Shown: positions 1-64,000 of the stretch, piece after piece
Layout: each line of letters opens with the position of its first letter
How positions within the stretch are numbered: the first letter of the stretch is position 1
DNA from: Hydrogenimonas urashimensis
GTDB taxonomy: Bacteria > Campylobacterota > Campylobacteria > Campylobacterales > Hydrogenimonadaceae
DNA length: 64,000 nt
Reading direction: 5' to 3'
Assembly (NCBI RefSeq): GCF_016593255.1
Contig: NZ_AP023212.1
Coordinates: 434,001 to 498,000, forward strand
The notes under the pieces: generated by a model
Databases searched by the model: none
What the model was told of the DNA's origin: nothing
What the model saw: only the letters and a program-made list of their open reading frames with translations
Program-made: the position numbers and the translations under genes

Positions 1-1095
1 CAAGACCAAAAAAATATCGAAACAGTCGGCGAACTGGAGAGTTACAACCGATGGGATATCCGGGGCGCCCGCGCCGGCGTCGCCGGATCGATCCATTTTT
101 CCCGTCCCTGGAGTTACCTGATCTCAGGAACGCTCAATCACTGGAGCAAAACCTTCGACGAAAGGAATCAGGGGAAATACGACATTCTCGACTGCATGGT
201 GAGCATACCGTTATGGGGTGAATACGGACGCATTCAGCTGGGCAAGATGAAGGAGCCGGTCTCGATGGAGCGCGTGATGGGCATGGTCTTCGAACAGACG
301 ATGGAGCGCCCGATGCATCTGGACGCGCTTCTGCCGTCAAGAAACATCGGTATCGCGCTCCTTGATACCCTTTATGACGGTCGGCTGCGGTGGCGCATAG
401 GGATTTTCAACGACTGGATCGAGAGAGACGATAGCTCCTTTTTTGAAAACAACATTGTCTATGCGGGCCGTCTTACAGGGTTGCCCTACGAAGATGTGGG
501 CAAAAAGCAGCTTGTGCATATCGGCGGTTCTTTCCGCTACGAAGATGTCAAACGAGGAAGCGTCCGGTACGACGTGGGACCAGAAAACTGGTTCGTCGAC
601 TCCTGGCTCGATACGGGAGAGATACCCGCCGACGCCACACAAACCGCCAACCTGGAAATCACCTATCTGAATGGGCCGCTCTGGCTCGCGTCGGAATATA
701 CCGCCACGCGGGTCGATTCACCGAAGATGGACGATCCCTTCTTTTCGGGCTGGCATGTCACTTTCAACTATTTCCTTACGGGTGAATACCGCGGCTACAA
801 TTACCAAAGAGGCACCGTCCGGCGCATCATACCCCAGGAGAATTTTTTCGGCGGCGGATGGGGGGCGCTGGAACTTTCCCTCCGATACTCAACACTCGAC
901 CTCGACAGTAAAGAGGTTCACGGGGGAAAGATGCAGATCACCTCGGCCGGTTTCATCTGGCATCCTATGCGTGAGACACAGTTTCATATCCAGTTCAGCC
1001 ACGCGGAACTCGACAGTTTCAACCCAGCCAACTCCCGATCCACGGGAGGCAACGCCAACATCATCCAGCTGCGATGGCTTATCATCGTCGACTGA
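1..1095 (+). CDS. Outer-membrane porin, phosphate-selective OprO/OprP-like, 5' end missing
   Basis: The reading frame is open from the first base of the window, so the gene begins upstream and only its last 364 codons are seen. The translated part has the alternating aromatic/polar pattern of a beta barrel, with a conserved-looking stretch IQLGKMKEPVSMERVMG near residue 80 and many Trp/Tyr residues. This resembles the phosphate-selective porin O/P family, which forms anion-permeable trimers in the outer membrane. The internal ATG at 196 is not a real start because the upstream codons continue the same barrel sequence. It converges on gdhA with a 27-base gap. Family assignment is by pattern, so a general porin is also possible. 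Confidence 0.75.
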   Translation, partial: QDQKNIETVGELESYNRWDIRGARAGVAGSIHFSRPWSYLISGTLNHWSKTFDERNQGKYDILDCMVSIPLWGEYGRIQLGKMKEPVSMERVMGMVFEQTMERPMHLDALLPSRNIGIALLDTLYDGRLRWRIGIFNDWIERDDSSFFENNIVYAGRLTGLPYEDVGKKQLVHIGGSFRYEDVKRGSVRYDVGPENWFVDSWLDTGEIPADATQTANLEITYLNGPLWLASEYTATRVDSPKMDDPFFSGWHVTFNYFLTGEYRGYNYQRGTVRRIIPQENFFGGGWGALELSLRYSTLDLDSKEVHGGKMQITSAGFIWHPMRETQFHIQFSHAELDSFNPANSRSTGGNANIIQLRWLIIVD

Positions 1096-1122
1096 GCCGA
1101 CGTCTGTTTTTCGCTTGTGCGC

Positions 1123-2517
1123 CTAAATCCCTTCGGCGATCATCGCGTCGGCGACACGCTTGAATCCGGCGATGTTCGCGCCATCGACATAATTGCCTTT
1201 CACGCCATACTCTTCGGCCGTTTGGGCCACATTGGTACAGATATGCTCCATGATGGTTTTGAGCTCCGCATCCACCTTTTCGAAACTCCACCGCATCATC
1301 TGGGCATTCTGGCTCATCTCAAGGGCGCTGACGGCCACACCGCCGGCATTGGCCGCCTTCGCGGGTCCGAAACAGATGCCGCTTTTTTGGAAATAGTGGA
1401 TGGCCTCCGGAGTCGAGGGCATGTTCGCCCCTTCGGTAACGCTGACGCAGCCGTTTTTGACCAGCGCCTTGGCGTCCGTTTCGGTCAGTTCGTTCTGTGT
1501 GGCGCACGGAAAGGCGGCGTAACACGGGATATGCCAGGCGGCATGGCCCCCTTTGGGATAATCGGATACCGGAATATATTTCGCTTCCGGATGCTTTTTT
1601 GAGTACTCTTGCAGCGACACTCTTTTGACGAATTTCAACTCCTTGAGCAGCTCCAGGTCCACGCCCCTTGGATCGTAAACGGTCCCTTTCGAATCGGAGC
1701 ATGTCACCGGCAATGCCCCGAGTTGGTAAAGCTTCTCGATGGCATGCAGTGCCACGTTTCCCGAACCGCTGACGGTACAGACTTTCTCTTTAAGAGGCTC
1801 TTTGTTCTCGATTTCGAGCATCTTTTCGGTGAAATAGACAACCCCGTACCCGGTCGCTTCCGGGCGCATCAGGGACCCGCCGAAGAAGAAAGGCTTTCCG
1901 GTCAGTACGCCTTCATAGGCGGATGTGATCTTTTTGTATTCGCCGAAAAGATAACCGATCTCCCGTGCCCCGACACCGATGTCGCCTGCCGGCACGTCGA
2001 TACGGGGTCCGATATATTTGTGAAGTTCGCGCATGAAAGCCGAACAGAAGCTCATCACTTCGAAATCGGTTTTCCCTTTCGGGTCGAAATCGCTGCCCCC
2101 TTTGGCGCCGCCGATGGGCAGTCCTGTCAGGGCATTTTTGAGTATCTGTTCGAATCCCAGGAATTTGAGAACCCCTTCGTTGACGGTGGGATGGAAGCGC
2201 AAGCCGCCTTTATAGGGGCCCAGGGCATTGTTGAACTGGACGCGATAGCCGGTGTTGACCTGGATTTTGTTGTTTCTGTCAAGCCACTCCACTTTGAATT
2301 TGAAGATTCTATCAGGAACGACGAGACGTTGCACGATGGCATTTGCCTGATATTTCGGGTCGGAGAGATAGAGCGGCGCGATGGAAAGCAGCACCTCCTC
2401 CATCGCCTGGAAAAAAACATCATCCTCTTTACAGTTGGGATTTCTCAGACTTTTGATATATTCTCTTGCTTTCTCCAGCTCTTTTTCGTCCATACGGATC
2501 GCTTTGCCTTTACTCAT
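1123..2517 (-). CDS. gdhA: NADP-type glutamate dehydrogenase
   Basis: Cytosolic enzyme that reductively aminates 2-oxoglutarate with ammonia to give glutamate. The 464 residues match the hexameric bacterial GdhA class of about 450 residues. Visible motifs are the substrate-binding stretch GPYKGGLRFHP, the catalytic-lysine motif LPIGGAKGGSDFDPKGK, the Rossmann stretch TVSGSGNVALHA, and the C-terminal ANAGGVAVSALEMSQN signature. The start ATG is preceded by AAGGAAC at good spacing, and a TATAAT box lies upstream at 2546-2551. It is transcribed alone, with an unknown small secreted protein gene upstream on the same strand. It likely serves ammonium assimilation. Identification is very secure; cofactor choice (NADP) is inferred from family resemblance. 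Confidence 0.96.
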   Translation of the reverse strand: MSKGKAIRMDEKELEKAREYIKSLRNPNCKEDDVFFQAMEEVLLSIAPLYLSDPKYQANAIVQRLVVPDRIFKFKVEWLDRNNKIQVNTGYRVQFNNALGPYKGGLRFHPTVNEGVLKFLGFEQILKNALTGLPIGGAKGGSDFDPKGKTDFEVMSFCSAFMRELHKYIGPRIDVPAGDIGVGAREIGYLFGEYKKITSAYEGVLTGKPFFFGGSLMRPEATGYGVVYFTEKMLEIENKEPLKEKVCTVSGSGNVALHAIEKLYQLGALPVTCSDSKGTVYDPRGVDLELLKELKFVKRVSLQEYSKKHPEAKYIPVSDYPKGGHAAWHIPCYAAFPCATQNELTETDAKALVKNGCVSVTEGANMPSTPEAIHYFQKSGICFGPAKAANAGGVAVSALEMSQNAQMMRWSFEKVDAELKTIMEHICTNVAQTAEEYGVKGNYVDGANIAGFKRVADAMIAEGI

Positions 2518-2545
2518 ATCGTTCCTTTATCACACTATTTTTTCG

Positions 2546-2551
2546 ATTATA
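2546..2551 (-). promoter_or_regulatory. Predicted -10 box for gdhA
   Basis: A perfect TATAAT (minus strand) preceded by the T-rich run AAAATTTTGT sits 29 bases upstream of the gdhA ATG. It fits the sigma70 promoter style of Campylobacterota, which often lack a clear -35 box. Confidence 0.6.
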
Positions 2552-2801
2552 ACAAAATTTTGTTTTATAAACCGATGTTATGCGATACCATCGTTGTTAA
2601 AGTAAAAAATGCGCAGCGACAGGAAACGACCGACGTTGTGCGAATGCCCTCAGACATCCTTATTGAGCGGTGATGAATTCACGCCTTCGGTATTAAAAGG
2701 AACGCCCGCGCCAACGTCGCCCAAAAGAGCGGAGATAGCCGGAAATTGGCGAAGATTTTTATACTTTCCGTTTTACACCCTCTTTTGGATTCAAAAAAAA
2801 A
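2552..2801. other. Intergenic stretch with no recognised gene
   Basis: About 250 bases between the gdhA promoter and the end of the next gene. A plus-strand frame from 2609 is open but has no good ribosome-binding site, runs antisense into the neighbouring gene and has no recognisable protein features. I see no convincing RNA gene or terminator here. Confidence 0.4.
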
Positions 2802-3224
2802 TCAATGCACGAACGTGGAGCAATCCTTTTCCGCCACGTCGAAACGGAAGAGAGGTTTTTTGCTCGCTGCGGAGATATAGCGATAGGAGATGACGATTCC
2901 GCTTTTCAAAAAGCGTTGAGAGGTGCTACATACGCCGGCCATGACATTGCGCCGCATCCTCTCTTTTCCCTCTTTGATGATCTGATCGTCGCTTTTGGGG
3001 CCCGCATCGATTTCGAATGTATAGATTAGCATAACACCGTCGGCATCGATACCTGTGAGCCTGGTAAAGGGGTCGACCCGCTTTGGCAGCTCTTTCGAAA
3101 GCTCATGTGCCGCTGCTTTGACAACATTTTGATTCTGAAGGCGTATCTTTTCTGCCAATTCATCGGCCATGAGCAGTGTCGAAAGCATAGCCAGAGTTGT
3201 CAGCCAACCGAAGACGTTTTTCAT
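2802..3224 (-). CDS. Small secreted protein of unknown function
   Basis: A 140-residue protein beginning MKNVFGWLTTLAML, a typical signal peptide (Lys then a hydrophobic run ending near LLMADE), so it is probably periplasmic. The mature part is mixed alpha/beta with two cysteines, in AGVCSTS and AEKDCST, that could form a disulfide. The start was chosen at 3224 because AAGGAG lies just upstream; the longer upstream frame has no signal peptide and runs through the promoter. A TATAAT box at 3255-3260 supports a separate transcript. I do not recognise the family. Its 'MRRNVMAGVCS...YRY' core suggests a small conserved periplasmic domain, but no function can be claimed. Confidence 0.75.
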   Translation of the reverse strand: MKNVFGWLTTLAMLSTLLMADELAEKIRLQNQNVVKAAAHELSKELPKRVDPFTRLTGIDADGVMLIYTFEIDAGPKSDDQIIKEGKERMRRNVMAGVCSTSQRFLKSGIVISYRYISAASKKPLFRFDVAEKDCSTFVH

Positions 3225-3254
3225 GGGTTTCTCTCCTTGAACGGAAGTTTGGCG

Positions 3255-3260
3255 ATTATA
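3255..3260 (-). promoter_or_regulatory. Predicted -10 box for the small secreted protein gene
   Basis: A perfect TATAAT on the minus strand, 31 bases upstream of the chosen ATG at 3224. Its position between that ATG and the longer frame's start supports the shorter protein. Confidence 0.55.
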
Positions 3261-3349
3261 ACATAGTGTCGATTCACAACCGACCCACAATCTATTGCGA
3301 CAATACAGTTGAAGCCATCCGATATGGAGTGCATGCATAAGGAGAGAAG

Positions 3350-3706
3350 ATGTGGGGCAATGCCGTTATGTTACTGGTGGGCACCGCCATCGCAGGAACC
3401 TTTGTCGTCACGAAAATGGCGAAAAAACACGAAGGAATCCGGTATGGGAAGGTGTTCGATTGCACAATGCGTCTTGAAACTTTCCTTCATAAACATCTTA
3501 ACGCCCAAGGACGCGGTCTTCATGCGAAAATCAACAATGTCATCGACAGACTTGACACAACTGACGTGGATATTCTCAGGCAAATCGCGGCCGCAAGGGA
3601 GCACTTGCTGCAGGGTAGCGATTGTAAAATCGATCCCAACGCTTTCGACAGGCTTTGCAAATCGATCCGAAAACGATTGAAAGAGACCTACGGGGCATCG
3701 GTTTAG
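3350..3706 (+). CDS. Small membrane-anchored protein of unknown function
   Basis: A 118-residue protein with one N-terminal hydrophobic segment (residues 2-20) followed by a basic, helical soluble part rich in Lys, Arg and Leu. The start ATG has a strong AAGGAG site eight bases upstream. It is divergent from the small secreted protein gene and converges on pgi. The single anchor and short cytosolic or periplasmic helix bundle give no family clue. Coding status rests on the ribosome-binding site, the membrane segment and normal codon use. Confidence 0.6.
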   Translation: MWGNAVMLLVGTAIAGTFVVTKMAKKHEGIRYGKVFDCTMRLETFLHKHLNAQGRGLHAKINNVIDRLDTTDVDILRQIAAAREHLLQGSDCKIDPNAFDRLCKSIRKRLKETYGASV

Positions 3707-3728
3707 CCGATGCTCCTTTTACGGTGGT

Positions 3729-5453
<1,725 letters not shown>

Positions 5454-7373
5454 TTACACCAGCTTGAAAAAGCAGACACCCAGCGGCGGGAGGCGAAGCT
5501 GCAGCGAATATTTACGGCCGTGACACTCGATCTGCTCCGTTTCGATCGGATGCGGATTGGTGATGTCCCACCCCTCGTAGTGCCGGTACTGGGAATTGAA
5601 GATCTCCTGCCACCGTCCCGGTATCGGTATGCCGATCCGATAGTGGTTATAGACGGTGTCGGCGAAGTTGCAGACCACCAGGATCGTCTCCTCTTCGATG
5701 TCGCTCTTTCGAAGAAACGCCAGGACATTGTGCTGGTAATCGGTATCGTCGATCCACTCGAAACCGGCGTGTTTTTCGTCATAAAGATGAAGGGCCCGTT
5801 CGCTTTTGTAGAGGGCGTTGAGATCGCTCACGAGTCGCTGTATGCCCCGATGGCACGGGTTTTCGAGCAGGTGCCAGTCGAGGCTCTGCTTGTAGTTCCA
5901 CTCGGCCCACTGGGCGAACTCGCCCCCCATGAAGAGCAGCTTCTTGCCAGGATGGGCCGTCATATAGGCAAAAAGCGCCCTGAGGTTGGCGTATTTCTGG
6001 TTGTCGTCTCCTGGCATTTTGCGGATGAGCGAGCCTTTCATATGCACCACTTCGTCGTGGCTGAGGGGAAGAACGAAGTTTTCGTCGAAGGCATACCACA
6101 TGCTGAAAGTGATCTGATGGTGATGGTGCTGCCGGTAGATGGGGTCGAGTTTGAAATATTTGAGGGTGTCGTGCATCCATCCCATGTTCCATTTGAAACC
6201 GAAACCCAGGCCGCCGGCATAGACGGGTCTGGTCACCATCGGATAGGCGGTCGACTCCTCCGCCACCATGATGATATCCCCGTGTTCGCCGTAGACCGTT
6301 TCGTTGAGCTGCTTGAGAAATTCGATCGCTTCGAGGTTTTCATTGCCGCCGTATTTGTTGGGTATCCACTCTCCCTCGTTTCTGGCGTAATCGAGATAGA
6401 GCATGGAGGCGACGGCATCGACACGTATGCCGTCGATATGGTATTTTTCGAGCCAATACATGGCGCTGGAGATCAAAAAGGCTCTCACTTCGTTGCGGCC
6501 GTAGTTGAAGATGGCACTCTTCCATTCAGGGTGGTATCCCAGCCGGGGATCCATATGTTCGTAGAGGCAGGTGCCATCGAAATTGATCAGACCGTGCCCG
6601 TCGGTGACGAAATGCGACGGTACCCAGTCCATGATGACCCCGATGCCGTGTTGGTGCAGGATGTCGACAAACTGCATGAACTCCTGGGGTGTGCCGTAGC
6701 GCGCAGTCGGGGCGAAATAGCCCGTCACCTGGTACCCCCAGGAACCTTCGAAGGGGTGTTCTGTGATCGGCATGATCTCCACATGGGTGTAGTTCATATC
6801 GACGAGATAGCGCGCGAGCTCCTCAGCGGCCTCGATGTAGGTGAGGGGACGGTTGCCCTCTTCGACCTTCCGCCGCCACGACCCAAGATGCACTTCGTAG
6901 ATACAGATGGGCTTGTCATGGGCGTTTTTCTCTTTGCGCAGATCCATCCAGCTCTCGTCGTTCCACCGATAGTCCTCTATTTCCCAGATACGGGAGGCAG
7001 AGTTCGGCGGTTTTTCGGCATATTTGGCGTAGGGATCGGCTTTTTCGAAGGTTCTGCCGTCCATCTTCGAGACAATATGGTATTTGTAGGTTTCTCCGAT
7101 TCCGACGTTGTCGATGAAACCCTCCCAGATGCCCGACTCATCCTCCCGCAGTTTCAGGGGATGGGCGGCGGCGTCATAGCCGTTGAAATCCCCGATGACG
7201 CTGACCATCGCGGCATTGGGCGCCCAGACGGCGAAATAGACGCCGGGCACACCCTCTCTCTCCATAAAGTGGGAACCGAATTTGTCGTAGAGTTTGACAT
7301 GGGTGCCCTCCTTAAAGAGATAGATATCCATCTCGCTCAATCGCGTGACGTCGTAGTGTATTGCATGTTTCAT
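5454..7373 (-). CDS. glgB: 1,4-alpha-glucan branching enzyme
   Basis: Transfers alpha-1,4 glucan segments to alpha-1,6 positions during glycogen synthesis in the cytosol. The 639 residues show an N-terminal CBM48/E-set domain (about 25-115, YFAVWAPNAAMVSVIGDFNG) and a GH13 barrel with the expected motifs: DWVPSHF, GIRVDAVASMLYLDY (nucleophile Asp), MVAEESTAYP (acid/base Glu) and LPLSHDEV. It is shorter than the 728-residue E. coli enzyme because it lacks the extra N-terminal module, which is common. AAGGAG precedes the ATG. It lies between glgA and pgi in the same direction with 69-base gaps on both sides. Confidence 0.96.
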   Translation of the reverse strand: MKHAIHYDVTRLSEMDIYLFKEGTHVKLYDKFGSHFMEREGVPGVYFAVWAPNAAMVSVIGDFNGYDAAAHPLKLREDESGIWEGFIDNVGIGETYKYHIVSKMDGRTFEKADPYAKYAEKPPNSASRIWEIEDYRWNDESWMDLRKEKNAHDKPICIYEVHLGSWRRKVEEGNRPLTYIEAAEELARYLVDMNYTHVEIMPITEHPFEGSWGYQVTGYFAPTARYGTPQEFMQFVDILHQHGIGVIMDWVPSHFVTDGHGLINFDGTCLYEHMDPRLGYHPEWKSAIFNYGRNEVRAFLISSAMYWLEKYHIDGIRVDAVASMLYLDYARNEGEWIPNKYGGNENLEAIEFLKQLNETVYGEHGDIIMVAEESTAYPMVTRPVYAGGLGFGFKWNMGWMHDTLKYFKLDPIYRQHHHHQITFSMWYAFDENFVLPLSHDEVVHMKGSLIRKMPGDDNQKYANLRALFAYMTAHPGKKLLFMGGEFAQWAEWNYKQSLDWHLLENPCHRGIQRLVSDLNALYKSERALHLYDEKHAGFEWIDDTDYQHNVLAFLRKSDIEEETILVVCNFADTVYNHYRIGIPIPGRWQEIFNSQYRHYEGWDITNPHPIETEQIECHGRKYSLQLRLPPLGVCFFKLV

Positions 7374-7442
7374 CCTCTTTCTCCTTGCTTGGATGGCTTT
7401 CGCCGGAAATCTTCTTCCAGCCCGGGTGCCTCTCTCTTCATG

Positions 7443-8930
7443 TCACCGATAGTCCGCTACCCGCCGCGCATAGAGCGTGTGATAGTAGAGATCTTCATAC
7501 TGTTTTGCCGCACGTTCCCAGTCGAACCGTGCCTGCATCGCCGTGCGCTGCATGATCGTGTAGGCGTCTCTGTCGTACCGGTAGGTGTCGGCCGCCCACT
7601 TCACCGTATGGTAGAGGGCATCGTTGGTCGCCCAGTCGAATTTGAATCCGTTGCCCGTTTTGGTCGCCGGATCGTAGTTCTGGATCGTGTCGTCCAGTCC
7701 CCCGGTGGCACGGACGATCGGCAGTGTGCCGTACCGCAGGGAGTAGATCTGGTTGAGCCCGCAGGGTTCGAACAAAGAAGGCATCAAAAAGAGATCGCTT
7801 CCCGCTTCGATGATGTGGGCCAGTTTGTTGGAGTAGCCGACATGGCATGCGAAACGGTCGGGATAGCGACGGGCGATGTCGCTGAAGAAGCCTTCGGCCC
7901 ACTTCTCCCCTGTCCCCAGCATGACCATCTGCAGGTTCAGATGCAACAATCCTTCGATCGTGCCGGCGATGAGTCCTATCCCCTTCTGTTCGGCGAATCG
8001 TCCGACAAACCCGATAAGGGGGACATCGTCCCAGACAGGGAGGTTGAAACGCTCCTGCATGTCGGCTTTGCAGAGCGCCTTGCCGCTCATATCGTCCAGA
8101 TCGTACCGTTTGGCGATATAGGGGTCGATATCCGGGCTCCACTCCTCGTAATCGACTCCGTTGAGAATGCCGTAGAGTTTGTGCGCATGCGCCCGGATAT
8201 GGCCGTCGAGGCCGAACCCGAACTCGGGCGTGCGTATTTCGTGGGCATATTTTCGGCTGACGGTCGTGACGGCATCGGCATGGGCGATGCCCCCTTTGAG
8301 AATGTTGACACCGTCCATCGCTTCGAGCTCGTGGGGATTGAAGTGTTCCCAGCCCACCTCCATCACGTCCATCACGCCTTTGAAAAACTGTCCCTGGTGC
8401 TGCAGATTGTGAATGGTCAGAACCGTAGCGGCATTCCTGAACTCATCGTCGAAGGCGAAACGGGTGTTTCTCAAAACCGGCTGGGCTGCCGTATGCCAGT
8501 CGTGGGCGTGGATGATGTCGGGCCTGAACGCGAGTTTCTTACAGAGCTGAAAGGCGGCTTTGCTCAAAAAGATGAAACGGTTGTCGTTGTCGGGATAGCT
8601 GAATCCGTTCTCGTCGGCGTAGAGGCCTGAGCGTCCGAAGAACCGCTCGAAATCGATGAAATAGACCGGTACGTCGCTGCCGGGCAGCGTATCCTTGTAG
8701 ACGCCGGCCCACAGCTCCCCCATCGCCCCCATCGGCACTCCAAGCGGTCCGGGAACATGCTCCAGCTTGCTCTTGTCGATCGAGTAGTAACGTGGCATGA
8801 CGACGATGACGTTGTGTCCCAGTCTCGCGAGCGCTTTGGGCAGCGCTCCCGCCACATCGGCCAGCCCGCCCGTCTTGGCGAAAGGGACAACTTCGGAGGC
8901 GGTGAAAAGTATGTTCAGCGCTTGATTCAT
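7443..8930 (-). CDS. glgA: Glycogen synthase, first copy (GT5)
   Basis: Elongates alpha-1,4 glucan from an NDP-glucose donor, normally ADP-glucose. The 495 residues have both GT5 Rossmann lobes: an N-terminal donor-binding KTGGLADVAGALPKAL motif at about 20-35 and a C-terminal PSLFEPCGLNQIYSLRYGT motif containing the catalytic E-x7-E region. The ATG has AAAGGAA upstream. It lies 34 bases after the glucokinase gene and 69 before glgB. A second, divergent glycogen synthase is encoded less than 1 kb upstream in the same run. Bacteria with two GlgA proteins may use them for different primers or donors; that is inference here. Confidence 0.95.
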   Translation of the reverse strand: MNQALNILFTASEVVPFAKTGGLADVAGALPKALARLGHNVIVVMPRYYSIDKSKLEHVPGPLGVPMGAMGELWAGVYKDTLPGSDVPVYFIDFERFFGRSGLYADENGFSYPDNDNRFIFLSKAAFQLCKKLAFRPDIIHAHDWHTAAQPVLRNTRFAFDDEFRNAATVLTIHNLQHQGQFFKGVMDVMEVGWEHFNPHELEAMDGVNILKGGIAHADAVTTVSRKYAHEIRTPEFGFGLDGHIRAHAHKLYGILNGVDYEEWSPDIDPYIAKRYDLDDMSGKALCKADMQERFNLPVWDDVPLIGFVGRFAEQKGIGLIAGTIEGLLHLNLQMVMLGTGEKWAEGFFSDIARRYPDRFACHVGYSNKLAHIIEAGSDLFLMPSLFEPCGLNQIYSLRYGTLPIVRATGGLDDTIQNYDPATKTGNGFKFDWATNDALYHTVKWAADTYRYDRDAYTIMQRTAMQARFDWERAAKQYEDLYYHTLYARRVADYR

Positions 8931-8964
8931 TTCATTCCTTTAAAAGTTTACTCCTGTACTCTTA

Positions 8965-9804
8965 TTACATTGTATCCAACAACAGCTTCGCTCCTTCCAA
9001 AGAGGCGTTTTCAATACGGGTCATCTCTATGTTGAGACCATCGCACGACGTTAAGAGCGCAAACTCGGTTATTTTCTTTCTGACAATCGGCAGAAGAAAA
9101 GGGTTGTGCGATACGACGCCGCCGCCTAGAACGAGAATCTTCGGATTGAGCAGAGTGACAAGTGTCGCCGACGCGTGCAGAAGCGCCTCGATATAGTGGA
9201 TTGCGACCTGACGGCAGGAATCGTCCTTTGCATGATAGAACCTCTTCAAATCGGGCGAGCCGTCGCATCCGAAGTGGCGCATCCACTTGCCGATGCCGGC
9301 GCCGGAAGCGTAAAGTTCAAGACAGTTATCCTTTCCGCATCCGCAGGCAAACGGCGCTTTACGGTAAGGAACATGCCCGATCTCCCCTGCGAGGCTGCGG
9401 AATCCATGGCATATCTCGCCCCGCTCCACGATGCCGCTTCCTAGGCCGGTGCCCGAATAGAGGGCCACGAGGTGCCCCTCCTTCCAGTAGACCGATTCGG
9501 CCAGCGCGGCGCAGTTGAGATCGTTCTCTATCCGCAGGGGGATGCCGTAGGCGGTTTCGAAGTAGTCCCGCAAATCCGGCCTTCTGACCTCTATGTTCGG
9601 TGCCGAGAGGATCACCCCATCATGCACCTGTCCGGCAAAAGAGACGGCGACGGCATCGATGCCGGGATGGCTTTTGAGCATCGACTCGATGAAGAGGGAG
9701 ATCTCCGTCTTTTTGCTGGGAAGGATTCCGCAAGTTTCTCTGCCTTCCCCGACCAGTTCGTACCGAAGATGCGTGCCCCCGATGTCGATCGCAAGCCGGC
9801 TCAT
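8965..9804 (-). CDS. ROK-family glucokinase
   Basis: Probable ATP-dependent sugar kinase making glucose-6-P. The 279 residues start MSRLAIDIGGTHLRYEL, the ROK phosphate-binding signature, and carry the catalytic Asp in ENDLNCAALAE, the EIGHVPY motif and the zinc-binding CGCGKDNC motif typical of kinases rather than ROK repressors; there is no helix-turn-helix domain. The start overlaps the stop of the second glycogen synthase gene as ATGA, with GGAG upstream, which implies translational coupling. Its place in a glycogen operon suggests it rescues free glucose released by the GH57 enzyme. The exact sugar (glucose, or another hexose) is inferred. Confidence 0.85.
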   Translation of the reverse strand: MSRLAIDIGGTHLRYELVGEGRETCGILPSKKTEISLFIESMLKSHPGIDAVAVSFAGQVHDGVILSAPNIEVRRPDLRDYFETAYGIPLRIENDLNCAALAESVYWKEGHLVALYSGTGLGSGIVERGEICHGFRSLAGEIGHVPYRKAPFACGCGKDNCLELYASGAGIGKWMRHFGCDGSPDLKRFYHAKDDSCRQVAIHYIEALLHASATLVTLLNPKILVLGGGVVSHNPFLLPIVRKKITEFALLTSCDGLNIEMTRIENASLEGAKLLLDTM

Positions 9805-11210
9805 ACCAGTCTCCGATAGAGCGAGAGGTAGTGTTCGGCACATTTTCGGATCGAAAAGTCACACACCATGTCGAAGCTCCTCACCCGGTTGAAACGTGGC
9901 TTCTTCGCGTACAGATCCAGTGCCTCCTTCATCGCCGAAACCATCGCGGTTGCGTCGGACTCTTCGAAAAAGATCCCTTTCCCGCAGAGCGGTTCTTTCG
10001 CGTGCCATGCATGGACCGTATCGCGCAGTCCTCCGACCCGATGCACGACGGGAATCGTGCCGTACCGCATCGCGATCATCTGGTTGAGGCCGCAGGGTTC
10101 GAACAGCGAAGGCATCAGGAGAAAATCGGCGGCGGCGTACATCCGGTGGGAGAGTGTTTCATCGTAACCGAAACGGACAACTATTCTTTCGTGGCGTTTC
10201 GCCGCCTCTTCGAGAAGTGCATGGTAACGGGCATCGCCGGAACCGAGAATGGAGAGAAAAAGCGGCATTTCCCCGATCGTATCGATCGCTTCGATGATCC
10301 AGTCGAGCCCTTTTTGCTCGACGAAACGGCCGATGAAAACGAAAAGCGGAAATTCATATTTGTTTATATCGATTTCTTCCAGGTAGGCTTTTTTGCACCT
10401 TTTCTTGTTGAGAAGCCGTTTTTTTGAGAAGTGAAAAGGAAGGGCGGGATCGGATGAGGGATCGTAGAAGGCTTCGTCGATGCCGTTGAGGATGCCGTAC
10501 AGTTTGTGGCGGTGTTCGCAAATAAAACCGTCGAGTCCGCATCCATACTCCGCCCGCTGAATCTCGAGGGCGTAACTGGGACTCACCGTCGTAACGAGGT
10601 CACTGTGGCGTATGCCACCCTTCATCCAGTTGATCGCCCCGTAGAACTCCATATCCTTCATCGTGAAATGGTGGGGGGAGAGCCCGATACCGGCCAGTGA
10701 CTCCGCGGGAAAGATTCCCTGGTAGGCGAGATTGTGGATTGTATAGACGGTTTTGGCGGCGATGCCTCTCTCTTTTAACAGCGGCGCCGCGAGTGCCGTG
10801 TGCCAGTCGTTGAGATGAACGATATGCACACCAAGACGTTTCGAAAGCTCCGCAACGGCGTGGCAAAAGAGCGCGAACCGGATATCGTTGTCCGGGTAGC
10901 AGCCGCCCGGCGGCCCGTAGATACCCTCTTTGTCACTGAGCGCTTCGTTGTAGACGAAAAGGTGCAAAACCCCGTCATGAATGGCCGAAAAAATTTCGGC
11001 CGTCCGGGTCGCCCCGCCGATTTGGAACGTGAAGTGTTCGCCGGTGGGTTCGATACCGTAGCGCTCCCTGTCCACGAAACGGTAGAGGGGCATGACCGCC
11101 GTCACCTCTATCTTGTTGGCAAGGGCCTTGGGAAGCGCGTGGGCGATATCGGCCAATCCCCCGCTCTTGGCAAAAGGAAACATTTCGGCGGCGGCGAAAA
11201 GGAGTTTCAT
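9801..11210 (-). CDS. Glycogen synthase, second copy (GT5)
   Basis: A 469-residue GT5 glucan synthase with the donor-binding motif KSGGLADIAHALPKAL at the N-terminus and PSLFEPCGLNQMIAMRYGT near the C-terminus, so the catalytic framework is intact. The real start is the ATG at 11210, which overlaps the galT stop as ATGA and has GAAGG upstream; a longer GTG frame into galT is an artefact. It differs clearly from the other GlgA in the window, for instance in the stretch after the N-terminal motif and in a Lys-rich central loop. It could act on a different donor or primer. Confidence 0.93.
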   Translation of the reverse strand: MKLLFAAAEMFPFAKSGGLADIAHALPKALANKIEVTAVMPLYRFVDRERYGIEPTGEHFTFQIGGATRTAEIFSAIHDGVLHLFVYNEALSDKEGIYGPPGGCYPDNDIRFALFCHAVAELSKRLGVHIVHLNDWHTALAAPLLKERGIAAKTVYTIHNLAYQGIFPAESLAGIGLSPHHFTMKDMEFYGAINWMKGGIRHSDLVTTVSPSYALEIQRAEYGCGLDGFICEHRHKLYGILNGIDEAFYDPSSDPALPFHFSKKRLLNKKRCKKAYLEEIDINKYEFPLFVFIGRFVEQKGLDWIIEAIDTIGEMPLFLSILGSGDARYHALLEEAAKRHERIVVRFGYDETLSHRMYAAADFLLMPSLFEPCGLNQMIAMRYGTIPVVHRVGGLRDTVHAWHAKEPLCGKGIFFEESDATAMVSAMKEALDLYAKKPRFNRVRSFDMVCDFSIRKCAEHYLSLYRRLV

Positions 11211-12238
11211 GCTTTGCCTTCGACGACACTCCGAAGAAGGTAAGCCGCATCTTCGGGTGGTACGGGGTTGATATGAACACCGCTTCCGAATTCGAAACCC
11301 CCGAGCCTGAAGAGTCTCGGAACGATCCGCAGTGCGAACCGCCACATCTGCGGAAGCGTTTCGAAAAACGGTTCCGTCACGATGTTTTTCTGCACGGGCG
11401 GCGTGTTGAAGGTGATATTGAAATCAAAATCCCCCAGTTCCACATAGAGTGCTTCCACGGTTTGTTTCAGAACATCGGAGAGGTCCCGAAGTTTCGCATC
11501 GTTGAGGGCGATCAGCGACTCCGTATTCTCCCTTCCCAGGATCACCACTTCGAAGGCGAAGGTCGAAGCGAAGGGGCAGAGAACGACAAAATGGTCGCTT
11601 TCGATGACGATTCGCTCTCTGTCGTGCAGTTCCTGCGACAGCACGCTTTCGAAAATGTTGTGGCGCCGTTCGAGAAAGTAGCGGTGGGCGCGCTCAAGTT
11701 GATCGAGTTTGCGTTTGGGAACCACCGGCAGCGCGATGAGTTGGGTATGGGGATGCGACTGCGTCGCGCCCGCGTAGTGGCCATGGTTTTTGAAGATCGA
11801 AAAATAGACGAGGCGGAAGTCGTTTTTCAGATCGTTGATGCGGGAACGAAGGGTAAAGAGCCAGTTGAAATATTCATCGTGGCTCCACCGGTCCATCCGG
11901 GTCAGGTGGCGCGGGGTGTCTATGATCACCTCATGGGCGCCCAGACCTTCCCATGCCTGGTAGATACCCGCTTCCCTGCTTTCCCAGGCCGCTTCGATCT
12001 GGACCGCTTTGTAGAGATTCGGCACGACACGGGTTTTCCAACCCGGGGTGTTGGGCTCATTCTCCCGGAGGGCGAAAATTTCGGGCGGCGTCATCGACTC
12101 GTGTCCTTCGCAGAAAGGGCATCTCTTTTTTGTCTCTTCGGTTCGGACGGGAGATTTGTAGCAGTCGGGTTTGTGCAGCCGCTCCGGCGCGATCAGGGCA
12201 TACTCGTCATGGAGCAGATCGTAGCGCATTTCAGACAT
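11207..12238 (-). CDS. galT: Galactose-1-phosphate uridylyltransferase family protein
   Basis: HIT-superfamily nucleotidyltransferase that swaps hexose-1-P and UMP groups through a uridylyl-histidine intermediate. The 343 residues include the zinc-type CPFC pair near residue 40, the KNHGHYAGATQSHPHTQL stretch with the His-Pro-His active site, and a C-terminal HIT-like half. No galE or galK is next to it; instead it sits between a GH57 amylase and a glycogen synthase, overlapping the latter by four bases. It may therefore balance UDP-glucose, ADP-glucose and glucose-1-P pools rather than degrade galactose. That role is inference. GGAAGG precedes the ATG. Confidence 0.85.
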   Translation of the reverse strand: MSEMRYDLLHDEYALIAPERLHKPDCYKSPVRTEETKKRCPFCEGHESMTPPEIFALRENEPNTPGWKTRVVPNLYKAVQIEAAWESREAGIYQAWEGLGAHEVIIDTPRHLTRMDRWSHDEYFNWLFTLRSRINDLKNDFRLVYFSIFKNHGHYAGATQSHPHTQLIALPVVPKRKLDQLERAHRYFLERRHNIFESVLSQELHDRERIVIESDHFVVLCPFASTFAFEVVILGRENTESLIALNDAKLRDLSDVLKQTVEALYVELGDFDFNITFNTPPVQKNIVTEPFFETLPQMWRFALRIVPRLFRLGGFEFGSGVHINPVPPEDAAYLLRSVVEGKA

Positions 12239-12291
12239 TCGAAGTTCCTTCCATCTTTGCGATTGTCTTTCTCAAAACGATCCCCCTTCTC

Positions 12292-14322
12292 TCATACGAA
12301 CCAGTGTTCGGAGTAGTCTTCGTTCAGGTCGACCACCAATTCCGAGACACCCGGAAGCACCTGGACCACCTCCCTGTCGACAAGGACTTCAAGGCGCAAG
12401 CGGATACTCTCCATGTCATGAAAATGGAGCCGTTTTCTGATGCCGATTTCGACGATTCTGTCGATGGCCGCCGTCACGAGTCCCCCCTCTTTCGGCGGAT
12501 TGCGAAGATCGATGTCGATCGACCTTTCGAGCCCTTTGACATAGATGCGGATCGTGCCGCTTTTCTTGAGCCTCTCCATCTCTCCATCAAGACGGATGTA
12601 GAGGGTGTCGATATCTTCCCCCCAGTAGATCTTCGTGATGGGACCGCGTACCTTGTCCATTGTCGAAAAGAGGCGCGACTCGTCGATCATGCCGCTTCCG
12701 AGCCATTCGAAAAAGGAGGTAACCCGGCCGTCGATGGTCGGATGAATCGGGAATTTCGGCTCGTTGACCAGCGCATGGAGATTTTTTTTGTCCCCCGTGA
12801 TCGGCTTGAAAAGCACGGCAGGAGGGGGCACATCCATTAGGCTGTATATTTCGATCAGATGCGACCTGAAAAGGGCGTCAAACTCTTCCGAGTAATCGGT
12901 GTAGTGATCCTCCCCGTACCACCAGAACCAGTCGGAACACTCGGCTGCCAGAAAGTGGTCGGTTATCTTCTTTCGCACATCCTCCTGAAGCCTCTGTCTG
13001 TGGTTGAGATAGTCGCTTTTGGTCTGATAGATGAGCTCCCACGCCGCATTTTTTTCGGGGTGCCCGACCCAGGTGTCGAACGTGCCGTAAATCCAGGAGC
13101 CGGGGTGGAGTGTTTCCAACCTCCTTTCGTGTGTTCTGGCCAGTTCGTCCATCGTTACGGTGGAGCACCAGGGGGTCTGGCTCAGTTTGCGGTAGAGGGC
13201 ATCGAAGAAGTCGAAGGCGTTATTGGGGTAGAATTCCCAGGCATTCTCGCCATCGAGAATGACAGAAACGGCCGCATTTTCGCCTTTTTCGTCGATTTTT
13301 CGAAGATGGTCGAGGAAATCGCCGGCCGCTCGGTCTCCTTCCCAGAAGCGATAGGTGAACCCAATCAGATCGCTTAGGCCGTGGTCTCTAAAGGCGATGA
13401 ACAGATCGTTAAAAGCGTATCGCCGGTAGAGTTCGTCACGGTTGTCGCTTCCGATCGATTTGAAGAGGATCGCTTCGTCGGTGGCGATCCATTGCACACC
13501 GTTGTCTTTGTAGATCTCGGCGCTTTTTTCATCCACCGCCCCTTCGGCCGGCCAGAAACCGGTCGGTCTGCATCCAAAAACCTCCTCGTAGAGCGCGATG
13601 GCACGGCGCACCTGCTCTTTCGCGTCATCGACCATTGGAAAGTGGTTGGGCGGTATCTTCGTCTTCGGATTGGAGCGTTGCGCATTGCTCATGTCGATCA
13701 GCAGCGGAAGGATCGGATGGTTGAAGGGAGTCGTCGCCAGCGAAATCTGCCCCTTTTCCATCAACGAGCGGTAGAAGGGAAGAATCGTCGGAAGAAACCG
13801 CATCAGGGTCTCAAGAAGTTCCCGCTTGTCCGCCGAAGTGTACCCGCTCCCCTTTTTGAGCAGGCGATCTACCGTGGCATCGTTATGCCTGAGATAGTTG
13901 CCGCACCAGGCGAGCATGAAAAGAACTTCCAGCTCGATGAATTCGATATCGTTGAGATCGTCCCGTTTGAAAAGCTCCACATAGCGGTGAAACGGTTTGA
14001 CCATCGTATCGAACTGGGTCGAGTTGCAGATTTTCATCACATAGGCGCGCTCGTCACTGCTCAGATCCCGCGGTTCCTTGCTCCAGAGTGTCAAAAAAAG
14101 ATCGCACTCGATGCCATTTTGGATGTAGAGACGCAGCTGCTCGATCAGCGGCGGCGTTATATTGAATGTCGCTTTCAATGAGGGGTAGCGTGAGAGTAGC
14201 CACGGCATTTCGTAGTAATCTTTTATGGCGTGCAGAAATACCCACGGCATACCCATCTTCCCTTCCGCATTGCGGTAGTCGGGCTGATGCATATGCCAGA
14301 AGATGCTGAGAGAGAGGGCCAT
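12292..14322 (-). CDS. GH57 family glycoside hydrolase, alpha-amylase-like
   Basis: Cytosolic glucan hydrolase or transferase of family GH57. The 676 residues start SIFWHMHQPDYR, the family's conserved region 1 with its histidines, and show GFWPAEGAVDE with the probable nucleophile Glu260 and ILDGENAWEFYP with the probable acid/base Asp357, so the active site looks intact. A beta-rich C-terminal domain follows from about residue 500. There is no signal peptide, so it acts on internal glycogen. Its ATG begins directly after the TAG of the upstream pyrophosphorylase gene. GH57 members include alpha-amylases, 4-alpha-glucanotransferases and branching enzymes, and I cannot decide between hydrolase and transferase. 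Confidence 0.88.
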   Translation of the reverse strand: MALSLSIFWHMHQPDYRNAEGKMGMPWVFLHAIKDYYEMPWLLSRYPSLKATFNITPPLIEQLRLYIQNGIECDLFLTLWSKEPRDLSSDERAYVMKICNSTQFDTMVKPFHRYVELFKRDDLNDIEFIELEVLFMLAWCGNYLRHNDATVDRLLKKGSGYTSADKRELLETLMRFLPTILPFYRSLMEKGQISLATTPFNHPILPLLIDMSNAQRSNPKTKIPPNHFPMVDDAKEQVRRAIALYEEVFGCRPTGFWPAEGAVDEKSAEIYKDNGVQWIATDEAILFKSIGSDNRDELYRRYAFNDLFIAFRDHGLSDLIGFTYRFWEGDRAAGDFLDHLRKIDEKGENAAVSVILDGENAWEFYPNNAFDFFDALYRKLSQTPWCSTVTMDELARTHERRLETLHPGSWIYGTFDTWVGHPEKNAAWELIYQTKSDYLNHRQRLQEDVRKKITDHFLAAECSDWFWWYGEDHYTDYSEEFDALFRSHLIEIYSLMDVPPPAVLFKPITGDKKNLHALVNEPKFPIHPTIDGRVTSFFEWLGSGMIDESRLFSTMDKVRGPITKIYWGEDIDTLYIRLDGEMERLKKSGTIRIYVKGLERSIDIDLRNPPKEGGLVTAAIDRIVEIGIRKRLHFHDMESIRLRLEVLVDREVVQVLPGVSELVVDLNEDYSEHWFV

Positions 14323-16839
14323 CTACTCGTTCATCCACTCTTTGATCAGTCCGGTATACTTTTCATAGAGCGCTTCGCCCGCATCGTTGTCCCTGGCCTG
14401 CAGATAGAGATTAAGATAATCTCCATAGGTATCGGGAATCATCAAAATCCAGTCTGTATCGCTTTCCCAGATTTTGACACCGTCGACGGTGGAGTGTTTC
14501 TTGCCCTTGGCTATCTCGATGAATTTTCTCATCATTTTGCCCTTCTTGGCCTGCGGGCAGGGAATTTTATCCATTTTGTAGAAGAAGGGGTGAATCTCCT
14601 TCCCGATTTCGGAGAGTTTGATATCGTGGCGTATGAGCATCTCGACGATTTTCAGTGTGGCGAACATCGCATCCCTGTGGAGGGTAAACTGGGTAAAAGC
14701 GAAATTTCCGTCGATCGTGGCGATCAGATCGTATTCCCGAAGTTTTTCCGCTTTGAAATTGCTGTAGACGCCCCGCTCGATAACAAGATGCTCGAAAGCG
14801 ACCATGTCGGGCGCCCAGGTGGGCAAAAAGACCTTCATTTTGCGATTCTGCGACTTCGCTTCCAGGTTCAGCAGGTACAGAACGATCGAAAGCCCCTCGA
14901 TCTTGTCGAAAAAATTCCCCTTGTCGCAGACCAGTGCCACCCTCTGCCCGCCCGAAAAGATGGCAAAACCAGCATCGAGTCCCAGCGAAGGGACGATTGT
15001 GGTCAAATCTTTTTTCGTCTTGTTGAGCACATGCTGAAGACTGCTCATGCTCCGCGTCTCGGGATGGGCATTGAGGGTGATGTTGTCCAGTCCGATGTCG
15101 CTCAAAATCTTCGGAAAGATATCGGCGGTAATGCCATGCATCAAATCAACAGCGATGCGTACATTTCTTGAACGGAGTATCTTCTGATCGATCGTCAGTT
15201 CGATGGCGGTGCGGTAATCGTGACACTCTTCCCAGTTCAAACTTTCATGTATCGTCCCGATTTTGGTAAATTCGACCCGTCGGAATTTTTCGTTGAAAAA
15301 AGCCTTTTCGATCGATTTGGCCGTATTGTTGTCGATGCGCAGGCCGTCTTCATTGTAAAAATTGATCTCCGTCGATGTCGGGTCGTAGAGATTGCGCCGG
15401 ACATAGGCACCTCCGACGATATTCTGGTTCTGGGCGATCGCATAACGAACAACGGAGGGAGGAAGGCTTTTGAGATCGATCACATTGATACCCGCCGAAA
15501 GCAGTCCCCCGAGAAAGGCCCTTTTGATCATACGGGAACTCTTGTCGTGATCGCGTCCCACCATGATCGTCGTCCCAGAAGGCAGTTGGGCCGCGTAGGC
15601 TTCCGCCAGTTTCGTCGCCATTTCACAGCTGAGTTCGACATTCGATTTGCCGATCACGCTGCCGTATTCAAAGATCGAATTTTTGTATCTGCTGCCCCAG
15701 ACCACGTTTCGATTGACGATGGCGGCGGGTTCGATCTCCTTGTCGGGCCAGATCGTGACATCCTGCTCGATTTTGGCGAGTTTGCCGATCGTACATCCTT
15801 CGGCGAGAATGAGTCCCGCCTTGGCGGTGACATTGTCGTCGATGCGGTTGTTGTTGCAGATCACACCGTTGTCGAGAATGAATTTCTTGCCGATCTCGAT
15901 ATCGTGCCAGAAAACAGAATTGCGTATCTGGCACTCTTCGCCCAGTGTTACATTGTCTCCGATCACGACATTGTTGAGCTTCGATCCCCTGCCGATTTTG
16001 ACATTCTTTCCAACCACGACATTGCCGATGATTTCCACCGACTCGTCGATTTCGCTCTCTCCCGTCAAGTAGAGCGTCCCGTCGGGATAGGCCACCTTCC
16101 GGCCGGGGATTTTGAAAACGAGTCTCTCATTGAGAATGTCGTCGTGCACTTCCCTGTAACTGTCGGGATTTCCCACGTCGCGCCAGTATCCGACCGCGTT
16201 GTATCCCATCAGGTCGATTCCCTCTTTCATCAGCAGAGGGAAAAGGTCTTTGGCGAAGTCGAAGTTTTCTCCGACCGGAATGTAGTCGAGAATCTCCGGT
16301 TCGATGATGTAGATACCCGTATTGATCGTGTCGCTGAAGACCTCTCCCCAGCTCGGTTTCTCCAGAAACTTCTCGATCTTCCCGTCTTCGCTTGCGATGA
16401 CGACACCAAACTGCAGAGGATTCTCCACAGAGGTGAGGGTAATGGTGAGTTTCGAGTTTTTCTTTTCGTGATAATCGAAAATCTTTTTGAAATCAAAGTC
16501 GGTCACGAGGTCGCCGCTGACGATCATGAAAGTGGTGTCAAGATACTCCCGGCCGAAACCGACGGCGCCCGCCGTTCCGTAATCGTCATCCGGCAGAACG
16601 TAGTGAATTTTCACCCCCCAGTTGCTGCCGTCACCGAAATGGTTTTTGATCACTTCCGGCTTGTAATAGAGCAAAATGACAATTTCATCGATACCCGTTT
16701 CAACGAGCTTGTTGAGCGTATGCTCCATCATCGGCAGATTGACAACGGGCAGCATCGGCTTGGGTATGGAATGGGTCAGCGGCTGGATACGTGTTCCGAA
16801 TCCTCCAGCCATCATGACCGCTTTGATTCTTTTGGACAT
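14323..16839 (-). CDS. NDP-sugar pyrophosphorylase with hexapeptide repeats and a degenerate phosphohexomutase domain
   Basis: An 838-residue fusion. Residues 1-235 are a nucleotidyltransferase with AGGFGTRIQPLTHSIPKPMLP and the metal-site stretch VSGDLVTDFDF, of the mannose-1-P guanylyltransferase type. Residues 250-380 are left-handed beta-helix repeats (VVVGKNVKIG, VVIGDNVTLG). Residues 400-838 are a phosphomannomutase-like domain that has lost its catalytic residues: the serine loop reads GGAYVRRNLYDP instead of TASHNP, and the metal loop reads LDAGFAIFSGGQ instead of DGDADR. Similar fusions are known in cyanobacteria and other phyla. It is the only nucleotide-sugar synthase in this glycogen run, as glgC is absent, so it may make the NDP-glucose donor. 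AAGGA precedes the ATG. Confidence 0.88.
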   Translation of the reverse strand: MSKRIKAVMMAGGFGTRIQPLTHSIPKPMLPVVNLPMMEHTLNKLVETGIDEIVILLYYKPEVIKNHFGDGSNWGVKIHYVLPDDDYGTAGAVGFGREYLDTTFMIVSGDLVTDFDFKKIFDYHEKKNSKLTITLTSVENPLQFGVVIASEDGKIEKFLEKPSWGEVFSDTINTGIYIIEPEILDYIPVGENFDFAKDLFPLLMKEGIDLMGYNAVGYWRDVGNPDSYREVHDDILNERLVFKIPGRKVAYPDGTLYLTGESEIDESVEIIGNVVVGKNVKIGRGSKLNNVVIGDNVTLGEECQIRNSVFWHDIEIGKKFILDNGVICNNNRIDDNVTAKAGLILAEGCTIGKLAKIEQDVTIWPDKEIEPAAIVNRNVVWGSRYKNSIFEYGSVIGKSNVELSCEMATKLAEAYAAQLPSGTTIMVGRDHDKSSRMIKRAFLGGLLSAGINVIDLKSLPPSVVRYAIAQNQNIVGGAYVRRNLYDPTSTEINFYNEDGLRIDNNTAKSIEKAFFNEKFRRVEFTKIGTIHESLNWEECHDYRTAIELTIDQKILRSRNVRIAVDLMHGITADIFPKILSDIGLDNITLNAHPETRSMSSLQHVLNKTKKDLTTIVPSLGLDAGFAIFSGGQRVALVCDKGNFFDKIEGLSIVLYLLNLEAKSQNRKMKVFLPTWAPDMVAFEHLVIERGVYSNFKAEKLREYDLIATIDGNFAFTQFTLHRDAMFATLKIVEMLIRHDIKLSEIGKEIHPFFYKMDKIPCPQAKKGKMMRKFIEIAKGKKHSTVDGVKIWESDTDWILMIPDTYGDYLNLYLQARDNDAGEALYEKYTGLIKEWMNE

Positions 16840-16882
16840 TATTGAATCCTTTGATAAATGAATTAATCTCTATTTATAAATT

Positions 16883-17161
16883 TTACAACTCCAAAACTGA
16901 ATTTTTACTTCCAAAGGGGCTCTCTGTCTTTGGAAGATCATGATCGGTAATCCAGTCACTCTCGTCGACCAGATAGCCGAACTCGAAGGACTCTCCCACC
17001 GGCAGGACCTTCGTGATATAGTACTCGCCGTTCTTTTTCCGTTTCAACGGCTCCGGCTCCCAGTCGTTCCAGCTTCCCTTGATGGCGATCGTTTCGCATT
17101 CGTTGACCGGTGCCGTGAATGTAACCCACGCTTTCTTCCCTTTTTTTGTAATTTTGACCAT
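16883..17161 (-). CDS. Stand-alone CBM48 / isoamylase early-set domain protein
   Basis: A 92-residue protein that is a single CBM48 fold, the glycogen-binding domain found in branching enzymes and AMP kinase beta subunits. The hallmark is IAIKGSWNDWEPEPLKRKK, with the Trp pair expected to stack on glucose rings, followed by GESFEFGYLVD. It has no catalytic domain, signal peptide or membrane segment. AAGGAG precedes the ATG. It lies 26 bases after pfkA and 43 before the pyrophosphorylase gene. It may act as a glycogen-targeting or scaffold subunit for operon enzymes; this is inference. Confidence 0.85.
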   Translation of the reverse strand: MVKITKKGKKAWVTFTAPVNECETIAIKGSWNDWEPEPLKRKKNGEYYITKVLPVGESFEFGYLVDESDWITDHDLPKTESPFGSKNSVLEL

Positions 17162-17187
17162 GTTGTTCTCCTTTGATTTGGTTTGGT

Positions 17188-18147
17188 TCAGTCAAGGACA
17201 TTCAGCATCGCGAGATGATGCGGATTGACCTGGTTTTTGTTATTGACGACCGTATCGATGTCGATCAGTCCGAATTCGCCCTTGTTCCAGACGACTACTT
17301 TGTTGGACTCTTTCGTCCGGCAGAGATGCTCCACCGCATGCACCGCGAATTCAAATCCCATCATCCTGTCGAACGTGGTCGGAACACCGCCTCGCTGAAT
17401 GTGCCCAAGAATCGTCACGCGGGTATCCATTCCGAGCTTTTTTTCGAGCCATTCAGCCACTTTTGCCGTCATCTTCGTCCCTTCGGCCACAATCGCCAGG
17501 ACATACCGCCTGCCATTCTCGACCTCTCTGACCAGTTTGTTCTCGATCGTGGGCAGATAGAAATCGACTTCCGGGATGATGCAGATTTCCGCACCGGAGC
17601 TGATGGCGGAAATCGCCGCCAGGTAGCCGCAGTCGCGACCCATCACTTCCACGACAAACGCCCTGTTGAAAGTCGATGCGGTGTCGTAAATCTTGTCAAG
17701 AGCATCCCTGATCGTATTAAGAGCCGTATCGACCCCCAAACAGTACTCCGTCCCGTAGATATCGTTGTCGATCGTGGTGGGAATACCCACGAAATTGACG
17801 GGAAAATCTTCGCTGAAACGATCCATCGCCCTAAAAGATCCGTCTCCTCCCAGTACCACCAGGCCGTCGATATTGAACTTTTTGAGATTCTCGTATGCCT
17901 GCTTTCGGTAATCGTATTCGTAGAAACGTTTCGATCTCGAGGAGCGTATCACCGATCCTCCGCGGTGCAGGATGCCTGCTACATCTTTATAATCGGCCTT
18001 TTTGATCTTACCGTCAATCAATCCCTCCAGTCCGTCATAGATAAGATAGGGCGTCTCCTTCTTGTCGAATGCGTAATCAACGAATTTTTTGACCGCCGCA
18101 TTCATTCCGGGAGCGTCGCCTCCCGAACACATAATCGCCAACGCCAT
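17188..18147 (-). CDS. pfkA: 6-phosphofructokinase
   Basis: Phosphorylates fructose-6-P to fructose-1,6-bisphosphate, the committing step of EMP glycolysis. The 319 residues match PfkA: N-terminal CSGGDAPGMNAAV, the nucleotide motif VVLGGDGSFRAM, the catalytic PTTIDND (Asp127), VVEVMGRDCGYLA and ILGHIQRGG. The Gly after the Asp in GGDGS is the mark of ATP-using rather than pyrophosphate-using enzymes, but the position that is Gly in E. coli PfkA and Lys in PPi enzymes is Thr124 here. It is the first gene of the glycogen run and diverges from pyk. AAGGAG precedes the ATG. The enzyme is absent from C. jejuni and H. pylori. Confidence 0.95.
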   Translation of the reverse strand: MALAIMCSGGDAPGMNAAVKKFVDYAFDKKETPYLIYDGLEGLIDGKIKKADYKDVAGILHRGGSVIRSSRSKRFYEYDYRKQAYENLKKFNIDGLVVLGGDGSFRAMDRFSEDFPVNFVGIPTTIDNDIYGTEYCLGVDTALNTIRDALDKIYDTASTFNRAFVVEVMGRDCGYLAAISAISSGAEICIIPEVDFYLPTIENKLVREVENGRRYVLAIVAEGTKMTAKVAEWLEKKLGMDTRVTILGHIQRGGVPTTFDRMMGFEFAVHAVEHLCRTKESNKVVVWNKGEFGLIDIDTVVNNKNQVNPHHLAMLNVLD

Positions 18148-18159
18148 TCACTCTCCTTC

Positions 18160-18205
18160 AATTTCATGATAACCAACTTGAAACGATGATACTGTATATC
18201 ATGTT
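18160..18205 (-). promoter_or_regulatory. Predicted promoter region of the pfkA-to-pgi operon with a palindromic operator candidate
   Basis: The pfkA side of the pfkA/pyk divergent region has two TATCAT boxes on the minus strand, at 18166-18171 and 18186-18191. The latter is one arm of the palindrome ATGATA-CTGTA-TATCAT (18186-18202). A regulator binding this repeat would cover the probable -10 region of the operon. Confidence 0.4.
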
Positions 18206-18270
18206 AAAGTATCGTGAAACCGTTACAATTCAATGACCGGACTCCAAGCCTTCATGTCGGCTCTTTATGT

Positions 18271-18276
18271 TATCAT
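18271..18276 (+). promoter_or_regulatory. Predicted -10 box for pyk
   Basis: TATCAT preceded by TTTATGT lies 36 bases upstream of the pyk ATG, in the divergent region shared with pfkA. The box has the same sequence as the arms of the palindrome on the pfkA side. Confidence 0.45.
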
Positions 18277-18311
18277 GTACTCTCTAAAAAGAACGAATTC
18301 AAAGGAAAAAG

Positions 18312-19703
18312 ATGAAACCGAAAGTAAAAATCGTCGCCACTGTCGGGCCATCGACCAACAATCCCGAATCGATCGCTTCACTGATCGAACACGGGGTCGA
18401 TGTCTTCCGACTCAACTTTTCCTACGGAACCCATTCGGAACACAAAGAGACGATCGGCATGATCCGTTCCATCGCCCGTGAGAAGAAGAGGATCGTCGGT
18501 ATTCTGCAGGATATTTGCGGCCCCAAAATCCGTATCCGCGGGATGGAGGAGCCTGTGGAAGTGAACAAAGGCGACCACCTCTTCCTCGCCAAGGAAGCCG
18601 GAAAGGACGCCTTTACCATCAGTTTTCCCGGCATTGTCGAGGATCTGAAAGAAAACGACGAGATCTTCTTCGCCGACGGTACCGTCCAGACAAGGGTTTT
18701 GCAAAAAAGAGACGACGGGGTCGTGCTCGAGGTCCTGACACCGGGACGCCTGATGGAAGGCAAGGGAGTCAACTTCCCGAAAGCGGACATTACGCTCCAC
18801 GCACTCACCGACAAGGACAGGGAGGACATACGTTTCGGTGCCAGTGAGGGTGTCGATTTCGTGGCCATCTCTTTTGTCAGCAGTGAAAAAGATGTGATAG
18901 AGGCGAGAAAGATCCAGCGTGAAGCGGGCGGAACGGCCTGGATCATCTCCAAAATCGAACGGACGGCGGCGGTGGAAAATATCGACACGATCATCGACGA
19001 AAGTGACGGCATCATGGTGGCAAGAGGCGACCTGGGAGCCGAAGCCGGTCTTTCCAGAGTGCCTGTTCTTCAGAAAAACATCATCAAAAAGTGCAACAAG
19101 AAGGGCAAACCGGTCATCACGGCCACCCAGATGCTCACTTCGATGGTCAACTCCCCCTACCCGACCCGTGCGGAAGTTTCCGACATCGCCAATGCCGTTT
19201 TCGACGGCACCGACGCCGTTATGCTCTCGGACGAAACCGCCGCAGGACACTACCCGTACGAAGCGGTCGATACACTGGTTGCGACCATTCTGCAGACGCA
19301 GGAGTTCTACCCCTATTACAAATCGTTCGAAACCCGTCCGGGCGAGGCGTTTCCCCACGCCGCCGCCTCGCTCGCGCAGATAGTATCCTGCGACTTCATC
19401 GCGGCGCTGACACTTTCGGGCTATACGATGCTCCATCTTAGCAAATACCGCCCCAAAGAGAGCCTCTTCGCGATAACGACCGATCCTTCCCTCATCAACA
19501 AAACGGCACTGGTCTGGGGTGTGGAGGGTGCCGTGACGATAGACCACGCGAGTTTCCACACCGAACAGGAGATGGTCGAAACGCTTCTGGCGCATCATGG
19601 AGCGGACCCCGATGCGTTTTTGCTGGTGACAGGATATCTTGGCGAACAGATTTCCATGGGGAAAAGTATCCGCTACATTCGAAGGGAAGACAGAAATTCG
19701 TAA
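18312..19703 (+). CDS. pyk: Pyruvate kinase
   Basis: Converts phosphoenolpyruvate and ADP to pyruvate and ATP. The 463 residues are close to the usual bacterial length and carry KIVATVGPSTNNPESI at the N-terminus, the active-site stretch VARGDLGAEAG, and the long signature ITATQMLTSMVNSPYPTRAE with AEVSDIANAVFDGTDAVMLS after it; the C-terminal allosteric domain is present. AAAGGA precedes the ATG. It is the only rightward gene in the glycolysis/glycogen block and shares its control region with pfkA, so the two irreversible EMP steps are likely co-regulated. H. pylori lacks this enzyme, so the pair is informative about lifestyle. Confidence 0.96.
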   Translation: MKPKVKIVATVGPSTNNPESIASLIEHGVDVFRLNFSYGTHSEHKETIGMIRSIAREKKRIVGILQDICGPKIRIRGMEEPVEVNKGDHLFLAKEAGKDAFTISFPGIVEDLKENDEIFFADGTVQTRVLQKRDDGVVLEVLTPGRLMEGKGVNFPKADITLHALTDKDREDIRFGASEGVDFVAISFVSSEKDVIEARKIQREAGGTAWIISKIERTAAVENIDTIIDESDGIMVARGDLGAEAGLSRVPVLQKNIIKKCNKKGKPVITATQMLTSMVNSPYPTRAEVSDIANAVFDGTDAVMLSDETAAGHYPYEAVDTLVATILQTQEFYPYYKSFETRPGEAFPHAAASLAQIVSCDFIAALTLSGYTMLHLSKYRPKESLFAITTDPSLINKTALVWGVEGAVTIDHASFHTEQEMVETLLAHHGADPDAFLLVTGYLGEQISMGKSIRYIRREDRNS

Positions 19704-19780
19704 TCTTTGAAGCTCGCCGCAGCAGCATCACAATCGAAGCGGCCGCCCCGATTGCAAAACAGCGGTCACGGTAAGTGCTT

Positions 19781-21487
19781 TTATGTAAGAGGCTGGTGCT
19801 CTTTCATAAGACGGTCCGAAAGCCGCTTCGGCTCGTAGGGTTTGAAGTTGTAGAGCTTTTCGTAATATTCGACCACCATGCGGGACGAGGTGAAATAGCC
19901 GTGAATATCGTTCATCCCGTTTTTGACGATGGTGATCCACTCTTTCTGATTCTCGTAATACATCGGAAGAATCACGTTTTCGAGTTTTTCCATCATCGCC
20001 AGGTAATCGTGTCTGTCCTGCTCTTCGACCGGCAGCGTGGGATCGGCATGGGGAATCGTGAAGGAGTTGACACCGTCTTTCTGGAACTCGGCATGCCATC
20101 CGTCGGCGATGGAGAAGTGGACCGAACCGTTGATGCCCGCACTCATGCCGCTGGTACCGCTCGCCTCGCGCCCCCACCTGGGTGTATTGAGCCAGACGTC
20201 GGAACCCTGTTTGAGCATTTTGGAAAGGCGAAGCTCATACCCTGTGAGCACCGCCACGTTTTTAAACTCTTTGGACATCAGAATCAGGTCGTTGAACATC
20301 GACACCGCCCTGTAGTCGAGCGGAAAGGGCTTACCCGCCCAGATGATCTGGATAGGCCGGTCTGTATTCGTAATCAGGGCCCTGAAACGCTCCATATCGT
20401 ACGTCAACAGCCAGGGACGTTTGTATTCGGCGAAGCGTCGCGCCCAGACCAGTGTCAGAATATCGGGATCGAAGAGTTTTCCTGTCTGGTCCGCCACCTC
20501 CTCGAAAAGAATGTGCTTGAGATGCTTCTTTCGGCCCACCAGCTGGTAATCTTCATGTTCGAGCATCCAGCTCAGCAGCTGCTTGTCGGCCCAGTATCGC
20601 ATGTTCTGTGCATTGGTGATGCTGATAATCTCGCATTTTCCCGGTACATCCTTCCACATTTCGTTGGCCACTTTTTCATGAATCTTCGAAACGGCGTTGG
20701 CCCGCTTCGAAGTCTTCAATGCACCGACGGTCAGAGAGAAGTTTTCGTCATAGTAGTCGAGTTTCTTCTGTACCTCTTCGACGGAAAAATCGTTGAAAAA
20801 TCCCATTCTGCCGAGAAAGTGGACATTGTGAACCTCGTTGCCCGCCATCTCGGGCGTATGGGTCGTGAAGACAACATGTTTCTTCAGCTCTTCGAACTCG
20901 GGATACTTTTTCATCAGTTCGAAGACCATCGGCAGCGCATGCCCTTCGTTCATGTGGTAGATATCGATATCGATGCCCATTGCGTCCAGCACTTTCACAC
21001 CGCCGATTCCAAGGACAATCTCCTGTGCTATCCGCGTCTCTTCGTTGGGATCGTAGAGTTTGTGGCTGATGGTTCTGGAAAGATAGTCGTTTTCGAAAAT
21101 ATCGGTCGTCAGCAGAATGACCGGGGCGGAACGGAATGTATCGGCCGGAAGCAGGTAGGCTTTCACTTTGACCGGTTTGCCGTTGATCATCACTTCGACG
21201 ACGATTCCGGTCTCTTGAAGGAAATAGTAGAATTTCCTCCTGAAATCGATCTTGAGAGTGTTGTCTTCGTGTCTTCCTTGATCGTAATAGCCGTAACTCC
21301 AGAGCATGCCGATACCCAGCGTATGCTGACGTTTGTCGTTGGCGCTTCGCATGTGCGATCCGGCGAGAAATCCGAGACCCCCGGAGTAGGTCTTGAGTGA
21401 CTGATCGATCGCGAACTCCATGGAAAAATAGGCCACTTTTGTTTTGAAGTGCTCGTCAATCACATAGGGAAACAGTTCTTTGCTCAT
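19781..21487 (-). CDS. glgP: Alpha-glucan phosphorylase family protein (short type), PLP lysine replaced
   Basis: GT35 family. The 568 residues correspond to the short bacterial/archaeal alpha-glucan phosphorylase class, with AYFSMEFAI near the N-terminus, THTPEMAGNE, and VWARRFAEYKRPWLL around 350. Phosphorylases release glucose-1-P from glycogen using PLP bound to a lysine in the motif EASGTSGMK. Here the motif is REASGTSGMSAGINGS, with Ser449 where that lysine is expected. The protein may therefore not be a PLP-dependent phosphorylase, although its rest is well conserved and it lies between pyk and pgm, where a phosphorylase would fit. Some related annotated proteins share a non-Lys residue here. 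AAAGGA precedes the ATG. Confidence 0.85.
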   Translation of the reverse strand: MSKELFPYVIDEHFKTKVAYFSMEFAIDQSLKTYSGGLGFLAGSHMRSANDKRQHTLGIGMLWSYGYYDQGRHEDNTLKIDFRRKFYYFLQETGIVVEVMINGKPVKVKAYLLPADTFRSAPVILLTTDIFENDYLSRTISHKLYDPNEETRIAQEIVLGIGGVKVLDAMGIDIDIYHMNEGHALPMVFELMKKYPEFEELKKHVVFTTHTPEMAGNEVHNVHFLGRMGFFNDFSVEEVQKKLDYYDENFSLTVGALKTSKRANAVSKIHEKVANEMWKDVPGKCEIISITNAQNMRYWADKQLLSWMLEHEDYQLVGRKKHLKHILFEEVADQTGKLFDPDILTLVWARRFAEYKRPWLLTYDMERFRALITNTDRPIQIIWAGKPFPLDYRAVSMFNDLILMSKEFKNVAVLTGYELRLSKMLKQGSDVWLNTPRWGREASGTSGMSAGINGSVHFSIADGWHAEFQKDGVNSFTIPHADPTLPVEEQDRHDYLAMMEKLENVILPMYYENQKEWITIVKNGMNDIHGYFTSSRMVVEYYEKLYNFKPYEPKRLSDRLMKEHQPLT

Positions 21488-21597
21488 CTTTTTGTATCCT
21501 TTGCTTTTTTTTCATCCGATCTGTTCCGGCACGCTGAGAGCCTTTCGGGCTTTCGGGCAGCGCAGCCGCTTATTCTTTGCAGAGTCGACAGATTCTA

Positions 21598-21635
21598 GTA
21601 TACAATGATTTTCCCTTGATTTTTCGGAAAAATCG
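21598..21635 (-). promoter_or_regulatory. Predicted glgP promoter with a 17-base palindrome at the -35 region
   Basis: TATACT at 21598-21603 (minus strand) is the probable -10 box. Upstream, at 21619-21635, is the perfect palindrome GATTTTTC-G-GAAAAATC. Its distance of 15 bases from the -10 box is where an activator or repressor would sit. The leader between the start of transcription and glgP is about 100 bases and contains GCCCGAAAGGC-type hairpins. Confidence 0.45.
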
Positions 21636-21736
21636 CTGCCGTTGAAATTCATAAAAATTCCATCATTGTCTATATCGGCAATTTTTTCGGGTCGTTACAC
21701 TCCGATTCTTCCTTTTTTTCCCGATAAAATGCTCCT

Positions 21737-23371
21737 CTATCCGATAAGCCGTGTAACGATCTGCTGGGCGGATTGCTGGATTTTCGCCAGGTGCTCTTTT
21801 GAAAGAAAACTCTCCGCGTAGATTTTGTAAATATCCTCCGTACCGGAAGGTCGCATGGCGACCCATCCGTTCTTGGTCACCAGTTTGAGACCTCCGATCG
21901 GCGCCCCGTTGCCGGGTGCATTGGTAAAGATGTTTACGATCTTTTCGCCTGCCAGTTCATCGGCTTCGATATCTTCGGGCCGCAGCGTTTTGAGTTTTGC
22001 CTTCTGTTCCGCAGTGGCCGGTGCGTCGATGCGCGCGTAATAGGATTTCCCGAACCTCTCTTCGAACTCCGCATAGATCTCCGCCGGATCCCGGCCCGTC
22101 ACCGCTTTGATCTCCGCGGCGAGCAGATTGAGAATGATGCCGTCCTTGTCGGTCGACCAGACGTTCCCGTCGAATCGGAGGAAGGAAGCACCCGCACTCT
22201 CTTCACCGCCAAAACCGAGCCACCCTTCATAAAGACCCTCGACGAACCATTTGAAACCCACCGGCACCTCGTAGACCTCTTTGCCAAGATCGGCGGCGAT
22301 ACGGTCGATCATCGAACTCGAGACGAGAGTTTTTCCGATCTTGAGATTTTCGGGCCAGGAGGTACGGTGCTTGAAAAGATACCAGATGGCGACACTCAGA
22401 TAATGATTGGGATTCATGAGCCCCCCGACCGGAGTGACAATACCGTGCCGATCCGCGTCGGTATCGTTGCCGAAAGCCAGGTCGTAGGACTCTTTCAGGC
22501 GAACCAGGGAAGCCATCGCCCAGGGTGAGGAGCAGTCCATGCGGATCTTTCCGTCATGATCGAGGGTCATAAAGGAGAAAGTGGGATCGATCCACGGATT
22601 GACGATATCCATATCGAGTCCGTAATGCTCTTTGATCTTTTTGTAGACCCCCAGCGCCGAACCACCTAGAGGGTCGGCCGCGAGTCTTAGGCCGGATGCC
22701 TTGATGGCGTCCATATCGACGATCTTTCGCAGTGCTTTGACATAGGGGGTGATGAAATCGTACGTCTGCACATACGATGAGGCCAGCGCCTCTTCGTAGG
22801 AGAGTGCCTTCACCTCCGCCAATCTCCCCGCGAGAATCTCGTTGGCACGCTTTTCCACCACGGCCGTCACATCGGTGTCCGCCGGTCCTCCGTTGGGTGG
22901 GTTGTATTTGAATCCCCCATCTTCCGGAGGGTTGTGGGAAGGCGTGATGACGATGCCATCGGCGATGTCGGACGAGTTCTTGTTGTGTTCCAGGATAGCG
23001 AACGATACCAGCGGTGTGGGCGTATACTCATTGTCGGAGGCGATACGCACGTTGACGCCGTTGGCGGCACAGACACGCAGAGCCGTCATCTGCGCCGGCG
23101 TCGAAAGTGCATGGGAATCCATCCCCATATACAGCGGCCCCTCGTACCCCTGCGCTTTCCTGTATTCGCAGACCGCCTGCGTAATGGCGAGTACATGTGC
23201 CTCGTTGAAACTCTTTTTCATGGCGCTGCCGCGATGGCCCGACGTTCCGAACGCGACACGCTGGGTCACTTCCGAAGCATCGGGAGCGAGAAGGAAATAG
23301 TCGCTCAGAAGTCGCGGCAGGTTGATGATTCTCTCTTTCGGGACCGGCTGTCCGGCCAGTGTGTCAATCAT
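21737..23371 (-). CDS. pgm: Phosphoglucomutase (alpha-D-glucose specific)
   Basis: Interconverts glucose-1-P and glucose-6-P and so links glycogen to glycolysis. The 544 residues match the E. coli Pgm type: VAFGTSGHRGS near 45, the phosphoserine loop VITPSHNPPEDGG, the metal loop AFGNDTDADRHG, the sugar-binding GFGGEESAG and the C-terminal phosphate-binding RPSGTEDIYKIY. All catalytic residues are present, in contrast to the dead mutase domain in the pyrophosphorylase fusion upstream. GAAGGAGG precedes the ATG, which overlaps the end of the EI24 gene by eight bases, so the two are co-transcribed. Confidence 0.96.
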   Translation of the reverse strand: MIDTLAGQPVPKERIINLPRLLSDYFLLAPDASEVTQRVAFGTSGHRGSAMKKSFNEAHVLAITQAVCEYRKAQGYEGPLYMGMDSHALSTPAQMTALRVCAANGVNVRIASDNEYTPTPLVSFAILEHNKNSSDIADGIVITPSHNPPEDGGFKYNPPNGGPADTDVTAVVEKRANEILAGRLAEVKALSYEEALASSYVQTYDFITPYVKALRKIVDMDAIKASGLRLAADPLGGSALGVYKKIKEHYGLDMDIVNPWIDPTFSFMTLDHDGKIRMDCSSPWAMASLVRLKESYDLAFGNDTDADRHGIVTPVGGLMNPNHYLSVAIWYLFKHRTSWPENLKIGKTLVSSSMIDRIAADLGKEVYEVPVGFKWFVEGLYEGWLGFGGEESAGASFLRFDGNVWSTDKDGIILNLLAAEIKAVTGRDPAEIYAEFEERFGKSYYARIDAPATAEQKAKLKTLRPEDIEADELAGEKIVNIFTNAPGNGAPIGGLKLVTKNGWVAMRPSGTEDIYKIYAESFLSKEHLAKIQQSAQQIVTRLIG

Positions 23372-24326
23372 GAGTTGTCTCCTCCTTCGTGTCGATGGTT
23401 GCCCTTTTCAGCGTTTTGTGTTCCATGATCCAGTGGAAAAACATGATCTGCGCGAAGAAAGGCGCAAAGATGTTGATGACGGGAAGAAAATTGAAAAGCG
23501 ACGTCAAAACGGCGATGCTCCAGATCATGAAGCGATGGTGCCGAAGATGCTGATAATCCTCCTCCTCGCAGTAGAGGTTGCAGGTACTCAGGAAGTAGGA
23601 TTCCCTGTAGAGCCACGACCAGAGAAAGATCTGCATGAAGACATTGGCGATCGGAATGAAAAGAATCGGAAAAGCGATGATGGAGAGAATCACGAAAACT
23701 GTCATGTCAAGCATGACACGGCCATGATGCTTTTTGCTGATGCCGCCTTCTTGAATCGTTACATTGGGATAGTCGCTCAAACGGATCTTTTCGAGGAAAG
23801 GTTTTCTAAAAACCGAAATGATCAGAAAAAGCGTCAGGATATAGGCATTATAAAAGAAATAGAAAGCCAGAAGCCAGGCGAACGCGTCGGCGACGGTCTG
23901 GAAAGGAAGCAGTGTCAGTAGTTTCTGGATTTCGTCGAATATGTATTGCCATTTTACCAATATTACAAGGGCCCAGAGAGTCGAAAATAGAAGAAGTAAC
24001 GTGAATGTGTAGATATAATAGGTCTTCTGTTTGAATTTTCTAAGAAGTGGCGGGCCCACAAGGACGGTCATCGCGGCGAACGAGGCGAGCACACCGACAA
24101 ACCAGAGAAAGAAGATGATGAACAGCGCGCCGTTGGCTTTGACGATCGAAAAGGGTACCCAGCCTATGATGATCGAAGCGATCGCGACGGCATAGTCCCA
24201 GAGGCTCATACTGAGCCAGACCCACAGACCCATGAGCGGCAGACCGATCAGAAGAGCGAAACGCAACACGTTCCATCTCAGTATATCGTTGATACTGCGC
24301 AGCAGATAGCTGTTCACCTGTTTCAT
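23364..24326 (-). CDS. EI24-domain / CysZ-like membrane protein
   Basis: A 320-residue inner-membrane protein with about six hydrophobic segments and a hydrophilic loop between segments 4 and 5 (RKPFLEKIRLSDYPNV onwards). The layout and the re-entrant-looking MTVFVILSIIAFPILFIPI region resemble the EI24 family, whose bacterial member CysZ is a sulfate transporter. No cys genes are nearby, and the gene overlaps pgm, so the substrate is unknown. The start at 24326 was chosen for the perfect AAGGAG site seven bases upstream; the frame extends 11 codons further without one. Confidence 0.65.
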   Translation of the reverse strand: MKQVNSYLLRSINDILRWNVLRFALLIGLPLMGLWVWLSMSLWDYAVAIASIIIGWVPFSIVKANGALFIIFFLWFVGVLASFAAMTVLVGPPLLRKFKQKTYYIYTFTLLLLFSTLWALVILVKWQYIFDEIQKLLTLLPFQTVADAFAWLLAFYFFYNAYILTLFLIISVFRKPFLEKIRLSDYPNVTIQEGGISKKHHGRVMLDMTVFVILSIIAFPILFIPIANVFMQIFLWSWLYRESYFLSTCNLYCEEEDYQHLRHHRFMIWSIAVLTSLFNFLPVINIFAPFFAQIMFFHWIMEHKTLKRATIDTKEETTHD

Positions 24327-24359
24327 CCAATAACTCCTTCTGGCCATGTTTTTGGGCAT

Positions 24360-24597
24360 TCCAGCACATCTTTTTACACAGGAGAGAAAGCCGTTTTGGC
24401 ACCTTTTTTGTTGAAATATTCTTCCCGGCCCTTCACAAAGCGTTTAAAAATACCGAAAAGCCGGTTCCTGTGAATGATTGGCTGTTTGGAATGAGTTTAG
24501 CAAATAAAAGCATAAAGTTTTATTTTTGGCTTTCGGCCTACTTTCCGAAAAATTGTAGTACCATATCCGGAAACGAAAAGTGAACGGAGAGTGCATC
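24360..24597. other. Divergent intergenic region between the EI24 gene and corA
   Basis: About 240 AT-richer bases holding the two divergent promoters. A TAAACT box on the minus strand at 24494-24499 is the best -10 candidate for the EI24-pgm pair, and TACCAT near 24560 is a weak one for corA. No RNA gene is apparent. Confidence 0.3.
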
Positions 24598-25533
24598 ATG
24601 TATATCTTTTCGGACAGACTCTACAAAAAAGATGAGATTCTGCTTGATGAGAACAAAAAACAGATCATCTTCACGACCCTCGACAACGAAGATATCATCG
24701 AATGGCTTAAAAGCCACAATTTTCCGGAAAGCTTCATCGAAGATATCACCAATGAAGACCAGAGTGTCACCTACGAGGAGAACAACCAGTTCAAACTCGC
24801 CATTCTCAAGTACTTTCAAAAGGATCCCGAAGACGATCTCCTCTTCCATGCCCACAACGTGGTGATCATCATGAGCGAAAAGAAATTCATCTTTCTCGCC
24901 AAAGAGCAGAAACTGATCAAAACCATCACCAACAAACTCTACCGCCGCTACAAGCCGGCCGATTCGCTGGAATATATCATGTACTCGGTCATCGACATCA
25001 TGGTCGACCATACCATGGGCATCGTCGATATGATCGATGACCGCCTCGAAGAGATCGAAGACAGGATATTCGACGAATCGCTGGACGAGCAGGAGGTTCA
25101 GAAAAACCTCTATTTCGCCAGGCGAACACTCAACCGTATCGGCAAACTTTCGGTGCAGCACAACGATATCGTCAACAAAATCATCAACCATTTTCCGATC
25201 AACATCCGTAAAAAGCTGAAATACGAATTCATCGACCTCAAAGAACATCTCTCCTTTCTCATCAACGAATCGAAAACCTATCTCGACAGAACGGGTTATC
25301 TTCAGACGCTGCTGATGGGCTTTTTGAGCAACCGCATGAACCAGGCGATGCAGCGACTTGCGGCCATCTCACTGATCTTCCTGCCGCTGACATTTATCGT
25401 CGGAAACTACGGAATGAATTTCAGGCATATGCCGGAACTGGACTGGAAATACGGCTACCTGTTCGTCTGGGGGCTCAACCTGGCAATCGCCTACCTGATC
25501 TTCCAGTGGCTCAAAAAGAAGAGATGGATCTGA
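24598..25533 (+). CDS. corA: CorA-family magnesium/divalent cation transporter
   Basis: Inner-membrane pentameric channel. The 311 residues have a long charged cytosolic funnel (1-245), two C-terminal transmembrane helices (about 250-270 and 285-305), and between them the signature YGMNF at 271-275 that forms the selectivity filter. The protein ends in the basic KKKRWI typical of the family. An ATG six codons earlier is open, but the one at 24598 has GGAGAG at the right distance. It stands alone upstream of an OmpA-type gene. Mg, Co or Ni cannot be told apart from sequence. Confidence 0.92.
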   Translation: MYIFSDRLYKKDEILLDENKKQIIFTTLDNEDIIEWLKSHNFPESFIEDITNEDQSVTYEENNQFKLAILKYFQKDPEDDLLFHAHNVVIIMSEKKFIFLAKEQKLIKTITNKLYRRYKPADSLEYIMYSVIDIMVDHTMGIVDMIDDRLEEIEDRIFDESLDEQEVQKNLYFARRTLNRIGKLSVQHNDIVNKIINHFPINIRKKLKYEFIDLKEHLSFLINESKTYLDRTGYLQTLLMGFLSNRMNQAMQRLAAISLIFLPLTFIVGNYGMNFRHMPELDWKYGYLFVWGLNLAIAYLIFQWLKKKRWI

Positions 25534-25574
25534 TGGAAATAACAGCATTTATTCAATTTTAATGGCTTTTTATG

Positions 25575-25580
25575 TATACT
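25575..25580 (+). promoter_or_regulatory. Predicted -10 box for the OmpA-family gene
   Basis: TATACT in the context TTTTTATGTATACTCG (extended -10 type) lies 33 bases upstream of the ATG. The leader ends with a strong AAAGGAGAG site, which fits a highly expressed outer-membrane protein. Confidence 0.55.
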
Positions 25581-25613
25581 CGCACCATCATTGACTTTTA
25601 AAGGAGAGTAAGA

Positions 25614-26795
25614 ATGACAAAGAGACTTGGAATGGTACTCCTGAGCATCGCTGCGGCAAGCAGCATGATGGCGCAGGATTACACAAACTCCGTAACCGTA
25701 ACGGGCGGTGGATACAGCCCCCTCAACAAAGAGTGGATCGACGATGCATGGACACTCGGTGCACGCCTCGGATTGATCGAAGGCGACACACACGGCCTCG
25801 AAGTCGAGTATGACTTCATCAACAATGTGGACCTCGACAAAAACGAAGGAACAGGCGACACCTATGGCAACCAGGTGTTCGCAAACTACCTCTACCATTT
25901 CAAAGACCAGAGCGAGAGCCTGCGCCCCTATCTTCTCGCTGGGGTCGGTTACGAAAACTGGACAAACGGCCAGCTTGATGACGGCGGTGTCGGTGCCATT
26001 GGAGCAGGTCTCAAATATGCCGTCAACGAATGGCTCAATCTGCGCGCGGAAGTGAAAGATGTTATCCGTTTCGACGACGGCGGCAACACGCTAGCCTATG
26101 TAGCCGGTTTCATGATACCGTTTGGCACACCGGCTGCCGCGGCACCGGTCGCTGCCGCGGCACCACTGACCTCCCTTGACAGTGACGGTGACGGAGTCAT
26201 CGATACAAAAGACAAGTGTCCCCACACGCCGGCCGGCACGATCGTTGATGAAAACGGCTGTCCCGACACTAAAGACAGCGACGGCGACGGTGTTATCGAC
26301 GTTCTGGACAACTGCCCCAACAGCAAAACGAATCAGGTCGATGAAAACGGTTGTCCGCTCGATACGGACAAAGACGGGGTGCCCGATTACATCGACCAGT
26401 GTCCGAACACACCGCCGAATTTCCATGTCGATGCAAAAGGTTGTACCATTGGGGTGACGCTCCACCTGAACTTCCCGTTCGATTCGGCCAAAATTCCGGC
26501 CCAGGAAACGATGGATGTCGACCGCATTGCGGAATTTTTGAAAAAACATCCGAAGGTAACCGCGGTTATTGAAGGACACACGGACAGCACGGGACCGGCT
26601 GATTACAATATGAAGCTTTCCAAACGTCGTGCCGAAGCCGTCAAGAAAGCTCTTGTCGAGCGCGGTATCGACGCTTCCCGCCTCACGGTCAAAGCCTATG
26701 GCGAAACCAAGCCAATAGCTCCGAACGATACGGAAGAGGGACGCGCGAAAAACCGACGTGTCGAAGTCGTACTGGTTCCCGGAAAAGGCCAGTAA
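25614..26795 (+). CDS. OmpA-family outer-membrane protein with calcium-binding TSP3-type repeats
   Basis: A 393-residue envelope protein in three parts. Residues 1-20 are a signal peptide ending at MMAQD. Residues 21-172 form an eight-strand-like beta barrel. An Ala/Pro linker (173-185) leads to three thrombospondin type 3 repeats (about 188-280) with DSDGDGVIDTKDKC-type acidic loops and six cysteines at 202, 216, 234, 247, 263 and 277, suited to calcium binding and disulfides. Residues 283-393 are the OmpA peptidoglycan-binding domain with EGHTDSTG and a terminal NRRVEV. It anchors the outer membrane to the cell wall; related proteins in Campylobacter act as adhesins, but that role is not shown here. 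Confidence 0.92.
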   Translation: MTKRLGMVLLSIAAASSMMAQDYTNSVTVTGGGYSPLNKEWIDDAWTLGARLGLIEGDTHGLEVEYDFINNVDLDKNEGTGDTYGNQVFANYLYHFKDQSESLRPYLLAGVGYENWTNGQLDDGGVGAIGAGLKYAVNEWLNLRAEVKDVIRFDDGGNTLAYVAGFMIPFGTPAAAAPVAAAAPLTSLDSDGDGVIDTKDKCPHTPAGTIVDENGCPDTKDSDGDGVIDVLDNCPNSKTNQVDENGCPLDTDKDGVPDYIDQCPNTPPNFHVDAKGCTIGVTLHLNFPFDSAKIPAQETMDVDRIAEFLKKHPKVTAVIEGHTDSTGPADYNMKLSKRRAEAVKKALVERGIDASRLTVKAYGETKPIAPNDTEEGRAKNRRVEVVLVPGKGQ

Positions 26796-26803
26796 CCGAT
26801 CTC

Positions 26804-26825
26804 TCCTCCGCTTCCCGGCGGAGGA
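26804..26825 (+). terminator. Hairpin after the OmpA-family gene
   Basis: An eight-base perfect stem TCCTCCGC/GCGGAGGA with a six-base loop begins nine bases after the stop codon. The T-run (26845-26852) is about 20 bases further on, so it may be a 3' protective hairpin rather than a classical intrinsic terminator. Confidence 0.5.
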
Positions 26826-26954
26826 TCAACGCTTCTTTCCGCACTTTTTTTTCATGCAACTTTTCTCAACATTTCATCTTTTTTCGGAAATTCTATTTTT
26901 TTCTTCGAAGCGCACGAACGTCTCTATTTCAACCGATTAAGAGGTTCTGTCATG

Positions 26955-26960
26955 TACAAT
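26955..26960 (+). promoter_or_regulatory. Predicted -10 box for mgtE
   Basis: TACAAT in the context TGTCATGTACAATG lies 46 bases upstream of the mgtE ATG. The T-rich stretch at 26870-26935 upstream supports promoter function. Confidence 0.4.
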
Positions 26961-27006
26961 GCGCCCATCAAACCGGTTGGCCGGCAGAGATTCCAGGAGG
27001 TCTGGC

Positions 27007-28371
27007 ATGGAACGCAATATCGATGATCTCGCCCTCGAGATAGAACGCCGCATCAACCTCTTTCGGGAGGGCATGGATGAAAGTGCCCAGGCGTATGAAA
27101 CCGCCGAACTCCTCGAAGAGGCCCGCAATCTCAACAAAACCCGATTCCTTGAACTTCTGAAATCACTCCCCGAAGACCTCAAAGCGGAGGTGCTCTCCGA
27201 ACTTTCCAAAAATGCCCAGGGGGATGCCCTCGAAGCGATCGACGCCAAGGAGCTCGCCGAAATCATCGAAGAGATGGATACCGACGATGCAGCCGATATT
27301 GTCCAGCAGATCGAGGAGATGGACGAGGAGAAAGCCGAAGAGGTCCTCGAGGAAATCAACGAAGAGGAGAGTAAGGTCATCCGAGAACTCATCAGTTACG
27401 ATGAGAACGAAGCGGGTGCCTATATGCAGACCGAACTCTTCAAGGCCTACGTGGACGAAACGGTCGGCGAATCGATCAAACGTCTCAAAGAGTTGAAAAG
27501 CCGGGGGGAGATTGACAACGCCTACCATGTCTTCATCGTCGACAGCAAGGAGCGGTTTCTGGGCATGATGCCCATGGAGGATCTGGTACTCCACGGACCC
27601 GGCGAAATCTATCGCAACATCATCGACCTCGAAGGTGTGCTGACAGTGGCCGTTCATCCAAAGGATGCGATCGACAAGGTAATCGAACTGGCCGGTAACT
27701 ACAACATGAACGTGATCCCTGTCACTGACGAGTTCGGTATCTTGCTCGGACGTATCACGGCCGACGACATCTACGACCTGATGGAGAAGCAGGCAACCGA
27801 CCAGATCTACGGCATGGCAGGGGTTCAGGAAGAGTCCGAAGAGAGCGAAAACATCATCGAAGCGGGGAAAACCCGCGCCATCTGGCTCGGTATCAACCTC
27901 GTCACGGCCATCGCGGCATCGATTGTGATCGGACTTTTCGATTCGACGATCCAGTCGATCGTGGCGCTTGCCGTTTTGATGCCCATCGTTGCATCGATGG
28001 GAGGCAATGCGGGCACTCAGTCGCTGACCGTAACCGTCCGTCAGCTCGCACTTGGTGACATCGATCCGACCGAAGCGAAAAAGGTTATCACAAAAGAGGT
28101 GCTTCTTTCGCTGGGCAACGGTCTTGTCTACGCGGTCGTAATGGGCCTTATCGCATGGATATGGTTCAACATGCCGATGCTTGGACTCGTCATCGCCCTC
28201 TCCATGGTCATCAATCTTCTCGCAGCCGGATTTTTCGGAGCCACGATACCTCTCGTTCTCAAAGGACTTGGCATCGACCCGGCGGTCGGATCGACGGTGC
28301 TTCTGACTACCGTTACCGATGTTGTCGGTTTTTTCAGTTTCCTGGGCCTCGCGACGATGATCCTGCTGTAG
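27007..28371 (+). CDS. mgtE: MgtE-type magnesium transporter
   Basis: Inner-membrane dimeric Mg2+ channel. The 454 residues comprise the N-terminal superhelical domain (about 20-130, highly acidic with repeated EEMDTDDAADI-type helices), two CBS domains (about 135-255), a plug helix, and a five-helix membrane domain (275-454) with the conserved PIVASMGGNAGTQS pore motif. The start at 27007 has AGGAGG seven bases upstream; 16 earlier in-frame codons overlap the promoter. Two unrelated Mg transporters, corA and mgtE, lie within 3 kb. It converges on the Na/Pi symporter-like gene with a 12-base gap. Confidence 0.94.
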   Translation: MERNIDDLALEIERRINLFREGMDESAQAYETAELLEEARNLNKTRFLELLKSLPEDLKAEVLSELSKNAQGDALEAIDAKELAEIIEEMDTDDAADIVQQIEEMDEEKAEEVLEEINEEESKVIRELISYDENEAGAYMQTELFKAYVDETVGESIKRLKELKSRGEIDNAYHVFIVDSKERFLGMMPMEDLVLHGPGEIYRNIIDLEGVLTVAVHPKDAIDKVIELAGNYNMNVIPVTDEFGILLGRITADDIYDLMEKQATDQIYGMAGVQEESEESENIIEAGKTRAIWLGINLVTAIAASIVIGLFDSTIQSIVALAVLMPIVASMGGNAGTQSLTVTVRQLALGDIDPTEAKKVITKEVLLSLGNGLVYAVVMGLIAWIWFNMPMLGLVIALSMVINLLAAGFFGATIPLVLKGLGIDPAVGSTVLLTTVTDVVGFFSFLGLATMILL

Positions 28372-28383
28372 CGTCCTTCTTCG

Positions 28384-30039
28384 TCATTCGGGAACCCCCT
28401 TCATCCACTCCCGGACCGCGTTGCGGAGCGATTTCGAAAAACTTTTGCTCAGATGCAGATCGTTGATGGCGATGGTCGTCATCTCCGAAGCGATCGAGCG
28501 GTTTTTGGCGATCTCCCCTATGATCTGCATACTGTTTCGATAGGATTGGGCGATTCTTTTATAAAAACGCTCCATCTCCTCGAACGACTCTCTCTCCCCA
28601 TCTTTGAAAGCGCCGTGAAATGCCCGCACACTCTTGATGATCTGATACCGCAGATTTCGCAGAAAGAGACTCCCCTCCCGATTGTCCTCGTCGTACCACC
28701 GATCGATGTCGTGAAGCATATCTTTGATCGATTTGGCCGCGGTGGCAAGATAGGCGGTCGTCCGTGCCATGCGGTCGAGGTCGGCCTGAAATCTCTCATC
28801 CGCCCGCTTGCCGGATAGTTCTGTGATGAAACGGAGTATCTCCCCTTCGAGACGCCGGATATGGGCGTAGAGACGGGCATAGGAGAGGGTCATGTTTTCA
28901 TCGTAGGTATCCAGCAGTTTGTCAATGGGAAGATGTTCTGCAAGCACCTTCTGCGGAGGTGTGTTGACAGCCAGCAGGGCAAAATTCTCCACCTCCTCGG
29001 CAAGATGGAGAATCTCTTTGAAAAGCGCATCCCGCGCCACTTCCGGCAGGTCTGCGGAGACATTGTGGATATAGTGGGTGACATGGGCCTTCTCTTTTTT
29101 GAAAAATCGTTTCATGAAGGCAGTCAGAAACGGAATGAGGGGGTACCACATCGCCACACCCAGCACGTTGAAAAGCGAATGGAAGAGTGCGATGCGGATG
29201 ACAGGATCCGAACCCGGCCAAATCGCCTCCGTCATCTTCAAAAGCGGTCCGATGGCCAGCAGTGCGACGATGCCTGTGGAGACGTTGAAGAGAAAATGAG
29301 CCAGTGCCGTTCTCTTCTTGTCGGGAGACCCGCCCACGGCACCGAGTATCGCGGTTACCGTCGTCCCGACATTTGAGCCGATGACAAAGGCTGCCGCCGC
29401 CTCGAAACCGATGATATGGGCAAAAAGTGCACTCTGCACGATGGCGATGGATGCGGAGCTCGACTGGATCAGCGCCGTGACACCCAGCCCCATCAGCGCA
29501 TACCAGCCAAGATGGGCGAAACGGTGGGCGCCGATATCGAAATCTTCCGCAAAAAGCGAAAAACTCTCTTTCATCCCTTCAAGTCCGAGGAAGATGAGGC
29601 CGAACCCGACCATCGCATTGAAGAGACTTCTTGTACGCGTCCCCTCTTCCAGAAATATGCTGGCCAATCCCCCGATCCCAATGAATGCGTAGGAGAGGAT
29701 CTTTATATCCATCTTGAAACCGACGAACCCCACGATCCATGCCGTCACGGTGGTTCCGATATTGGCTCCGAAGATAACGGCAATAGCGTGTTCGAGGCTC
29801 ATCAGCCCCGCACCGATGAGAGAGATGGCCATCAGAGTCACCACCGAGGAACTCTGAAACAGGGCCGTGGCAAACAGTCCCGCCAAAAAGCTGCGAAACC
29901 GCGTCCCCGTGGCGAAGCGTATCCAGCGCCGAAACGCCCGTCCCGCCGAGAGCCGTATCTGGCTCTCAAGATAGATCATTCCAAAAAGGAAAAGTCCCAG
30001 ACCGGAAAAGGCTTCGATCCATATTTTAAGGCTTTCCAT
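28384..30039 (-). CDS. Na/Pi cotransporter family protein with PhoU-like C-terminal domain
   Basis: A 551-residue protein. The membrane part (1-315) has the inverted-repeat architecture of NptA/SLC34 transporters with two QSSS motifs at 62-65 and 192-195 and two GANIGTTVTA/GSNVGTTVTA stretches. The C-terminal 220 residues are a helical PhoU-like domain, as in the YjbB class. It probably moves phosphate with sodium across the inner membrane, either for uptake or efflux. It is transcribed alone, downstream of the beta-CASP gene by about 100 bases. No pst or pho regulator is nearby. Confidence 0.88.
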   Translation of the reverse strand: MESLKIWIEAFSGLGLFLFGMIYLESQIRLSAGRAFRRWIRFATGTRFRSFLAGLFATALFQSSSVVTLMAISLIGAGLMSLEHAIAVIFGANIGTTVTAWIVGFVGFKMDIKILSYAFIGIGGLASIFLEEGTRTRSLFNAMVGFGLIFLGLEGMKESFSLFAEDFDIGAHRFAHLGWYALMGLGVTALIQSSSASIAIVQSALFAHIIGFEAAAAFVIGSNVGTTVTAILGAVGGSPDKKRTALAHFLFNVSTGIVALLAIGPLLKMTEAIWPGSDPVIRIALFHSLFNVLGVAMWYPLIPFLTAFMKRFFKKEKAHVTHYIHNVSADLPEVARDALFKEILHLAEEVENFALLAVNTPPQKVLAEHLPIDKLLDTYDENMTLSYARLYAHIRRLEGEILRFITELSGKRADERFQADLDRMARTTAYLATAAKSIKDMLHDIDRWYDEDNREGSLFLRNLRYQIIKSVRAFHGAFKDGERESFEEMERFYKRIAQSYRNSMQIIGEIAKNRSIASEMTTIAINDLHLSKSFSKSLRNAVREWMKGVPE

Positions 30040-30142
30040 CCTTCAGGTCCTTCTTACTCCACCTCTTTGGTTGAAGCGCCGAAGGTGCACTCCTGCCGAT
30101 CGGGATTTTCTGCGGCAAAGAGCTCAGCACGCGGCGCCATAT

Positions 30143-31543
30143 TCACAGATAGATCTTCTCTTTCGGCCTGACGATATGGGCTCTTTTTCCCACTTTTTCG
30201 CGAATCGCTTTTTTGAAAACGCTCTGCTTTTCCCGTTCTCCGTGAACCAGGCAGATTTTGCCCAGTTTCTTGATATGGGCAATCCAGTCGATCAGATCCT
30301 GCTGATCCGCGTGGGCCGAAAATCCGTTGATCGTGTATATCTTCGCGCGGATGCGGATCTCCTCCCGGTATATTCGTACCCATTTCACCCCGTCGACAAT
30401 ATACCGCCCCAGCGTCCCTTCCGCCTGGTAGCCGACGAAAATGACGCAGTTGCGCTCGTTCCAGAGCCTGTTTTTGAAATGGTGGAGAATCCTTCCGCCT
30501 GTGCACATGCCGCTCCCGGCGATGATGATGGCTCCCCGTTCGATTTCGTTGATCTTTTTCGACGACTCCACATCACAGGTAAATCGGAGGTAGGGAAAAT
30601 CGAAAACATCCCCGTCCTCTTTGTAGAAGAGATTGCACTTAGGCCCCAGCTGGCGGTGGAACTTCGAGAAGAGATGGGTCGCCTTGATCGCCATCGGGGA
30701 GTCAAGAAAGACTTTGCAGCGGGGAAGTTCTCTCTCGCGGTACATATCCTTCAGGATGCAGAGCACCTCCTGGGTCCGTTCGATCGCGAAGGAGGGAATG
30801 ATGACATTGCCACGGTTGAGCAGTGTCTTTCTGATCGCCTTTTTGAACTCCTTAATCGTCTCTTTCATATTCTTGTGGTTCCTGTCGCCGTAGGTCGATT
30901 CGATAAAAAGCATATCCGCTTCCGGAACGTTTTCGACATACGGCATCACCAGGTCGTCCCTGTTGCCGAGATCACCGCTGAAGACCACTTTATGGGTCTT
31001 CCCCTCCTCCTTGAACCGTATTTCCACTGTCGCCGAACCAAGAATGTGGCCGGCGTTGCGAAATATGACCTTCACCCCTTTTGCCACCTTCAGAGGCCGG
31101 TCGTATTTGGCCCGGATATGGGTCAGCAGCCAGGTATCTTCCACATCCTCGGTCGTATAGAGAGGTTTTGGTACACTCTTCTCTTCGCCGCGCCTCTGCG
31201 CTTTGCGGTAACGTGTGCGATACTCCTCCTCCATCAGCTTGGCACTGTCGAAAAGCACCACCTGGGCCAGTTCGAATGTCGCCTTCGTCGCTACGATGAT
31301 TCCATCAAATCCCTCTTTTACGAGTTTGGGAATACGCCCCACGTGATCGAGATGCGCATGGGTAATGAGAAGTATGTCGACCTTCCTCGGGTCGAAGCCG
31401 AAGTGCTGCCGGTTCTTCTCGTCTTCCCCTTCTCCCTGGAACATACCGCAGTCGATGAGAATACGAAGACCGTTTCGTAGCTTCAGAAGATGGCAGGAGC
31501 CTGTCACCTCCTCCGCCGCACCGAAAGATTGTACGATGGCCAT
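30143..31543 (-). CDS. Beta-CASP metallo-beta-lactamase-fold RNA-processing nuclease
   Basis: A 466-residue protein of the CPSF/YSH1-like class. The zinc site HAHLDHVGR is at 62-70, followed by the AGHILGSA motif, the acidic FIESTYGDRNH motif, and the beta-CASP cap with PSFAIERTQEVL and GSGMCTGGRILHHF; FSAHADQ near 408 completes the metal ligands. Family members cut RNA, as endo- and exonucleases. CAGGAGGTG precedes the ATG. It is followed by a small coiled-coil gene upstream and the Na/Pi gene downstream. Campylobacterota also have RNase J, and this is a separate, less studied paralogue; its RNA target is unknown. Confidence 0.88.
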   Translation of the reverse strand: MAIVQSFGAAEEVTGSCHLLKLRNGLRILIDCGMFQGEGEDEKNRQHFGFDPRKVDILLITHAHLDHVGRIPKLVKEGFDGIIVATKATFELAQVVLFDSAKLMEEEYRTRYRKAQRRGEEKSVPKPLYTTEDVEDTWLLTHIRAKYDRPLKVAKGVKVIFRNAGHILGSATVEIRFKEEGKTHKVVFSGDLGNRDDLVMPYVENVPEADMLFIESTYGDRNHKNMKETIKEFKKAIRKTLLNRGNVIIPSFAIERTQEVLCILKDMYRERELPRCKVFLDSPMAIKATHLFSKFHRQLGPKCNLFYKEDGDVFDFPYLRFTCDVESSKKINEIERGAIIIAGSGMCTGGRILHHFKNRLWNERNCVIFVGYQAEGTLGRYIVDGVKWVRIYREEIRIRAKIYTINGFSAHADQQDLIDWIAHIKKLGKICLVHGEREKQSVFKKAIREKVGKRAHIVRPKEKIYL

Positions 31544-31571
31544 GTTTCACCTCCTGCCGATTGGCGAGCGC

Positions 31572-31799
31572 TCAGGCCCGCCGGCAGGACTCCTCTTTAG
31601 CCTTGATCGCTTCAAGACGCTTGAGAATGTGGTCGAGTTCCGCCAGGTTCTCTTCGCACTCTTTTTGCAGTTTCTCGCGTTTGCTCACTATCAGGTTGAT
31701 CTGTTTTTGAACATCTTCGAGGTCGATTTTGCAGTTCTGTGCCGCCTGTTCCTCCTTGTCGAGTACCCATTCGGTCGCTTTTTTCAGAAATTCCATCAT
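31572..31799 (-). CDS. Small coiled-coil protein of unknown function
   Basis: A 75-residue acidic/basic helix with heptad-like spacing (DVQKQINLIVSKREKLQKEC...) and three cysteines. It has no signal peptide or membrane helix. AAGGAG lies seven bases before the first of two adjacent ATG codons. It lies 28 bases upstream of the beta-CASP gene in the same direction, so it could be a partner of it; that is speculation. Confidence 0.65.
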   Translation of the reverse strand: MMEFLKKATEWVLDKEEQAAQNCKIDLEDVQKQINLIVSKREKLQKECEENLAELDHILKRLEAIKAKEESCRRA

Positions 31800-31840
31800 G
31801 TGGACTCCTTCGCAATTTTTTTAAGAGTAACACAAAGTAT

Positions 31841-31977
31841 ATTAATACCTGATGTTACGCAGAGCATGGGCAAAGCCCATGCTTTGGCGGGGAGACAAGC
31901 CTCCCCTAAAACTTCGAAATCGAATATTTCGAGATGACGTTCCGCTTTTTTGCGTAACCTCAATTAATAACCGATGT
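31841..31977. repeat. REP/MITE-like element with terminal inverted repeats and three internal hairpins
   Basis: Between GTTACGCA (31854-31861) and its exact inverse TGCGTAAC (31951-31958) lie three hairpins in a row: a nine-base stem with loop AAA (31863-31883), a six-base GGGGAG/CTCCCC stem (31889-31906) and a seven-base TCGAAAT/ATTTCGA stem (31914-31932). The unit is flanked by the imperfect direct repeats ATTAATACCTGATGT and ATTAATAACCGATGT (13 of 15 identical). The layout is that of a small non-coding mobile or REP-type element inserted between the coiled-coil gene and the MtfA gene. Confidence 0.6.
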
Positions 31978-32816
31978 CAATCCATGCTCTTGAACAGCTC
32001 CGCCGTGTTAAGAGCATAAAAGCCCCTGAGCTCTTCATAGAGGTCGGGAAAGTGCTTTTTCAGGATTTCTGGTTTCTGAAAGAAGAGTTCGGTGATTACG
32101 GCGAAAAATTCTGCCGCGCTGGTGGCGGCATACTCGCCGATGAGCCTGTAATCCTCCCAGTTGCGGTTTTTTATGCTTTTTTCTCTCAACTCGTTAAAAC
32201 GGCGGTAGAGTACCGTCGTCCATCGGTGATACCGTGACCGTTCCAGAGGCGGAATCCCGTCGGCGGCGCCGTTTTCGAAATCGAGAACATGGGCGAGTTC
32301 GTGCAAAATGACGTTGTGCCGGCGGATGTGCAGAGCTTCCCGCCTCGCTTCGTTCCAAACGATGACCACGGTATCGCCGGCGGATTCTCCTTCCAGAGCC
32401 AGATCCTCTTCCCGGTAGATTCCCCCTTCCGATTCGATCTGCCTCTTTACCACATCATAGGGGTAGATGAGAATGGTTTGCAGTTCATCGTAACACTCGT
32501 CGGGAATGTTGACGACCATCAGACAGGCGTAGAAGGAGATGATCGCCTTCATCTCGTCCGTCACCTCCGTGCCGATGCCGACAAATTCTTTCGTCCAGAC
32601 AAAAAAGAGCAGTCGCGGACGGATTTTCTCCTTCAGCCTCGCCGGCAGAACCCTGTAATGGGCAACTTTTTCAAGCGCTTCGCGATAGGATGGCGGAAGA
32701 GCCGTTTTCTGAGCCCTTTTCCACAAACGCATACGCCGGAAATAACCCACCGCCTGCCAGGTCAGAAAGAGCGCCGCCAGGAGCAACAGAATCTGCGTCA
32801 AAATGATGTAGTACAA
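31977..32816 (-). CDS. MtfA-family zinc-dependent peptidase
   Basis: A membrane-anchored member of the MtfA (M90) family. With the proposed TTG start it has 279 residues: one N-terminal transmembrane segment (about 5-25) and a soluble domain with the zinc-binding HELAHVLDFENGAADG motif at about 172-187 and a conserved glutamate region EYAATSAAEFFAV. E. coli MtfA lacks the membrane anchor and acts on the glucose regulator Mlc. The start is uncertain: no ATG is available, and a TTG at 32816 after GGGGGATG, overlapping the mnmH end by 19 bases, is the best choice; a TTG at 32855 is the longest option. Confidence 0.8.
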   Translation of the reverse strand: MYYIILTQILLLLAALFLTWQAVGYFRRMRLWKRAQKTALPPSYREALEKVAHYRVLPARLKEKIRPRLLFFVWTKEFVGIGTEVTDEMKAIISFYACLMVVNIPDECYDELQTILIYPYDVVKRQIESEGGIYREEDLALEGESAGDTVVIVWNEARREALHIRRHNVILHELAHVLDFENGAADGIPPLERSRYHRWTTVLYRRFNELREKSIKNRNWEDYRLIGEYAATSAAEFFAVITELFFQKPEILKKHFPDLYEELRGFYALNTAELFKSMD

Positions 32817-33907
32817 TGTGTCCCATCCCCCAGAAAGGCTTTCACCTCCTCCCAATCGCCCCGGAAGAGTATACGCTCCCGTCGTTTTTGTATCTGGTAG
32901 TCGTACATCGGGTCGTAATACTCCCGCAGCAGGTATTCGACCCAGGTTTTGTGCGCTTCCACTCGGCCGCTTGCAATCTGCTCACGGTAGGCGTTTCGAA
33001 GCATCTGAAGCACCTCTTTGCAACGTTCGCCCCCCAGACGCTTTTGGATACGCCCGATCGCCTTTTCGATATCTTCGTACCACCGCTTGAGCGGATCCTC
33101 GAAGCGGTGCAGCGCATACCCCTCCTGGGCCCGGACCACATACTCTTCGAAGGTGATCGCCACCCTCCGTTCCATCGATGTTTTCAGCACGACAAGAGGC
33201 GCCTTTGCCAGGTGTTCGTAGAGCTTTCTTGGCAGATAGAGACGGCCGACGTTTTTTCCCTCGTCTTCGAAAACAAGCCGTTTCCACCCAGTCGCCAGCT
33301 TTTTTATGATCGCATAGGCGAGCGCGTTTTCAAAATCGATCTGCGTCGGCTGGGGAGTGATTTTTCTGCCGAATGATGAGCCCCTGTGATTGGCGAGGGC
33401 TTCCAGGTCTACCGCGTCGGGGAGGGTACGAAGCAGTATCGTCTTGCCGGAGCCGGTCCTGCCGGCGAGCACCAGAGGGGAAAACCGGGCCTCACTTCGC
33501 TCCATCTCCTCGATGAGATAGCGCCGGAACGCTTTGTACCCCCCTTCGATGCGGACGATATCACACCCCGCCTCGGCCATCCACGCCTGGGCGATCTGCG
33601 ATCTTAGCCCGCCCCGGAAGCAATAGAGCAACGCATCCGGATGCGTTTTAACAAAACTGCACCACGCTTGGATGCGCCGGGCTTTCACACCGCCCGAAAC
33701 GAGTCTGTGCCCCAGTGCGACAGCCGCTTCGTTGCCCTCCTCTTTGTACATTTTTCCTACAAGATGCCGTTCTTCGTCACTCATCAACGGCAGGTTGACG
33801 GCACCGGGGAAAGCTCCTTTGGCAAACTCCACGGGTGCTCTGACATCGATAAGGGGTCTGCTTTCCAAAACGATGCGCCGGTAGTCGTCCGTTGTCGGAA
33901 GCGGCAA
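32798..33907 (-). CDS. mnmH: tRNA 2-selenouridine synthase
   Basis: Replaces sulfur with selenium at wobble 2-thiouridine of tRNAs, using selenophosphate and a geranyl intermediate. The 369 residues have an N-terminal rhodanese domain with the catalytic Cys96 in LLYCFRGGLRSQ (Cys97 in E. coli SelU) and a P-loop domain with AGRTGSGKT at 148-156. The start is proposed to be the TTG at 33907, immediately after the selD TAG, because AGGTGG precedes it and the protein then begins like known SelU proteins with IDVRAPVEFAKGAFPGAVNLP close to the N-terminus. An ATG at 33943 inside selD is the alternative. It is translationally linked to selD. Confidence 0.92.
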   Translation of the reverse strand: MPLPTTDDYRRIVLESRPLIDVRAPVEFAKGAFPGAVNLPLMSDEERHLVGKMYKEEGNEAAVALGHRLVSGGVKARRIQAWCSFVKTHPDALLYCFRGGLRSQIAQAWMAEAGCDIVRIEGGYKAFRRYLIEEMERSEARFSPLVLAGRTGSGKTILLRTLPDAVDLEALANHRGSSFGRKITPQPTQIDFENALAYAIIKKLATGWKRLVFEDEGKNVGRLYLPRKLYEHLAKAPLVVLKTSMERRVAITFEEYVVRAQEGYALHRFEDPLKRWYEDIEKAIGRIQKRLGGERCKEVLQMLRNAYREQIASGRVEAHKTWVEYLLREYYDPMYDYQIQKRRERILFRGDWEEVKAFLGDGTHCTTSF

Positions 33908-33908
33908 T

Positions 33909-34943
33909 CTACTCCACCTCGATGAGATGTTCGCGTCGCGCATGGGTTTCGCCGATGGGTTCCAGATTAAGTCCGTGCTTTCGTGCTGTCTCGTAAAAGG
34001 CATCAAGCCCGGACTCTTCGACGATGACAAGAAGGCCTCCCGATGTCTGGGCATCGCATAGAATCTCTCTTTGCTGCTGTGTCATCTCGCCGATTTTGTG
34101 GCCGTAGCTTTTGAAATTTTTGCGCGTGCCGCCCGGAATGCACCCCATTCGACGGTACTTTTCCACATTGGGAAGAAGGGGCACCCTGTCAAACCGGACG
34201 GTCGCGCCGATGCCGCTGCCTTCGCAGATTTCGCTCAAATGGCCGAGCAGGCCGAAACCGGTTACATCGGTCATGGCACAGACACCTTCGAGCCTGGCGA
34301 AATCGCTTCCGGCCCTGTTGAGTGTGGTCATTGCCTCGATGGCGGGGGTGATATCGTTTCCTTCTATCTTCTTCTGTTTCTGGGCAGTGGAGAGAATACC
34401 GATGCCCAGCGGTTTGGTGAGGAAAATTCTGCACCCCTCTTTGGCCGTATCGTTTCGCATCAGGTAGCGGTTTTCCACCAGTCCCGTCGCCGCCAGGCCG
34501 AATATCGGCTCAGGCGAATCGATGGAGTGTCCGCCGGCAAGGGGAATGCCCGCCTCTTCACAGACCGCCCTTCCCCCTTCGATCACTTCCCTCCCCACTT
34601 CGGCGGGAAGCTTGTCGATGGGCCATCCGAAAATCGAAATCGCCATCAGCGGTCTGCCGCCCATGGCGTAGATGTCGCTGAGTGCATTGGTCGCGGCGAT
34701 CCGGCCGAAGGTGAACGGATCGTCCACGATCGGCATGAAAAAATCTGTCGTCGAGAGGATTGATGTCCCGTTTCCAAGATCGTAGGCTGCCGCATCGTCT
34801 TTGCTGTCGTTTCCCACGAGCAGCTGCGGACACTCGATCTTTGCCCGTGTCGTCTTGAGAATGTCGTCAAGCAGCACAGGGGATATTTTGCACCCACACC
34901 CCGCACCGTGGCTGTATTCGGTAAGTTTGATGGTTTCTGACAT
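33909..34943 (-). CDS. selD: Selenide, water dikinase (selenophosphate synthetase)
   Basis: Makes selenophosphate from selenide and ATP. The 344 residues carry the active-site stretch [12 protein letters not shown] with Cys and Lys at the catalytic positions (no selenocysteine here), followed by [26 protein letters not shown] and the AQTSGGLL motif near the C-terminus. It is the first gene of a selD-mnmH pair, so its product here clearly feeds tRNA selenouridine; selA and selB are not in the window. AAGGAAC precedes the ATG and a TATAAT box lies at 34974-34979. Confidence 0.95.
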
Positions 34944-34962
34944 ATCTGTTCCTTACGTTTGT

Positions 34963-34979
34963 TATACTTGCGAATTATA
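34963..34979. promoter_or_regulatory. Overlapping divergent promoters for selD and the HAD gene
   Basis: TATAAT on the minus strand (34974-34979) points to selD, and TATACT on the plus strand (34963-34968) points to the HAD gene. The 71-base gap forces the two promoters to interpenetrate. Confidence 0.45.
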
Positions 34980-35014
34980 TCACTGATATTACGCACATTG
35001 AAACGGATCGAAGC

Positions 35015-35482
35015 ATGAAGATAGAGATACCAAATTACGCCACAATCGACATACGGCATATCGTCTGCGACTACAACGGCACGATCGCAAAAGACGGCAT
35101 GATTCTTCCGCATCTTAAAACGCTGTTGCAAAAGCTGTCGGAAGAGTTTACGATTCATGTCATTACGGCCGATACCTTCGGAAGTGTCACGGCGCAGCTG
35201 GCGGAATGCCCCGTATCGATCAAGATTCTTGAAACCGACGATCATACGAAGGAGAAGATGGCGTTCGTCCGCTCTTTGGGAGAGGAGTTGTGCGTCGCGC
35301 TGGGAAACGGAAACAACGACGAAGCGATGCTAAAAAGCGCAAAACTCGGCATCGCGGTCACAGGGGATGAAGGGTGCAGCACAAAAGCGTTGATGGCGGC
35401 CGACATTGTCTGTCGCGACATTTCGGACGCCCTGGAACTGCTGCTTCATCCCAAACGTCTGACCGCCACGCTGAGGCGTTAG
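35015..35482 (+). CDS. Small HAD-like protein (soluble P-type-ATPase-like phosphatase family)
   Basis: A 155-residue HAD fold without cap domain. Motif I is VCDYNGTIAKDG: the nucleophile Asp is present but the usual second Asp (acid/base) is Asn. Motif II is the Thr of HVITADTFG, and the C-terminal VALGNGNNDEAML supplies the motif IV aspartate. Proteins of this family resemble the phosphorylation domain of P-type ATPases but are soluble. Asn in place of the second Asp is seen in phosphonatase- and ATPase-like members that form stable phospho-enzymes, so activity may differ from simple phosphatases. It is divergent from selD. The physiological role is unknown. Confidence 0.75.
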   Translation: MKIEIPNYATIDIRHIVCDYNGTIAKDGMILPHLKTLLQKLSEEFTIHVITADTFGSVTAQLAECPVSIKILETDDHTKEKMAFVRSLGEELCVALGNGNNDEAMLKSAKLGIAVTGDEGCSTKALMAADIVCRDISDALELLLHPKRLTATLRR

Positions 35483-35493
35483 CCGATTTTTTT
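35465..35493 (+). terminator. Probable intrinsic terminator of the HAD gene
   Basis: The last codons and stop of the gene form a short imperfect GC-rich hairpin (ACGC-TGAG-GCGT core) followed after a few bases by seven T residues at 35487-35493. The stem is short, so strength is uncertain. It separates the HAD gene from the convergent DUF1501 gene. Confidence 0.4.
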
Positions 35494-35495
35494 CA

Positions 35496-36878
35496 TCAGG
35501 CGAGGAGATCCTTGATCGGCAGGTTGTTGTTGGTCAGGATTTCGGGGTTTTTGATGCCATACATCCTGTAGATGGTCGCAGCGATGCTGAAGACCTGGAA
35601 ATGGTACGATTCGCCCGAACTTCCGAAATTTTTGGGACGCTGATAGATTCTTCCACCTCCGCCTGTCACCTCGGTCTCCCCGACGATACCCAGATGGTTC
35701 ATGTAGTCGCCGCCCCCGAACCAGTAGACATTCTGAAGATTGCCGTGGTCCCAGCCCAGTGAATTGTTGTAGTTGACATTGCGTCCGAACTCTCCGAATA
35801 CGACGATATTGATGTTGCTCTTGCCCGCGGCTTTCAAATGGGCCATCGCCACTTCGATCGACTCCATCAGCTGGGTCATCCGCCGGGTGTAACGGTCGAT
35901 GGCGTTGGAGTGGTCGTCCCATCCGCCAAGGCCTGGGCTTCCCATGCTCACGATTTTGGTGTATTCGTTGTTGATGAGCAGGCTGACCGCCGTTTTCAGA
36001 CGATTTCCGAATGTGTTGTCCGGATAGACGATGCCTTCGGGCAGGGTGATTTGGTGGATATCGTCGGCAAACTTCTCGAGTGTGACGCGCCGTTCGAACG
36101 ACTCCTTGATCTTTCCGGCGCGATTGTATTTCTGCGCCAACGTATCGAAAATCTCGCCGATAGTCGTATTGGTCTCCTTGTTGAGAACCCGGCTTTCATA
36201 CCATGAAGCCGAGCCGCCACGCTTGTAGGGATTGTCGGAGCCGCTGCCAAACGCCACCGGCTTGAGGAAGGGTTTGAGATCGACGTCATCTTCGGTGAAA
36301 AAGGTCGACTCCCCCTCCATCGTGACGAAAGGAATCGTCTTGCCCACATCATCCGTTCCCGAAGGTTCGGTGATGACACCTTTGTGATAGAGGATGGAGG
36401 CGAGATTCGCGATGATGCCCGCACCCCCTTCCGTCTCCTTGCCCCTCTGGGCCTGGGATGTACACGCGCCGTGTGACTTCAGATCGTCCACCGTCCGGAA
36501 ACAGGTCCTAAAAACGTTCATATCCCCGGCATCGAGCATCCGCTGCATCGCGTAGCCCCCGGCATTTCCCCAGAAACCATCCTGCGTCAGCTTGATATAG
36601 CGCTCGTTTCCCAGAGGATAGGGATTCTGGCTCTTTTCACTGATCTCTTCTATATTCGTCATGTTTCCGGCCAGCTGGGACGGACCGCCGTAGAGGTAGA
36701 TGATGATGGTCTGCGCATTGTTGTTTTCGTATACGGAAGGATCGAATTCGATACGGTCATAGTCGAGATCGGCGCTTTTGAGCGAAAGCGGCAGAACGGA
36801 AGAGATGCCAAGAGCACCGAGTCCTTTCAGAAAGTGCCTTCGGTTGAAATGTGCTTCGTTAAAATCGGTTCGTTTCAT
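35496..36878 (-). CDS. DUF1501 protein with a Tat signal
   Basis: A 460-residue exported protein. The N-terminus NRRHFLKGLGALGISS is a twin-arginine signal, so it is probably exported folded, perhaps with a metal. The body fits the DUF1501 family, an alkaline-phosphatase/sulfatase-like fold of unknown activity, with IIYLYGGPSQ near the start, MGSPGLGGWDDHSNA and the C-terminal VVFGEFGRNV metal-site-like stretch. Of two ATG codons, the second (36878) has AGGAGG six bases upstream and is preferred. It directly follows the DUF1800 gene, whose TAG overlaps the ribosome-binding site, and both belong to the transcript that begins with a c-di-GMP riboswitch. Confidence 0.82.
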   Translation of the reverse strand: MKRTDFNEAHFNRRHFLKGLGALGISSVLPLSLKSADLDYDRIEFDPSVYENNNAQTIIIYLYGGPSQLAGNMTNIEEISEKSQNPYPLGNERYIKLTQDGFWGNAGGYAMQRMLDAGDMNVFRTCFRTVDDLKSHGACTSQAQRGKETEGGAGIIANLASILYHKGVITEPSGTDDVGKTIPFVTMEGESTFFTEDDVDLKPFLKPVAFGSGSDNPYKRGGSASWYESRVLNKETNTTIGEIFDTLAQKYNRAGKIKESFERRVTLEKFADDIHQITLPEGIVYPDNTFGNRLKTAVSLLINNEYTKIVSMGSPGLGGWDDHSNAIDRYTRRMTQLMESIEVAMAHLKAAGKSNINIVVFGEFGRNVNYNNSLGWDHGNLQNVYWFGGGDYMNHLGIVGETEVTGGGGRIYQRPKNFGSSGESYHFQVFSIAATIYRMYGIKNPEILTNNNLPIKDLLA

Positions 36879-36888
36879 CTTCATCCTC

Positions 36889-39096
36889 CTATTTCACCGC
36901 TTGGAATTCGTAAATGGAATCGAGTCTGGAAAGGTAGTCGAGCACCAGCATCGCAAACTCCCCGCGCTCTTTGAGATCGTCGATCTCTTTTCGGTTACCA
37001 TACAGGTCGATCCAACTCAGATTGTCGAAGGTTTCGTCGTAATCCTTTTCGTCGTCGATCAGGTCTATGAGGAAATTCCTCTCCTCCTCGGCCGCTTTGC
37101 GCCCCGCGATCGAAAGGAAGAGCGAATCGACGATATAGCCGGCGCGTCTTCTTTCGTTGGGCGCCCATTCGTGCAGCCTTCTTCCGTCTTCGCCCAGCTC
37201 CGTCGGACTGATCAGATCGGCCGGCAGATTTTCGAAAAGCTCGTAATAGGGCCAGCCATCGTCACTGTTTTGCAGTGAGGCGTTGCGTTCGTAGTTGGTC
37301 ATGACATTTTCACGAATCGTCTTGTGGAACCATGCGAAAGATTGCGAATCGAGCGGCACCTCGACCTTGCGCCCCAGCTTGTAGCGCATCGTCGACTGGT
37401 GCATACTGTCGAGATTGCGCGCGATGTAGTAGAACGATTTCGCCTTGGGAAGCCACTTCAGCGCTTTGGCGATTTGATAGAAGGACTCTTCGAAGGAGCG
37501 TGTTTTGGCCGACTCGAGCAGGTAGGCTTTCGAATAGACGATCTGCTTGAGCAGTCCCGTCCAGGTCATCGGCCGGCTTGCAATCAGCTGATCGACGACA
37601 CGGTTTTTCCGCTCTTCCGTGAAATTGGGGAAATAGAGGTCGACGAGCCGCCGAGTCACCGCGGGAACGAAAGTGGGCTGCAAAACGAGGGCGCTGTAGA
37701 AATCGGTCCCGTTTTTGATCACCTGGCCCGGGAAGAGATCGGTGATCGGCTCCACGTTTTCGTCCAGCGTCATGACGAGCGTGTTCGAACGGCGGTCGAG
37801 TTTCCAGTTTTTCAAAGCTTTCGCCGCCAAAGGAACGTGGGCATCGTTGAAATCCATCGTATAGATCTCCAGCATCTCCCGACCGTTGTCCTCGGGGCTT
37901 CGGAAGCGGCGCCAGTTTTCGTCGGTCATCATGTGGGTGAAAGTCACCCATTGCATACTGAAGCCCGCGTCGAAATCGCGCACCAGGTCCCCGTACACGT
38001 CGATCGCGTCGACGGTGTAGACCGTGTCGAGCTCGTAGGCCGGCGAAAAGAGAATGGTCTGACTGAGGATGTAGGCCGCCCATCGGTTGATATAGGCGCG
38101 CCCCGGCTGAAGCTCGTAGAGACGGGCAAGCATCGAGGCGACGATCTTGTTGTCGCCCCAGCCGTATTCGTCGTAATATTTCATCTTCTCTTCCACAGCC
38201 GCTATCTCTGCGGGAGAGTTCTGCCTGTCGAAGAGGGCCCGGGTATCGCTGATGAAACTGCCGGAGTTGACGGCTTCGACCAGCGTATCGTAGTCGACAC
38301 CGTAAAAGAGTGTGCCGTAAAGCTTGATCGCCACTTTATATTTTTGCTCTTCGGTGAGTGCATTGAAATCTTCATCCGTCAGCGGGGCGAGCCGATACCG
38401 ATCGTAGGGTATCTCGCTGGCAAGAACCGGTATGCTGTAAAGAACCGGTCCGGAGGCGATCTGGTTGAAGGCATCCTCATCCGTCAGTTTCAGGTTTCGG
38501 ACACCGCTGTCGGCATATTTGGCATAGGATTCCTTCAGGTGCGCCGCCGCCTTCGCGAAAGAGACAGGCGTAATGTCTAGCGACGGTACGCGCTTGGCCA
38601 CCTTTTCCACGACATCTGTCAGTTCGTTCTCGGTTTCGGGCACTTTCAATATCCCCTGCTCTTTCAGGGCGGAGACGACCTCCTCCTTGATCTCGATGCC
38701 GTTGGTGGGGTCCGCATCCGCATCAAGAGACTGAAGGAGCGCATCCACTCTCATGTCGCTCTCGATGATGAGAGCGCCGTCGGAGAGCTGGGTCTCTTCC
38801 AGTGTACGCAGTCTGATGTTTCCGAGTGTGAAGGTACACCCTTTTCCGACCTCGAAACGGAATGCGCCTTCCTCATCGGTGATCCCGTGCTGGCTCCCAC
38901 AGTTGTAGGCGACACCCTTGACAGGGGAATCGACCAGATAGGCGGTCCCGACGACTGAAGAGCCACCGCTTCCGGGGAGGACGCCCCCGTCTGACGAAGC
39001 GGTCGTGGAACCGCCGCCTCCACCGCCACAGCCGACAAGAAGCATACCGGCCGCCACGACCAATACATGACGCAGTTTGCTGTTCACTTTACTCAT
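36889..39096 (-). CDS. DUF1800-type lipoprotein
   Basis: A 735-residue surface or periplasmic lipoprotein. The signal ends in LLVGCGGGGGG, a lipobox followed by a Gly-rich tether. A small beta domain (about 45-120, with GTAYLVDSPVKGVAYNCGS and ITDEEGAFRFEV, carboxypeptidase-regulatory-like) precedes a long helical part. The section with NGREMLEIYTMDFNDAHVPL followed by AAKALKNWKLDRR matches the DUF1800 pattern (NFARELLELFTLG...). DUF1800 and DUF1501 genes often sit together, as here. The function is unknown. The start at 39096 has AAGGAAG upstream. The mRNA leader, about 250 bases long, carries a c-di-GMP-I riboswitch, so production should respond to the second messenger. Confidence 0.8.
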   Translation of the reverse strand: MSKVNSKLRHVLVVAAGMLLVGCGGGGGGSTTASSDGGVLPGSGGSSVVGTAYLVDSPVKGVAYNCGSQHGITDEEGAFRFEVGKGCTFTLGNIRLRTLEETQLSDGALIIESDMRVDALLQSLDADADPTNGIEIKEEVVSALKEQGILKVPETENELTDVVEKVAKRVPSLDITPVSFAKAAAHLKESYAKYADSGVRNLKLTDEDAFNQIASGPVLYSIPVLASEIPYDRYRLAPLTDEDFNALTEEQKYKVAIKLYGTLFYGVDYDTLVEAVNSGSFISDTRALFDRQNSPAEIAAVEEKMKYYDEYGWGDNKIVASMLARLYELQPGRAYINRWAAYILSQTILFSPAYELDTVYTVDAIDVYGDLVRDFDAGFSMQWVTFTHMMTDENWRRFRSPEDNGREMLEIYTMDFNDAHVPLAAKALKNWKLDRRSNTLVMTLDENVEPITDLFPGQVIKNGTDFYSALVLQPTFVPAVTRRLVDLYFPNFTEERKNRVVDQLIASRPMTWTGLLKQIVYSKAYLLESAKTRSFEESFYQIAKALKWLPKAKSFYYIARNLDSMHQSTMRYKLGRKVEVPLDSQSFAWFHKTIRENVMTNYERNASLQNSDDGWPYYELFENLPADLISPTELGEDGRRLHEWAPNERRRAGYIVDSLFLSIAGRKAAEEERNFLIDLIDDEKDYDETFDNLSWIDLYGNRKEIDDLKERGEFAMLVLDYLSRLDSIYEFQAVK

Positions 39097-39267
39097 TTCT
39101 CTTCCTTTCCATAACATTGCGAGGCAGTTGCAATGCTCCATTATAGAGGATTGCAAAGGGCTTTTGCTTCGCGATTCACAGTGGTTGATGGAACATGAAG
39201 GAAGTGGGAGGAAAAATCAATGCAGGTAAATGAGTCTTACTCTTTATTGAACGAATGTCAACAAAGA

Positions 39268-39340
39268 GGCAACCTGGCGATCTTCGCAAATCACGCGAAG
39301 ACCCATGGCTTTCCGTCCCTGCTTCACAACAGGTTTGGCA
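39268..39340 (-). ncRNA. c-di-GMP-I (GEMM) riboswitch upstream of the DUF1800-DUF1501 genes
   Basis: On the minus strand the leader contains the class I consensus in order: GCCAAACC, a stem closed by a GUGA (GNRA) tetraloop (UGUU/AGCA), the core GGGACGGAAAGCCAUGGG, a second hairpin CUUCGC/GCGAAG and the closing GAUCGCCAGGUUGCC that pairs AACCUG with CAGGUU. This is nearly the textbook pattern, with one deviation (GGACGG where GGACGC is usual). The aptamer starts only a few bases after the predicted start of transcription and ends 171 bases before the DUF1800 ATG. I see no clear intrinsic terminator between, so control may be on translation or Rho. ON or OFF direction is not predictable. Confidence 0.88.
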
Positions 39341-39351
39341 ACTGAACCTCC

Positions 39352-39357
39352 ATTATA
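39352..39357 (-). promoter_or_regulatory. Predicted -10 box of the riboswitch transcript
   Basis: A perfect TATAAT on the minus strand lies about 12 bases before the first riboswitch base, so transcription should begin at the aptamer. The palindrome TGTTTAAACA at 39378-39387 lies at the -35 to -45 position and may bind a regulator. The gene-free stretch 39097-39408 is fully explained by leader, riboswitch and promoter. Confidence 0.6.
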
Positions 39358-39408
39358 ATGAGAGGATTCTTAATCGGTGTTTAAACAAACATTCTTCTTA
39401 AAATTGGT

Positions 39409-40968
39409 TTACATTCTCTCCTCTTCGATATCCTCGACAATCTCCGCGAGGATTTTCCGATCGATTTTGTCTCTTTTTCCTTTGTAGATATTCTCTTCCA
39501 GTCTTTCGAGAGCCTCTTTGATTCTTTCATCCTCCTGGGCATAGGGAAGAAGAAGATCCAGCAGTTCTCTGTCGTTTTTGGCGTGTCGGATCGCTCTGGC
39601 GATGTCGAACTCTCTCTTTTTCATGAAAACAGGAAGCTTCCGGTTGCCCAGCCACCAGGCGCCTGCGGCCCCCAGCACGATGCCGACAAGAAGATAGAGC
39701 CAACGGTATTCCTCCTCTTTTTCTTGACCTTTCAAGCTCCTGCCTTCTTTGCCGGCGGTCGTAGCCGAAGGGACTTTTTCGGTTTTTTCAGGAGGTCTGC
39801 CCAAATCCTTTACATCGGCGTTCTTTTTGCCTCCGACCACTTTGATAGGAATCGGTTCCGTGCGTTTTTCTATGACCTGCTGACGCTCTTTGTCGTAATA
39901 TCTCAGAACAAAAGAGGGAATCGTGAAATCGTGATCGGAGACGATCGTGACCGTCTCCTTGAAAGTTCCGCCGTAACGTCCTTCCGTAATCCGCTCCTTG
40001 ACCACGGGATCGTCGCTGTAGACCACGGTGTCGGGAATGTGGGGTTCGAACTTCTTGATATCGTCGATATTGCCCTCCCCTTCGATCTCAATCGTCACGC
40101 GCACCGGCTGATTGGCCTCCACTCTCTGCCTGTCGACCGATGCACGGATCGTGAAATCGCCATAGAGTTCCACATTGCCAGGAAGCGGGTCGACCTGGAT
40201 CGTCACGGCATTGGAAGCGATTCGGCTCCACTCCAGTCTCGCAAAAAAACCGTTGAAAAAGTCGTCGTCGAAAAAGGGATCGTTGATGGGAGGCTTCACA
40301 CGGACCCGCTTGGCGATCTTCGCTGTCAGGGGGCCGAGTTTGAAACTGCCGGCCTTTTGGGGAAAGATCAGGTAGCGCTGTTTTTCGACGATATACTCCC
40401 CTTCGTACGACTTCTGCACCTCTCCCACTTTTTTGATCCAGAAGTTCGGAAACTCGGGGGATTGAAGATCCACCTGCGCGAACCGGGCATCTCGGCGGTA
40501 GCGAATCACCACATCGAACGTGACCGGCTCGCCCACATGCACCCTTTTTTTGTCAATGTCGATTTCAAGCCGGGCATCACCCTTTCGGGTACCCGGTTTG
40601 GGTGCGTCGCTCACGCTGATTCTGACCGGATCGGTCCGGTAGAGGGTGCCATCGACTTTCACTTCCAGCGAAGGGATCGTCACATCCCGCATCGGCGCGA
40701 ACGTGTAGCTTTTCGTCACGCTTCGGGAGGTATGGCCATTGATGATGGAGATGTTCGATCGCTGGGACGTACCCAGAATCGGAAAACCGTCAATCTCTTT
40801 CAAAACGGGAAAGGCGACATCCTCTCCCTCCGCCGTGATCGAGAATGTAACGGTGTCTCCCCGTGTCACCTCTTTCCTGTCCACATGCATCTTTATGCCT
40901 GCTGCGGCCAGAAAGAGCGGGACGAACAGCAGCGCCCACAGCAGCCGTTTACCAGGGTGTCGTCTCAT
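39409..40968 (-). CDS. BatD-family protein
   Basis: A 519-residue envelope protein: N-terminal signal (RLLWALLFVPLFLAAAG), several beta-sandwich domains (KMHVDRKEVTRGDTVTFSI is the typical first strand pair of BatD), a transmembrane helix near 425-445 (YLLVGIVLGAAGAWWLG) and a cytosolic tail of about 70 residues. BatD proteins belong to MoxR-linked Bat operons, which in Bacteroides were tied to oxygen tolerance. It is the last gene of the operon and its start overlaps the preceding gene by 20 bases. AAAGGAG precedes the ATG. Confidence 0.88.
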   Translation of the reverse strand: MRRHPGKRLLWALLFVPLFLAAAGIKMHVDRKEVTRGDTVTFSITAEGEDVAFPVLKEIDGFPILGTSQRSNISIINGHTSRSVTKSYTFAPMRDVTIPSLEVKVDGTLYRTDPVRISVSDAPKPGTRKGDARLEIDIDKKRVHVGEPVTFDVVIRYRRDARFAQVDLQSPEFPNFWIKKVGEVQKSYEGEYIVEKQRYLIFPQKAGSFKLGPLTAKIAKRVRVKPPINDPFFDDDFFNGFFARLEWSRIASNAVTIQVDPLPGNVELYGDFTIRASVDRQRVEANQPVRVTIEIEGEGNIDDIKKFEPHIPDTVVYSDDPVVKERITEGRYGGTFKETVTIVSDHDFTIPSFVLRYYDKERQQVIEKRTEPIPIKVVGGKKNADVKDLGRPPEKTEKVPSATTAGKEGRSLKGQEKEEEYRWLYLLVGIVLGAAGAWWLGNRKLPVFMKKREFDIARAIRHAKNDRELLDLLLPYAQEDERIKEALERLEENIYKGKRDKIDRKILAEIVEDIEEERM

Positions 40969-41761
40969 CCTCGCTCCTTTCGCTCTTTTTTGTCGGCATC
41001 GGCAGCATCAGAGTGTGTATGCCGCGCTGGTTCAGCACTTTGTTCCATTTCCGCAACTCCATTTCACTGATCGGTTCCTCCCTTTTGGCTTCCGGTTTCT
41101 GGATTTTCCCACCTTTTTGGGCCTCTGGTTCTCTTTTTTTATCCTCACCGGCGTTTAGCTTTTCGTTTTCATCTCTCTTTGTCTCTGCGGTTTCGCTCTT
41201 TTGTTTCATCTGCTCTCTCTTGCCGCTTTGACTCTTCTGATCGTTTTGTTTGCTCTTTTCGCTCTTTTTTTGGTTCCCGGCGCTTTGGTTCTGTTTCCGG
41301 GAGTTTTTGCCGTCGGTTTCTTGGTTTTCGTTTCGTTCCCTCTTTTTCTGGCGTTTTTTCTTCTCTTTAATCTTTTTCAGCAGTTCAAGATTGAAACGGG
41401 TCTCTTTGTCCTCTTTGATTTTCAAAGCCTCCTCATAGGCCCTGATTCCTTCGTCGATCTTCCCAAGATGAGCGTAACAGTTTCCCATATTGTGCAGCTT
41501 TTCAAACTGCAGACTCTCTTTGTTCACCTTTTTGAAAAACGATAGTGCCTCTTCGTATTTTCCTGCTTTGTACAAAGCGTCGGCCGCGTTGAACGTCGCT
41601 TCGTCACTCCCCTTTTTTGCCAACTCTTTGTAGAGTTTCGCAGCCTTGTCGAATTCTCCCTTTTCATACGCATCTTTCGCCCGTGTCGGCGTCAGGAAAT
41701 CGAGTGCGCCGGCATACGCAAGTGAAAAAAACAAAATTGATATTAATAAATATCTAATCAT
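40949..41761 (-). CDS. BatC-like TPR protein with a charged low-complexity tail
   Basis: A 270-residue protein with a signal peptide or anchor (MIRYLLISILFFSLAYA), tetratricopeptide repeats from about 25 to 120 (EKGEFDKAAKLYKELAKKG, NMGNCYAHLGKIDEGIRAYE) and then about 110 residues almost wholly Lys, Glu, Gln, Asn and Ser (residues 125-235), likely disordered, before a short conserved C-terminus. TPR proteins of Bat operons probably organise the VWA proteins at the membrane. The ATG overlaps the stop of the batB-like gene as ATGA. Several long shadow frames over this gene result from its A-rich composition. Confidence 0.82.
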   Translation of the reverse strand: MIRYLLISILFFSLAYAGALDFLTPTRAKDAYEKGEFDKAAKLYKELAKKGSDEATFNAADALYKAGKYEEALSFFKKVNKESLQFEKLHNMGNCYAHLGKIDEGIRAYEEALKIKEDKETRFNLELLKKIKEKKKRQKKRERNENQETDGKNSRKQNQSAGNQKKSEKSKQNDQKSQSGKREQMKQKSETAETKRDENEKLNAGEDKKREPEAQKGGKIQKPEAKREEPISEMELRKWNKVLNQRGIHTLMLPMPTKKSERSEDETTPW

Positions 41762-42753
41762 TGTCTCTCTCCTCCTTCGCTCTTGACAGGCCGTCTCATC
41801 TTTGCAGGGAGAGATGTATGGGCCATAAGAAAGAGAAGAATCGACAGCATCAACGGGTAGTAGAAGAGCTCTTCGCGTTCATGGATGGTCCGCTCCTTGA
41901 TCTCACCGGATACAAGACGCGATCGGATGAACTCTGCCAGACGTTTCATGTCGCTCGAGCTGAAAGAGAAGCGCATATAGACTCCCCCGGTTTTTTCGGC
42001 AAGGGAGGATACGGCGGGGTTTAGTCGGGTGATGACCACATTGCCGTTTCTGTCGCGGACCACATCCCTTCCGATCTTCATCACACCCCCCTTGCGGGTT
42101 CCCAAAGCGTAGATGAAGACCTTGATTCCCTCTTTTTTGGCGAAGGCGATCTCCCTGGAAAAATCTTTTTGGTCCCCGCCGTCGGTGAAAATGAGCAGGG
42201 CTCTTTTCTTCCTCTTTTTCAGCAGGTCGGCCGTCACCTCCAGGGGAGCCATCATGTCGGTTCCCTTGAGTGTCACATAATCGAACCCCATATGCTTGAC
42301 GAGATATTTCAAAGAGGCGTAATCACGTGTCAGCGGTGCGATGAGAAAGGCACGGGAGCTAAATCCGATGACACCTATGCGTGTCTGCTTCATTGCATCA
42401 AGAAGGTCGAAAAATTTCCGCTTGGCCAGTTCGAACCGATTGGGAAAGAGATCGTTGGCGAACATGGAACGGGAGATATCGAAAGCGACCACCAAGTCCA
42501 CGGTCGACTCTTTCACCCGGATCACCCCCTTTTCCATGACGGGGCGCGCGAGGGCGACAAGTCCCAGTGCGATCGCCAACAGCAGGAGTGTTCTGCGGGC
42601 TCTTCGGCTCAATCCGCTCCCTTGGGCCACCATTTTCCGATAAAGCTCCGGGCTGAACCGCCTGCTAAGATCGTCCCCTTTTTTTCGGATCACGATCCCC
42701 AGCGGCACCAGAAAAAGAATCAATATTAAAAAATATGGATAAAGAAACGTCAT
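41758..42753 (-). CDS. BatB-like VWA-domain membrane protein
   Basis: A 331-residue protein with two N-terminal transmembrane helices, a von Willebrand A domain (about 85-285) with the intact metal-ion site DISRS, then FTDGGDQ, and a C-terminal transmembrane helix (LFYYPLMLSILLFLMA). It probably forms a periplasm-facing adhesion-type complex with the BatA-like protein encoded directly upstream, whose stop it overlaps as ATGA. VWA proteins of this class often work with MoxR ATPases as chaperone partners. Confidence 0.88.
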   Translation of the reverse strand: MTFLYPYFLILILFLVPLGIVIRKKGDDLSRRFSPELYRKMVAQGSGLSRRARRTLLLLAIALGLVALARPVMEKGVIRVKESTVDLVVAFDISRSMFANDLFPNRFELAKRKFFDLLDAMKQTRIGVIGFSSRAFLIAPLTRDYASLKYLVKHMGFDYVTLKGTDMMAPLEVTADLLKKRKKRALLIFTDGGDQKDFSREIAFAKKEGIKVFIYALGTRKGGVMKIGRDVVRDRNGNVVITRLNPAVSSLAEKTGGVYMRFSFSSSDMKRLAEFIRSRLVSGEIKERTIHEREELFYYPLMLSILLFLMAHTSLPAKMRRPVKSEGGERQ

Positions 42754-43664
42754 CGGTCCGCTCTCCTCTCACGCCGGATAGGAAATCGAAGGCCGAGGGT
42801 GGAAAGAAGTATCAAAAGCAGGGCCGTGCCGAGCGGCCAGGCGTAATAGTAGCGCTTTTTGACATAGCGGTTGCCTTCGATTTCGCTCTTTTCGAGGCGG
42901 TCGATAGTCTCGTAGACCTTTTCAAGTTTCTGCACCGTATCGGCCTCGAAAAACTTGCCGCCCGTCTCCTTCGCGATTTTTCTGAGCACGTAGGGGTTGT
43001 AGTCGCCCCGTCCGCCGATGCCGATCGTATAGACCTTGATGCCATACTTTTTCGCCGTGTTGATCGCCACCTCCAGCGGCACAGTCCCGGCATTGTCGAT
43101 TCCGTCTGTCAGAAGTATGGCAATCTTGTTTTTCGCATTGGAATCCCTGAAAAGCTTCGTACTCATGAAAAGCGCCTCATAAAGTGCCGTACGCCTAGTT
43201 CCCGCGATCCCGACCTCCACCTTCTCCAGAAGCCTCAGAAGGGAGGTCTTGTCGTAAGTAAGAGGCACGGCCACATAGGCGAAATCGGCGAAGATCGTCA
43301 AACCGATCTTGTCATGTTTTCTTGCTTTGACGAATCGGGTGACGATATCTTTGACGATGCCGAATTTGTTGTTTTGCGCCATCGACCCGCTGGCATCGAG
43401 GATCAAGGATATTTCGTACCCCTTCTGCCTCTCGATGACGATCTCGTTTGTGACGACCGGACTTGCCAGGGCTGTCACCAGAAGAGAAAAAGTGGCGGTT
43501 TTGGCGAGAGCATGGAGCCGCGATCGGCTCCGGGAGATCGTATGCAGCCTGTCGCTGCCGGGAAACCAGATGCTCTCGTAACGGGGCCGGCACCATTTCA
43601 GGCAGAGAAGAAAAAGAGGGATCAACGCAAAAGCAACGGGATGTTCGAAGGTGAAACTACCCAT
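42750..43664 (-). CDS. BatA-like VWA-domain membrane protein
   Basis: A 304-residue protein with the N-terminal FEHPVAFALIPLFLLCL helix, a second helix near 55-70, a VWA domain with the metal-ion site LDASGSM and LLTDGIDNAG, and a C-terminal transmembrane helix (AWPLGTALLLILLSTLGL). It and its downstream neighbour are paralogues with the same plan. The start overlaps the preceding gene by eight bases. Confidence 0.88.
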   Translation of the reverse strand: MGSFTFEHPVAFALIPLFLLCLKWCRPRYESIWFPGSDRLHTISRSRSRLHALAKTATFSLLVTALASPVVTNEIVIERQKGYEISLILDASGSMAQNNKFGIVKDIVTRFVKARKHDKIGLTIFADFAYVAVPLTYDKTSLLRLLEKVEVGIAGTRRTALYEALFMSTKLFRDSNAKNKIAILLTDGIDNAGTVPLEVAINTAKKYGIKVYTIGIGGRGDYNPYVLRKIAKETGGKFFEADTVQKLEKVYETIDRLEKSEIEGNRYVKKRYYYAWPLGTALLLILLSTLGLRFPIRRERRADR

Positions 43665-44067
43665 GTTTCATCACCTTTTTGATCAGGCTTCTCATCCGCC
43701 GTTCGTCGTAGGCATCTAGCGGTGGCACCGTTTTTCTGTATTTGTATTTTTCCAGTTCTTTTCGAAGATGCTCGAATGTCTCCCTCTCCGAGGCCTCTTC
43801 GATCAATACCGGCATGTACTCGTCGAAAGTGTAGACCGCCTCCTTCACGCGGTTGAAATCGATGGATGCGATTTTTTCGCGCGCGACTTCCCGGGGATCT
43901 CTGCGCCGCCTTCTTCTGCGTCGCCCCGCTGTGGCGCCGAGAAACCGGTACAGAAGCAGCAGGATAAGAGCCGCGAGTACAGCAAGAGCGAAGAGGATCA
44001 ACCACGTGTGATCTGGCACTTCCACAGGCGGTTTGATATCTTTGAGCTGCGCCAGCATGTCGTTCAT
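43657..44067 (-). CDS. Small membrane protein of the MoxR/Bat operon (DUF4381-like)
   Basis: A 136-residue protein with a short N-terminal periplasmic part (IKPPVEVPDHTW), one transmembrane helix (LILFALAVLAALILLLLYRFL), an unusually long arginine run (GRRRRRRRRDP) and a helical cytosolic domain. The PPxxVPxxTW motif before the helix is typical of DUF4381-type proteins in MoxR operons. The ATG overlaps the DUF58 stop as ATGA. Confidence 0.75.
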   Translation of the reverse strand: MNDMLAQLKDIKPPVEVPDHTWLILFALAVLAALILLLLYRFLGATAGRRRRRRRRDPREVAREKIASIDFNRVKEAVYTFDEYMPVLIEEASERETFEHLRKELEKYKYRKTVPPLDAYDERRMRSLIKKVMKHG

Positions 44068-44891
44068 TTGAGCATCTCCCGAAGCTTAATGAAAGGATCC
44101 TCGTCGGTATAGATTTTCGTAAAACCGATTCGCTCTTTCAGAAAATGTCCCTCCAGGGCTCTGTCATGGCGCAGCAGATCCTCTCTGTAGCGCTGTAGCG
44201 TCGCCGGGGTTAGATCGAGCAGATGGTGTTGACCGCTGACGGGATCGATCAGATCGTACTCCCCCGCAAAAGCCGGATTCTCCTCGAACCGGTCACGGAC
44301 GATTACAGCATACACCTCGTGCTTCGCACCCAAAAGACTCAGATCGGCGATGTCGTAGAAATCTCCCAGAAGCAAAACGATGGATCGCTCCCGAATGGCA
44401 CGGAGCAGGAAGTCGGCCACCTTCTGCAGCGAGGTGCGCCGTCGAAGGACATCGACATTCAGGGCGTATTCGAGGGCGGCATAGACGATATTGGGACTCT
44501 TGGAAGGTTTGAACCACTCCAACACCTCCTCGTCATAGAAGATGGAGGTAACTCTGTCGGAGTTTTTCAGTGCCGCGAATCCCAGCAGCGCGAGCATCTC
44601 CGCCATGACTTCCTGCTTTTGTCGCACCGTACCGAAATAGATGCTTCCGGAAACCATGTAAACGATGACGATGTTGAGTTCACGCTCTTCGTTGAAGACA
44701 TTGATGTAGGGTTTTTGTTCCCGTGCGGTCACTTTCCAGTTGATTTTGCGCACATCGTCGCCGTAGGTGTACTCCTTCAGCTCGGCAAAATCGATGCCGT
44801 TGCCCTGGAATGTGGAGATGTTGTTTCCCACATTCTGGCCAAAAAGACGCCGGCGGGTGCGAATAAGAATTTCATGCGCTTTTTTGTTCAT
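44064..44891 (-). CDS. DUF58-domain protein of the MoxR/Bat operon
   Basis: A 275-residue cytosolic protein. The conserved DUF58 signature is here as NNISTFQGNGIDFAELKEY followed by GDDVRKINWKVTAR, where the Arg-x-Ile-(Asn/Asp)-Trp core is almost invariant. The C-terminal half has a VWA-like fold. DUF58 proteins are encoded next to MoxR ATPases and are thought to be their substrates or partners. The real start is the ATG at 44891; the same frame stays open far upstream inside moxR, but that stretch is nonsense and is not part of the gene. Confidence 0.88.
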   Translation of the reverse strand: MNKKAHEILIRTRRRLFGQNVGNNISTFQGNGIDFAELKEYTYGDDVRKINWKVTAREQKPYINVFNEERELNIVIVYMVSGSIYFGTVRQKQEVMAEMLALLGFAALKNSDRVTSIFYDEEVLEWFKPSKSPNIVYAALEYALNVDVLRRRTSLQKVADFLLRAIRERSIVLLLGDFYDIADLSLLGAKHEVYAVIVRDRFEENPAFAGEYDLIDPVSGQHHLLDLTPATLQRYREDLLRHDRALEGHFLKERIGFTKIYTDEDPFIKLREMLK

Positions 44892-44956
44892 GCAACACCC
44901 ACCCTTCGGGTTTCCGCTTCGTTTTGCATAACCGTTGTCCGTTCCTGGCTTTCGTT

Positions 44957-45904
44957 TCAGGGTACCCTGACTGCCTTCTGGATCGCTTTGACCACATCGT
45001 CGCTGGTGATACCCGCCGCTTCGGCCCGATAGTTGAGTATGATGCGGTGACGGAGCACATCGTGGAGAATCTCCGCGATATCGACGGGCGTGACATAGTC
45101 CTTTCCACGCATCAGCGCCACGGCACGGCTTGCGCGGAAGAGATCGATCGAAGCCCGCGGACTGGCGCCGAATTCGATATATTCTGCCATGTCCTGCGCT
45201 CCGTATTCGTCGGGAAAGCGAGTGGCGAAAACGAGTTTGAGCATATATTTCTGCACCGCATCGTCCACATGCACGGCATGGAGCTCTTTTTGCATCTGGG
45301 CAATTTCGGCCTTTCCGGCCACCTGGGAAATCTCCCCGAACCCCTTCGCCGCGACCCGGCTCACGATCTCGAACTCCTCTTCGATCGAGTTGTAGCCGAC
45401 ATTCACTTTCATCATAAAACGGTCCAGCTGCGCCTCGGGAAGACGGTAGGTACCCTCCTGCTCCACTGGATTCTGGGTCGCAAGCACGAGAAAAGGACGG
45501 TCCACCTTGTAGGTCTCTTCGGCGATGGTCACCTGCTTCTCCTGCATCACCTCCAGCAGTGCCGACTGCACTTTCGCCGGCGCCCGGTTGATTTCGTCGG
45601 CCAGGAGAAGGTTGGTGAAGACGGGGCCGTGCTTGACCTTGAACTCCCCGCTTTTTTGATCGTAGATTTCTGTTCCCGTAATATCGCTGGGAAGCAGGTC
45701 GGGTGTAAACTGCACCCGTTTGAAGGCGAGCCCCAGTGCCTGAGCCAGCGCATTGATCGCCGTGGTTTTCGCAAGCCCGGGCACCCCTTCCACCAGCAGG
45801 TGCCCTTCGCAAAGCAGCGCGATCAGCATTGCATCCACGAGATGCTCGTGTCCCACGATAACCTTTCCGACCTCTTTTTTGATCGAATCGACAATAGGAT
45901 TCAT
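44957..45904 (-). CDS. MoxR-family AAA+ ATPase
   Basis: A 315-residue AAA+ chaperone-like ATPase. Walker A is GVPGLAKTT near 41-49, Walker B LLADEINRAPAKVQSALLE near 100-118, sensor 1 LATQNPVEQEG, and the arginine region RLPEAQLDRFMM. MoxR proteins remodel VWA-domain partners, and here the operon supplies DUF58 plus two Bat VWA proteins. It is the first gene of a seven-gene leftward operon reaching 39409. GGAG precedes the ATG. Confidence 0.93.
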   Translation of the reverse strand: MNPIVDSIKKEVGKVIVGHEHLVDAMLIALLCEGHLLVEGVPGLAKTTAINALAQALGLAFKRVQFTPDLLPSDITGTEIYDQKSGEFKVKHGPVFTNLLLADEINRAPAKVQSALLEVMQEKQVTIAEETYKVDRPFLVLATQNPVEQEGTYRLPEAQLDRFMMKVNVGYNSIEEEFEIVSRVAAKGFGEISQVAGKAEIAQMQKELHAVHVDDAVQKYMLKLVFATRFPDEYGAQDMAEYIEFGASPRASIDLFRASRAVALMRGKDYVTPVDIAEILHDVLRHRIILNYRAEAAGITSDDVVKAIQKAVRVP

Positions 45905-45932
45905 TCGCGACTCCGTAGAAATTTTGTGAACA

Positions 45933-45938
45933 ATTATA
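45933..45938 (-). promoter_or_regulatory. Predicted -10 box of the moxR-bat operon
   Basis: A perfect TATAAT on the minus strand lies 28 bases before the moxR ATG, with no convincing -35 box. All seven downstream genes are closely spaced or overlapping, so this may be the only promoter. Confidence 0.55.
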
Positions 45939-46032
45939 ACCGACGAAGGAAAACTGAGGGTAAACGGAATATTAAAACCGGCTGCAGGTCACTCATCTAC
46001 CGAAGCGTTATAAAGTTTGCATAATTTTTGTT

Positions 46033-47475
46033 CTAGAATCTTTTCCAGAAGGAGGATGTAAAAAGTATGAAGACGGTATAGCACTCCAGACGTCCCACAA
46101 TCATGCCAAAAGATAGCACCAGTTTGTCGATATCGTTGAAAAAACCGAAATTTTCCGCGGGCCCCACATGGCCGAAACCGGGTCCCACGTTGCCCACGAT
46201 CGCCACTGCGCCCGAAATAGCTGTCATCTCGTCATATCCCCTGGCATAGATATAGACACTCATGATGCCCACGGTAAATACGAAAAGTACGAAAAACCCG
46301 AACGTCGATGCCAGAATGTTTCGTTCGAGTTTGATGCCGTCGATGAATACCGAAATGAAGGCTTTGGGATGGAGAATCCGCTTGAGCTCGGCAAAGAGCG
46401 TCTTGAAAATGACGACATACCGAATCACTTTGATGCCTCCGGCCGTTGATCCCGCATTGCCGCCCACCAGCATGGCGATGAATATGAGCGCGACGGCAAG
46501 ATGGCTCCATGTCCCGTAATCGATCGTGGCAAATCCCGTTGTCGTCATCACGGAAGCGATCGTGAAAAAGGCATGGGTTGCCGCATGGAAAAAGGTGTCG
46601 CCTCCGATATCGATATGCACCAGTGTCAAAAGTGTGCCCAGTGCCAGAAAAATTGTGACATACCAGCGTACCTCTTCGCTCCGGTAGCCGCTTGTGTCCC
46701 GGTAGAAAAGTTTCAGATGCGCAAGAAAGTTGATCCCTGAAAGCATCATAAACAGGGTGGTCGTCCAGATGATCCAGGGGCTTTCGAAATAGCCCAACGA
46801 GCTGTTTTTCGTCGAAAACCCGCCCGTGGAGAGGGTGGAGAAGGCATGATTGACAGCGTCGAACCACCCCATGCCGAAAAACCTGAGCAACACTACATCG
46901 ATGGTGGTCAGAAAAAGATAGATGCCCCAGAGACTAAGAGCAGTATCTTTGATTTTCGGCCGCAGCTTCTCTATCTGGATGCCGGTCGCCTCCGCCTTGA
47001 AGAGCGAAAGGCTTCCGGTGGGGTTGATAACGGAGAGAAGTCCCACCCCAAGAACGATGATCCCCACCCCGCCGAGCCAGTGCATCAGGCTCCGATGGAA
47101 AAGAATCATGTGGGGAAGCGCCTCGATATCGGTATAGACTGTGGCACCTGTCGTGGTGAAACCGCTGATGGCTTCGAAAAAGGCGGAGGGAAAGGTAACG
47201 GGTGTATAGAGCAAAAGCGGCACGGCGCCTGCGATTCCTATGAGAATCCACAGCATATTGACGGCCAGGATGCTCTCGCGTATGTGCAAAACGACGGTAT
47301 ATTTGCGCAATATCAGAAAAATGGCGAGATTGAGCAGAATAAAAGAGAGATCGAAAAGAAACAGCTTCGTAACGGGCTCGCCGAAAAGCAGACCGACCAG
47401 GATATCGAGCGTGAAGAAGAGTCCCAGCGTCATGCCGATGAGACTCAGCACTTTGAAGATACTCCTAAAGTCCAT
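46033..47475 (-). CDS. trkH: Trk potassium uptake protein, membrane subunit
   Basis: A 480-residue inner-membrane K+ channel-transporter with the four-fold pore repeats of the Trk/Ktr superfamily; visible filter segments are SGFTTTGATV, FSTLSTGGFSTKN, MTTTGFATIDYG and VGNVGPGF, each with the central Gly. It needs the TrkA ring for gating. The start overlaps the end of trkA by 11 bases, so the subunits are produced together. It is the last gene of the long leftward run that begins near 55.7 kb. Confidence 0.94.
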   Translation of the reverse strand: MDFRSIFKVLSLIGMTLGLFFTLDILVGLLFGEPVTKLFLFDLSFILLNLAIFLILRKYTVVLHIRESILAVNMLWILIGIAGAVPLLLYTPVTFPSAFFEAISGFTTTGATVYTDIEALPHMILFHRSLMHWLGGVGIIVLGVGLLSVINPTGSLSLFKAEATGIQIEKLRPKIKDTALSLWGIYLFLTTIDVVLLRFFGMGWFDAVNHAFSTLSTGGFSTKNSSLGYFESPWIIWTTTLFMMLSGINFLAHLKLFYRDTSGYRSEEVRWYVTIFLALGTLLTLVHIDIGGDTFFHAATHAFFTIASVMTTTGFATIDYGTWSHLAVALIFIAMLVGGNAGSTAGGIKVIRYVVIFKTLFAELKRILHPKAFISVFIDGIKLERNILASTFGFFVLFVFTVGIMSVYIYARGYDEMTAISGAVAIVGNVGPGFGHVGPAENFGFFNDIDKLVLSFGMIVGRLECYTVFILFTSSFWKRF

Positions 47476-48781
47476 AGAACCACACTTTCAGTTTCGGCGC
47501 ATGCTCCTCGGCGGTGAAGCCGACAAGCACATCCCCCTCTTCCATCGTCTCTGCCTCTTCGAAAGGTATCAACCTATCCTCGCGTATCAGATAGATTTTG
47601 ATGTGATCCTTCTTTTTTGGGGGTTTGACCTTCTTTCCGATCAGATGGGACTGCTTGAATACTTTCCTGAGGAAAATGACCGCTTTGCCCCCACAGAATT
47701 TTCTCTCCATGACGACGCTGCTCGTATAGAGCGACTCGAGAATCGCGTTGTAGGCACTCATTTTCGGTCCACGCACGACGACGATGCCCAGCGTATGCAT
47801 CAGATTGTAGTACTCTCTCTCGTTGTTGACGGCGACGACCTTGTGAATGCCGTGTTCCTTCGCTTCGAGGCACTTGATGATATTGTATTCGTCGTTGTTG
47901 GTGGCGGCAATCATCATGTCGGCATACTCCAGTCCCTCCTCTTCGAAAAGCTCCTGGGTGCCGTATTTGCAGCTGAGCATCATTGCCTCACCCTCCAGCT
48001 TCTCCTCGGCGGTTTCGCAAAGCGTCATATCCTTTTCGATCAGTTTCACCTCTTTGCCGTTTTCGATCAGCTTTTTGGCGATGGAGATCCCAAGGTCTCC
48101 CGCACCAAACACGATGCACCGTTCGATGGAGCGGGGGGTTTCGGTATCGAAGCGGCGGCAAAGCTCCCTGATCTTCGCTTCGTCGCCGAAGAGATAGACG
48201 AGATCGTGCGGTTTCACCGGCGTGCCGTCCTGGGGAACAAAAAAGTGTTTTCCCCGTTCGATGCCGACGATATCAAAACCCTCCCTTTCGATCACGGTCG
48301 CCTCGTTCAGGCTCGTCGCCCATACGGAGATCAGTTTGAATGCGGTATGTCTGAAAGATTTGACATTGTTGGCCTTGGGATAATCAAGCAGCGTGGCCAC
48401 CGTCTCGGAGGTGATCCTGAGTGGAAAAACCGTTTTTGAAATGCCCAGTTTGTCACGAATAGAGCTTCTGTCGAAAAAAGCGTTCCTCAGACGGATCACC
48501 TTCCTTTTCACATCGATCATGTCATCCGCGATCAGGGTCGAGATGAGATTGGCCTCATCGGTATCGGTCACGGCGATGAACAGATCGGCCTCCTTGTCGA
48601 TAAGCTTCCGGTAGGTATGAGGGTCTTCGATGTCCCCGTGAATCGGAAGAATGTCCAAAGACTCCTGCAGACGGTGAAGCGCTTCCGCGTTCCTGTCGAT
48701 AATCGTGACATTGTGGCCGATCGAAAGGGTTCTTGCGAGATTGAATCCGACTCTGCCCGCCCCTGCGATGATGATATCCAC
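47465..48781 (-). CDS. trkA: Trk potassium uptake protein, nucleotide-binding subunit
   Basis: A 438-residue cytosolic regulator with two RCK units. The first Rossmann motif is IIIAGAGRVGFNLARTL at the N-terminus and the second is CIVFGAGDLGISIAKKL near 220, each followed by a TrkA-C domain. It binds NAD(H) or ATP and gates TrkH. The start codon is GTG, overlapping nothing but lying directly after the clcA stop, with AAGGAG inside the end of clcA. Confidence 0.94.
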   Translation of the reverse strand: MDIIIAGAGRVGFNLARTLSIGHNVTIIDRNAEALHRLQESLDILPIHGDIEDPHTYRKLIDKEADLFIAVTDTDEANLISTLIADDMIDVKRKVIRLRNAFFDRSSIRDKLGISKTVFPLRITSETVATLLDYPKANNVKSFRHTAFKLISVWATSLNEATVIEREGFDIVGIERGKHFFVPQDGTPVKPHDLVYLFGDEAKIRELCRRFDTETPRSIERCIVFGAGDLGISIAKKLIENGKEVKLIEKDMTLCETAEEKLEGEAMMLSCKYGTQELFEEEGLEYADMMIAATNNDEYNIIKCLEAKEHGIHKVVAVNNEREYYNLMHTLGIVVVRGPKMSAYNAILESLYTSSVVMERKFCGGKAVIFLRKVFKQSHLIGKKVKPPKKKDHIKIYLIREDRLIPFEEAETMEEGDVLVGFTAEEHAPKLKVWFYGL

Positions 48782-50212
48782 TTACGACTCCTTCTCCTGT
48801 TTGATTGCCGAAATTTTTTTCTTTTTCTTTTCCCGCAGAATTTCACGCCGCCGTTTCAGCCGCTCTTTGATGTTCCGGATACGCCCGATCTCCTTCTCCT
48901 CGAGATCGACCTCGGCATGCTCGATCATCTCCCCGACTTTCACTTCCAGCATGTCGGACTTTTTCATGGCAAGAATCTGGGAGGGGAAGACACTGCGGTG
49001 GCCGGTGATCAGAAAACTTATCACGGCGCTGATGGCGGCGTAGTGGGCGATCTCAAGACCGAAAAGTTCCACCGCCATGATTGTCGCGGCGATCGGTGCG
49101 TTGGTCGCTCCGGCCAGCACACTGACAAAACCGAGAGCTGCGAAAAGCGTCACGTGGCTGTCCCCGATCAGATGTCCGAACGTCATACCGCTCGTAGCGC
49201 CGATATAAAAGAGCGGCGTGATAATGCCGCCGCTTCCTCCCACCCCGAGGGTCAGCGACGTGAAGAGCGTTTTGAGGATGAAAGCGTACCAGGGAACGTC
49301 GATGGGAATGTAGGGGTGCGGTGTCAGCACGTCCCGTATCGTATTGAGTCCCAGACCGAGATAGCGCTCTCCGAAAACCATGGCCAGACCCACGAGAACG
49401 ATACCGCCGCAGAATGCGATCAGATAGGGATGCAGCGGGATTTTTCTGATGAGGCGGTGTGTCACGTTCATTGCGGTGACGATCGCATCCGACACGAAAC
49501 CGAAAAAGATGCCGGCAGCCACCACCTTGAGAATGAGAGGAAGATCGAGTGCGACACTCTGATAAAAATGGATATCGAAATAGGTGTATTCGATACCGAG
49601 AAACTGTGCCGTCGTGAAGGCCGCGAACCCGGCGATGAAAGAGGGAAGCAGCACATCATAAAGAATCACCCCGATAATGAGAACCTCCACACCGAAGATC
49701 GCTCCGGCGATCGGTGTGCCAAAGACTGCGGCGAAGCCCGCACTGATACCGCATATTACCAGTTTTTTACGATCCTCCCTGGAGAAACGGAGCATATCCG
49801 ACAGGAGTGAAGCCGCACCCGCACCGATCTGTGCCCCGGGCCCCTCTTTCCCCACCGACCCGCCGGCAAAAAGGGTCATCACCGTCGCGAAAAGTTTGAC
49901 GGGGATCACCGCGACATCGATTTTGCCATGCTTTTTGTGCACCGCGTCGATCACCTTTTCCGTTCCGTGTCCCTCGGCGTTGGGAGCGAAAATCCGTATT
50001 ACGAACACCGTCAGGAAAAGCGCCACGGGAAGAAGGTAGTAGTAGGGAAAGGGAAGTGTGGAGCGGCTCTGCTCCCCGACGATCAATATTTTCAAAAAGA
50101 GGGTGACAACCGCACCGATTACGATGCCTACAGTCGAGGAGAGCATCACCCATTTGGCGACACTCAGGAAAATGGCTGTCTGTTCGGTCAAATGTTTTCG
50201 AAAAAAACGCAT
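48782..50212 (-). CDS. clcA: ClC-family chloride channel or H+/Cl- antiporter
   Basis: A 476-residue membrane protein with the ClC signatures GSVGKEGPGAQIGAG (with the gating glutamate), GTPIAGAIFGVE and GVGGSGGIITPLF; there are about ten helices. The last 60 residues are a highly charged, probably coiled cytosolic tail (NIKERLKRRREILREKKKKK). The E. coli selectivity motif GSGIP is not seen in that exact form, so ion choice is open. It lies 14 bases after mscS and directly before trkA, which suggests a role in osmotic or charge balance. Confidence 0.92.
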   Translation of the reverse strand: MRFFRKHLTEQTAIFLSVAKWVMLSSTVGIVIGAVVTLFLKILIVGEQSRSTLPFPYYYLLPVALFLTVFVIRIFAPNAEGHGTEKVIDAVHKKHGKIDVAVIPVKLFATVMTLFAGGSVGKEGPGAQIGAGAASLLSDMLRFSREDRKKLVICGISAGFAAVFGTPIAGAIFGVEVLIIGVILYDVLLPSFIAGFAAFTTAQFLGIEYTYFDIHFYQSVALDLPLILKVVAAGIFFGFVSDAIVTAMNVTHRLIRKIPLHPYLIAFCGGIVLVGLAMVFGERYLGLGLNTIRDVLTPHPYIPIDVPWYAFILKTLFTSLTLGVGGSGGIITPLFYIGATSGMTFGHLIGDSHVTLFAALGFVSVLAGATNAPIAATIMAVELFGLEIAHYAAISAVISFLITGHRSVFPSQILAMKKSDMLEVKVGEMIEHAEVDLEEKEIGRIRNIKERLKRRREILREKKKKKISAIKQEKES

Positions 50213-50226
50213 TTTCTATCCGCCTT

Positions 50227-52263
50227 CTATTTTCCTGCCGAGAGCAATTTTGTGTTCTCTGCAGCCTTTTTGAAACTCTCACCGATATTTTCCGGATCGA
50301 AATAGACCGATTCGGAGGGGAAGGCGAAATCGAGACCGTGTCTGTCGAGAATTTCCCAGATTTTCAGCAGCACATCCTGTTTCACCTCCAGCCACTCCTG
50401 CCAGACGACGCTCTTGCTGAAGCAGTAGATCAGAATATTGATCGAGTAGTCGTCGAACTCGTCCAGATAAACCAGAAGCGTCGTTTTTATTCCGTATTTA
50501 TCCTCCATCGAAAGGAGTTTTCTCGACCGTTTGGAGCGCCGGCTTATCATCTGCCTGTCCACTTTCTGGGGAGATGCGATGCCGGGATGCTCTCTGAGCA
50601 TGGTTTCGATCTCCTTAATCGCCGCCATCAGTCTCTGCCTGTCGGCGCCATATGTCACTCCCACGTGCATCTTGATGCGCCGCCCCACGCTTCTTTTGCT
50701 CCAGTTTTTCAGTGGCGAATTGGCCAGCACCGCATTGGGCACCGTGATCATCGCATTGTCGAATGTCCTTATCATCGTGCTGATAAAGCCGATTTCCACG
50801 ACGGTGCCCTCCACATCGCTTGTTTCGATCCAGTCTCCCTGGGAGAAGGAGTTGTCGAAAATGATCTTCAAAAGGCCGAAAAAGTTGCTCAGCGTGTTCT
50901 GCGCCGCAAGAGCCACGGCCAGACCGCCGATTCCCAGAGAGGCGACAAGGCCTGTGATATTGACACCCATCCGCACCAGAAGCATCGATACCGCGATAAT
51001 GACGATCAACGCCTTGATGATGGATAGAATGAGATTGATCAGTTCCTGCCTGAGTTCCTTGTTGCGCAGTTCGCCCTTTTTAACCATGTAGTCGAAAAAG
51101 AGGCTGTCGATGATGATGATTATGATATAGGCTATCGTGCCAAGCAGGATGGCATAGAAGAAGATGGCGAGCTTCTCCGGAATCGGAGCGGGATGGAAAA
51201 GTACCTCCAGACCGAGGCGGAAACCGAAAGCGAGAACCAGGATGAAAAAGGGCCGACGCATGCCCTCCAGGTTGCTTAGCAGCAGTTCGTCGGTTTCGTG
51301 ATATTCTTTTTGAATCTCTCTTTTGAGAAAGGCATAGAGCTTGTAATAAAACAGATAGGAAGATCCCCACGCCAGAATCATGATGAAGATGAAAATAAGC
51401 AGCCGTCCCATGTCGGTATGGATATGGCGCAGATGGGTATTGGCTTTGGCGAAAGCCTCGATCGTGTTGATCCGGTCGATGATTTCATCAAGTCTGAAAA
51501 GCGACATGATCGAACGATAGCGAAGCATCGACGGATTGGTGGAGAGATACTCCAGAAATTCACTGAAAAAGAGATAGTGCATCCGCAGTTTTTTGTAATT
51601 TTCGACGATCTTCCCGGAGATGGGATCGTCCGCCTTTTTGGCCGCGATGAAGGCTTTGGTGAATCGGGCGGTATCGACCGACTGGAGCGTTTTGGCATAT
51701 TGTTTGAAAAAATCCAGCATCTCCTTTTGTGACATATCGGTCCAGTTCTCGGCCAGTGTGACAAAAAAATTGTAGATATTGCGGCGTATCTGAAGTTCCA
51801 CGAGACCGATTTCGTCACGAATGACTGCCAGGTCATAGCCGTATTGGCGGTTGACGGCGATGCGCGTGCGGAGCTTGGACCGCTGCTGTTCGGAGGTAGC
51901 CGGATTGTAGAAATCGTTGTGAGGGTTGTCCACCTCGTAGGGACGCTCTTTCATGATTGTTAGCAGAAGATTGAATTTGGCAATCTTCTCATCGGCCAGA
52001 TGGGAGAGGTCCGGAGAGGGTTTCTTCCCGCTCTGAACAGGCGCTTTCTTGGCCGGCACGGCCTGAGCGCTTTGCATACCGGCAGGGCTTTTAGGCTGCG
52101 TGACATTGGTTTCGGGACTCTGTGAAGGTTTTGTGGAAAGAGGAAGCGCGATGGATGGCTCCGTGGCATAAAATGTTTTCTCCACCTCTATCAGTGTCTG
52201 CCAGAAGCCTTTGGCGGCAAAGAGTGAAAGCGCAAGAAGAAGAAACAGGCCAGCCCTTTTCAT
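50227..52263 (-). CDS. Large MscS-family mechanosensitive channel
   Basis: A 678-residue protein. After a signal peptide there is a large N-terminal periplasmic domain (about 25-290) with a Pro/Gln-rich stretch and helical region, then about five transmembrane helices, and the MscS core: the pore helix GLVASLGIGGLAVALAAQNTLSNFFG near 435-460, the beta domain (DWIETSDVEGTVVEIGF) and the C-terminal alpha/beta vestibule. It is more than twice the size of MscS and resembles the MscK/YbdG-type group in plan. It opens under membrane tension to release solutes. It is the first of four adjacent ion/osmotic genes. AGGAG precedes the ATG. Confidence 0.9.
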   Translation of the reverse strand: MKRAGLFLLLALSLFAAKGFWQTLIEVEKTFYATEPSIALPLSTKPSQSPETNVTQPKSPAGMQSAQAVPAKKAPVQSGKKPSPDLSHLADEKIAKFNLLLTIMKERPYEVDNPHNDFYNPATSEQQRSKLRTRIAVNRQYGYDLAVIRDEIGLVELQIRRNIYNFFVTLAENWTDMSQKEMLDFFKQYAKTLQSVDTARFTKAFIAAKKADDPISGKIVENYKKLRMHYLFFSEFLEYLSTNPSMLRYRSIMSLFRLDEIIDRINTIEAFAKANTHLRHIHTDMGRLLIFIFIMILAWGSSYLFYYKLYAFLKREIQKEYHETDELLLSNLEGMRRPFFILVLAFGFRLGLEVLFHPAPIPEKLAIFFYAILLGTIAYIIIIIIDSLFFDYMVKKGELRNKELRQELINLILSIIKALIVIIAVSMLLVRMGVNITGLVASLGIGGLAVALAAQNTLSNFFGLLKIIFDNSFSQGDWIETSDVEGTVVEIGFISTMIRTFDNAMITVPNAVLANSPLKNWSKRSVGRRIKMHVGVTYGADRQRLMAAIKEIETMLREHPGIASPQKVDRQMISRRSKRSRKLLSMEDKYGIKTTLLVYLDEFDDYSINILIYCFSKSVVWQEWLEVKQDVLLKIWEILDRHGLDFAFPSESVYFDPENIGESFKKAAENTKLLSAGK

Positions 52264-52272
52264 CTGCTTCTC

Positions 52273-53115
52273 CTAGTCAAAAATGACCGTTTTGTTGGCA
52301 TAGACGAAAATTTTGTCCTCCAGTGCCAGCCTGAGCGCCTTCGCCAGGACGATTTTTTCCACATCCCGTCCGGCATTTCGCATCTGCCGCCAATCCATCG
52401 TATGGTTGATCGGAATGATGTCCTGGGCGATGATCGGTCCCTCGTCGAGATTGTTGTTGACAAAGTGTGCCGTCGCCCCGATGATCTTGACACCCCGGTC
52501 GTACGCCTGCTTGTAGGGATTGGCGCCGATGAAGGCGGGAAGAAAGGAGTGGTGGATGTTGATGATCCGCTCATCGAAATGGGCAACGAACTCGGGCGTT
52601 AGGATGCGCATGTATTTTGCCAGCACAATATAGTCGAGGGGGCCGAATTTCTCAAGCTCCTTCAGGACTCTCTCTTCGTGTTCTGCCCGCTGAAGCCCTT
52701 CGTGACTTACATGGATGTAAGGGATATCGAACTTTTCAACGAGAGAGCGGAGGGTATCGTAGTTGGAGATGACGCCGACGATCTCCGCCTCGAGTTCCCG
52801 GGCTTCGTGGCGAATGAGAATGTCTCCGAGGCAATGGCTCTCTTTTGTCGCCATAAGCACGATACGTTTGGGACGGGGTTCCACAAGCCGGATCGTCGCC
52901 CGTTCGGGAAGCACGACTTTCAGTTCGGCCTCAAGCGCCATCGGGTCGAACTTTCCGCTCACTTCGCTACGCATGAAAAATTTGCCGTTCTGGGCGTCCA
53001 CATACTCACGGTTTTTTTCCACGTTGAGCCCGAAATCGTAAAAAACTTTGGAAATTTTATAGACGAGACCCTTCTCGTCTCTGCAGTCGATGAGGACACG
53101 ATAGTCGCGATTCAT
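52273..53115 (-). CDS. purU: Formyltetrahydrofolate deformylase
   Basis: Releases formate from 10-formyl-THF, balancing one-carbon units and purine synthesis. The 280 residues have an N-terminal ACT domain (1-80, RVLIDCRDEKGLVYKISK) and a C-terminal formyltransferase-type domain with IINIHHSFLPAFIGANPY and the catalytic ATAHFVNNNLDEGPII. The start at 53115 is the ATG with AAGG upstream. In C. jejuni purU lies next to cca and ciaD; here a patatin gene is interposed. Confidence 0.93.
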   Translation of the reverse strand: MNRDYRVLIDCRDEKGLVYKISKVFYDFGLNVEKNREYVDAQNGKFFMRSEVSGKFDPMALEAELKVVLPERATIRLVEPRPKRIVLMATKESHCLGDILIRHEARELEAEIVGVISNYDTLRSLVEKFDIPYIHVSHEGLQRAEHEERVLKELEKFGPLDYIVLAKYMRILTPEFVAHFDERIINIHHSFLPAFIGANPYKQAYDRGVKIIGATAHFVNNNLDEGPIIAQDIIPINHTMDWRQMRNAGRDVEKIVLAKALRLALEDKIFVYANKTVIFD

Positions 53116-53152
53116 GAGCAACCTTCACACGAAATAGTTTGAGTGTGAAAGA

Positions 53153-53911
53153 TTATATCGCACCGATCGTATCAAGCAGCTTTGAAACCACCTTTTCGCC
53201 CTCTTTTATTCCGGCGTCGTAGGCTTCGTCTATTTTTTTGAAGTCGAAAATATTGATCCGTTCGCAGGCGGCCGGTTCGACATAGAAGTGGCAATGGCGG
53301 CGGGAAGCTTCTATATTGGCTGCCATCATCAGCACAAGCGCCCGTACGGTCGTACGGATGACATTGTCCGGCTTTTTGGGCAGGATCGGATTGACATTGA
53401 TGCCGATGACCGGCAGACCCAGGGGTTTGAGGGGCCTTGCCGGCATATTGTCCATGAAGCCGCCGTCAGCCAGCAGCATACCGTCGTAACGGACAGGTGA
53501 AAAAACGGGCACCAGGGAGGAGGAGGCGATGCAGAGCTCGCCGACAGCACCCCGGTCGAAATAACGAATCTCCCCGCCAGCCAGATCGGTGCAGGCGACA
53601 AAGAACCTTTTGCGCAATCTTTCGATCCTCCCGACCGAAAGCCTCTCCTCCAGGAGTCGGCGAATGCCCTCAAGTGCGAAAACACCGCCCCTGCCTCTTG
53701 AGCCGAAGAGATTCCATAGTTTGACGGCCTTGATCATCTCGACGATCTCTTCGGGTTCCTTGCCGTCACAAAGCAGCGCCCCCACGAGGGCACCGCCGCT
53801 CGCGCCGGCGATCGCCTCGATTTCCACGCCGTTATTTTTCAGTACCTTGACGATTCCAAGATGGGCGACGGCACGGATTCCACCGCCCGAAAGGGCCAAA
53901 GCCGCCTTCAT
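53153..53911 (-). CDS. Patatin-like phospholipase
   Basis: A 252-residue serine lipase-like protein with all patatin hallmarks: the oxyanion loop ALSGGGIRAVAHLG at the N-terminus, the nucleophile elbow GASGG near 40 and the catalytic Asp in LLADGGFMDN near 155. No signal peptide is present, so it may act on cytosolic face lipids. The ATG at 53911 overlaps the cca stop as ATGA; a much longer frame upstream is only the shadow of cca. It probably hydrolyses acyl esters, but the substrate is unknown. Confidence 0.9.
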   Translation of the reverse strand: MKAALALSGGGIRAVAHLGIVKVLKNNGVEIEAIAGASGGALVGALLCDGKEPEEIVEMIKAVKLWNLFGSRGRGGVFALEGIRRLLEERLSVGRIERLRKRFFVACTDLAGGEIRYFDRGAVGELCIASSSLVPVFSPVRYDGMLLADGGFMDNMPARPLKPLGLPVIGINVNPILPKKPDNVIRTTVRALVLMMAANIEASRRHCHFYVEPAACERINIFDFKKIDEAYDAGIKEGEKVVSKLLDTIGAI

Positions 53912-55044
53912 CCATCCACTCCGAAAGCGGCCCGTACGGCTGCTAGAATACGGCGTCTGAGCTCTTTTCCGAGCGCTCTGCCGCTGTATCCCTCTTCCAG
54001 AAGCTGTGCCGGCCGGATGCCCGGATCGAACTGCTTCTCGTAGATGCCGAGTTTTTTCGAGCGCTCCGTCACACGGTCCGCATAGATGCCCAGCCACTGC
54101 CGGATCGGAAAACGGAGCGAAAGGGCCCCCAGAAAACGGTCGGTAATATGGTGAGGCACCCTTTTTTGAAAGGAGAGGATTTTTTTGTAGACATTGGGTG
54201 TGTGAATCTTTTCGCACAAGGCGACAGCCGATCGGTGAAGATCGGTGGAGAGTATGAAAATAAAATAGTAGGGCCGCATCGCTTCGTCCCCAAGCGAGCG
54301 AGCTTTTTGCATGTGGCGCGCCATTTGGATAAAACCTTTGCGGTCGCATCCTAGTCCGAGAATTTTTTCGGCGACGAGAAGATCCAGCATCGCGAACAGG
54401 CCATAATGGAGCCATGGGGCTTTGAACATCTTTTCGAATTCCCAGAAAATCCGTTCAGGGGTCAAATCGTCCAGCGGCATCGACCGCATCAGATCCCGGC
54501 TCTTCTTTTCTATCCTGAATTTCAGACGGGCCGAAAACTGCATGGCACGCAGAACCCTCAGAGAATCTTCGACGAATTTTTCCGGGTCGACGACACGTAT
54601 CACTTTTTTGCGGATATCTTCCAGTCCGCCCCAATGATCGACGATTTCGCCTGTGCGAAGATCGAGCATCAGCGCATTCATCGTAAAGTCGCGACGACGG
54701 CTCGCCTCCTTCGTATCCTTGGCAAGAGAGACGGCAAAACCCCTGTGCCCTTCACCCACCTTGCGTTCGATACGCGGGAGTGCAATATCGATATGACCGT
54801 ACTTGTAGACGAAAAAGCTCTTTCCGACCCCCTTTGCCCCAAGTCGCTGCAGAGCGCTGTCGAACGTTTCGGGATCAATGCCGAAGCATTCGATGTCCAG
54901 ATCGCAGATCTCGCGGCCCATCACCATATCCCGTACGGCGCCGCCCACGAGATAGAGTCTGACATTGGGATAATGGATGGAGAAGAAGTCAAGAACCTCT
55001 TTTAGCTCCGAAGCGAGCGGTTCGGGAAGGTTCGGAGGTATCAC
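53908..55044 (-). CDS. cca: CCA tRNA nucleotidyltransferase / poly(A) polymerase family protein
   Basis: Adds or repairs the CCA end of tRNAs. The 378 residues have the class II nucleotidyltransferase head with LVGGAVRDMVMGREICDLDIE (metal aspartates in DLDIE), RRRDFTMNALMLD and EDSLRVLRAMQFSARL, followed by a helical body and tail. The start is GTG, overlapping the CiaD-like stop as GTGA. With no HD domain it is likely the CCA-adding type. The gene order with the CiaD-like gene and purU matches C. jejuni (Cj0788-Cj0790). Confidence 0.92.
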   Translation of the reverse strand: MIPPNLPEPLASELKEVLDFFSIHYPNVRLYLVGGAVRDMVMGREICDLDIECFGIDPETFDSALQRLGAKGVGKSFFVYKYGHIDIALPRIERKVGEGHRGFAVSLAKDTKEASRRRDFTMNALMLDLRTGEIVDHWGGLEDIRKKVIRVVDPEKFVEDSLRVLRAMQFSARLKFRIEKKSRDLMRSMPLDDLTPERIFWEFEKMFKAPWLHYGLFAMLDLLVAEKILGLGCDRKGFIQMARHMQKARSLGDEAMRPYYFIFILSTDLHRSAVALCEKIHTPNVYKKILSFQKRVPHHITDRFLGALSLRFPIRQWLGIYADRVTERSKKLGIYEKQFDPGIRPAQLLEEGYSGRALGKELRRRILAAVRAAFGVDG

Positions 55045-55403
55045 GGCTTTTTGAGGGTTTCGATCCGCTCGTCGAGAGTCGCCAGCAGATATTCGAGAAA
55101 ATTCAGCGTCAAATCGACCTTTGCCTCCACACGCCTGTTGTTGGGAGACTGAAATCCTTCAAAAAGAACAAGGATGCGCTCCCGTATTCGCTCGAGAAAT
55201 GCGCGTTCCTCTGCGAGAAAACTCTCGTCCGTCGTCGCTTGTCCCCCGATCTCGGGAGCATCTTTTGACGCCGGGGCCCGCTTCGCGATCTCGTCGTGCA
55301 CCTTTTTCAGGCTTTCGGATGAGATTTTCGCATCGGCAAGCCCCTTGCCCGCATCCTCCCCGAGTTCTGCGATCGTGGAAAGTATCACATCTTTGAGTTC
55401 CAT
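55041..55403 (-). CDS. CiaD-like domain protein
   Basis: A 120-residue helical protein: an acidic N-terminal part (MELKDVILSTIAELGEDAGK), a variable middle, and a conserved C-terminal block ERAFLERIRERILVLFEGFQS followed by RVEAKVDLTLNFLEYLLATLDERI. The C-terminal block and the location directly upstream of cca match the CiaD-like family; C. jejuni CiaD is a secreted invasion effector, but free-living relatives have homologues, so the ancestral role must be different and is unknown. Confidence 0.75.
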   Translation of the reverse strand: MELKDVILSTIAELGEDAGKGLADAKISSESLKKVHDEIAKRAPASKDAPEIGGQATTDESFLAEERAFLERIRERILVLFEGFQSPNNRRVEAKVDLTLNFLEYLLATLDERIETLKKP

Positions 55404-55412
55404 CGTTTCCCT

Positions 55413-55655
55413 TTAAATTCCGGCGAGCCAACGTTCGAATTCGGCGAATTGGGCATCGCTCTCCATGGAGACGAAAAACTCTTTCATCGTCTCGTTCACA
55501 CCGGCAAAATGGCGATGCACTCCGGAGAGTCTGTGTATGGCCGCTCTCGCTTCACCGTTTTTCGGATCTTTTTTCAAAATTTCCTTGTAAATCTCCAGTG
55601 CCTCCTCTTTGAGTCCCTGAAGCTCGTAAATCTGCGCCAGCGTGAGGGTTTTCAC
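55413..55655 (-). CDS. Small TPR-motif protein
   Basis: An 80-residue cytosolic protein starting with one clear tetratricopeptide-like helix pair (LAQIYELQGLKEEALEIYKEILKKDPKNGEA, residues 6-36) and a second less regular half ending FERWLAGI. The start is GTG at 55655, with GAAGGG upstream, overlapping the stop of an 18-codon reading frame as GTGA. It is the first clear gene of the run toward trkH. Function is unknown; it may scaffold a complex. Confidence 0.7.
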   Translation of the reverse strand: MKTLTLAQIYELQGLKEEALEIYKEILKKDPKNGEARAAIHRLSGVHRHFAGVNETMKEFFVSMESDAQFAEFERWLAGI

Positions 55656-55708
55656 GAAAAAGCCCTTCGCCCTTGGGAATCGGCGATTCGAACATCAAAA
55701 TTTTTCAT
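55652..55708 (-). CDS. Possible leader peptide of 18 codons
   Basis: ATG at 55708 opens a frame MKNFDVRIADSQGRRAFS that stops as TGA overlapping the GTG start of the TPR gene (GTGA). The overlap is the same coupling seen throughout this run, but the peptide is short and its ribosome-binding site is weak. It could be a coupling leader or chance. Confidence 0.25.
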   Translation of the reverse strand: MKNFDVRIADSQGRRAFS

Positions 55709-55762
55709 AATCCACCCACGCCTTCTTTTTTTTGTTCACTTTTCAGCGCTTTCGGTCCAGCT

Positions 55763-56830
55763 TCATTTGCTGGCGTAGTTCGCGATGATCGAACCGATCT
55801 CGCTGGTCGAGCAGACCTCTTTCGCATCGAAGGCGCTCAGATCCTGTGTCCTGTATCCCTCATGCAGCGTCTGTTTGATCGCTTTTTCGATACGTTCTGC
55901 CGCTTTCTCTTCATTGAGTGCGTATCGCAGCATCATCGCGGCGCTGGCGATTGTGGCGATCGGATTGGCGATTCCCTGTCCGGCGATATCGGGAGCGCTC
56001 CCGTGGATCGGTTCGTACAGCCCGTATTTTTCTCCGATCGAAGCCGAAGGAAGCAGCCCTATGGAGCCGCTTAGCATACTCGCCTCGTCGCTGAGTATGT
56101 CGCCGAAGATGTTGCCGGTTAAAATGACATCGAACTGCTTCGGATCACGCACGAGCTGCATCGCCGCATTGTCGACATACATATGAGTCAGTGTCACTTC
56201 CGGATACTCCTTCGCCACCTCCTCGACCGTCTCCCGCCACAACTGGCTCACATCTAGGACGTTGGCCTTGTCGACCGAACATACCCGCTTGCTTCGCTTC
56301 ATTGCGATATCGAACGCTTTTTTCGCGATACGCACGATCTCCTCTTTGCTGTAGACCATCGTATTGAATGCCTTTTTCCCGTCGTTGCCGCGGGGCTCGC
56401 CGAAATAGATACCGCCGATAAGTTCACGCACGACCATCAGGTCGACCCCCTGGATGACCGAGGGCTTCAGGGTCGATGCGTTGATGAGTTCGTCGTAGAC
56501 CGTCACGGGCCGCAGATTGGCGAAAACCTCCAGCTCTTTCCGCAGTTTCAAAAGTCCCGTCTCGGGGCGTTTTTCCCTGGGGAGGCTGTCCCATTTTTCA
56601 CCACCGATCGCCCCGAAAAGCACGGCGTCGGCCTGTTTGACCCCTTCGAGTGTCTCCTTGGGCGCCGGATCGCCTGTCGCATCGATCGCTGCACCTCCAA
56701 GCAGATACTCTTCATATTTGAATTCGATTCCTTCGGAATAGCTGACGGCGTCGAGAACCTTGACCGCCTCTTCGACGATTTCCGGACCGATACCGTCCCC
56801 TTTGATAAGTGCTATCTTATAGCTTCGCAT
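55763..56830 (-). CDS. leuB: 3-isopropylmalate dehydrogenase
   Basis: Oxidatively decarboxylates 3-isopropylmalate in leucine synthesis using NAD+. The 355 residues have [17 protein letters not shown] at the N-terminus, the substrate arginines in [31 protein letters not shown], the metal site [13 protein letters not shown] and [10 protein letters not shown], and the NAD loop [15 protein letters not shown]. The ATG at 56830 shares one base with the leuD stop (TGATG). Confidence 0.96.
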
Positions 56831-57336
56831 CACGCCTGCTCCTTCTTCAGCATTTCGGCCTTGGCGTAGTTGATCAGGCCGCCGCATGCAAGAAGTTCCT
56901 GCATAAATTCGGGAATGGGTTGGAACCTGTAGGTAACCCCTTTGTTCATATCGATGATGGTGCCTTTATCCATCTCGATGGAGATCAGATCTCCTTCGTT
57001 TATCCGGTCCGTTTCCTTGAGCTCGAAGATGGGCAGTCCCATATTGAAGGCGTTGCGATAGAAGATACGCGCGAAACTCTTCGCCACCACAGCCGAAACG
57101 CCTGCCGCCTTGAGTGCGATGGGCGCATGTTCGCGGCTGCTTCCGCATCCGAAATTCTCTCCGGCGACGATTATGTCGCCCGGCTGCATCTTTTTCACGA
57201 AATCGGGATCGGCATCCTCCATCACGTGCTTCGCCAACTCGTGGGGATCCGATGTGTTGAGATAGCGTGCCGCGATAATGAGATCGGTATCGATATTGTC
57301 CCCGAATTTCCAGACTTTTCCGGTAATTACGTTCAT
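56830..57336 (-). CDS. leuD: 3-isopropylmalate dehydratase small subunit
   Basis: Small subunit of isopropylmalate isomerase. The 168 residues contain [21 protein letters not shown] and the flexible loop [14 protein letters not shown], both family signatures; the short form (about 165) is typical of the LeuD/HacB-type group. LeuC, the iron-sulfur large subunit, is not adjacent and must be encoded elsewhere. AAGGA precedes the ATG, and a TATAAT box lies at 57383-57388. Confidence 0.94.
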
Positions 57337-57382
57337 CCATGTCCTTTGAAAGGCCGGCCCTCGGGCCGTAGAATTTACGCGG

Positions 57383-57388
57383 ATTATA
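57383..57388 (-). promoter_or_regulatory. Predicted -10 box for leuD-leuB
   Basis: TATAAT on the minus strand in the context TTTTGCTATAATCCGCG, 46 bases before the leuD ATG. The leader contains a GGCCC-GA-GGGCC hairpin (57353-57368 region). Confidence 0.55.
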
Positions 57389-57419
57389 GCAAAAGTGAAC
57401 TTCGGAAAGATTAAGAATT

Positions 57420-57526
57420 AGGGTACCCGGGCCGCTATCGAAAACCTTGGCCCCACAAAGGCATTCAAGCTGTGCGGTTTTTGCAACCGGTTTCTATCAC
57501 GATTTGCGAAACGACAAACCCGGGAA
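57420..57526. other. GC-rich structured intergenic block between flgG and leuD
   Basis: About 107 bases bounded by CCCGGG palindromes (57427-57432 and 57519-57524 region) and holding smaller inverted repeats such as GGGGCC/GGCCCG and a GGTT-loop-AACC hairpin around 57474-57492. No open frame. It may be the flgG 3' end structure or a repeat element. Confidence 0.35.
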
Positions 57527-58315
57527 CTATCGTTTGAGATTGTTCACGATCTGCAGCATTTCGTCACTGGTGGTAATCGCCTTGGAATTGGCTTCGTAGG
57601 CCCGCTGGCCGGTAATCAGATCGGTCATCTCCTCAACAAGCTGGACATTGCTCATCTCAACAAAACCCTGCCGTATCTGTCCCAGACCGTCGATCCCCGG
57701 AACGCTCTCGATCGGATCCCCCGAGGCGGACGTATTGATGTAGAGATTGTCGCCCAGGGAGTGAAGCCCTGCCGGATTGATGAAATTGGTCAGCTGGATC
57801 TGGCCGATATCGGTCGCCTCCTGCTGTCCCGCCTGCAGTACGGAGACGGTACCGTCCGTGCCGATGGAGATCGCGACGGCATCTTCGGGGATGACGATTT
57901 CCGGGGAGAGCGTATAACCGTCCGAATTGACGATGGTTCCCGTTTCGTCCAGTTTGAAGGCGCCGTTGCGGGTATAGACCTCCGTTCCGTCGGGCATGAT
58001 GATTTTGAAAAAACCGTTGCCGGTGATGGCGAGATCGAGATTGTTGCCCGTCTCTTTGAAGTTGCCCTGCGAAAACTGTTTGACGATCGCGGTAGGCCGC
58101 ACCCCCAGCCCGACCGAAATGCCGGTGGGGGATTTGGTCGTCTCGCTGGTGGATGTGCCCGCATACTCCGCCGTCTGATACATCAAATCAGCAAATTCCG
58201 CCCGCTGTTTCTTGTAGCCTATCGTATTGACGTTGGCAATATTGTTCGAAGTGGTGTCGATCTGAAGCTGCTGAGCCACCATGCCGGTAGCCGCTGTGTA
58301 GAGTGCTCGTATCAT
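57527..58315 (-). CDS. flgG: Flagellar distal rod protein FlgG
   Basis: Forms the distal rod of the flagellar basal body, exported by the flagellar type III system without a cleaved signal. The 262 residues match FlgG exactly in length and carry [20 protein letters not shown] and [19 protein letters not shown] at the N-terminus and [20 protein letters not shown] with [15 protein letters not shown] at the C-terminus, the two coiled-coil halves of the D0 domain. AAGGAG precedes the ATG. It follows the flgF-like gene by nine bases. Confidence 0.97.
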
Positions 58316-58324
58316 TCAGTCTCC

Positions 58325-59161
58325 TTATGCCCTGACCGAGGCGAGTTTGGTGATGGCGTCGTTGTTCATGTCGTCCATCTGTGCAGTCATCGCTTTCTGG
58401 TACATCTCCACGAGCCGGTTGGTCTCGATGAGTGCCGTCATTTCACGAATCGGGTTGACATTGCTCTTTTCGATCATGTACTGGTAGACACCGCTGGTTT
58501 CCGTCACAATGTTCATCTCCTTTTCAAGGCGTTTGCCGGGCATCGTAAAGTAGTTGTCTCCCTCCGCCTCCAAATCCTGGAGATTGTCGACGCGCACCAC
58601 CATCAGGTCGTCCAGATAGACAGGCGTGTCCATCGCCGTTTTGTCCATGTATTCGATGCGCCCGCTCTTGCCGATGTTGATATTGATGGCATCCACAGGC
58701 ACCGTAATCGCCTGGTGATTCTGAAAATAGTGCCGGGAGAGGACCTTGAAGCCGTCGCGGGTCATGAGTTCGCCATGCTCATTGAGCCTGAACGCGCCGT
58801 CGCGGGTCAGACGGATGCCGGAAGGGGTTTCGACCGCAAAGAAAAGATTCTTTTCGTCCAGTGCGACATCCAGGGGATTGCCCGTATGGACCATCGCTCC
58901 CATTCTGAAATCGGTGAAGCGCTCCACGATGCGGGGGACCCGGTTGATGGAACGGTTCAGGAATTTCGCCCCCTCTTTCGTCTGGTTGGGGAGCGGAAGT
59001 TCATCGCGCCTGCGTTGAAAAAGACGCATAAAATCGCCGATGACGACATCCGTCCCTTTGTAGCCGTTGGTCCTGACATTGGCCAGATTGTGGCTGATCT
59101 GGTCAAGACGGTTGAACTGGGTCACCATACCGCCCGTTACCGAATAGAAGCCGTTTTGCAT
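58325..59161 (-). CDS. flgF: Flagellar basal-body rod protein FlgF / FlgG2
   Basis: Proximal rod protein of the flagellum. The 278 residues have the rod N-terminus QNGFYSVTGGMVTQFNRLDQ and ISHNLANVRTNGYKG and the C-terminal SNVNPIREMTALIETNRLVE, with a central variable domain. In Campylobacterota the gene upstream of flgG is called flgF or flgG2. The ATG at 59161 has AAGGA upstream; the longer frame reads through the sigma54 promoter and is not used. Confidence 0.92.
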   Translation of the reverse strand: MQNGFYSVTGGMVTQFNRLDQISHNLANVRTNGYKGTDVVIGDFMRLFQRRRDELPLPNQTKEGAKFLNRSINRVPRIVERFTDFRMGAMVHTGNPLDVALDEKNLFFAVETPSGIRLTRDGAFRLNEHGELMTRDGFKVLSRHYFQNHQAITVPVDAININIGKSGRIEYMDKTAMDTPVYLDDLMVVRVDNLQDLEAEGDNYFTMPGKRLEKEMNIVTETSGVYQYMIEKSNVNPIREMTALIETNRLVEMYQKAMTAQMDDMNNDAITKLASVRA

Positions 59162-59200
59162 GAAAATCCTTGCTTCGAAATTCACTGTTTGCCAAATAAA

Positions 59201-59216
59201 AGCAACAACCGTTCCA
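59201..59216 (-). promoter_or_regulatory. Sigma54 (RpoN) promoter for flgF-flgG
   Basis: On the minus strand TGGAACGGTTGTTGCT matches the -24/-12 consensus TGGCACGNNNNTTGCT with one mismatch, including the invariant GG and GC. The expected start of transcription is about 30 bases before the ATG. RpoN control of rod and hook genes is usual in Campylobacterota. Confidence 0.8.
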
Positions 59217-59314
59217 ATCCACAATTTCGCCGTCAAGGTTTCTTGAAACGATTAATCATCCGTTAGAAATGTCGATCATATTCGAACATCAAGGATTTTT
59301 TACATTTTTTTGGA

Positions 59315-59320
59315 TATAAT
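59315..59320 (+). promoter_or_regulatory. Predicted -10 box for rpoD
   Basis: A perfect TATAAT after a T-rich stretch (TTTTTTACATTTTTTTGGATATAAT) lies 38 bases upstream of the rpoD ATG. It fits autoregulation by the housekeeping factor. Confidence 0.65.
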
Positions 59321-59358
59321 CCGTCTTACTCTCACGAACCACGAAGGAGCCCTCCTTA

Positions 59359-61185
<1,827 letters not shown>

Positions 61186-61264
61186 TTGGTCATTAACCAT
61201 TGGGGAGCGGATGAAGCATATTAAAACTTTATTGACTGCCCACTTTTCACTCGCGAAGCGTTGC

Positions 61265-61395
61265 GGAGCGTAAGCGGATGGACTTCCACGAGGCGAAGCC
61301 GAGATGGGCCTGCTGCCGAAGCAAACCCAGTGTTAACGTAGCCGACCGGACTTTGTTCGGGCGGCGTATTCCAGGAGCGTAAGCGGATGGACTTC
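61265..61395 (+). repeat. Direct repeat duplicating the start of the following gene
   Basis: The 22-base string GGAGCGTAAGCGGATGGACTTC is present at 61265-61286 and again at 61374-61395, where it contains the ribosome-binding site and the ATG of the next gene. The first copy opens a 34-codon frame (from 61278) that ends on the TAA inside the second copy. This looks like a partial duplication of a gene start or a repeat insertion. Confidence 0.6.
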
Positions 61396-62076
61396 TATGA
61401 AAAATGGCTGGAGTACGACTACAATCCCTGGATCCTCTTCGATGCGGGCGGAAAGGTTGTCACACTCAACCAGGAGGCGCAGTTCCTGTTGGCCGAAGTG
61501 CCCGCCCACGAGATTTTCGAACTGGCCGTCTCCTATGCCAACCAGTCCTACGGTTTCAAAACGACGATGCTCGACCTGGAGTATGGAAAATTCGAATTCT
61601 TCGGCATCATGGTCGGATACGAAGACAACGACGCCATCGCCATCCGTCTCTATCAGAAACCGCCGGATCGCATCACCGAACCCCATCTGCAGAGTCTCGA
61701 TTTTCATAATATCTACACTCTAATCGATCTGGCGGTCAGCACCAGTTCCATCAACAGGCAGCACGGTTTTACGACGCTGCTCGATCCCGCTTTTCCCGAT
61801 ATAAAAATCGATCCCGATCTTTTCATCAGCCTTCTGACCCGGATGTTCGACTGTTTCGAGGACAGAGAGGACGTAAAAATATCACTCTCGCTGAAGACCG
61901 GGGAGACCCTCAAATTCGAAGGGAAACGCTACCCCATTTTCCAGCTCGCCGTCGGGGGAACCTTTCGCGACAATTGCCCTTTTGCCACCCTCAAACAGCT
62001 GGCCAATCGGCTAAACGGCTACATTATGCAAAAAAACGGGCAGCTGCTTCTGGAGGGACCGCTCATTCTCGACTGA
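61387..62076 (+). CDS. Protein of unknown function with a PAS-like N-terminal region
   Basis: A 229-residue cytosolic protein. The first 100 residues (NPWILFDAGGKVVTLNQEAQFLL) resemble a PAS/sensor fold with an aromatic core. The rest contains a helix (HLQSLDFHNIYTLIDLAVSTSSINRQ) reminiscent of a histidine-kinase dimerisation segment, but there is no phospho-acceptor context or ATPase domain, so it is not an active kinase. The ATG has AGGAG nine bases upstream, within a duplicated string. It lies downstream of rpoD and ends 14 bases inside the convergent membrane-protein gene. Confidence 0.7.
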   Translation: MDFYEKWLEYDYNPWILFDAGGKVVTLNQEAQFLLAEVPAHEIFELAVSYANQSYGFKTTMLDLEYGKFEFFGIMVGYEDNDAIAIRLYQKPPDRITEPHLQSLDFHNIYTLIDLAVSTSSINRQHGFTTLLDPAFPDIKIDPDLFISLLTRMFDCFEDREDVKISLSLKTGETLKFEGKRYPIFQLAVGGTFRDNCPFATLKQLANRLNGYIMQKNGQLLLEGPLILD

Positions 62077-62575
62077 GGTAGAGTGTGGCGGCCACGGCAA
62101 GAGGCGCCAGACCCGCACCGATCAAATAGGGCACCGGCGCGAACATCTCTTCCCTGATGAGCCAATAGACGCCTGCTGCAAGAAGCAGGTAGGCAAGCAG
62201 CCTGTAAACAGAGATGGCGGGCCGGGCTGTTTTCAGCACGGTTTTAAAATCTCTTCGTCTCTTTTTCAGTCTCGTTTTTTCGGCTTTCAGCAGCGATTTG
62301 GCATCGTCGGTTTCGGCGGCTCCCTCCTCATCCCACAGATCGTAGCGGTCGTCCATCTGTTCCACGATATCAGGTAACGGATGGTGAGGCGCACTCCCGG
62401 CGCTTCCGGCGACCATCTGCCAGTAGCCGAACGCCGATGCCCCCAGAACCACGAGGGCACTCACAAAACCCGTCGCGAAATTGATCGTCGAAACTCTGCC
62501 ATCCATACCGAACCAGACCGCACCGCCTCCCAGAAGCGCCACAAGAAGAAGTACGGCGGCGACTTTACGCATCAT
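62063..62575 (-). CDS. Membrane protein of unknown function
   Basis: A 170-residue protein with an N-terminal hydrophobic helix pair (residues 3-25 and 35-60), a charged cytosolic segment with KAEKTRLKKRRRDFKTVLK, and two C-terminal hydrophobic helices. It overlaps the downstream end of atpZ by 11 bases and the end of the opposite-strand PAS-like gene by 14. In this position relative to hemL, Campylobacterota often have a similar small membrane protein. The function is unknown. Confidence 0.65.
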   Translation of the reverse strand: MMRKVAAVLLLVALLGGGAVWFGMDGRVSTINFATGFVSALVVLGASAFGYWQMVAGSAGSAPHHPLPDIVEQMDDRYDLWDEEGAAETDDAKSLLKAEKTRLKKRRRDFKTVLKTARPAISVYRLLAYLLLAAGVYWLIREEMFAPVPYLIGAGLAPLAVAATLYLSRE

Positions 62576-62885
62576 CCTCGTCGTCGAAATCCCTGTAGTT
62601 CCTGTATCGGGGATCGTTTTTCAGTTCATCGAAGGATTTCACCTGCTTTCTGTAGGCTTTGTAAACATTCAGTACCGCGGCCGCAACTCCCCAGAAGACA
62701 CCGAGCCAGAATAGCCACTCGTAGCCGAACATTTTCCGCAACCAGTAACCCAGTCCCACACCGATGAGAACGGCCAGCACCATCGAAATGCCCAGGGAGA
62801 GGTCGTAGGCGCCTTCGACGACTTTGCGAACCTTCGGCTTCTTTTGTGATGTCGATTCTTCCGACCGTTTCTCTTCCGACGGCAT
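62565..62885 (-). CDS. AtpZ/AtpI-family membrane protein
   Basis: A 106-residue protein with a charged N-terminus, two transmembrane helices (LGISMVLAVLIGVGLGYWL and WLFWLGVFWGVAAAVLNVY) and a charged tail ending NYRDFDDEDDA. The GxGLGYWL and WGVAAAVLNVYK motifs fit AtpZ/AtpI proteins, which help assemble the ATP-synthase c-ring and may carry Mg2+. Its ATG shares one base with the hemL stop (TGATG). Confidence 0.85.
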   Translation of the reverse strand: MPSEEKRSEESTSQKKPKVRKVVEGAYDLSLGISMVLAVLIGVGLGYWLRKMFGYEWLFWLGVFWGVAAAVLNVYKAYRKQVKSFDELKNDPRYRNYRDFDDEDDA

Positions 62886-64000
62886 CAGAGTGCTCCCATC
62901 ACTTCATGGGCGTTTCGTATCGTCTCGTCGATCATCGTCTCCGTCGTTTTTGTCGAAATGAATCCCGTCTCAAACTGGCTGCAGGCGAAATAGAAGCCCC
63001 TATCGAGCATGGCGCGGTGGAATTTGGCGAAGCGCTCCGTATCGCTGCATAAAGCATCGTCGAAATTCCTTACGGGTCTGTCGTTGAAGAAAAAGCCGAA
63101 CATGCTTCCGCGCACATCGACCTGCAGGGGAATGTCGTGGGCGTCCGCCGCCGCTTTCAGACCGTTGACGAGGCGGATGGCTCTTTGTTCGAGTATTTCA
63201 TATAACGCCAGGTCGGCTTTGAGCTGGCGTACCTGGGCCAGTCCGGCAGCCATCGCTACAGGGTTGCCGCTGAGAGTTCCTGCCTGATAGACCGGACCTT
63301 CCGGGCTCAGTTGCGACATGATATCAGCCCGTCCGCCAAAAGCTCCTACCGGCATGCCGCCGCCGATCACCTTGCCGAGCGTCACGAGATCGGGTTTGAC
63401 ATCCGTCAATCCCTGCGCTCCCGTCAAAGAAGCGCGAAAACCGCTCATCACTTCGTCGAAGATGAGAAGCGCGCCGTGAGCGTCACACATTTCCCGCAAT
63501 TCGTGCAGAAATGCGTCGTCGGCAGGCACGAGTCCCATGTTGCCTGCTATCGGCTCGATGACGACGCAGGCGATCCCTTCGCTCGCCTCGAAACAGGCTT
63601 GAACACTTTCGATATCGTTGTAGTCGGCCAGCAGCGTATGTTTGGCGAAATCGGCAGGAACACCCGGAGAATTCGGTGCACCGAAGGTCGCCGCACCGCT
63701 TCCGGCCTGCACCAGCAGGGAGTCGCTGTGCCCGTGGTAGCATCCTTTGAACTTGACGATATCGTCCCTCCCTGTAAAACCGCGTGCCAGACGGATGGCA
63801 CTCATCACCGCCTCGGTGCCGCTGTTGACGAAACGGATTCTGTCGATCGCCGAAAAAAGCGTCACAATCTCTTCGGCCAGTTCCGTCTCCAGAAGCGTCG
63901 GCGCACCAAAACTGAGCCCCTTGCGTGCCGTCTCGATGACCGCCGCTTCGACCGTGGGGTCGCAGTGTCCGAAAATGAGCGGTCCCCAACTCTGGACATA
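62885..64000 (-). CDS. hemL: Glutamate-1-semialdehyde 2,1-aminomutase, 5' end missing
   Basis: Makes 5-aminolevulinate from glutamate-1-semialdehyde, the first dedicated step of C5-type heme synthesis. The frame is open to the window edge, so the start lies beyond; 371 codons are seen. Motifs are [29 protein letters not shown], the PLP-aspartate stretch [12 protein letters not shown], and the PLP-lysine in [20 protein letters not shown]. The family length is about 430, so roughly 55 residues are missing. Confidence 0.95.

What the first reader, a model, noticed from the sequence alone, without database searches (positions are those of the whole stretch)
14323..16839. Pyrophosphorylase fused to a catalytically dead phosphomutase, in a glycogen operon without glgC
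The C-terminal mutase domain has lost both the phosphoserine loop (GGAYVRRN in place of TASHNP) and the metal loop (LDAGFAIFSGGQ in place of DGDADR), while the nucleotidyltransferase part is intact. Such dead domains could sense sugar phosphates and regulate the synthase. Because no glgC is in the operon and two glycogen synthases are, this protein may supply NDP-glucose (ADP-, UDP- or GDP-glucose) for glycogen in this organism.
Basis: partly seen in the sequence, partly recalled or inferred. Interest (0 to 1): 0.72.

Follow-up and report, generated by a model that had tools for sequence, protein, structure and literature searches.

The report
Glycogen pyrophosphorylase with dead mutase domain
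In the vent and sulfur bacteria of the phylum Campylobacterota, every glycogen-making genome examined lacks the standard enzyme that activates glucose for glycogen and instead carries this two-part protein, a nucleotide-sugar synthase joined to a phosphosugar mutase that has lost its whole active site, which is therefore the likely replacement.

Summary
Its N-terminal nucleotidyltransferase is intact. The loops are dead in all 76 Campylobacterota homologues aligned and in four actinobacterial fusions, yet the domain is kept under purifying selection. The genome is complete (one contig) and has no glgC. In 249 Campylobacterota genomes (at least 90% complete) the fusion and glycogen synthase occur in exactly the same 35 genomes, and no genome has a glgC above cut-off. 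The best reading is a dedicated NDP-glucose pyrophosphorylase that replaces GlgC, with a pseudoenzyme domain for structure or regulation. The nucleotide is unresolved. Sensing of sugar phosphates through the old active site is unlikely, because the phosphate-binding loop is gone. The fused architecture is known (Streptomyces SCO1388 type); the glycogen role, the glgC replacement and the dead site were not found in the papers searched.

The parts
14323..16839 (-). Fusion gene, 838 aa: nucleotidyltransferase + left-handed beta-helix + phosphohexomutase-like pseudoenzyme domain
16120..16839 (-). Residues 1-240: NTP_transferase catalytic domain, catalytic motifs intact (GGFGTR..PKP, SGD110, EKP162, WRD221)
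   Evidence: PDB relatives: GDP-mannose pyrophosphorylases and CugP tlr0611
15688..16119 (-). Residues 241-384: left-handed beta-helix linker domain
   Evidence: PF25084/Hexapep; strands in the model
14326..15687 (-). Residues 385-838: dead alpha-D-phosphohexomutase domain
   Evidence: 9du5 E 1e-31; AlphaFold model with Foldseek to 9du5, TM 0.85 by target
15379..15402 (-). Residues 480-487 VRRNLYDP in place of the phosphoserine loop TASHNPPE
   Evidence: alignment; no canonical residue in 76/76
14941..14958 (-). Residues 628-633 FSGGQR in place of the metal loop DGDADR
   Evidence: first and third Asp absent in 76/76, middle Asp in 2/76
14701..14721 (-). Residues 707-713 ATIDGNF in place of the sugar-binding loop GGEENGG
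14410..14439 (-). Residues 801-810 IPDTYGDYLN in place of the phosphate-binding loop RASGTEPIIR; new conserved motif IPDQYxxxLN
   Evidence: both Arg absent in 76/76; P802 76/76, D803 74/76, N810 74/76
12292..14322 (-). GH57 glycoside hydrolase, directly abutting the fusion (gap 0)
   Evidence: PF03065 E 9e-57; gap
11207..12238 (-). 'galT-like' HIT-family gene, nearest to Arabidopsis At5g18200 ADP-glucose phosphorylase
   Evidence: 1z84 E 7e-53, true GalT 5e-18; SHPHTQ motif; co-occurs with glgA in 33 of 35 genomes
9801..11210 (-). glgA1, glycogen synthase (TIGR02095, ADP-glucose type), start taken at the inner ATG
   Evidence: 503 bits
8965..9804 (-). ROK-family glucokinase-like gene, start taken at the inner ATG
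7443..8930 (-). glgA2, second glycogen synthase
   Evidence: TIGR02095 536 bits
5454..7373 (-). glgB, branching enzyme
   Evidence: NF003811 964 bits over its cut-off
3729..5411 (-). Phosphoglucose isomerase (by sequence reading), last gene of the run
16883..17161 (-). Small ORF, 92 aa, AMPK-beta-type glycogen-binding module just upstream of the fusion
   Evidence: PF16561 E 1.2e-8 over its cut-off; found just upstream of the fusion in 26 related loci
19781..21487 (-). Alpha-glucan (glycogen) phosphorylase of the neighbourhood
   Evidence: TIGR02094 423 bits over its cut-off
21737..23371 (-). pgm, intact phosphoglucomutase that makes Glc-1-P; supplies the mutase activity the fusion lacks
   Evidence: TIGR01132 871 bits over its cut-off

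Best explanation
The protein is the dedicated sugar-nucleotide pyrophosphorylase of the Campylobacterota glycogen pathway, a non-orthologous replacement of GlgC. Its N-terminal domain joins Glc-1-P (made by the separate intact Pgm at 21737-23371) to an NTP, and the NDP-glucose feeds GlgA1/GlgA2; GlgB then branches the chain. ATP is slightly favoured as the nucleotide because the synthases match the ADP-glucose-type model and the operon's HIT-family partner is nearest to an ADP-glucose phosphorylase; GTP or UTP remain open. The C-terminal domain is an ancient pseudo-mutase. It cannot catalyse and probably cannot hold a sugar phosphate in the canonical way. It is kept for assembly and/or allosteric control through a re-purposed cleft with new conserved motifs. 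Shown here: domain anatomy, loss of all four loops, purifying selection, operon, exact co-occurrence with glgA, absence of glgC. Inferred: the reaction, the nucleotide, and any regulation.
For: Of 249 genomes of the phylum at least 90% complete, 35 carry the fusion (two of these copies are split or truncated in the assembly and two hold a stop codon) and 35 carry glgA, and they are the same 35; none has a glgC over cut-off. At least six families (f4, f5, f7, f8, f9, f11) and one genus (g9) are mixed, so the two genes were gained or lost together several times. In 27 of the 35 the two genes lie on one contig within roughly 15 kb; in the other 8 they are on different contigs. The gene order fusion-GH57-phosphorylase-glgA(-glk-glgA-glgB) is conserved in most loci with enough flank; in the window the genes abut or overlap. 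The own genome's other nucleotidyltransferases belong to RmlA, GMP-PMI, GalU, GlmU and CBS-linked types. The catalytic motifs are invariant. The sugar loop EKPSWGEVFSDTINTGIY resembles the glucose enzyme CugP (EKPSVEEALSNHINTGIY), not the GDP-mannose enzymes, which are two residues shorter and read INAGIY or INAGMY. The mutase domain evolves under purifying selection (dN/dS about 0.05-0.11) and is full length in the complete homologues.
Against: No activity was measured. The nearest curated model for the N-domain is mannose-1-phosphate guanylyltransferase (258.7 bits, below its cut-off of 440). The actinobacterial fusions lie in other gene surroundings, and PMC5982138 reports that SCO1388 contributes little GDP-mannose activity without giving it a glycogen role. 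GalU is present and could in principle feed UDP-glucose to GlgA. The co-occurrence count is inflated by relatedness within genera. Plasmid pSULKU01 carries a copy outside a glycogen operon.
Confidence: 0.72

Rival explanations
1. The HIT-family 'galT-like' enzyme (11207-12238), not the fusion, supplies NDP-glucose by running an NDP-glucose phosphorylase backwards (Glc-1-P + NDP), and the fusion does something else.
For: It is nearest to Arabidopsis ADP-glucose phosphorylase, sits in the operon, and co-occurs with glgA in 33 of 35 genomes.
Against: It was not found in two glgA genomes (G125, G210) and is present in one without glgA (G057), whereas the fusion matches 35 of 35. From general bioenergetics (own knowledge), phosphorolysis is favoured at cellular phosphate, so the enzyme would mostly consume NDP-glucose. 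A fitting role is turnover or salvage of the same NDP-glucose.
Confidence: 0.1
2. The fusion is a GDP-mannose (or other NDP-mannose) pyrophosphorylase like SCO4238 and SVEN_3972, only co-transcribed with glycogen genes.
For: The best curated model is the Rv3264c GMP type. In the tree the GMPs are among the nearest clades. SCO4238 is specific for Man-1-P/GTP (PMC5982138); SVEN_3972 prefers Man-1-P with ITP or GTP (PMC5247666).
Against: The score is far below the GMP cut-off. The fusion NTP domains form a separate clade from the GMPs (support 87/90). The sugar loop is CugP-like. The genome has its own GMP-PMI over cut-off and a PgmG-type mutase. A mannose role does not explain 35/35 co-occurrence with glgA.
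Confidence: 0.1
3. GalU-made UDP-glucose feeds GlgA, and the fusion is a regulatory pyrophosphorylase homologue with no bulk synthetic role (like GMPPA).
For: A canonical GalU is in the genome.
Against: The nucleotidyltransferase catalytic motifs are invariant in 76/76, unlike a dead regulatory subunit. The synthases match the ADP-glucose-type model.
Confidence: 0.08

Closest known systems
Fused NTP-transferase/phosphomannomutase-like proteins of Actinobacteria (S. coelicolor SCO1388 type)
   Same: Same three-part architecture over the full length (30-32% identity, 98-99% coverage); mutase loops also lost; NTP domains group together.
   Different: Gene surroundings differ: a CDP-alcohol phosphatidyltransferase next to the Nonomuraea copy, mixed genes on Streptomyces plasmids. 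PMC5982138 describes SCO1388 as apparently bifunctional GMP/PMM and finds it contributes little GMP activity; a dead site was not noted in the passages read. That SCO1388 is of the same type as the plasmid proteins is by description, not by alignment of its sequence.
GlgC ADP-glucose pyrophosphorylase
   Same: NTP_transferase + beta-helix, glycogen operon, presumed Glc-1-P substrate.
   Different: 132.9 bits against a cut-off of 424.9; separate clade; carries the extra pseudo-mutase domain.
CugP (tlr0611, PDB 8x7s), non-GalU UDP-glucose pyrophosphorylase of cyanobacteria
   Same: NTP_transferase of similar score (160.8 bits) and the same sugar-loop form EKPS..E..S..INTGIY.
   Different: No mutase domain; separate clade. 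The name CugP and its UTP specificity are from own knowledge; the PDB entry is titled UTP--glucose-1-phosphate uridylyltransferase, tlr0611.
GDP-mannose pyrophosphorylases (GMPPB, VTC1, Rv3264c)
   Same: Among the closest solved structures of the N-domain (148-167 bits). GMPPA is a known regulatory relative with a lost activity (own knowledge).
   Different: Shorter sugar loop with INAG(I/M)Y; no mutase domain; here it is the mutase part, not the transferase, that is dead.
Archaeal PGM/PMM (9du5, 1wqa)
   Same: Fold and domain order of the C-terminal part.
   Different: All four active-site loops replaced.

Membership tests
GlgC (TIGR02091) | Score above the curated equivalog cut-off of 424.9 bits | tested here: not met
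   132.9 bits; 0 of 249 genomes of the phylum over cut-off
GlgC (TIGR02091) | Makes ADP-glucose from Glc-1-P and ATP for glycogen | not testable with these tools
   Operon and co-occurrence suggest the role, not the nucleotide
GDP-mannose pyrophosphorylase, Rv3264c type (NF052502) | Score above 440 bits | tested here: not met
   258.7 bits
GDP-mannose pyrophosphorylase | Short sugar loop with N-A-G-(I/M)-Y as in GMPPB and VTC1 | tested here: not met
   EKPSWGEVFSDTINTGIY instead
Active alpha-D-phosphohexomutase | Phosphoserine loop, metal loop, sugar loop and phosphate loop | tested here: not met
   All four replaced in 76/76, also in the most distant copies
Phosphohexomutase fold (superfamily) | Four-domain fold | tested here: met
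   Foldseek to 9du5 and 1wqa, TM 0.83-0.85 by target, E 2e-28 or better; the model rests on a shallow alignment
Fused pyrophosphorylase/pseudo-mutase (actinobacterial SCO1388-type architecture) | NTP_transferase - beta-helix - PGM-like domain, collinear full-length alignment | tested here: met
   98-99% coverage, 30-32% identity with Streptomyces and Nonomuraea proteins
ADP-glucose phosphorylase (operon partner 11207-12238) | Closer to At5g18200 than to GalT and keeps the HxHxQ catalytic motif | tested here: met
   183 against 68 bits or less; SHPHTQ in the sequence
ADP-glucose phosphorylase (operon partner 11207-12238) | Phosphorolysis of ADP-glucose | not testable with these tools
   Activity known for At5g18200 (McCoy et al. 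2006, as cited in PMC11066809); its role in plants is called unknown there

The most novel reading that the evidence does not exclude
A whole phylum replaced the key regulated enzyme of bacterial glycogen synthesis with a pyrophosphorylase whose fused mutase became a pseudoenzyme. The old active-site cleft, refilled with new conserved motifs, is an allosteric module that sets NDP-glucose supply, paired in the same operon with an NDP-glucose phosphorylase that drains the same pool.
Probability: 0.3. Interest if true: 0.8.

Novelty: new variant of a known kind. Interest (0 to 1): 0.62.

Why it matters
ADP-glucose pyrophosphorylase is the textbook control point of bacterial glycogen synthesis. 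Here 35 glycogen-synthase genomes in 18 genera of Campylobacterota, many of them chemoautotrophs, have no GlgC above cut-off, and one conserved candidate explains the gap. It makes two open questions testable: what supplies the glucose donor in Campylobacterota, and what a pseudo-phosphomutase does when it is tethered to a sugar-nucleotide synthase. The bacterial operon also offers a context for the ADP-glucose phosphorylase family, whose role in plants is described as unknown (PMC11066809). Annotation of these proteins as GDP-mannose pyrophosphorylase/phosphomannomutase is probably misleading.

Tried and rejected
Rejected: canonical GlgC hidden elsewhere (none over cut-off in the own genome or the phylum). 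Rejected: recent decay or pseudogene (dN/dS low, full-length domain in the complete homologues). Rejected: true GalT for the operon partner. Cyanobacterial and other fused relatives could therefore not be examined. The AlphaFold model of the N-terminal half is poor because the alignment was shallow, so nucleotide contacts were not read from it. Literature searches found no paper on Campylobacterota glycogen without glgC, but the library lacks most subscription journals. A tree of NTP domains did not settle the nucleotide.

Full report
What is there. The ORF at 14323-16839 is on the minus strand and encodes 838 aa. Pfam sees NTP_transferase (6-237), a left-handed beta-helix, and the first two of four phosphohexomutase domains. 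A profile search with the C-terminal 454 residues finds archaeal phosphoglucomutase/phosphomannomutase 9du5 (E 1e-31) and 1wqa (E 6e-29) over the whole domain. An AlphaFold model (35 sequences, mean pLDDT 77.6, C-terminal part mostly 80-95) matches 9du5 by Foldseek with E 3e-29 and TM 0.85 by target length.

The mutase is dead. The alignment with 9du5 puts VRRNLYDP on TASHNPPE, FSGGQR on DGDADR, ATIDGNF on GGEENGG and IPDTYGDYLN on RASGTEPIIR. In 76 aligned Campylobacterota sequences the catalytic Ser position never holds Ser. The first and third metal Asp are never Asp (the middle one in 2 of 76). The two Arg of the phosphate loop are never Arg. More distant copies at 46-52% identity agree. 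Actinobacterial fusions found on Streptomyces plasmids and in Nonomuraea, at 30-32% identity over 98-99% of the length, have also lost the loops (for example DPVGER for DGDADR and LPAAAEPVTD for RxSGTEPxxR). The loss is thus old, or happened more than once.

The domain is nevertheless kept. It is full length in the complete homologues, dN/dS in comparable pairs is about 0.05-0.11 (0.02-0.06 for the catalytic domain), and the loops carry new conserved residues (Q632 73/76, P802 76/76, D803 74/76, N810 74/76, G711 76/76). A cleft that keeps new conserved motifs suggests a new ligand or contact, not drift.

Role. The genome is one contig of 2.30 Mb, rated 100% complete. TIGR02091 (glgC) finds nothing near its cut-off; the best hit is the fusion itself at 132 bits. 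All NTP_transferase proteins of the genome were listed: the fusion, RmlA, GMP-PMI, GalU and GlmU by curated models over cut-off, a CBS-linked one, and one marginal hit. Relatives of about 340-400 aa that resemble the CBS-linked one in length also occur in genomes without glgA, so that type does not track glycogen. Among 249 genomes of the phylum at least 90% complete, the same 35 carry glgA and the fusion, and none has glgC over cut-off. In G219 the fusion is split, in G239 only the first half was found, and in G036 and G143 a stop codon lies inside; these may be assembly errors and were not checked. Six families (f4, f5, f7, f8, f9, f11) and the genus g9 contain both glycogen-positive and negative members, so the two genes come and go together. 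In 27 of 35 genomes they lie on one contig within roughly 15 kb. Eighty related loci show the order fusion, GH57, phosphorylase-like gene, glgA, often glk, second glgA, glgB, where the contig is long enough. In the window the genes abut or overlap: gaps 0, 53, -4, -4, 34, 69, 42. This supports a required role in glycogen synthesis. The most economical reading is that the fusion makes the glucosyl donor.

Which donor. Evidence is divided. The synthases match the ADP-glucose-type model (503 and 536 bits, cut-off 328). The gene that looks like galT matches Arabidopsis At5g18200, 1z84, at 183 bits, against 68 bits or less for true GalTs. That enzyme phosphorolyses ADP-glucose, and its function in plants is described as unknown (PMC11066809, citing McCoy et al. 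2006; that 1z84 is At5g18200 is own knowledge). On the other side, the catalytic domain is nearest to GDP-mannose pyrophosphorylases and to the cyanobacterial CugP, and forms its own clade (support 87/90). Its sugar loop EKPSWGEVFSDTINTGIY has the length and NTG form of CugP rather than the shorter NAG form of GDP-mannose enzymes, which favours Glc-1-P. Precedents for guanylyl donors exist: S. venezuelae SVEN_2781 makes GDP-glucose (PMC5247666), and the review PMC11046441 cites a GDP-glucose pyrophosphorylase of Haloarcula japonica. The nucleotide remains open.

What is known. The fused architecture is not new. SCO1388 of S. coelicolor is described as apparently bifunctional GMP and phosphomannomutase and found to contribute little GMP activity (PMC5982138). 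I did not find a report that the mutase is dead, nor of the glycogen link in Campylobacterota; absence from this library is weak evidence. So this is a new variant of a known kind.

An extra part. A 92-aa ORF directly upstream of the fusion (16883-17161) matches the AMPK glycogen-binding module (PF16561, E 1.2e-8) and is found just upstream of the fusion in 26 other loci. It may tether the enzymes to glycogen; this is inference.

Confidence. That the domain is catalytically dead: about 0.97. That the fusion is the NDP-glucose supplier for glycogen: 0.72. That the dead domain is regulatory rather than purely structural: about even.

Noticed in passing
window 16883-17161 (-): 92-aa ORF with an AMPK-beta-type glycogen-binding module; a homologue lies just upstream of the fusion in 26 related loci.
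   Followed up: partly
window 11207-12238 (-): Gene that looks like galT is far closer to plant ADP-glucose phosphorylase; its co-occurrence with glgA is nearly complete (33 of 35 genomes).
   Followed up: partly
L099 11001-13538 (Sulfuricurvum kujiense plasmid pSULKU01): A plasmid-borne copy of the fusion next to a patatin-like phospholipase and a phospholipase A, outside any glycogen operon.
   Followed up: no
L100 4758-8520 (Nonomuraea gerenzanensis): Actinobacterial fusion gene starts 4 bases after a CDP-alcohol phosphatidyltransferase gene, suggesting a lipid-related role there.
   Followed up: no
L016 14468-16600, L019 14538-16580: Many relatives carry an extra gene that looks like a second GH57 between the first GH57 and the phosphorylase-like gene; the window lacks it.
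   Followed up: no
L062 10001-13095: An extra fragment of the fusion precedes the full copy, perhaps a partial tandem duplication.
   Followed up: no
G057:C1:1724805-1725794: A genome without glgA or the fusion keeps a homologue of the phosphorylase-like enzyme.
   Followed up: no
L083, L086: Loci titled Helicobacter pylori PMSS1 and Desulfosporosinus carry this typical Campylobacterota operon; the record titles look mislabelled.
   Followed up: no
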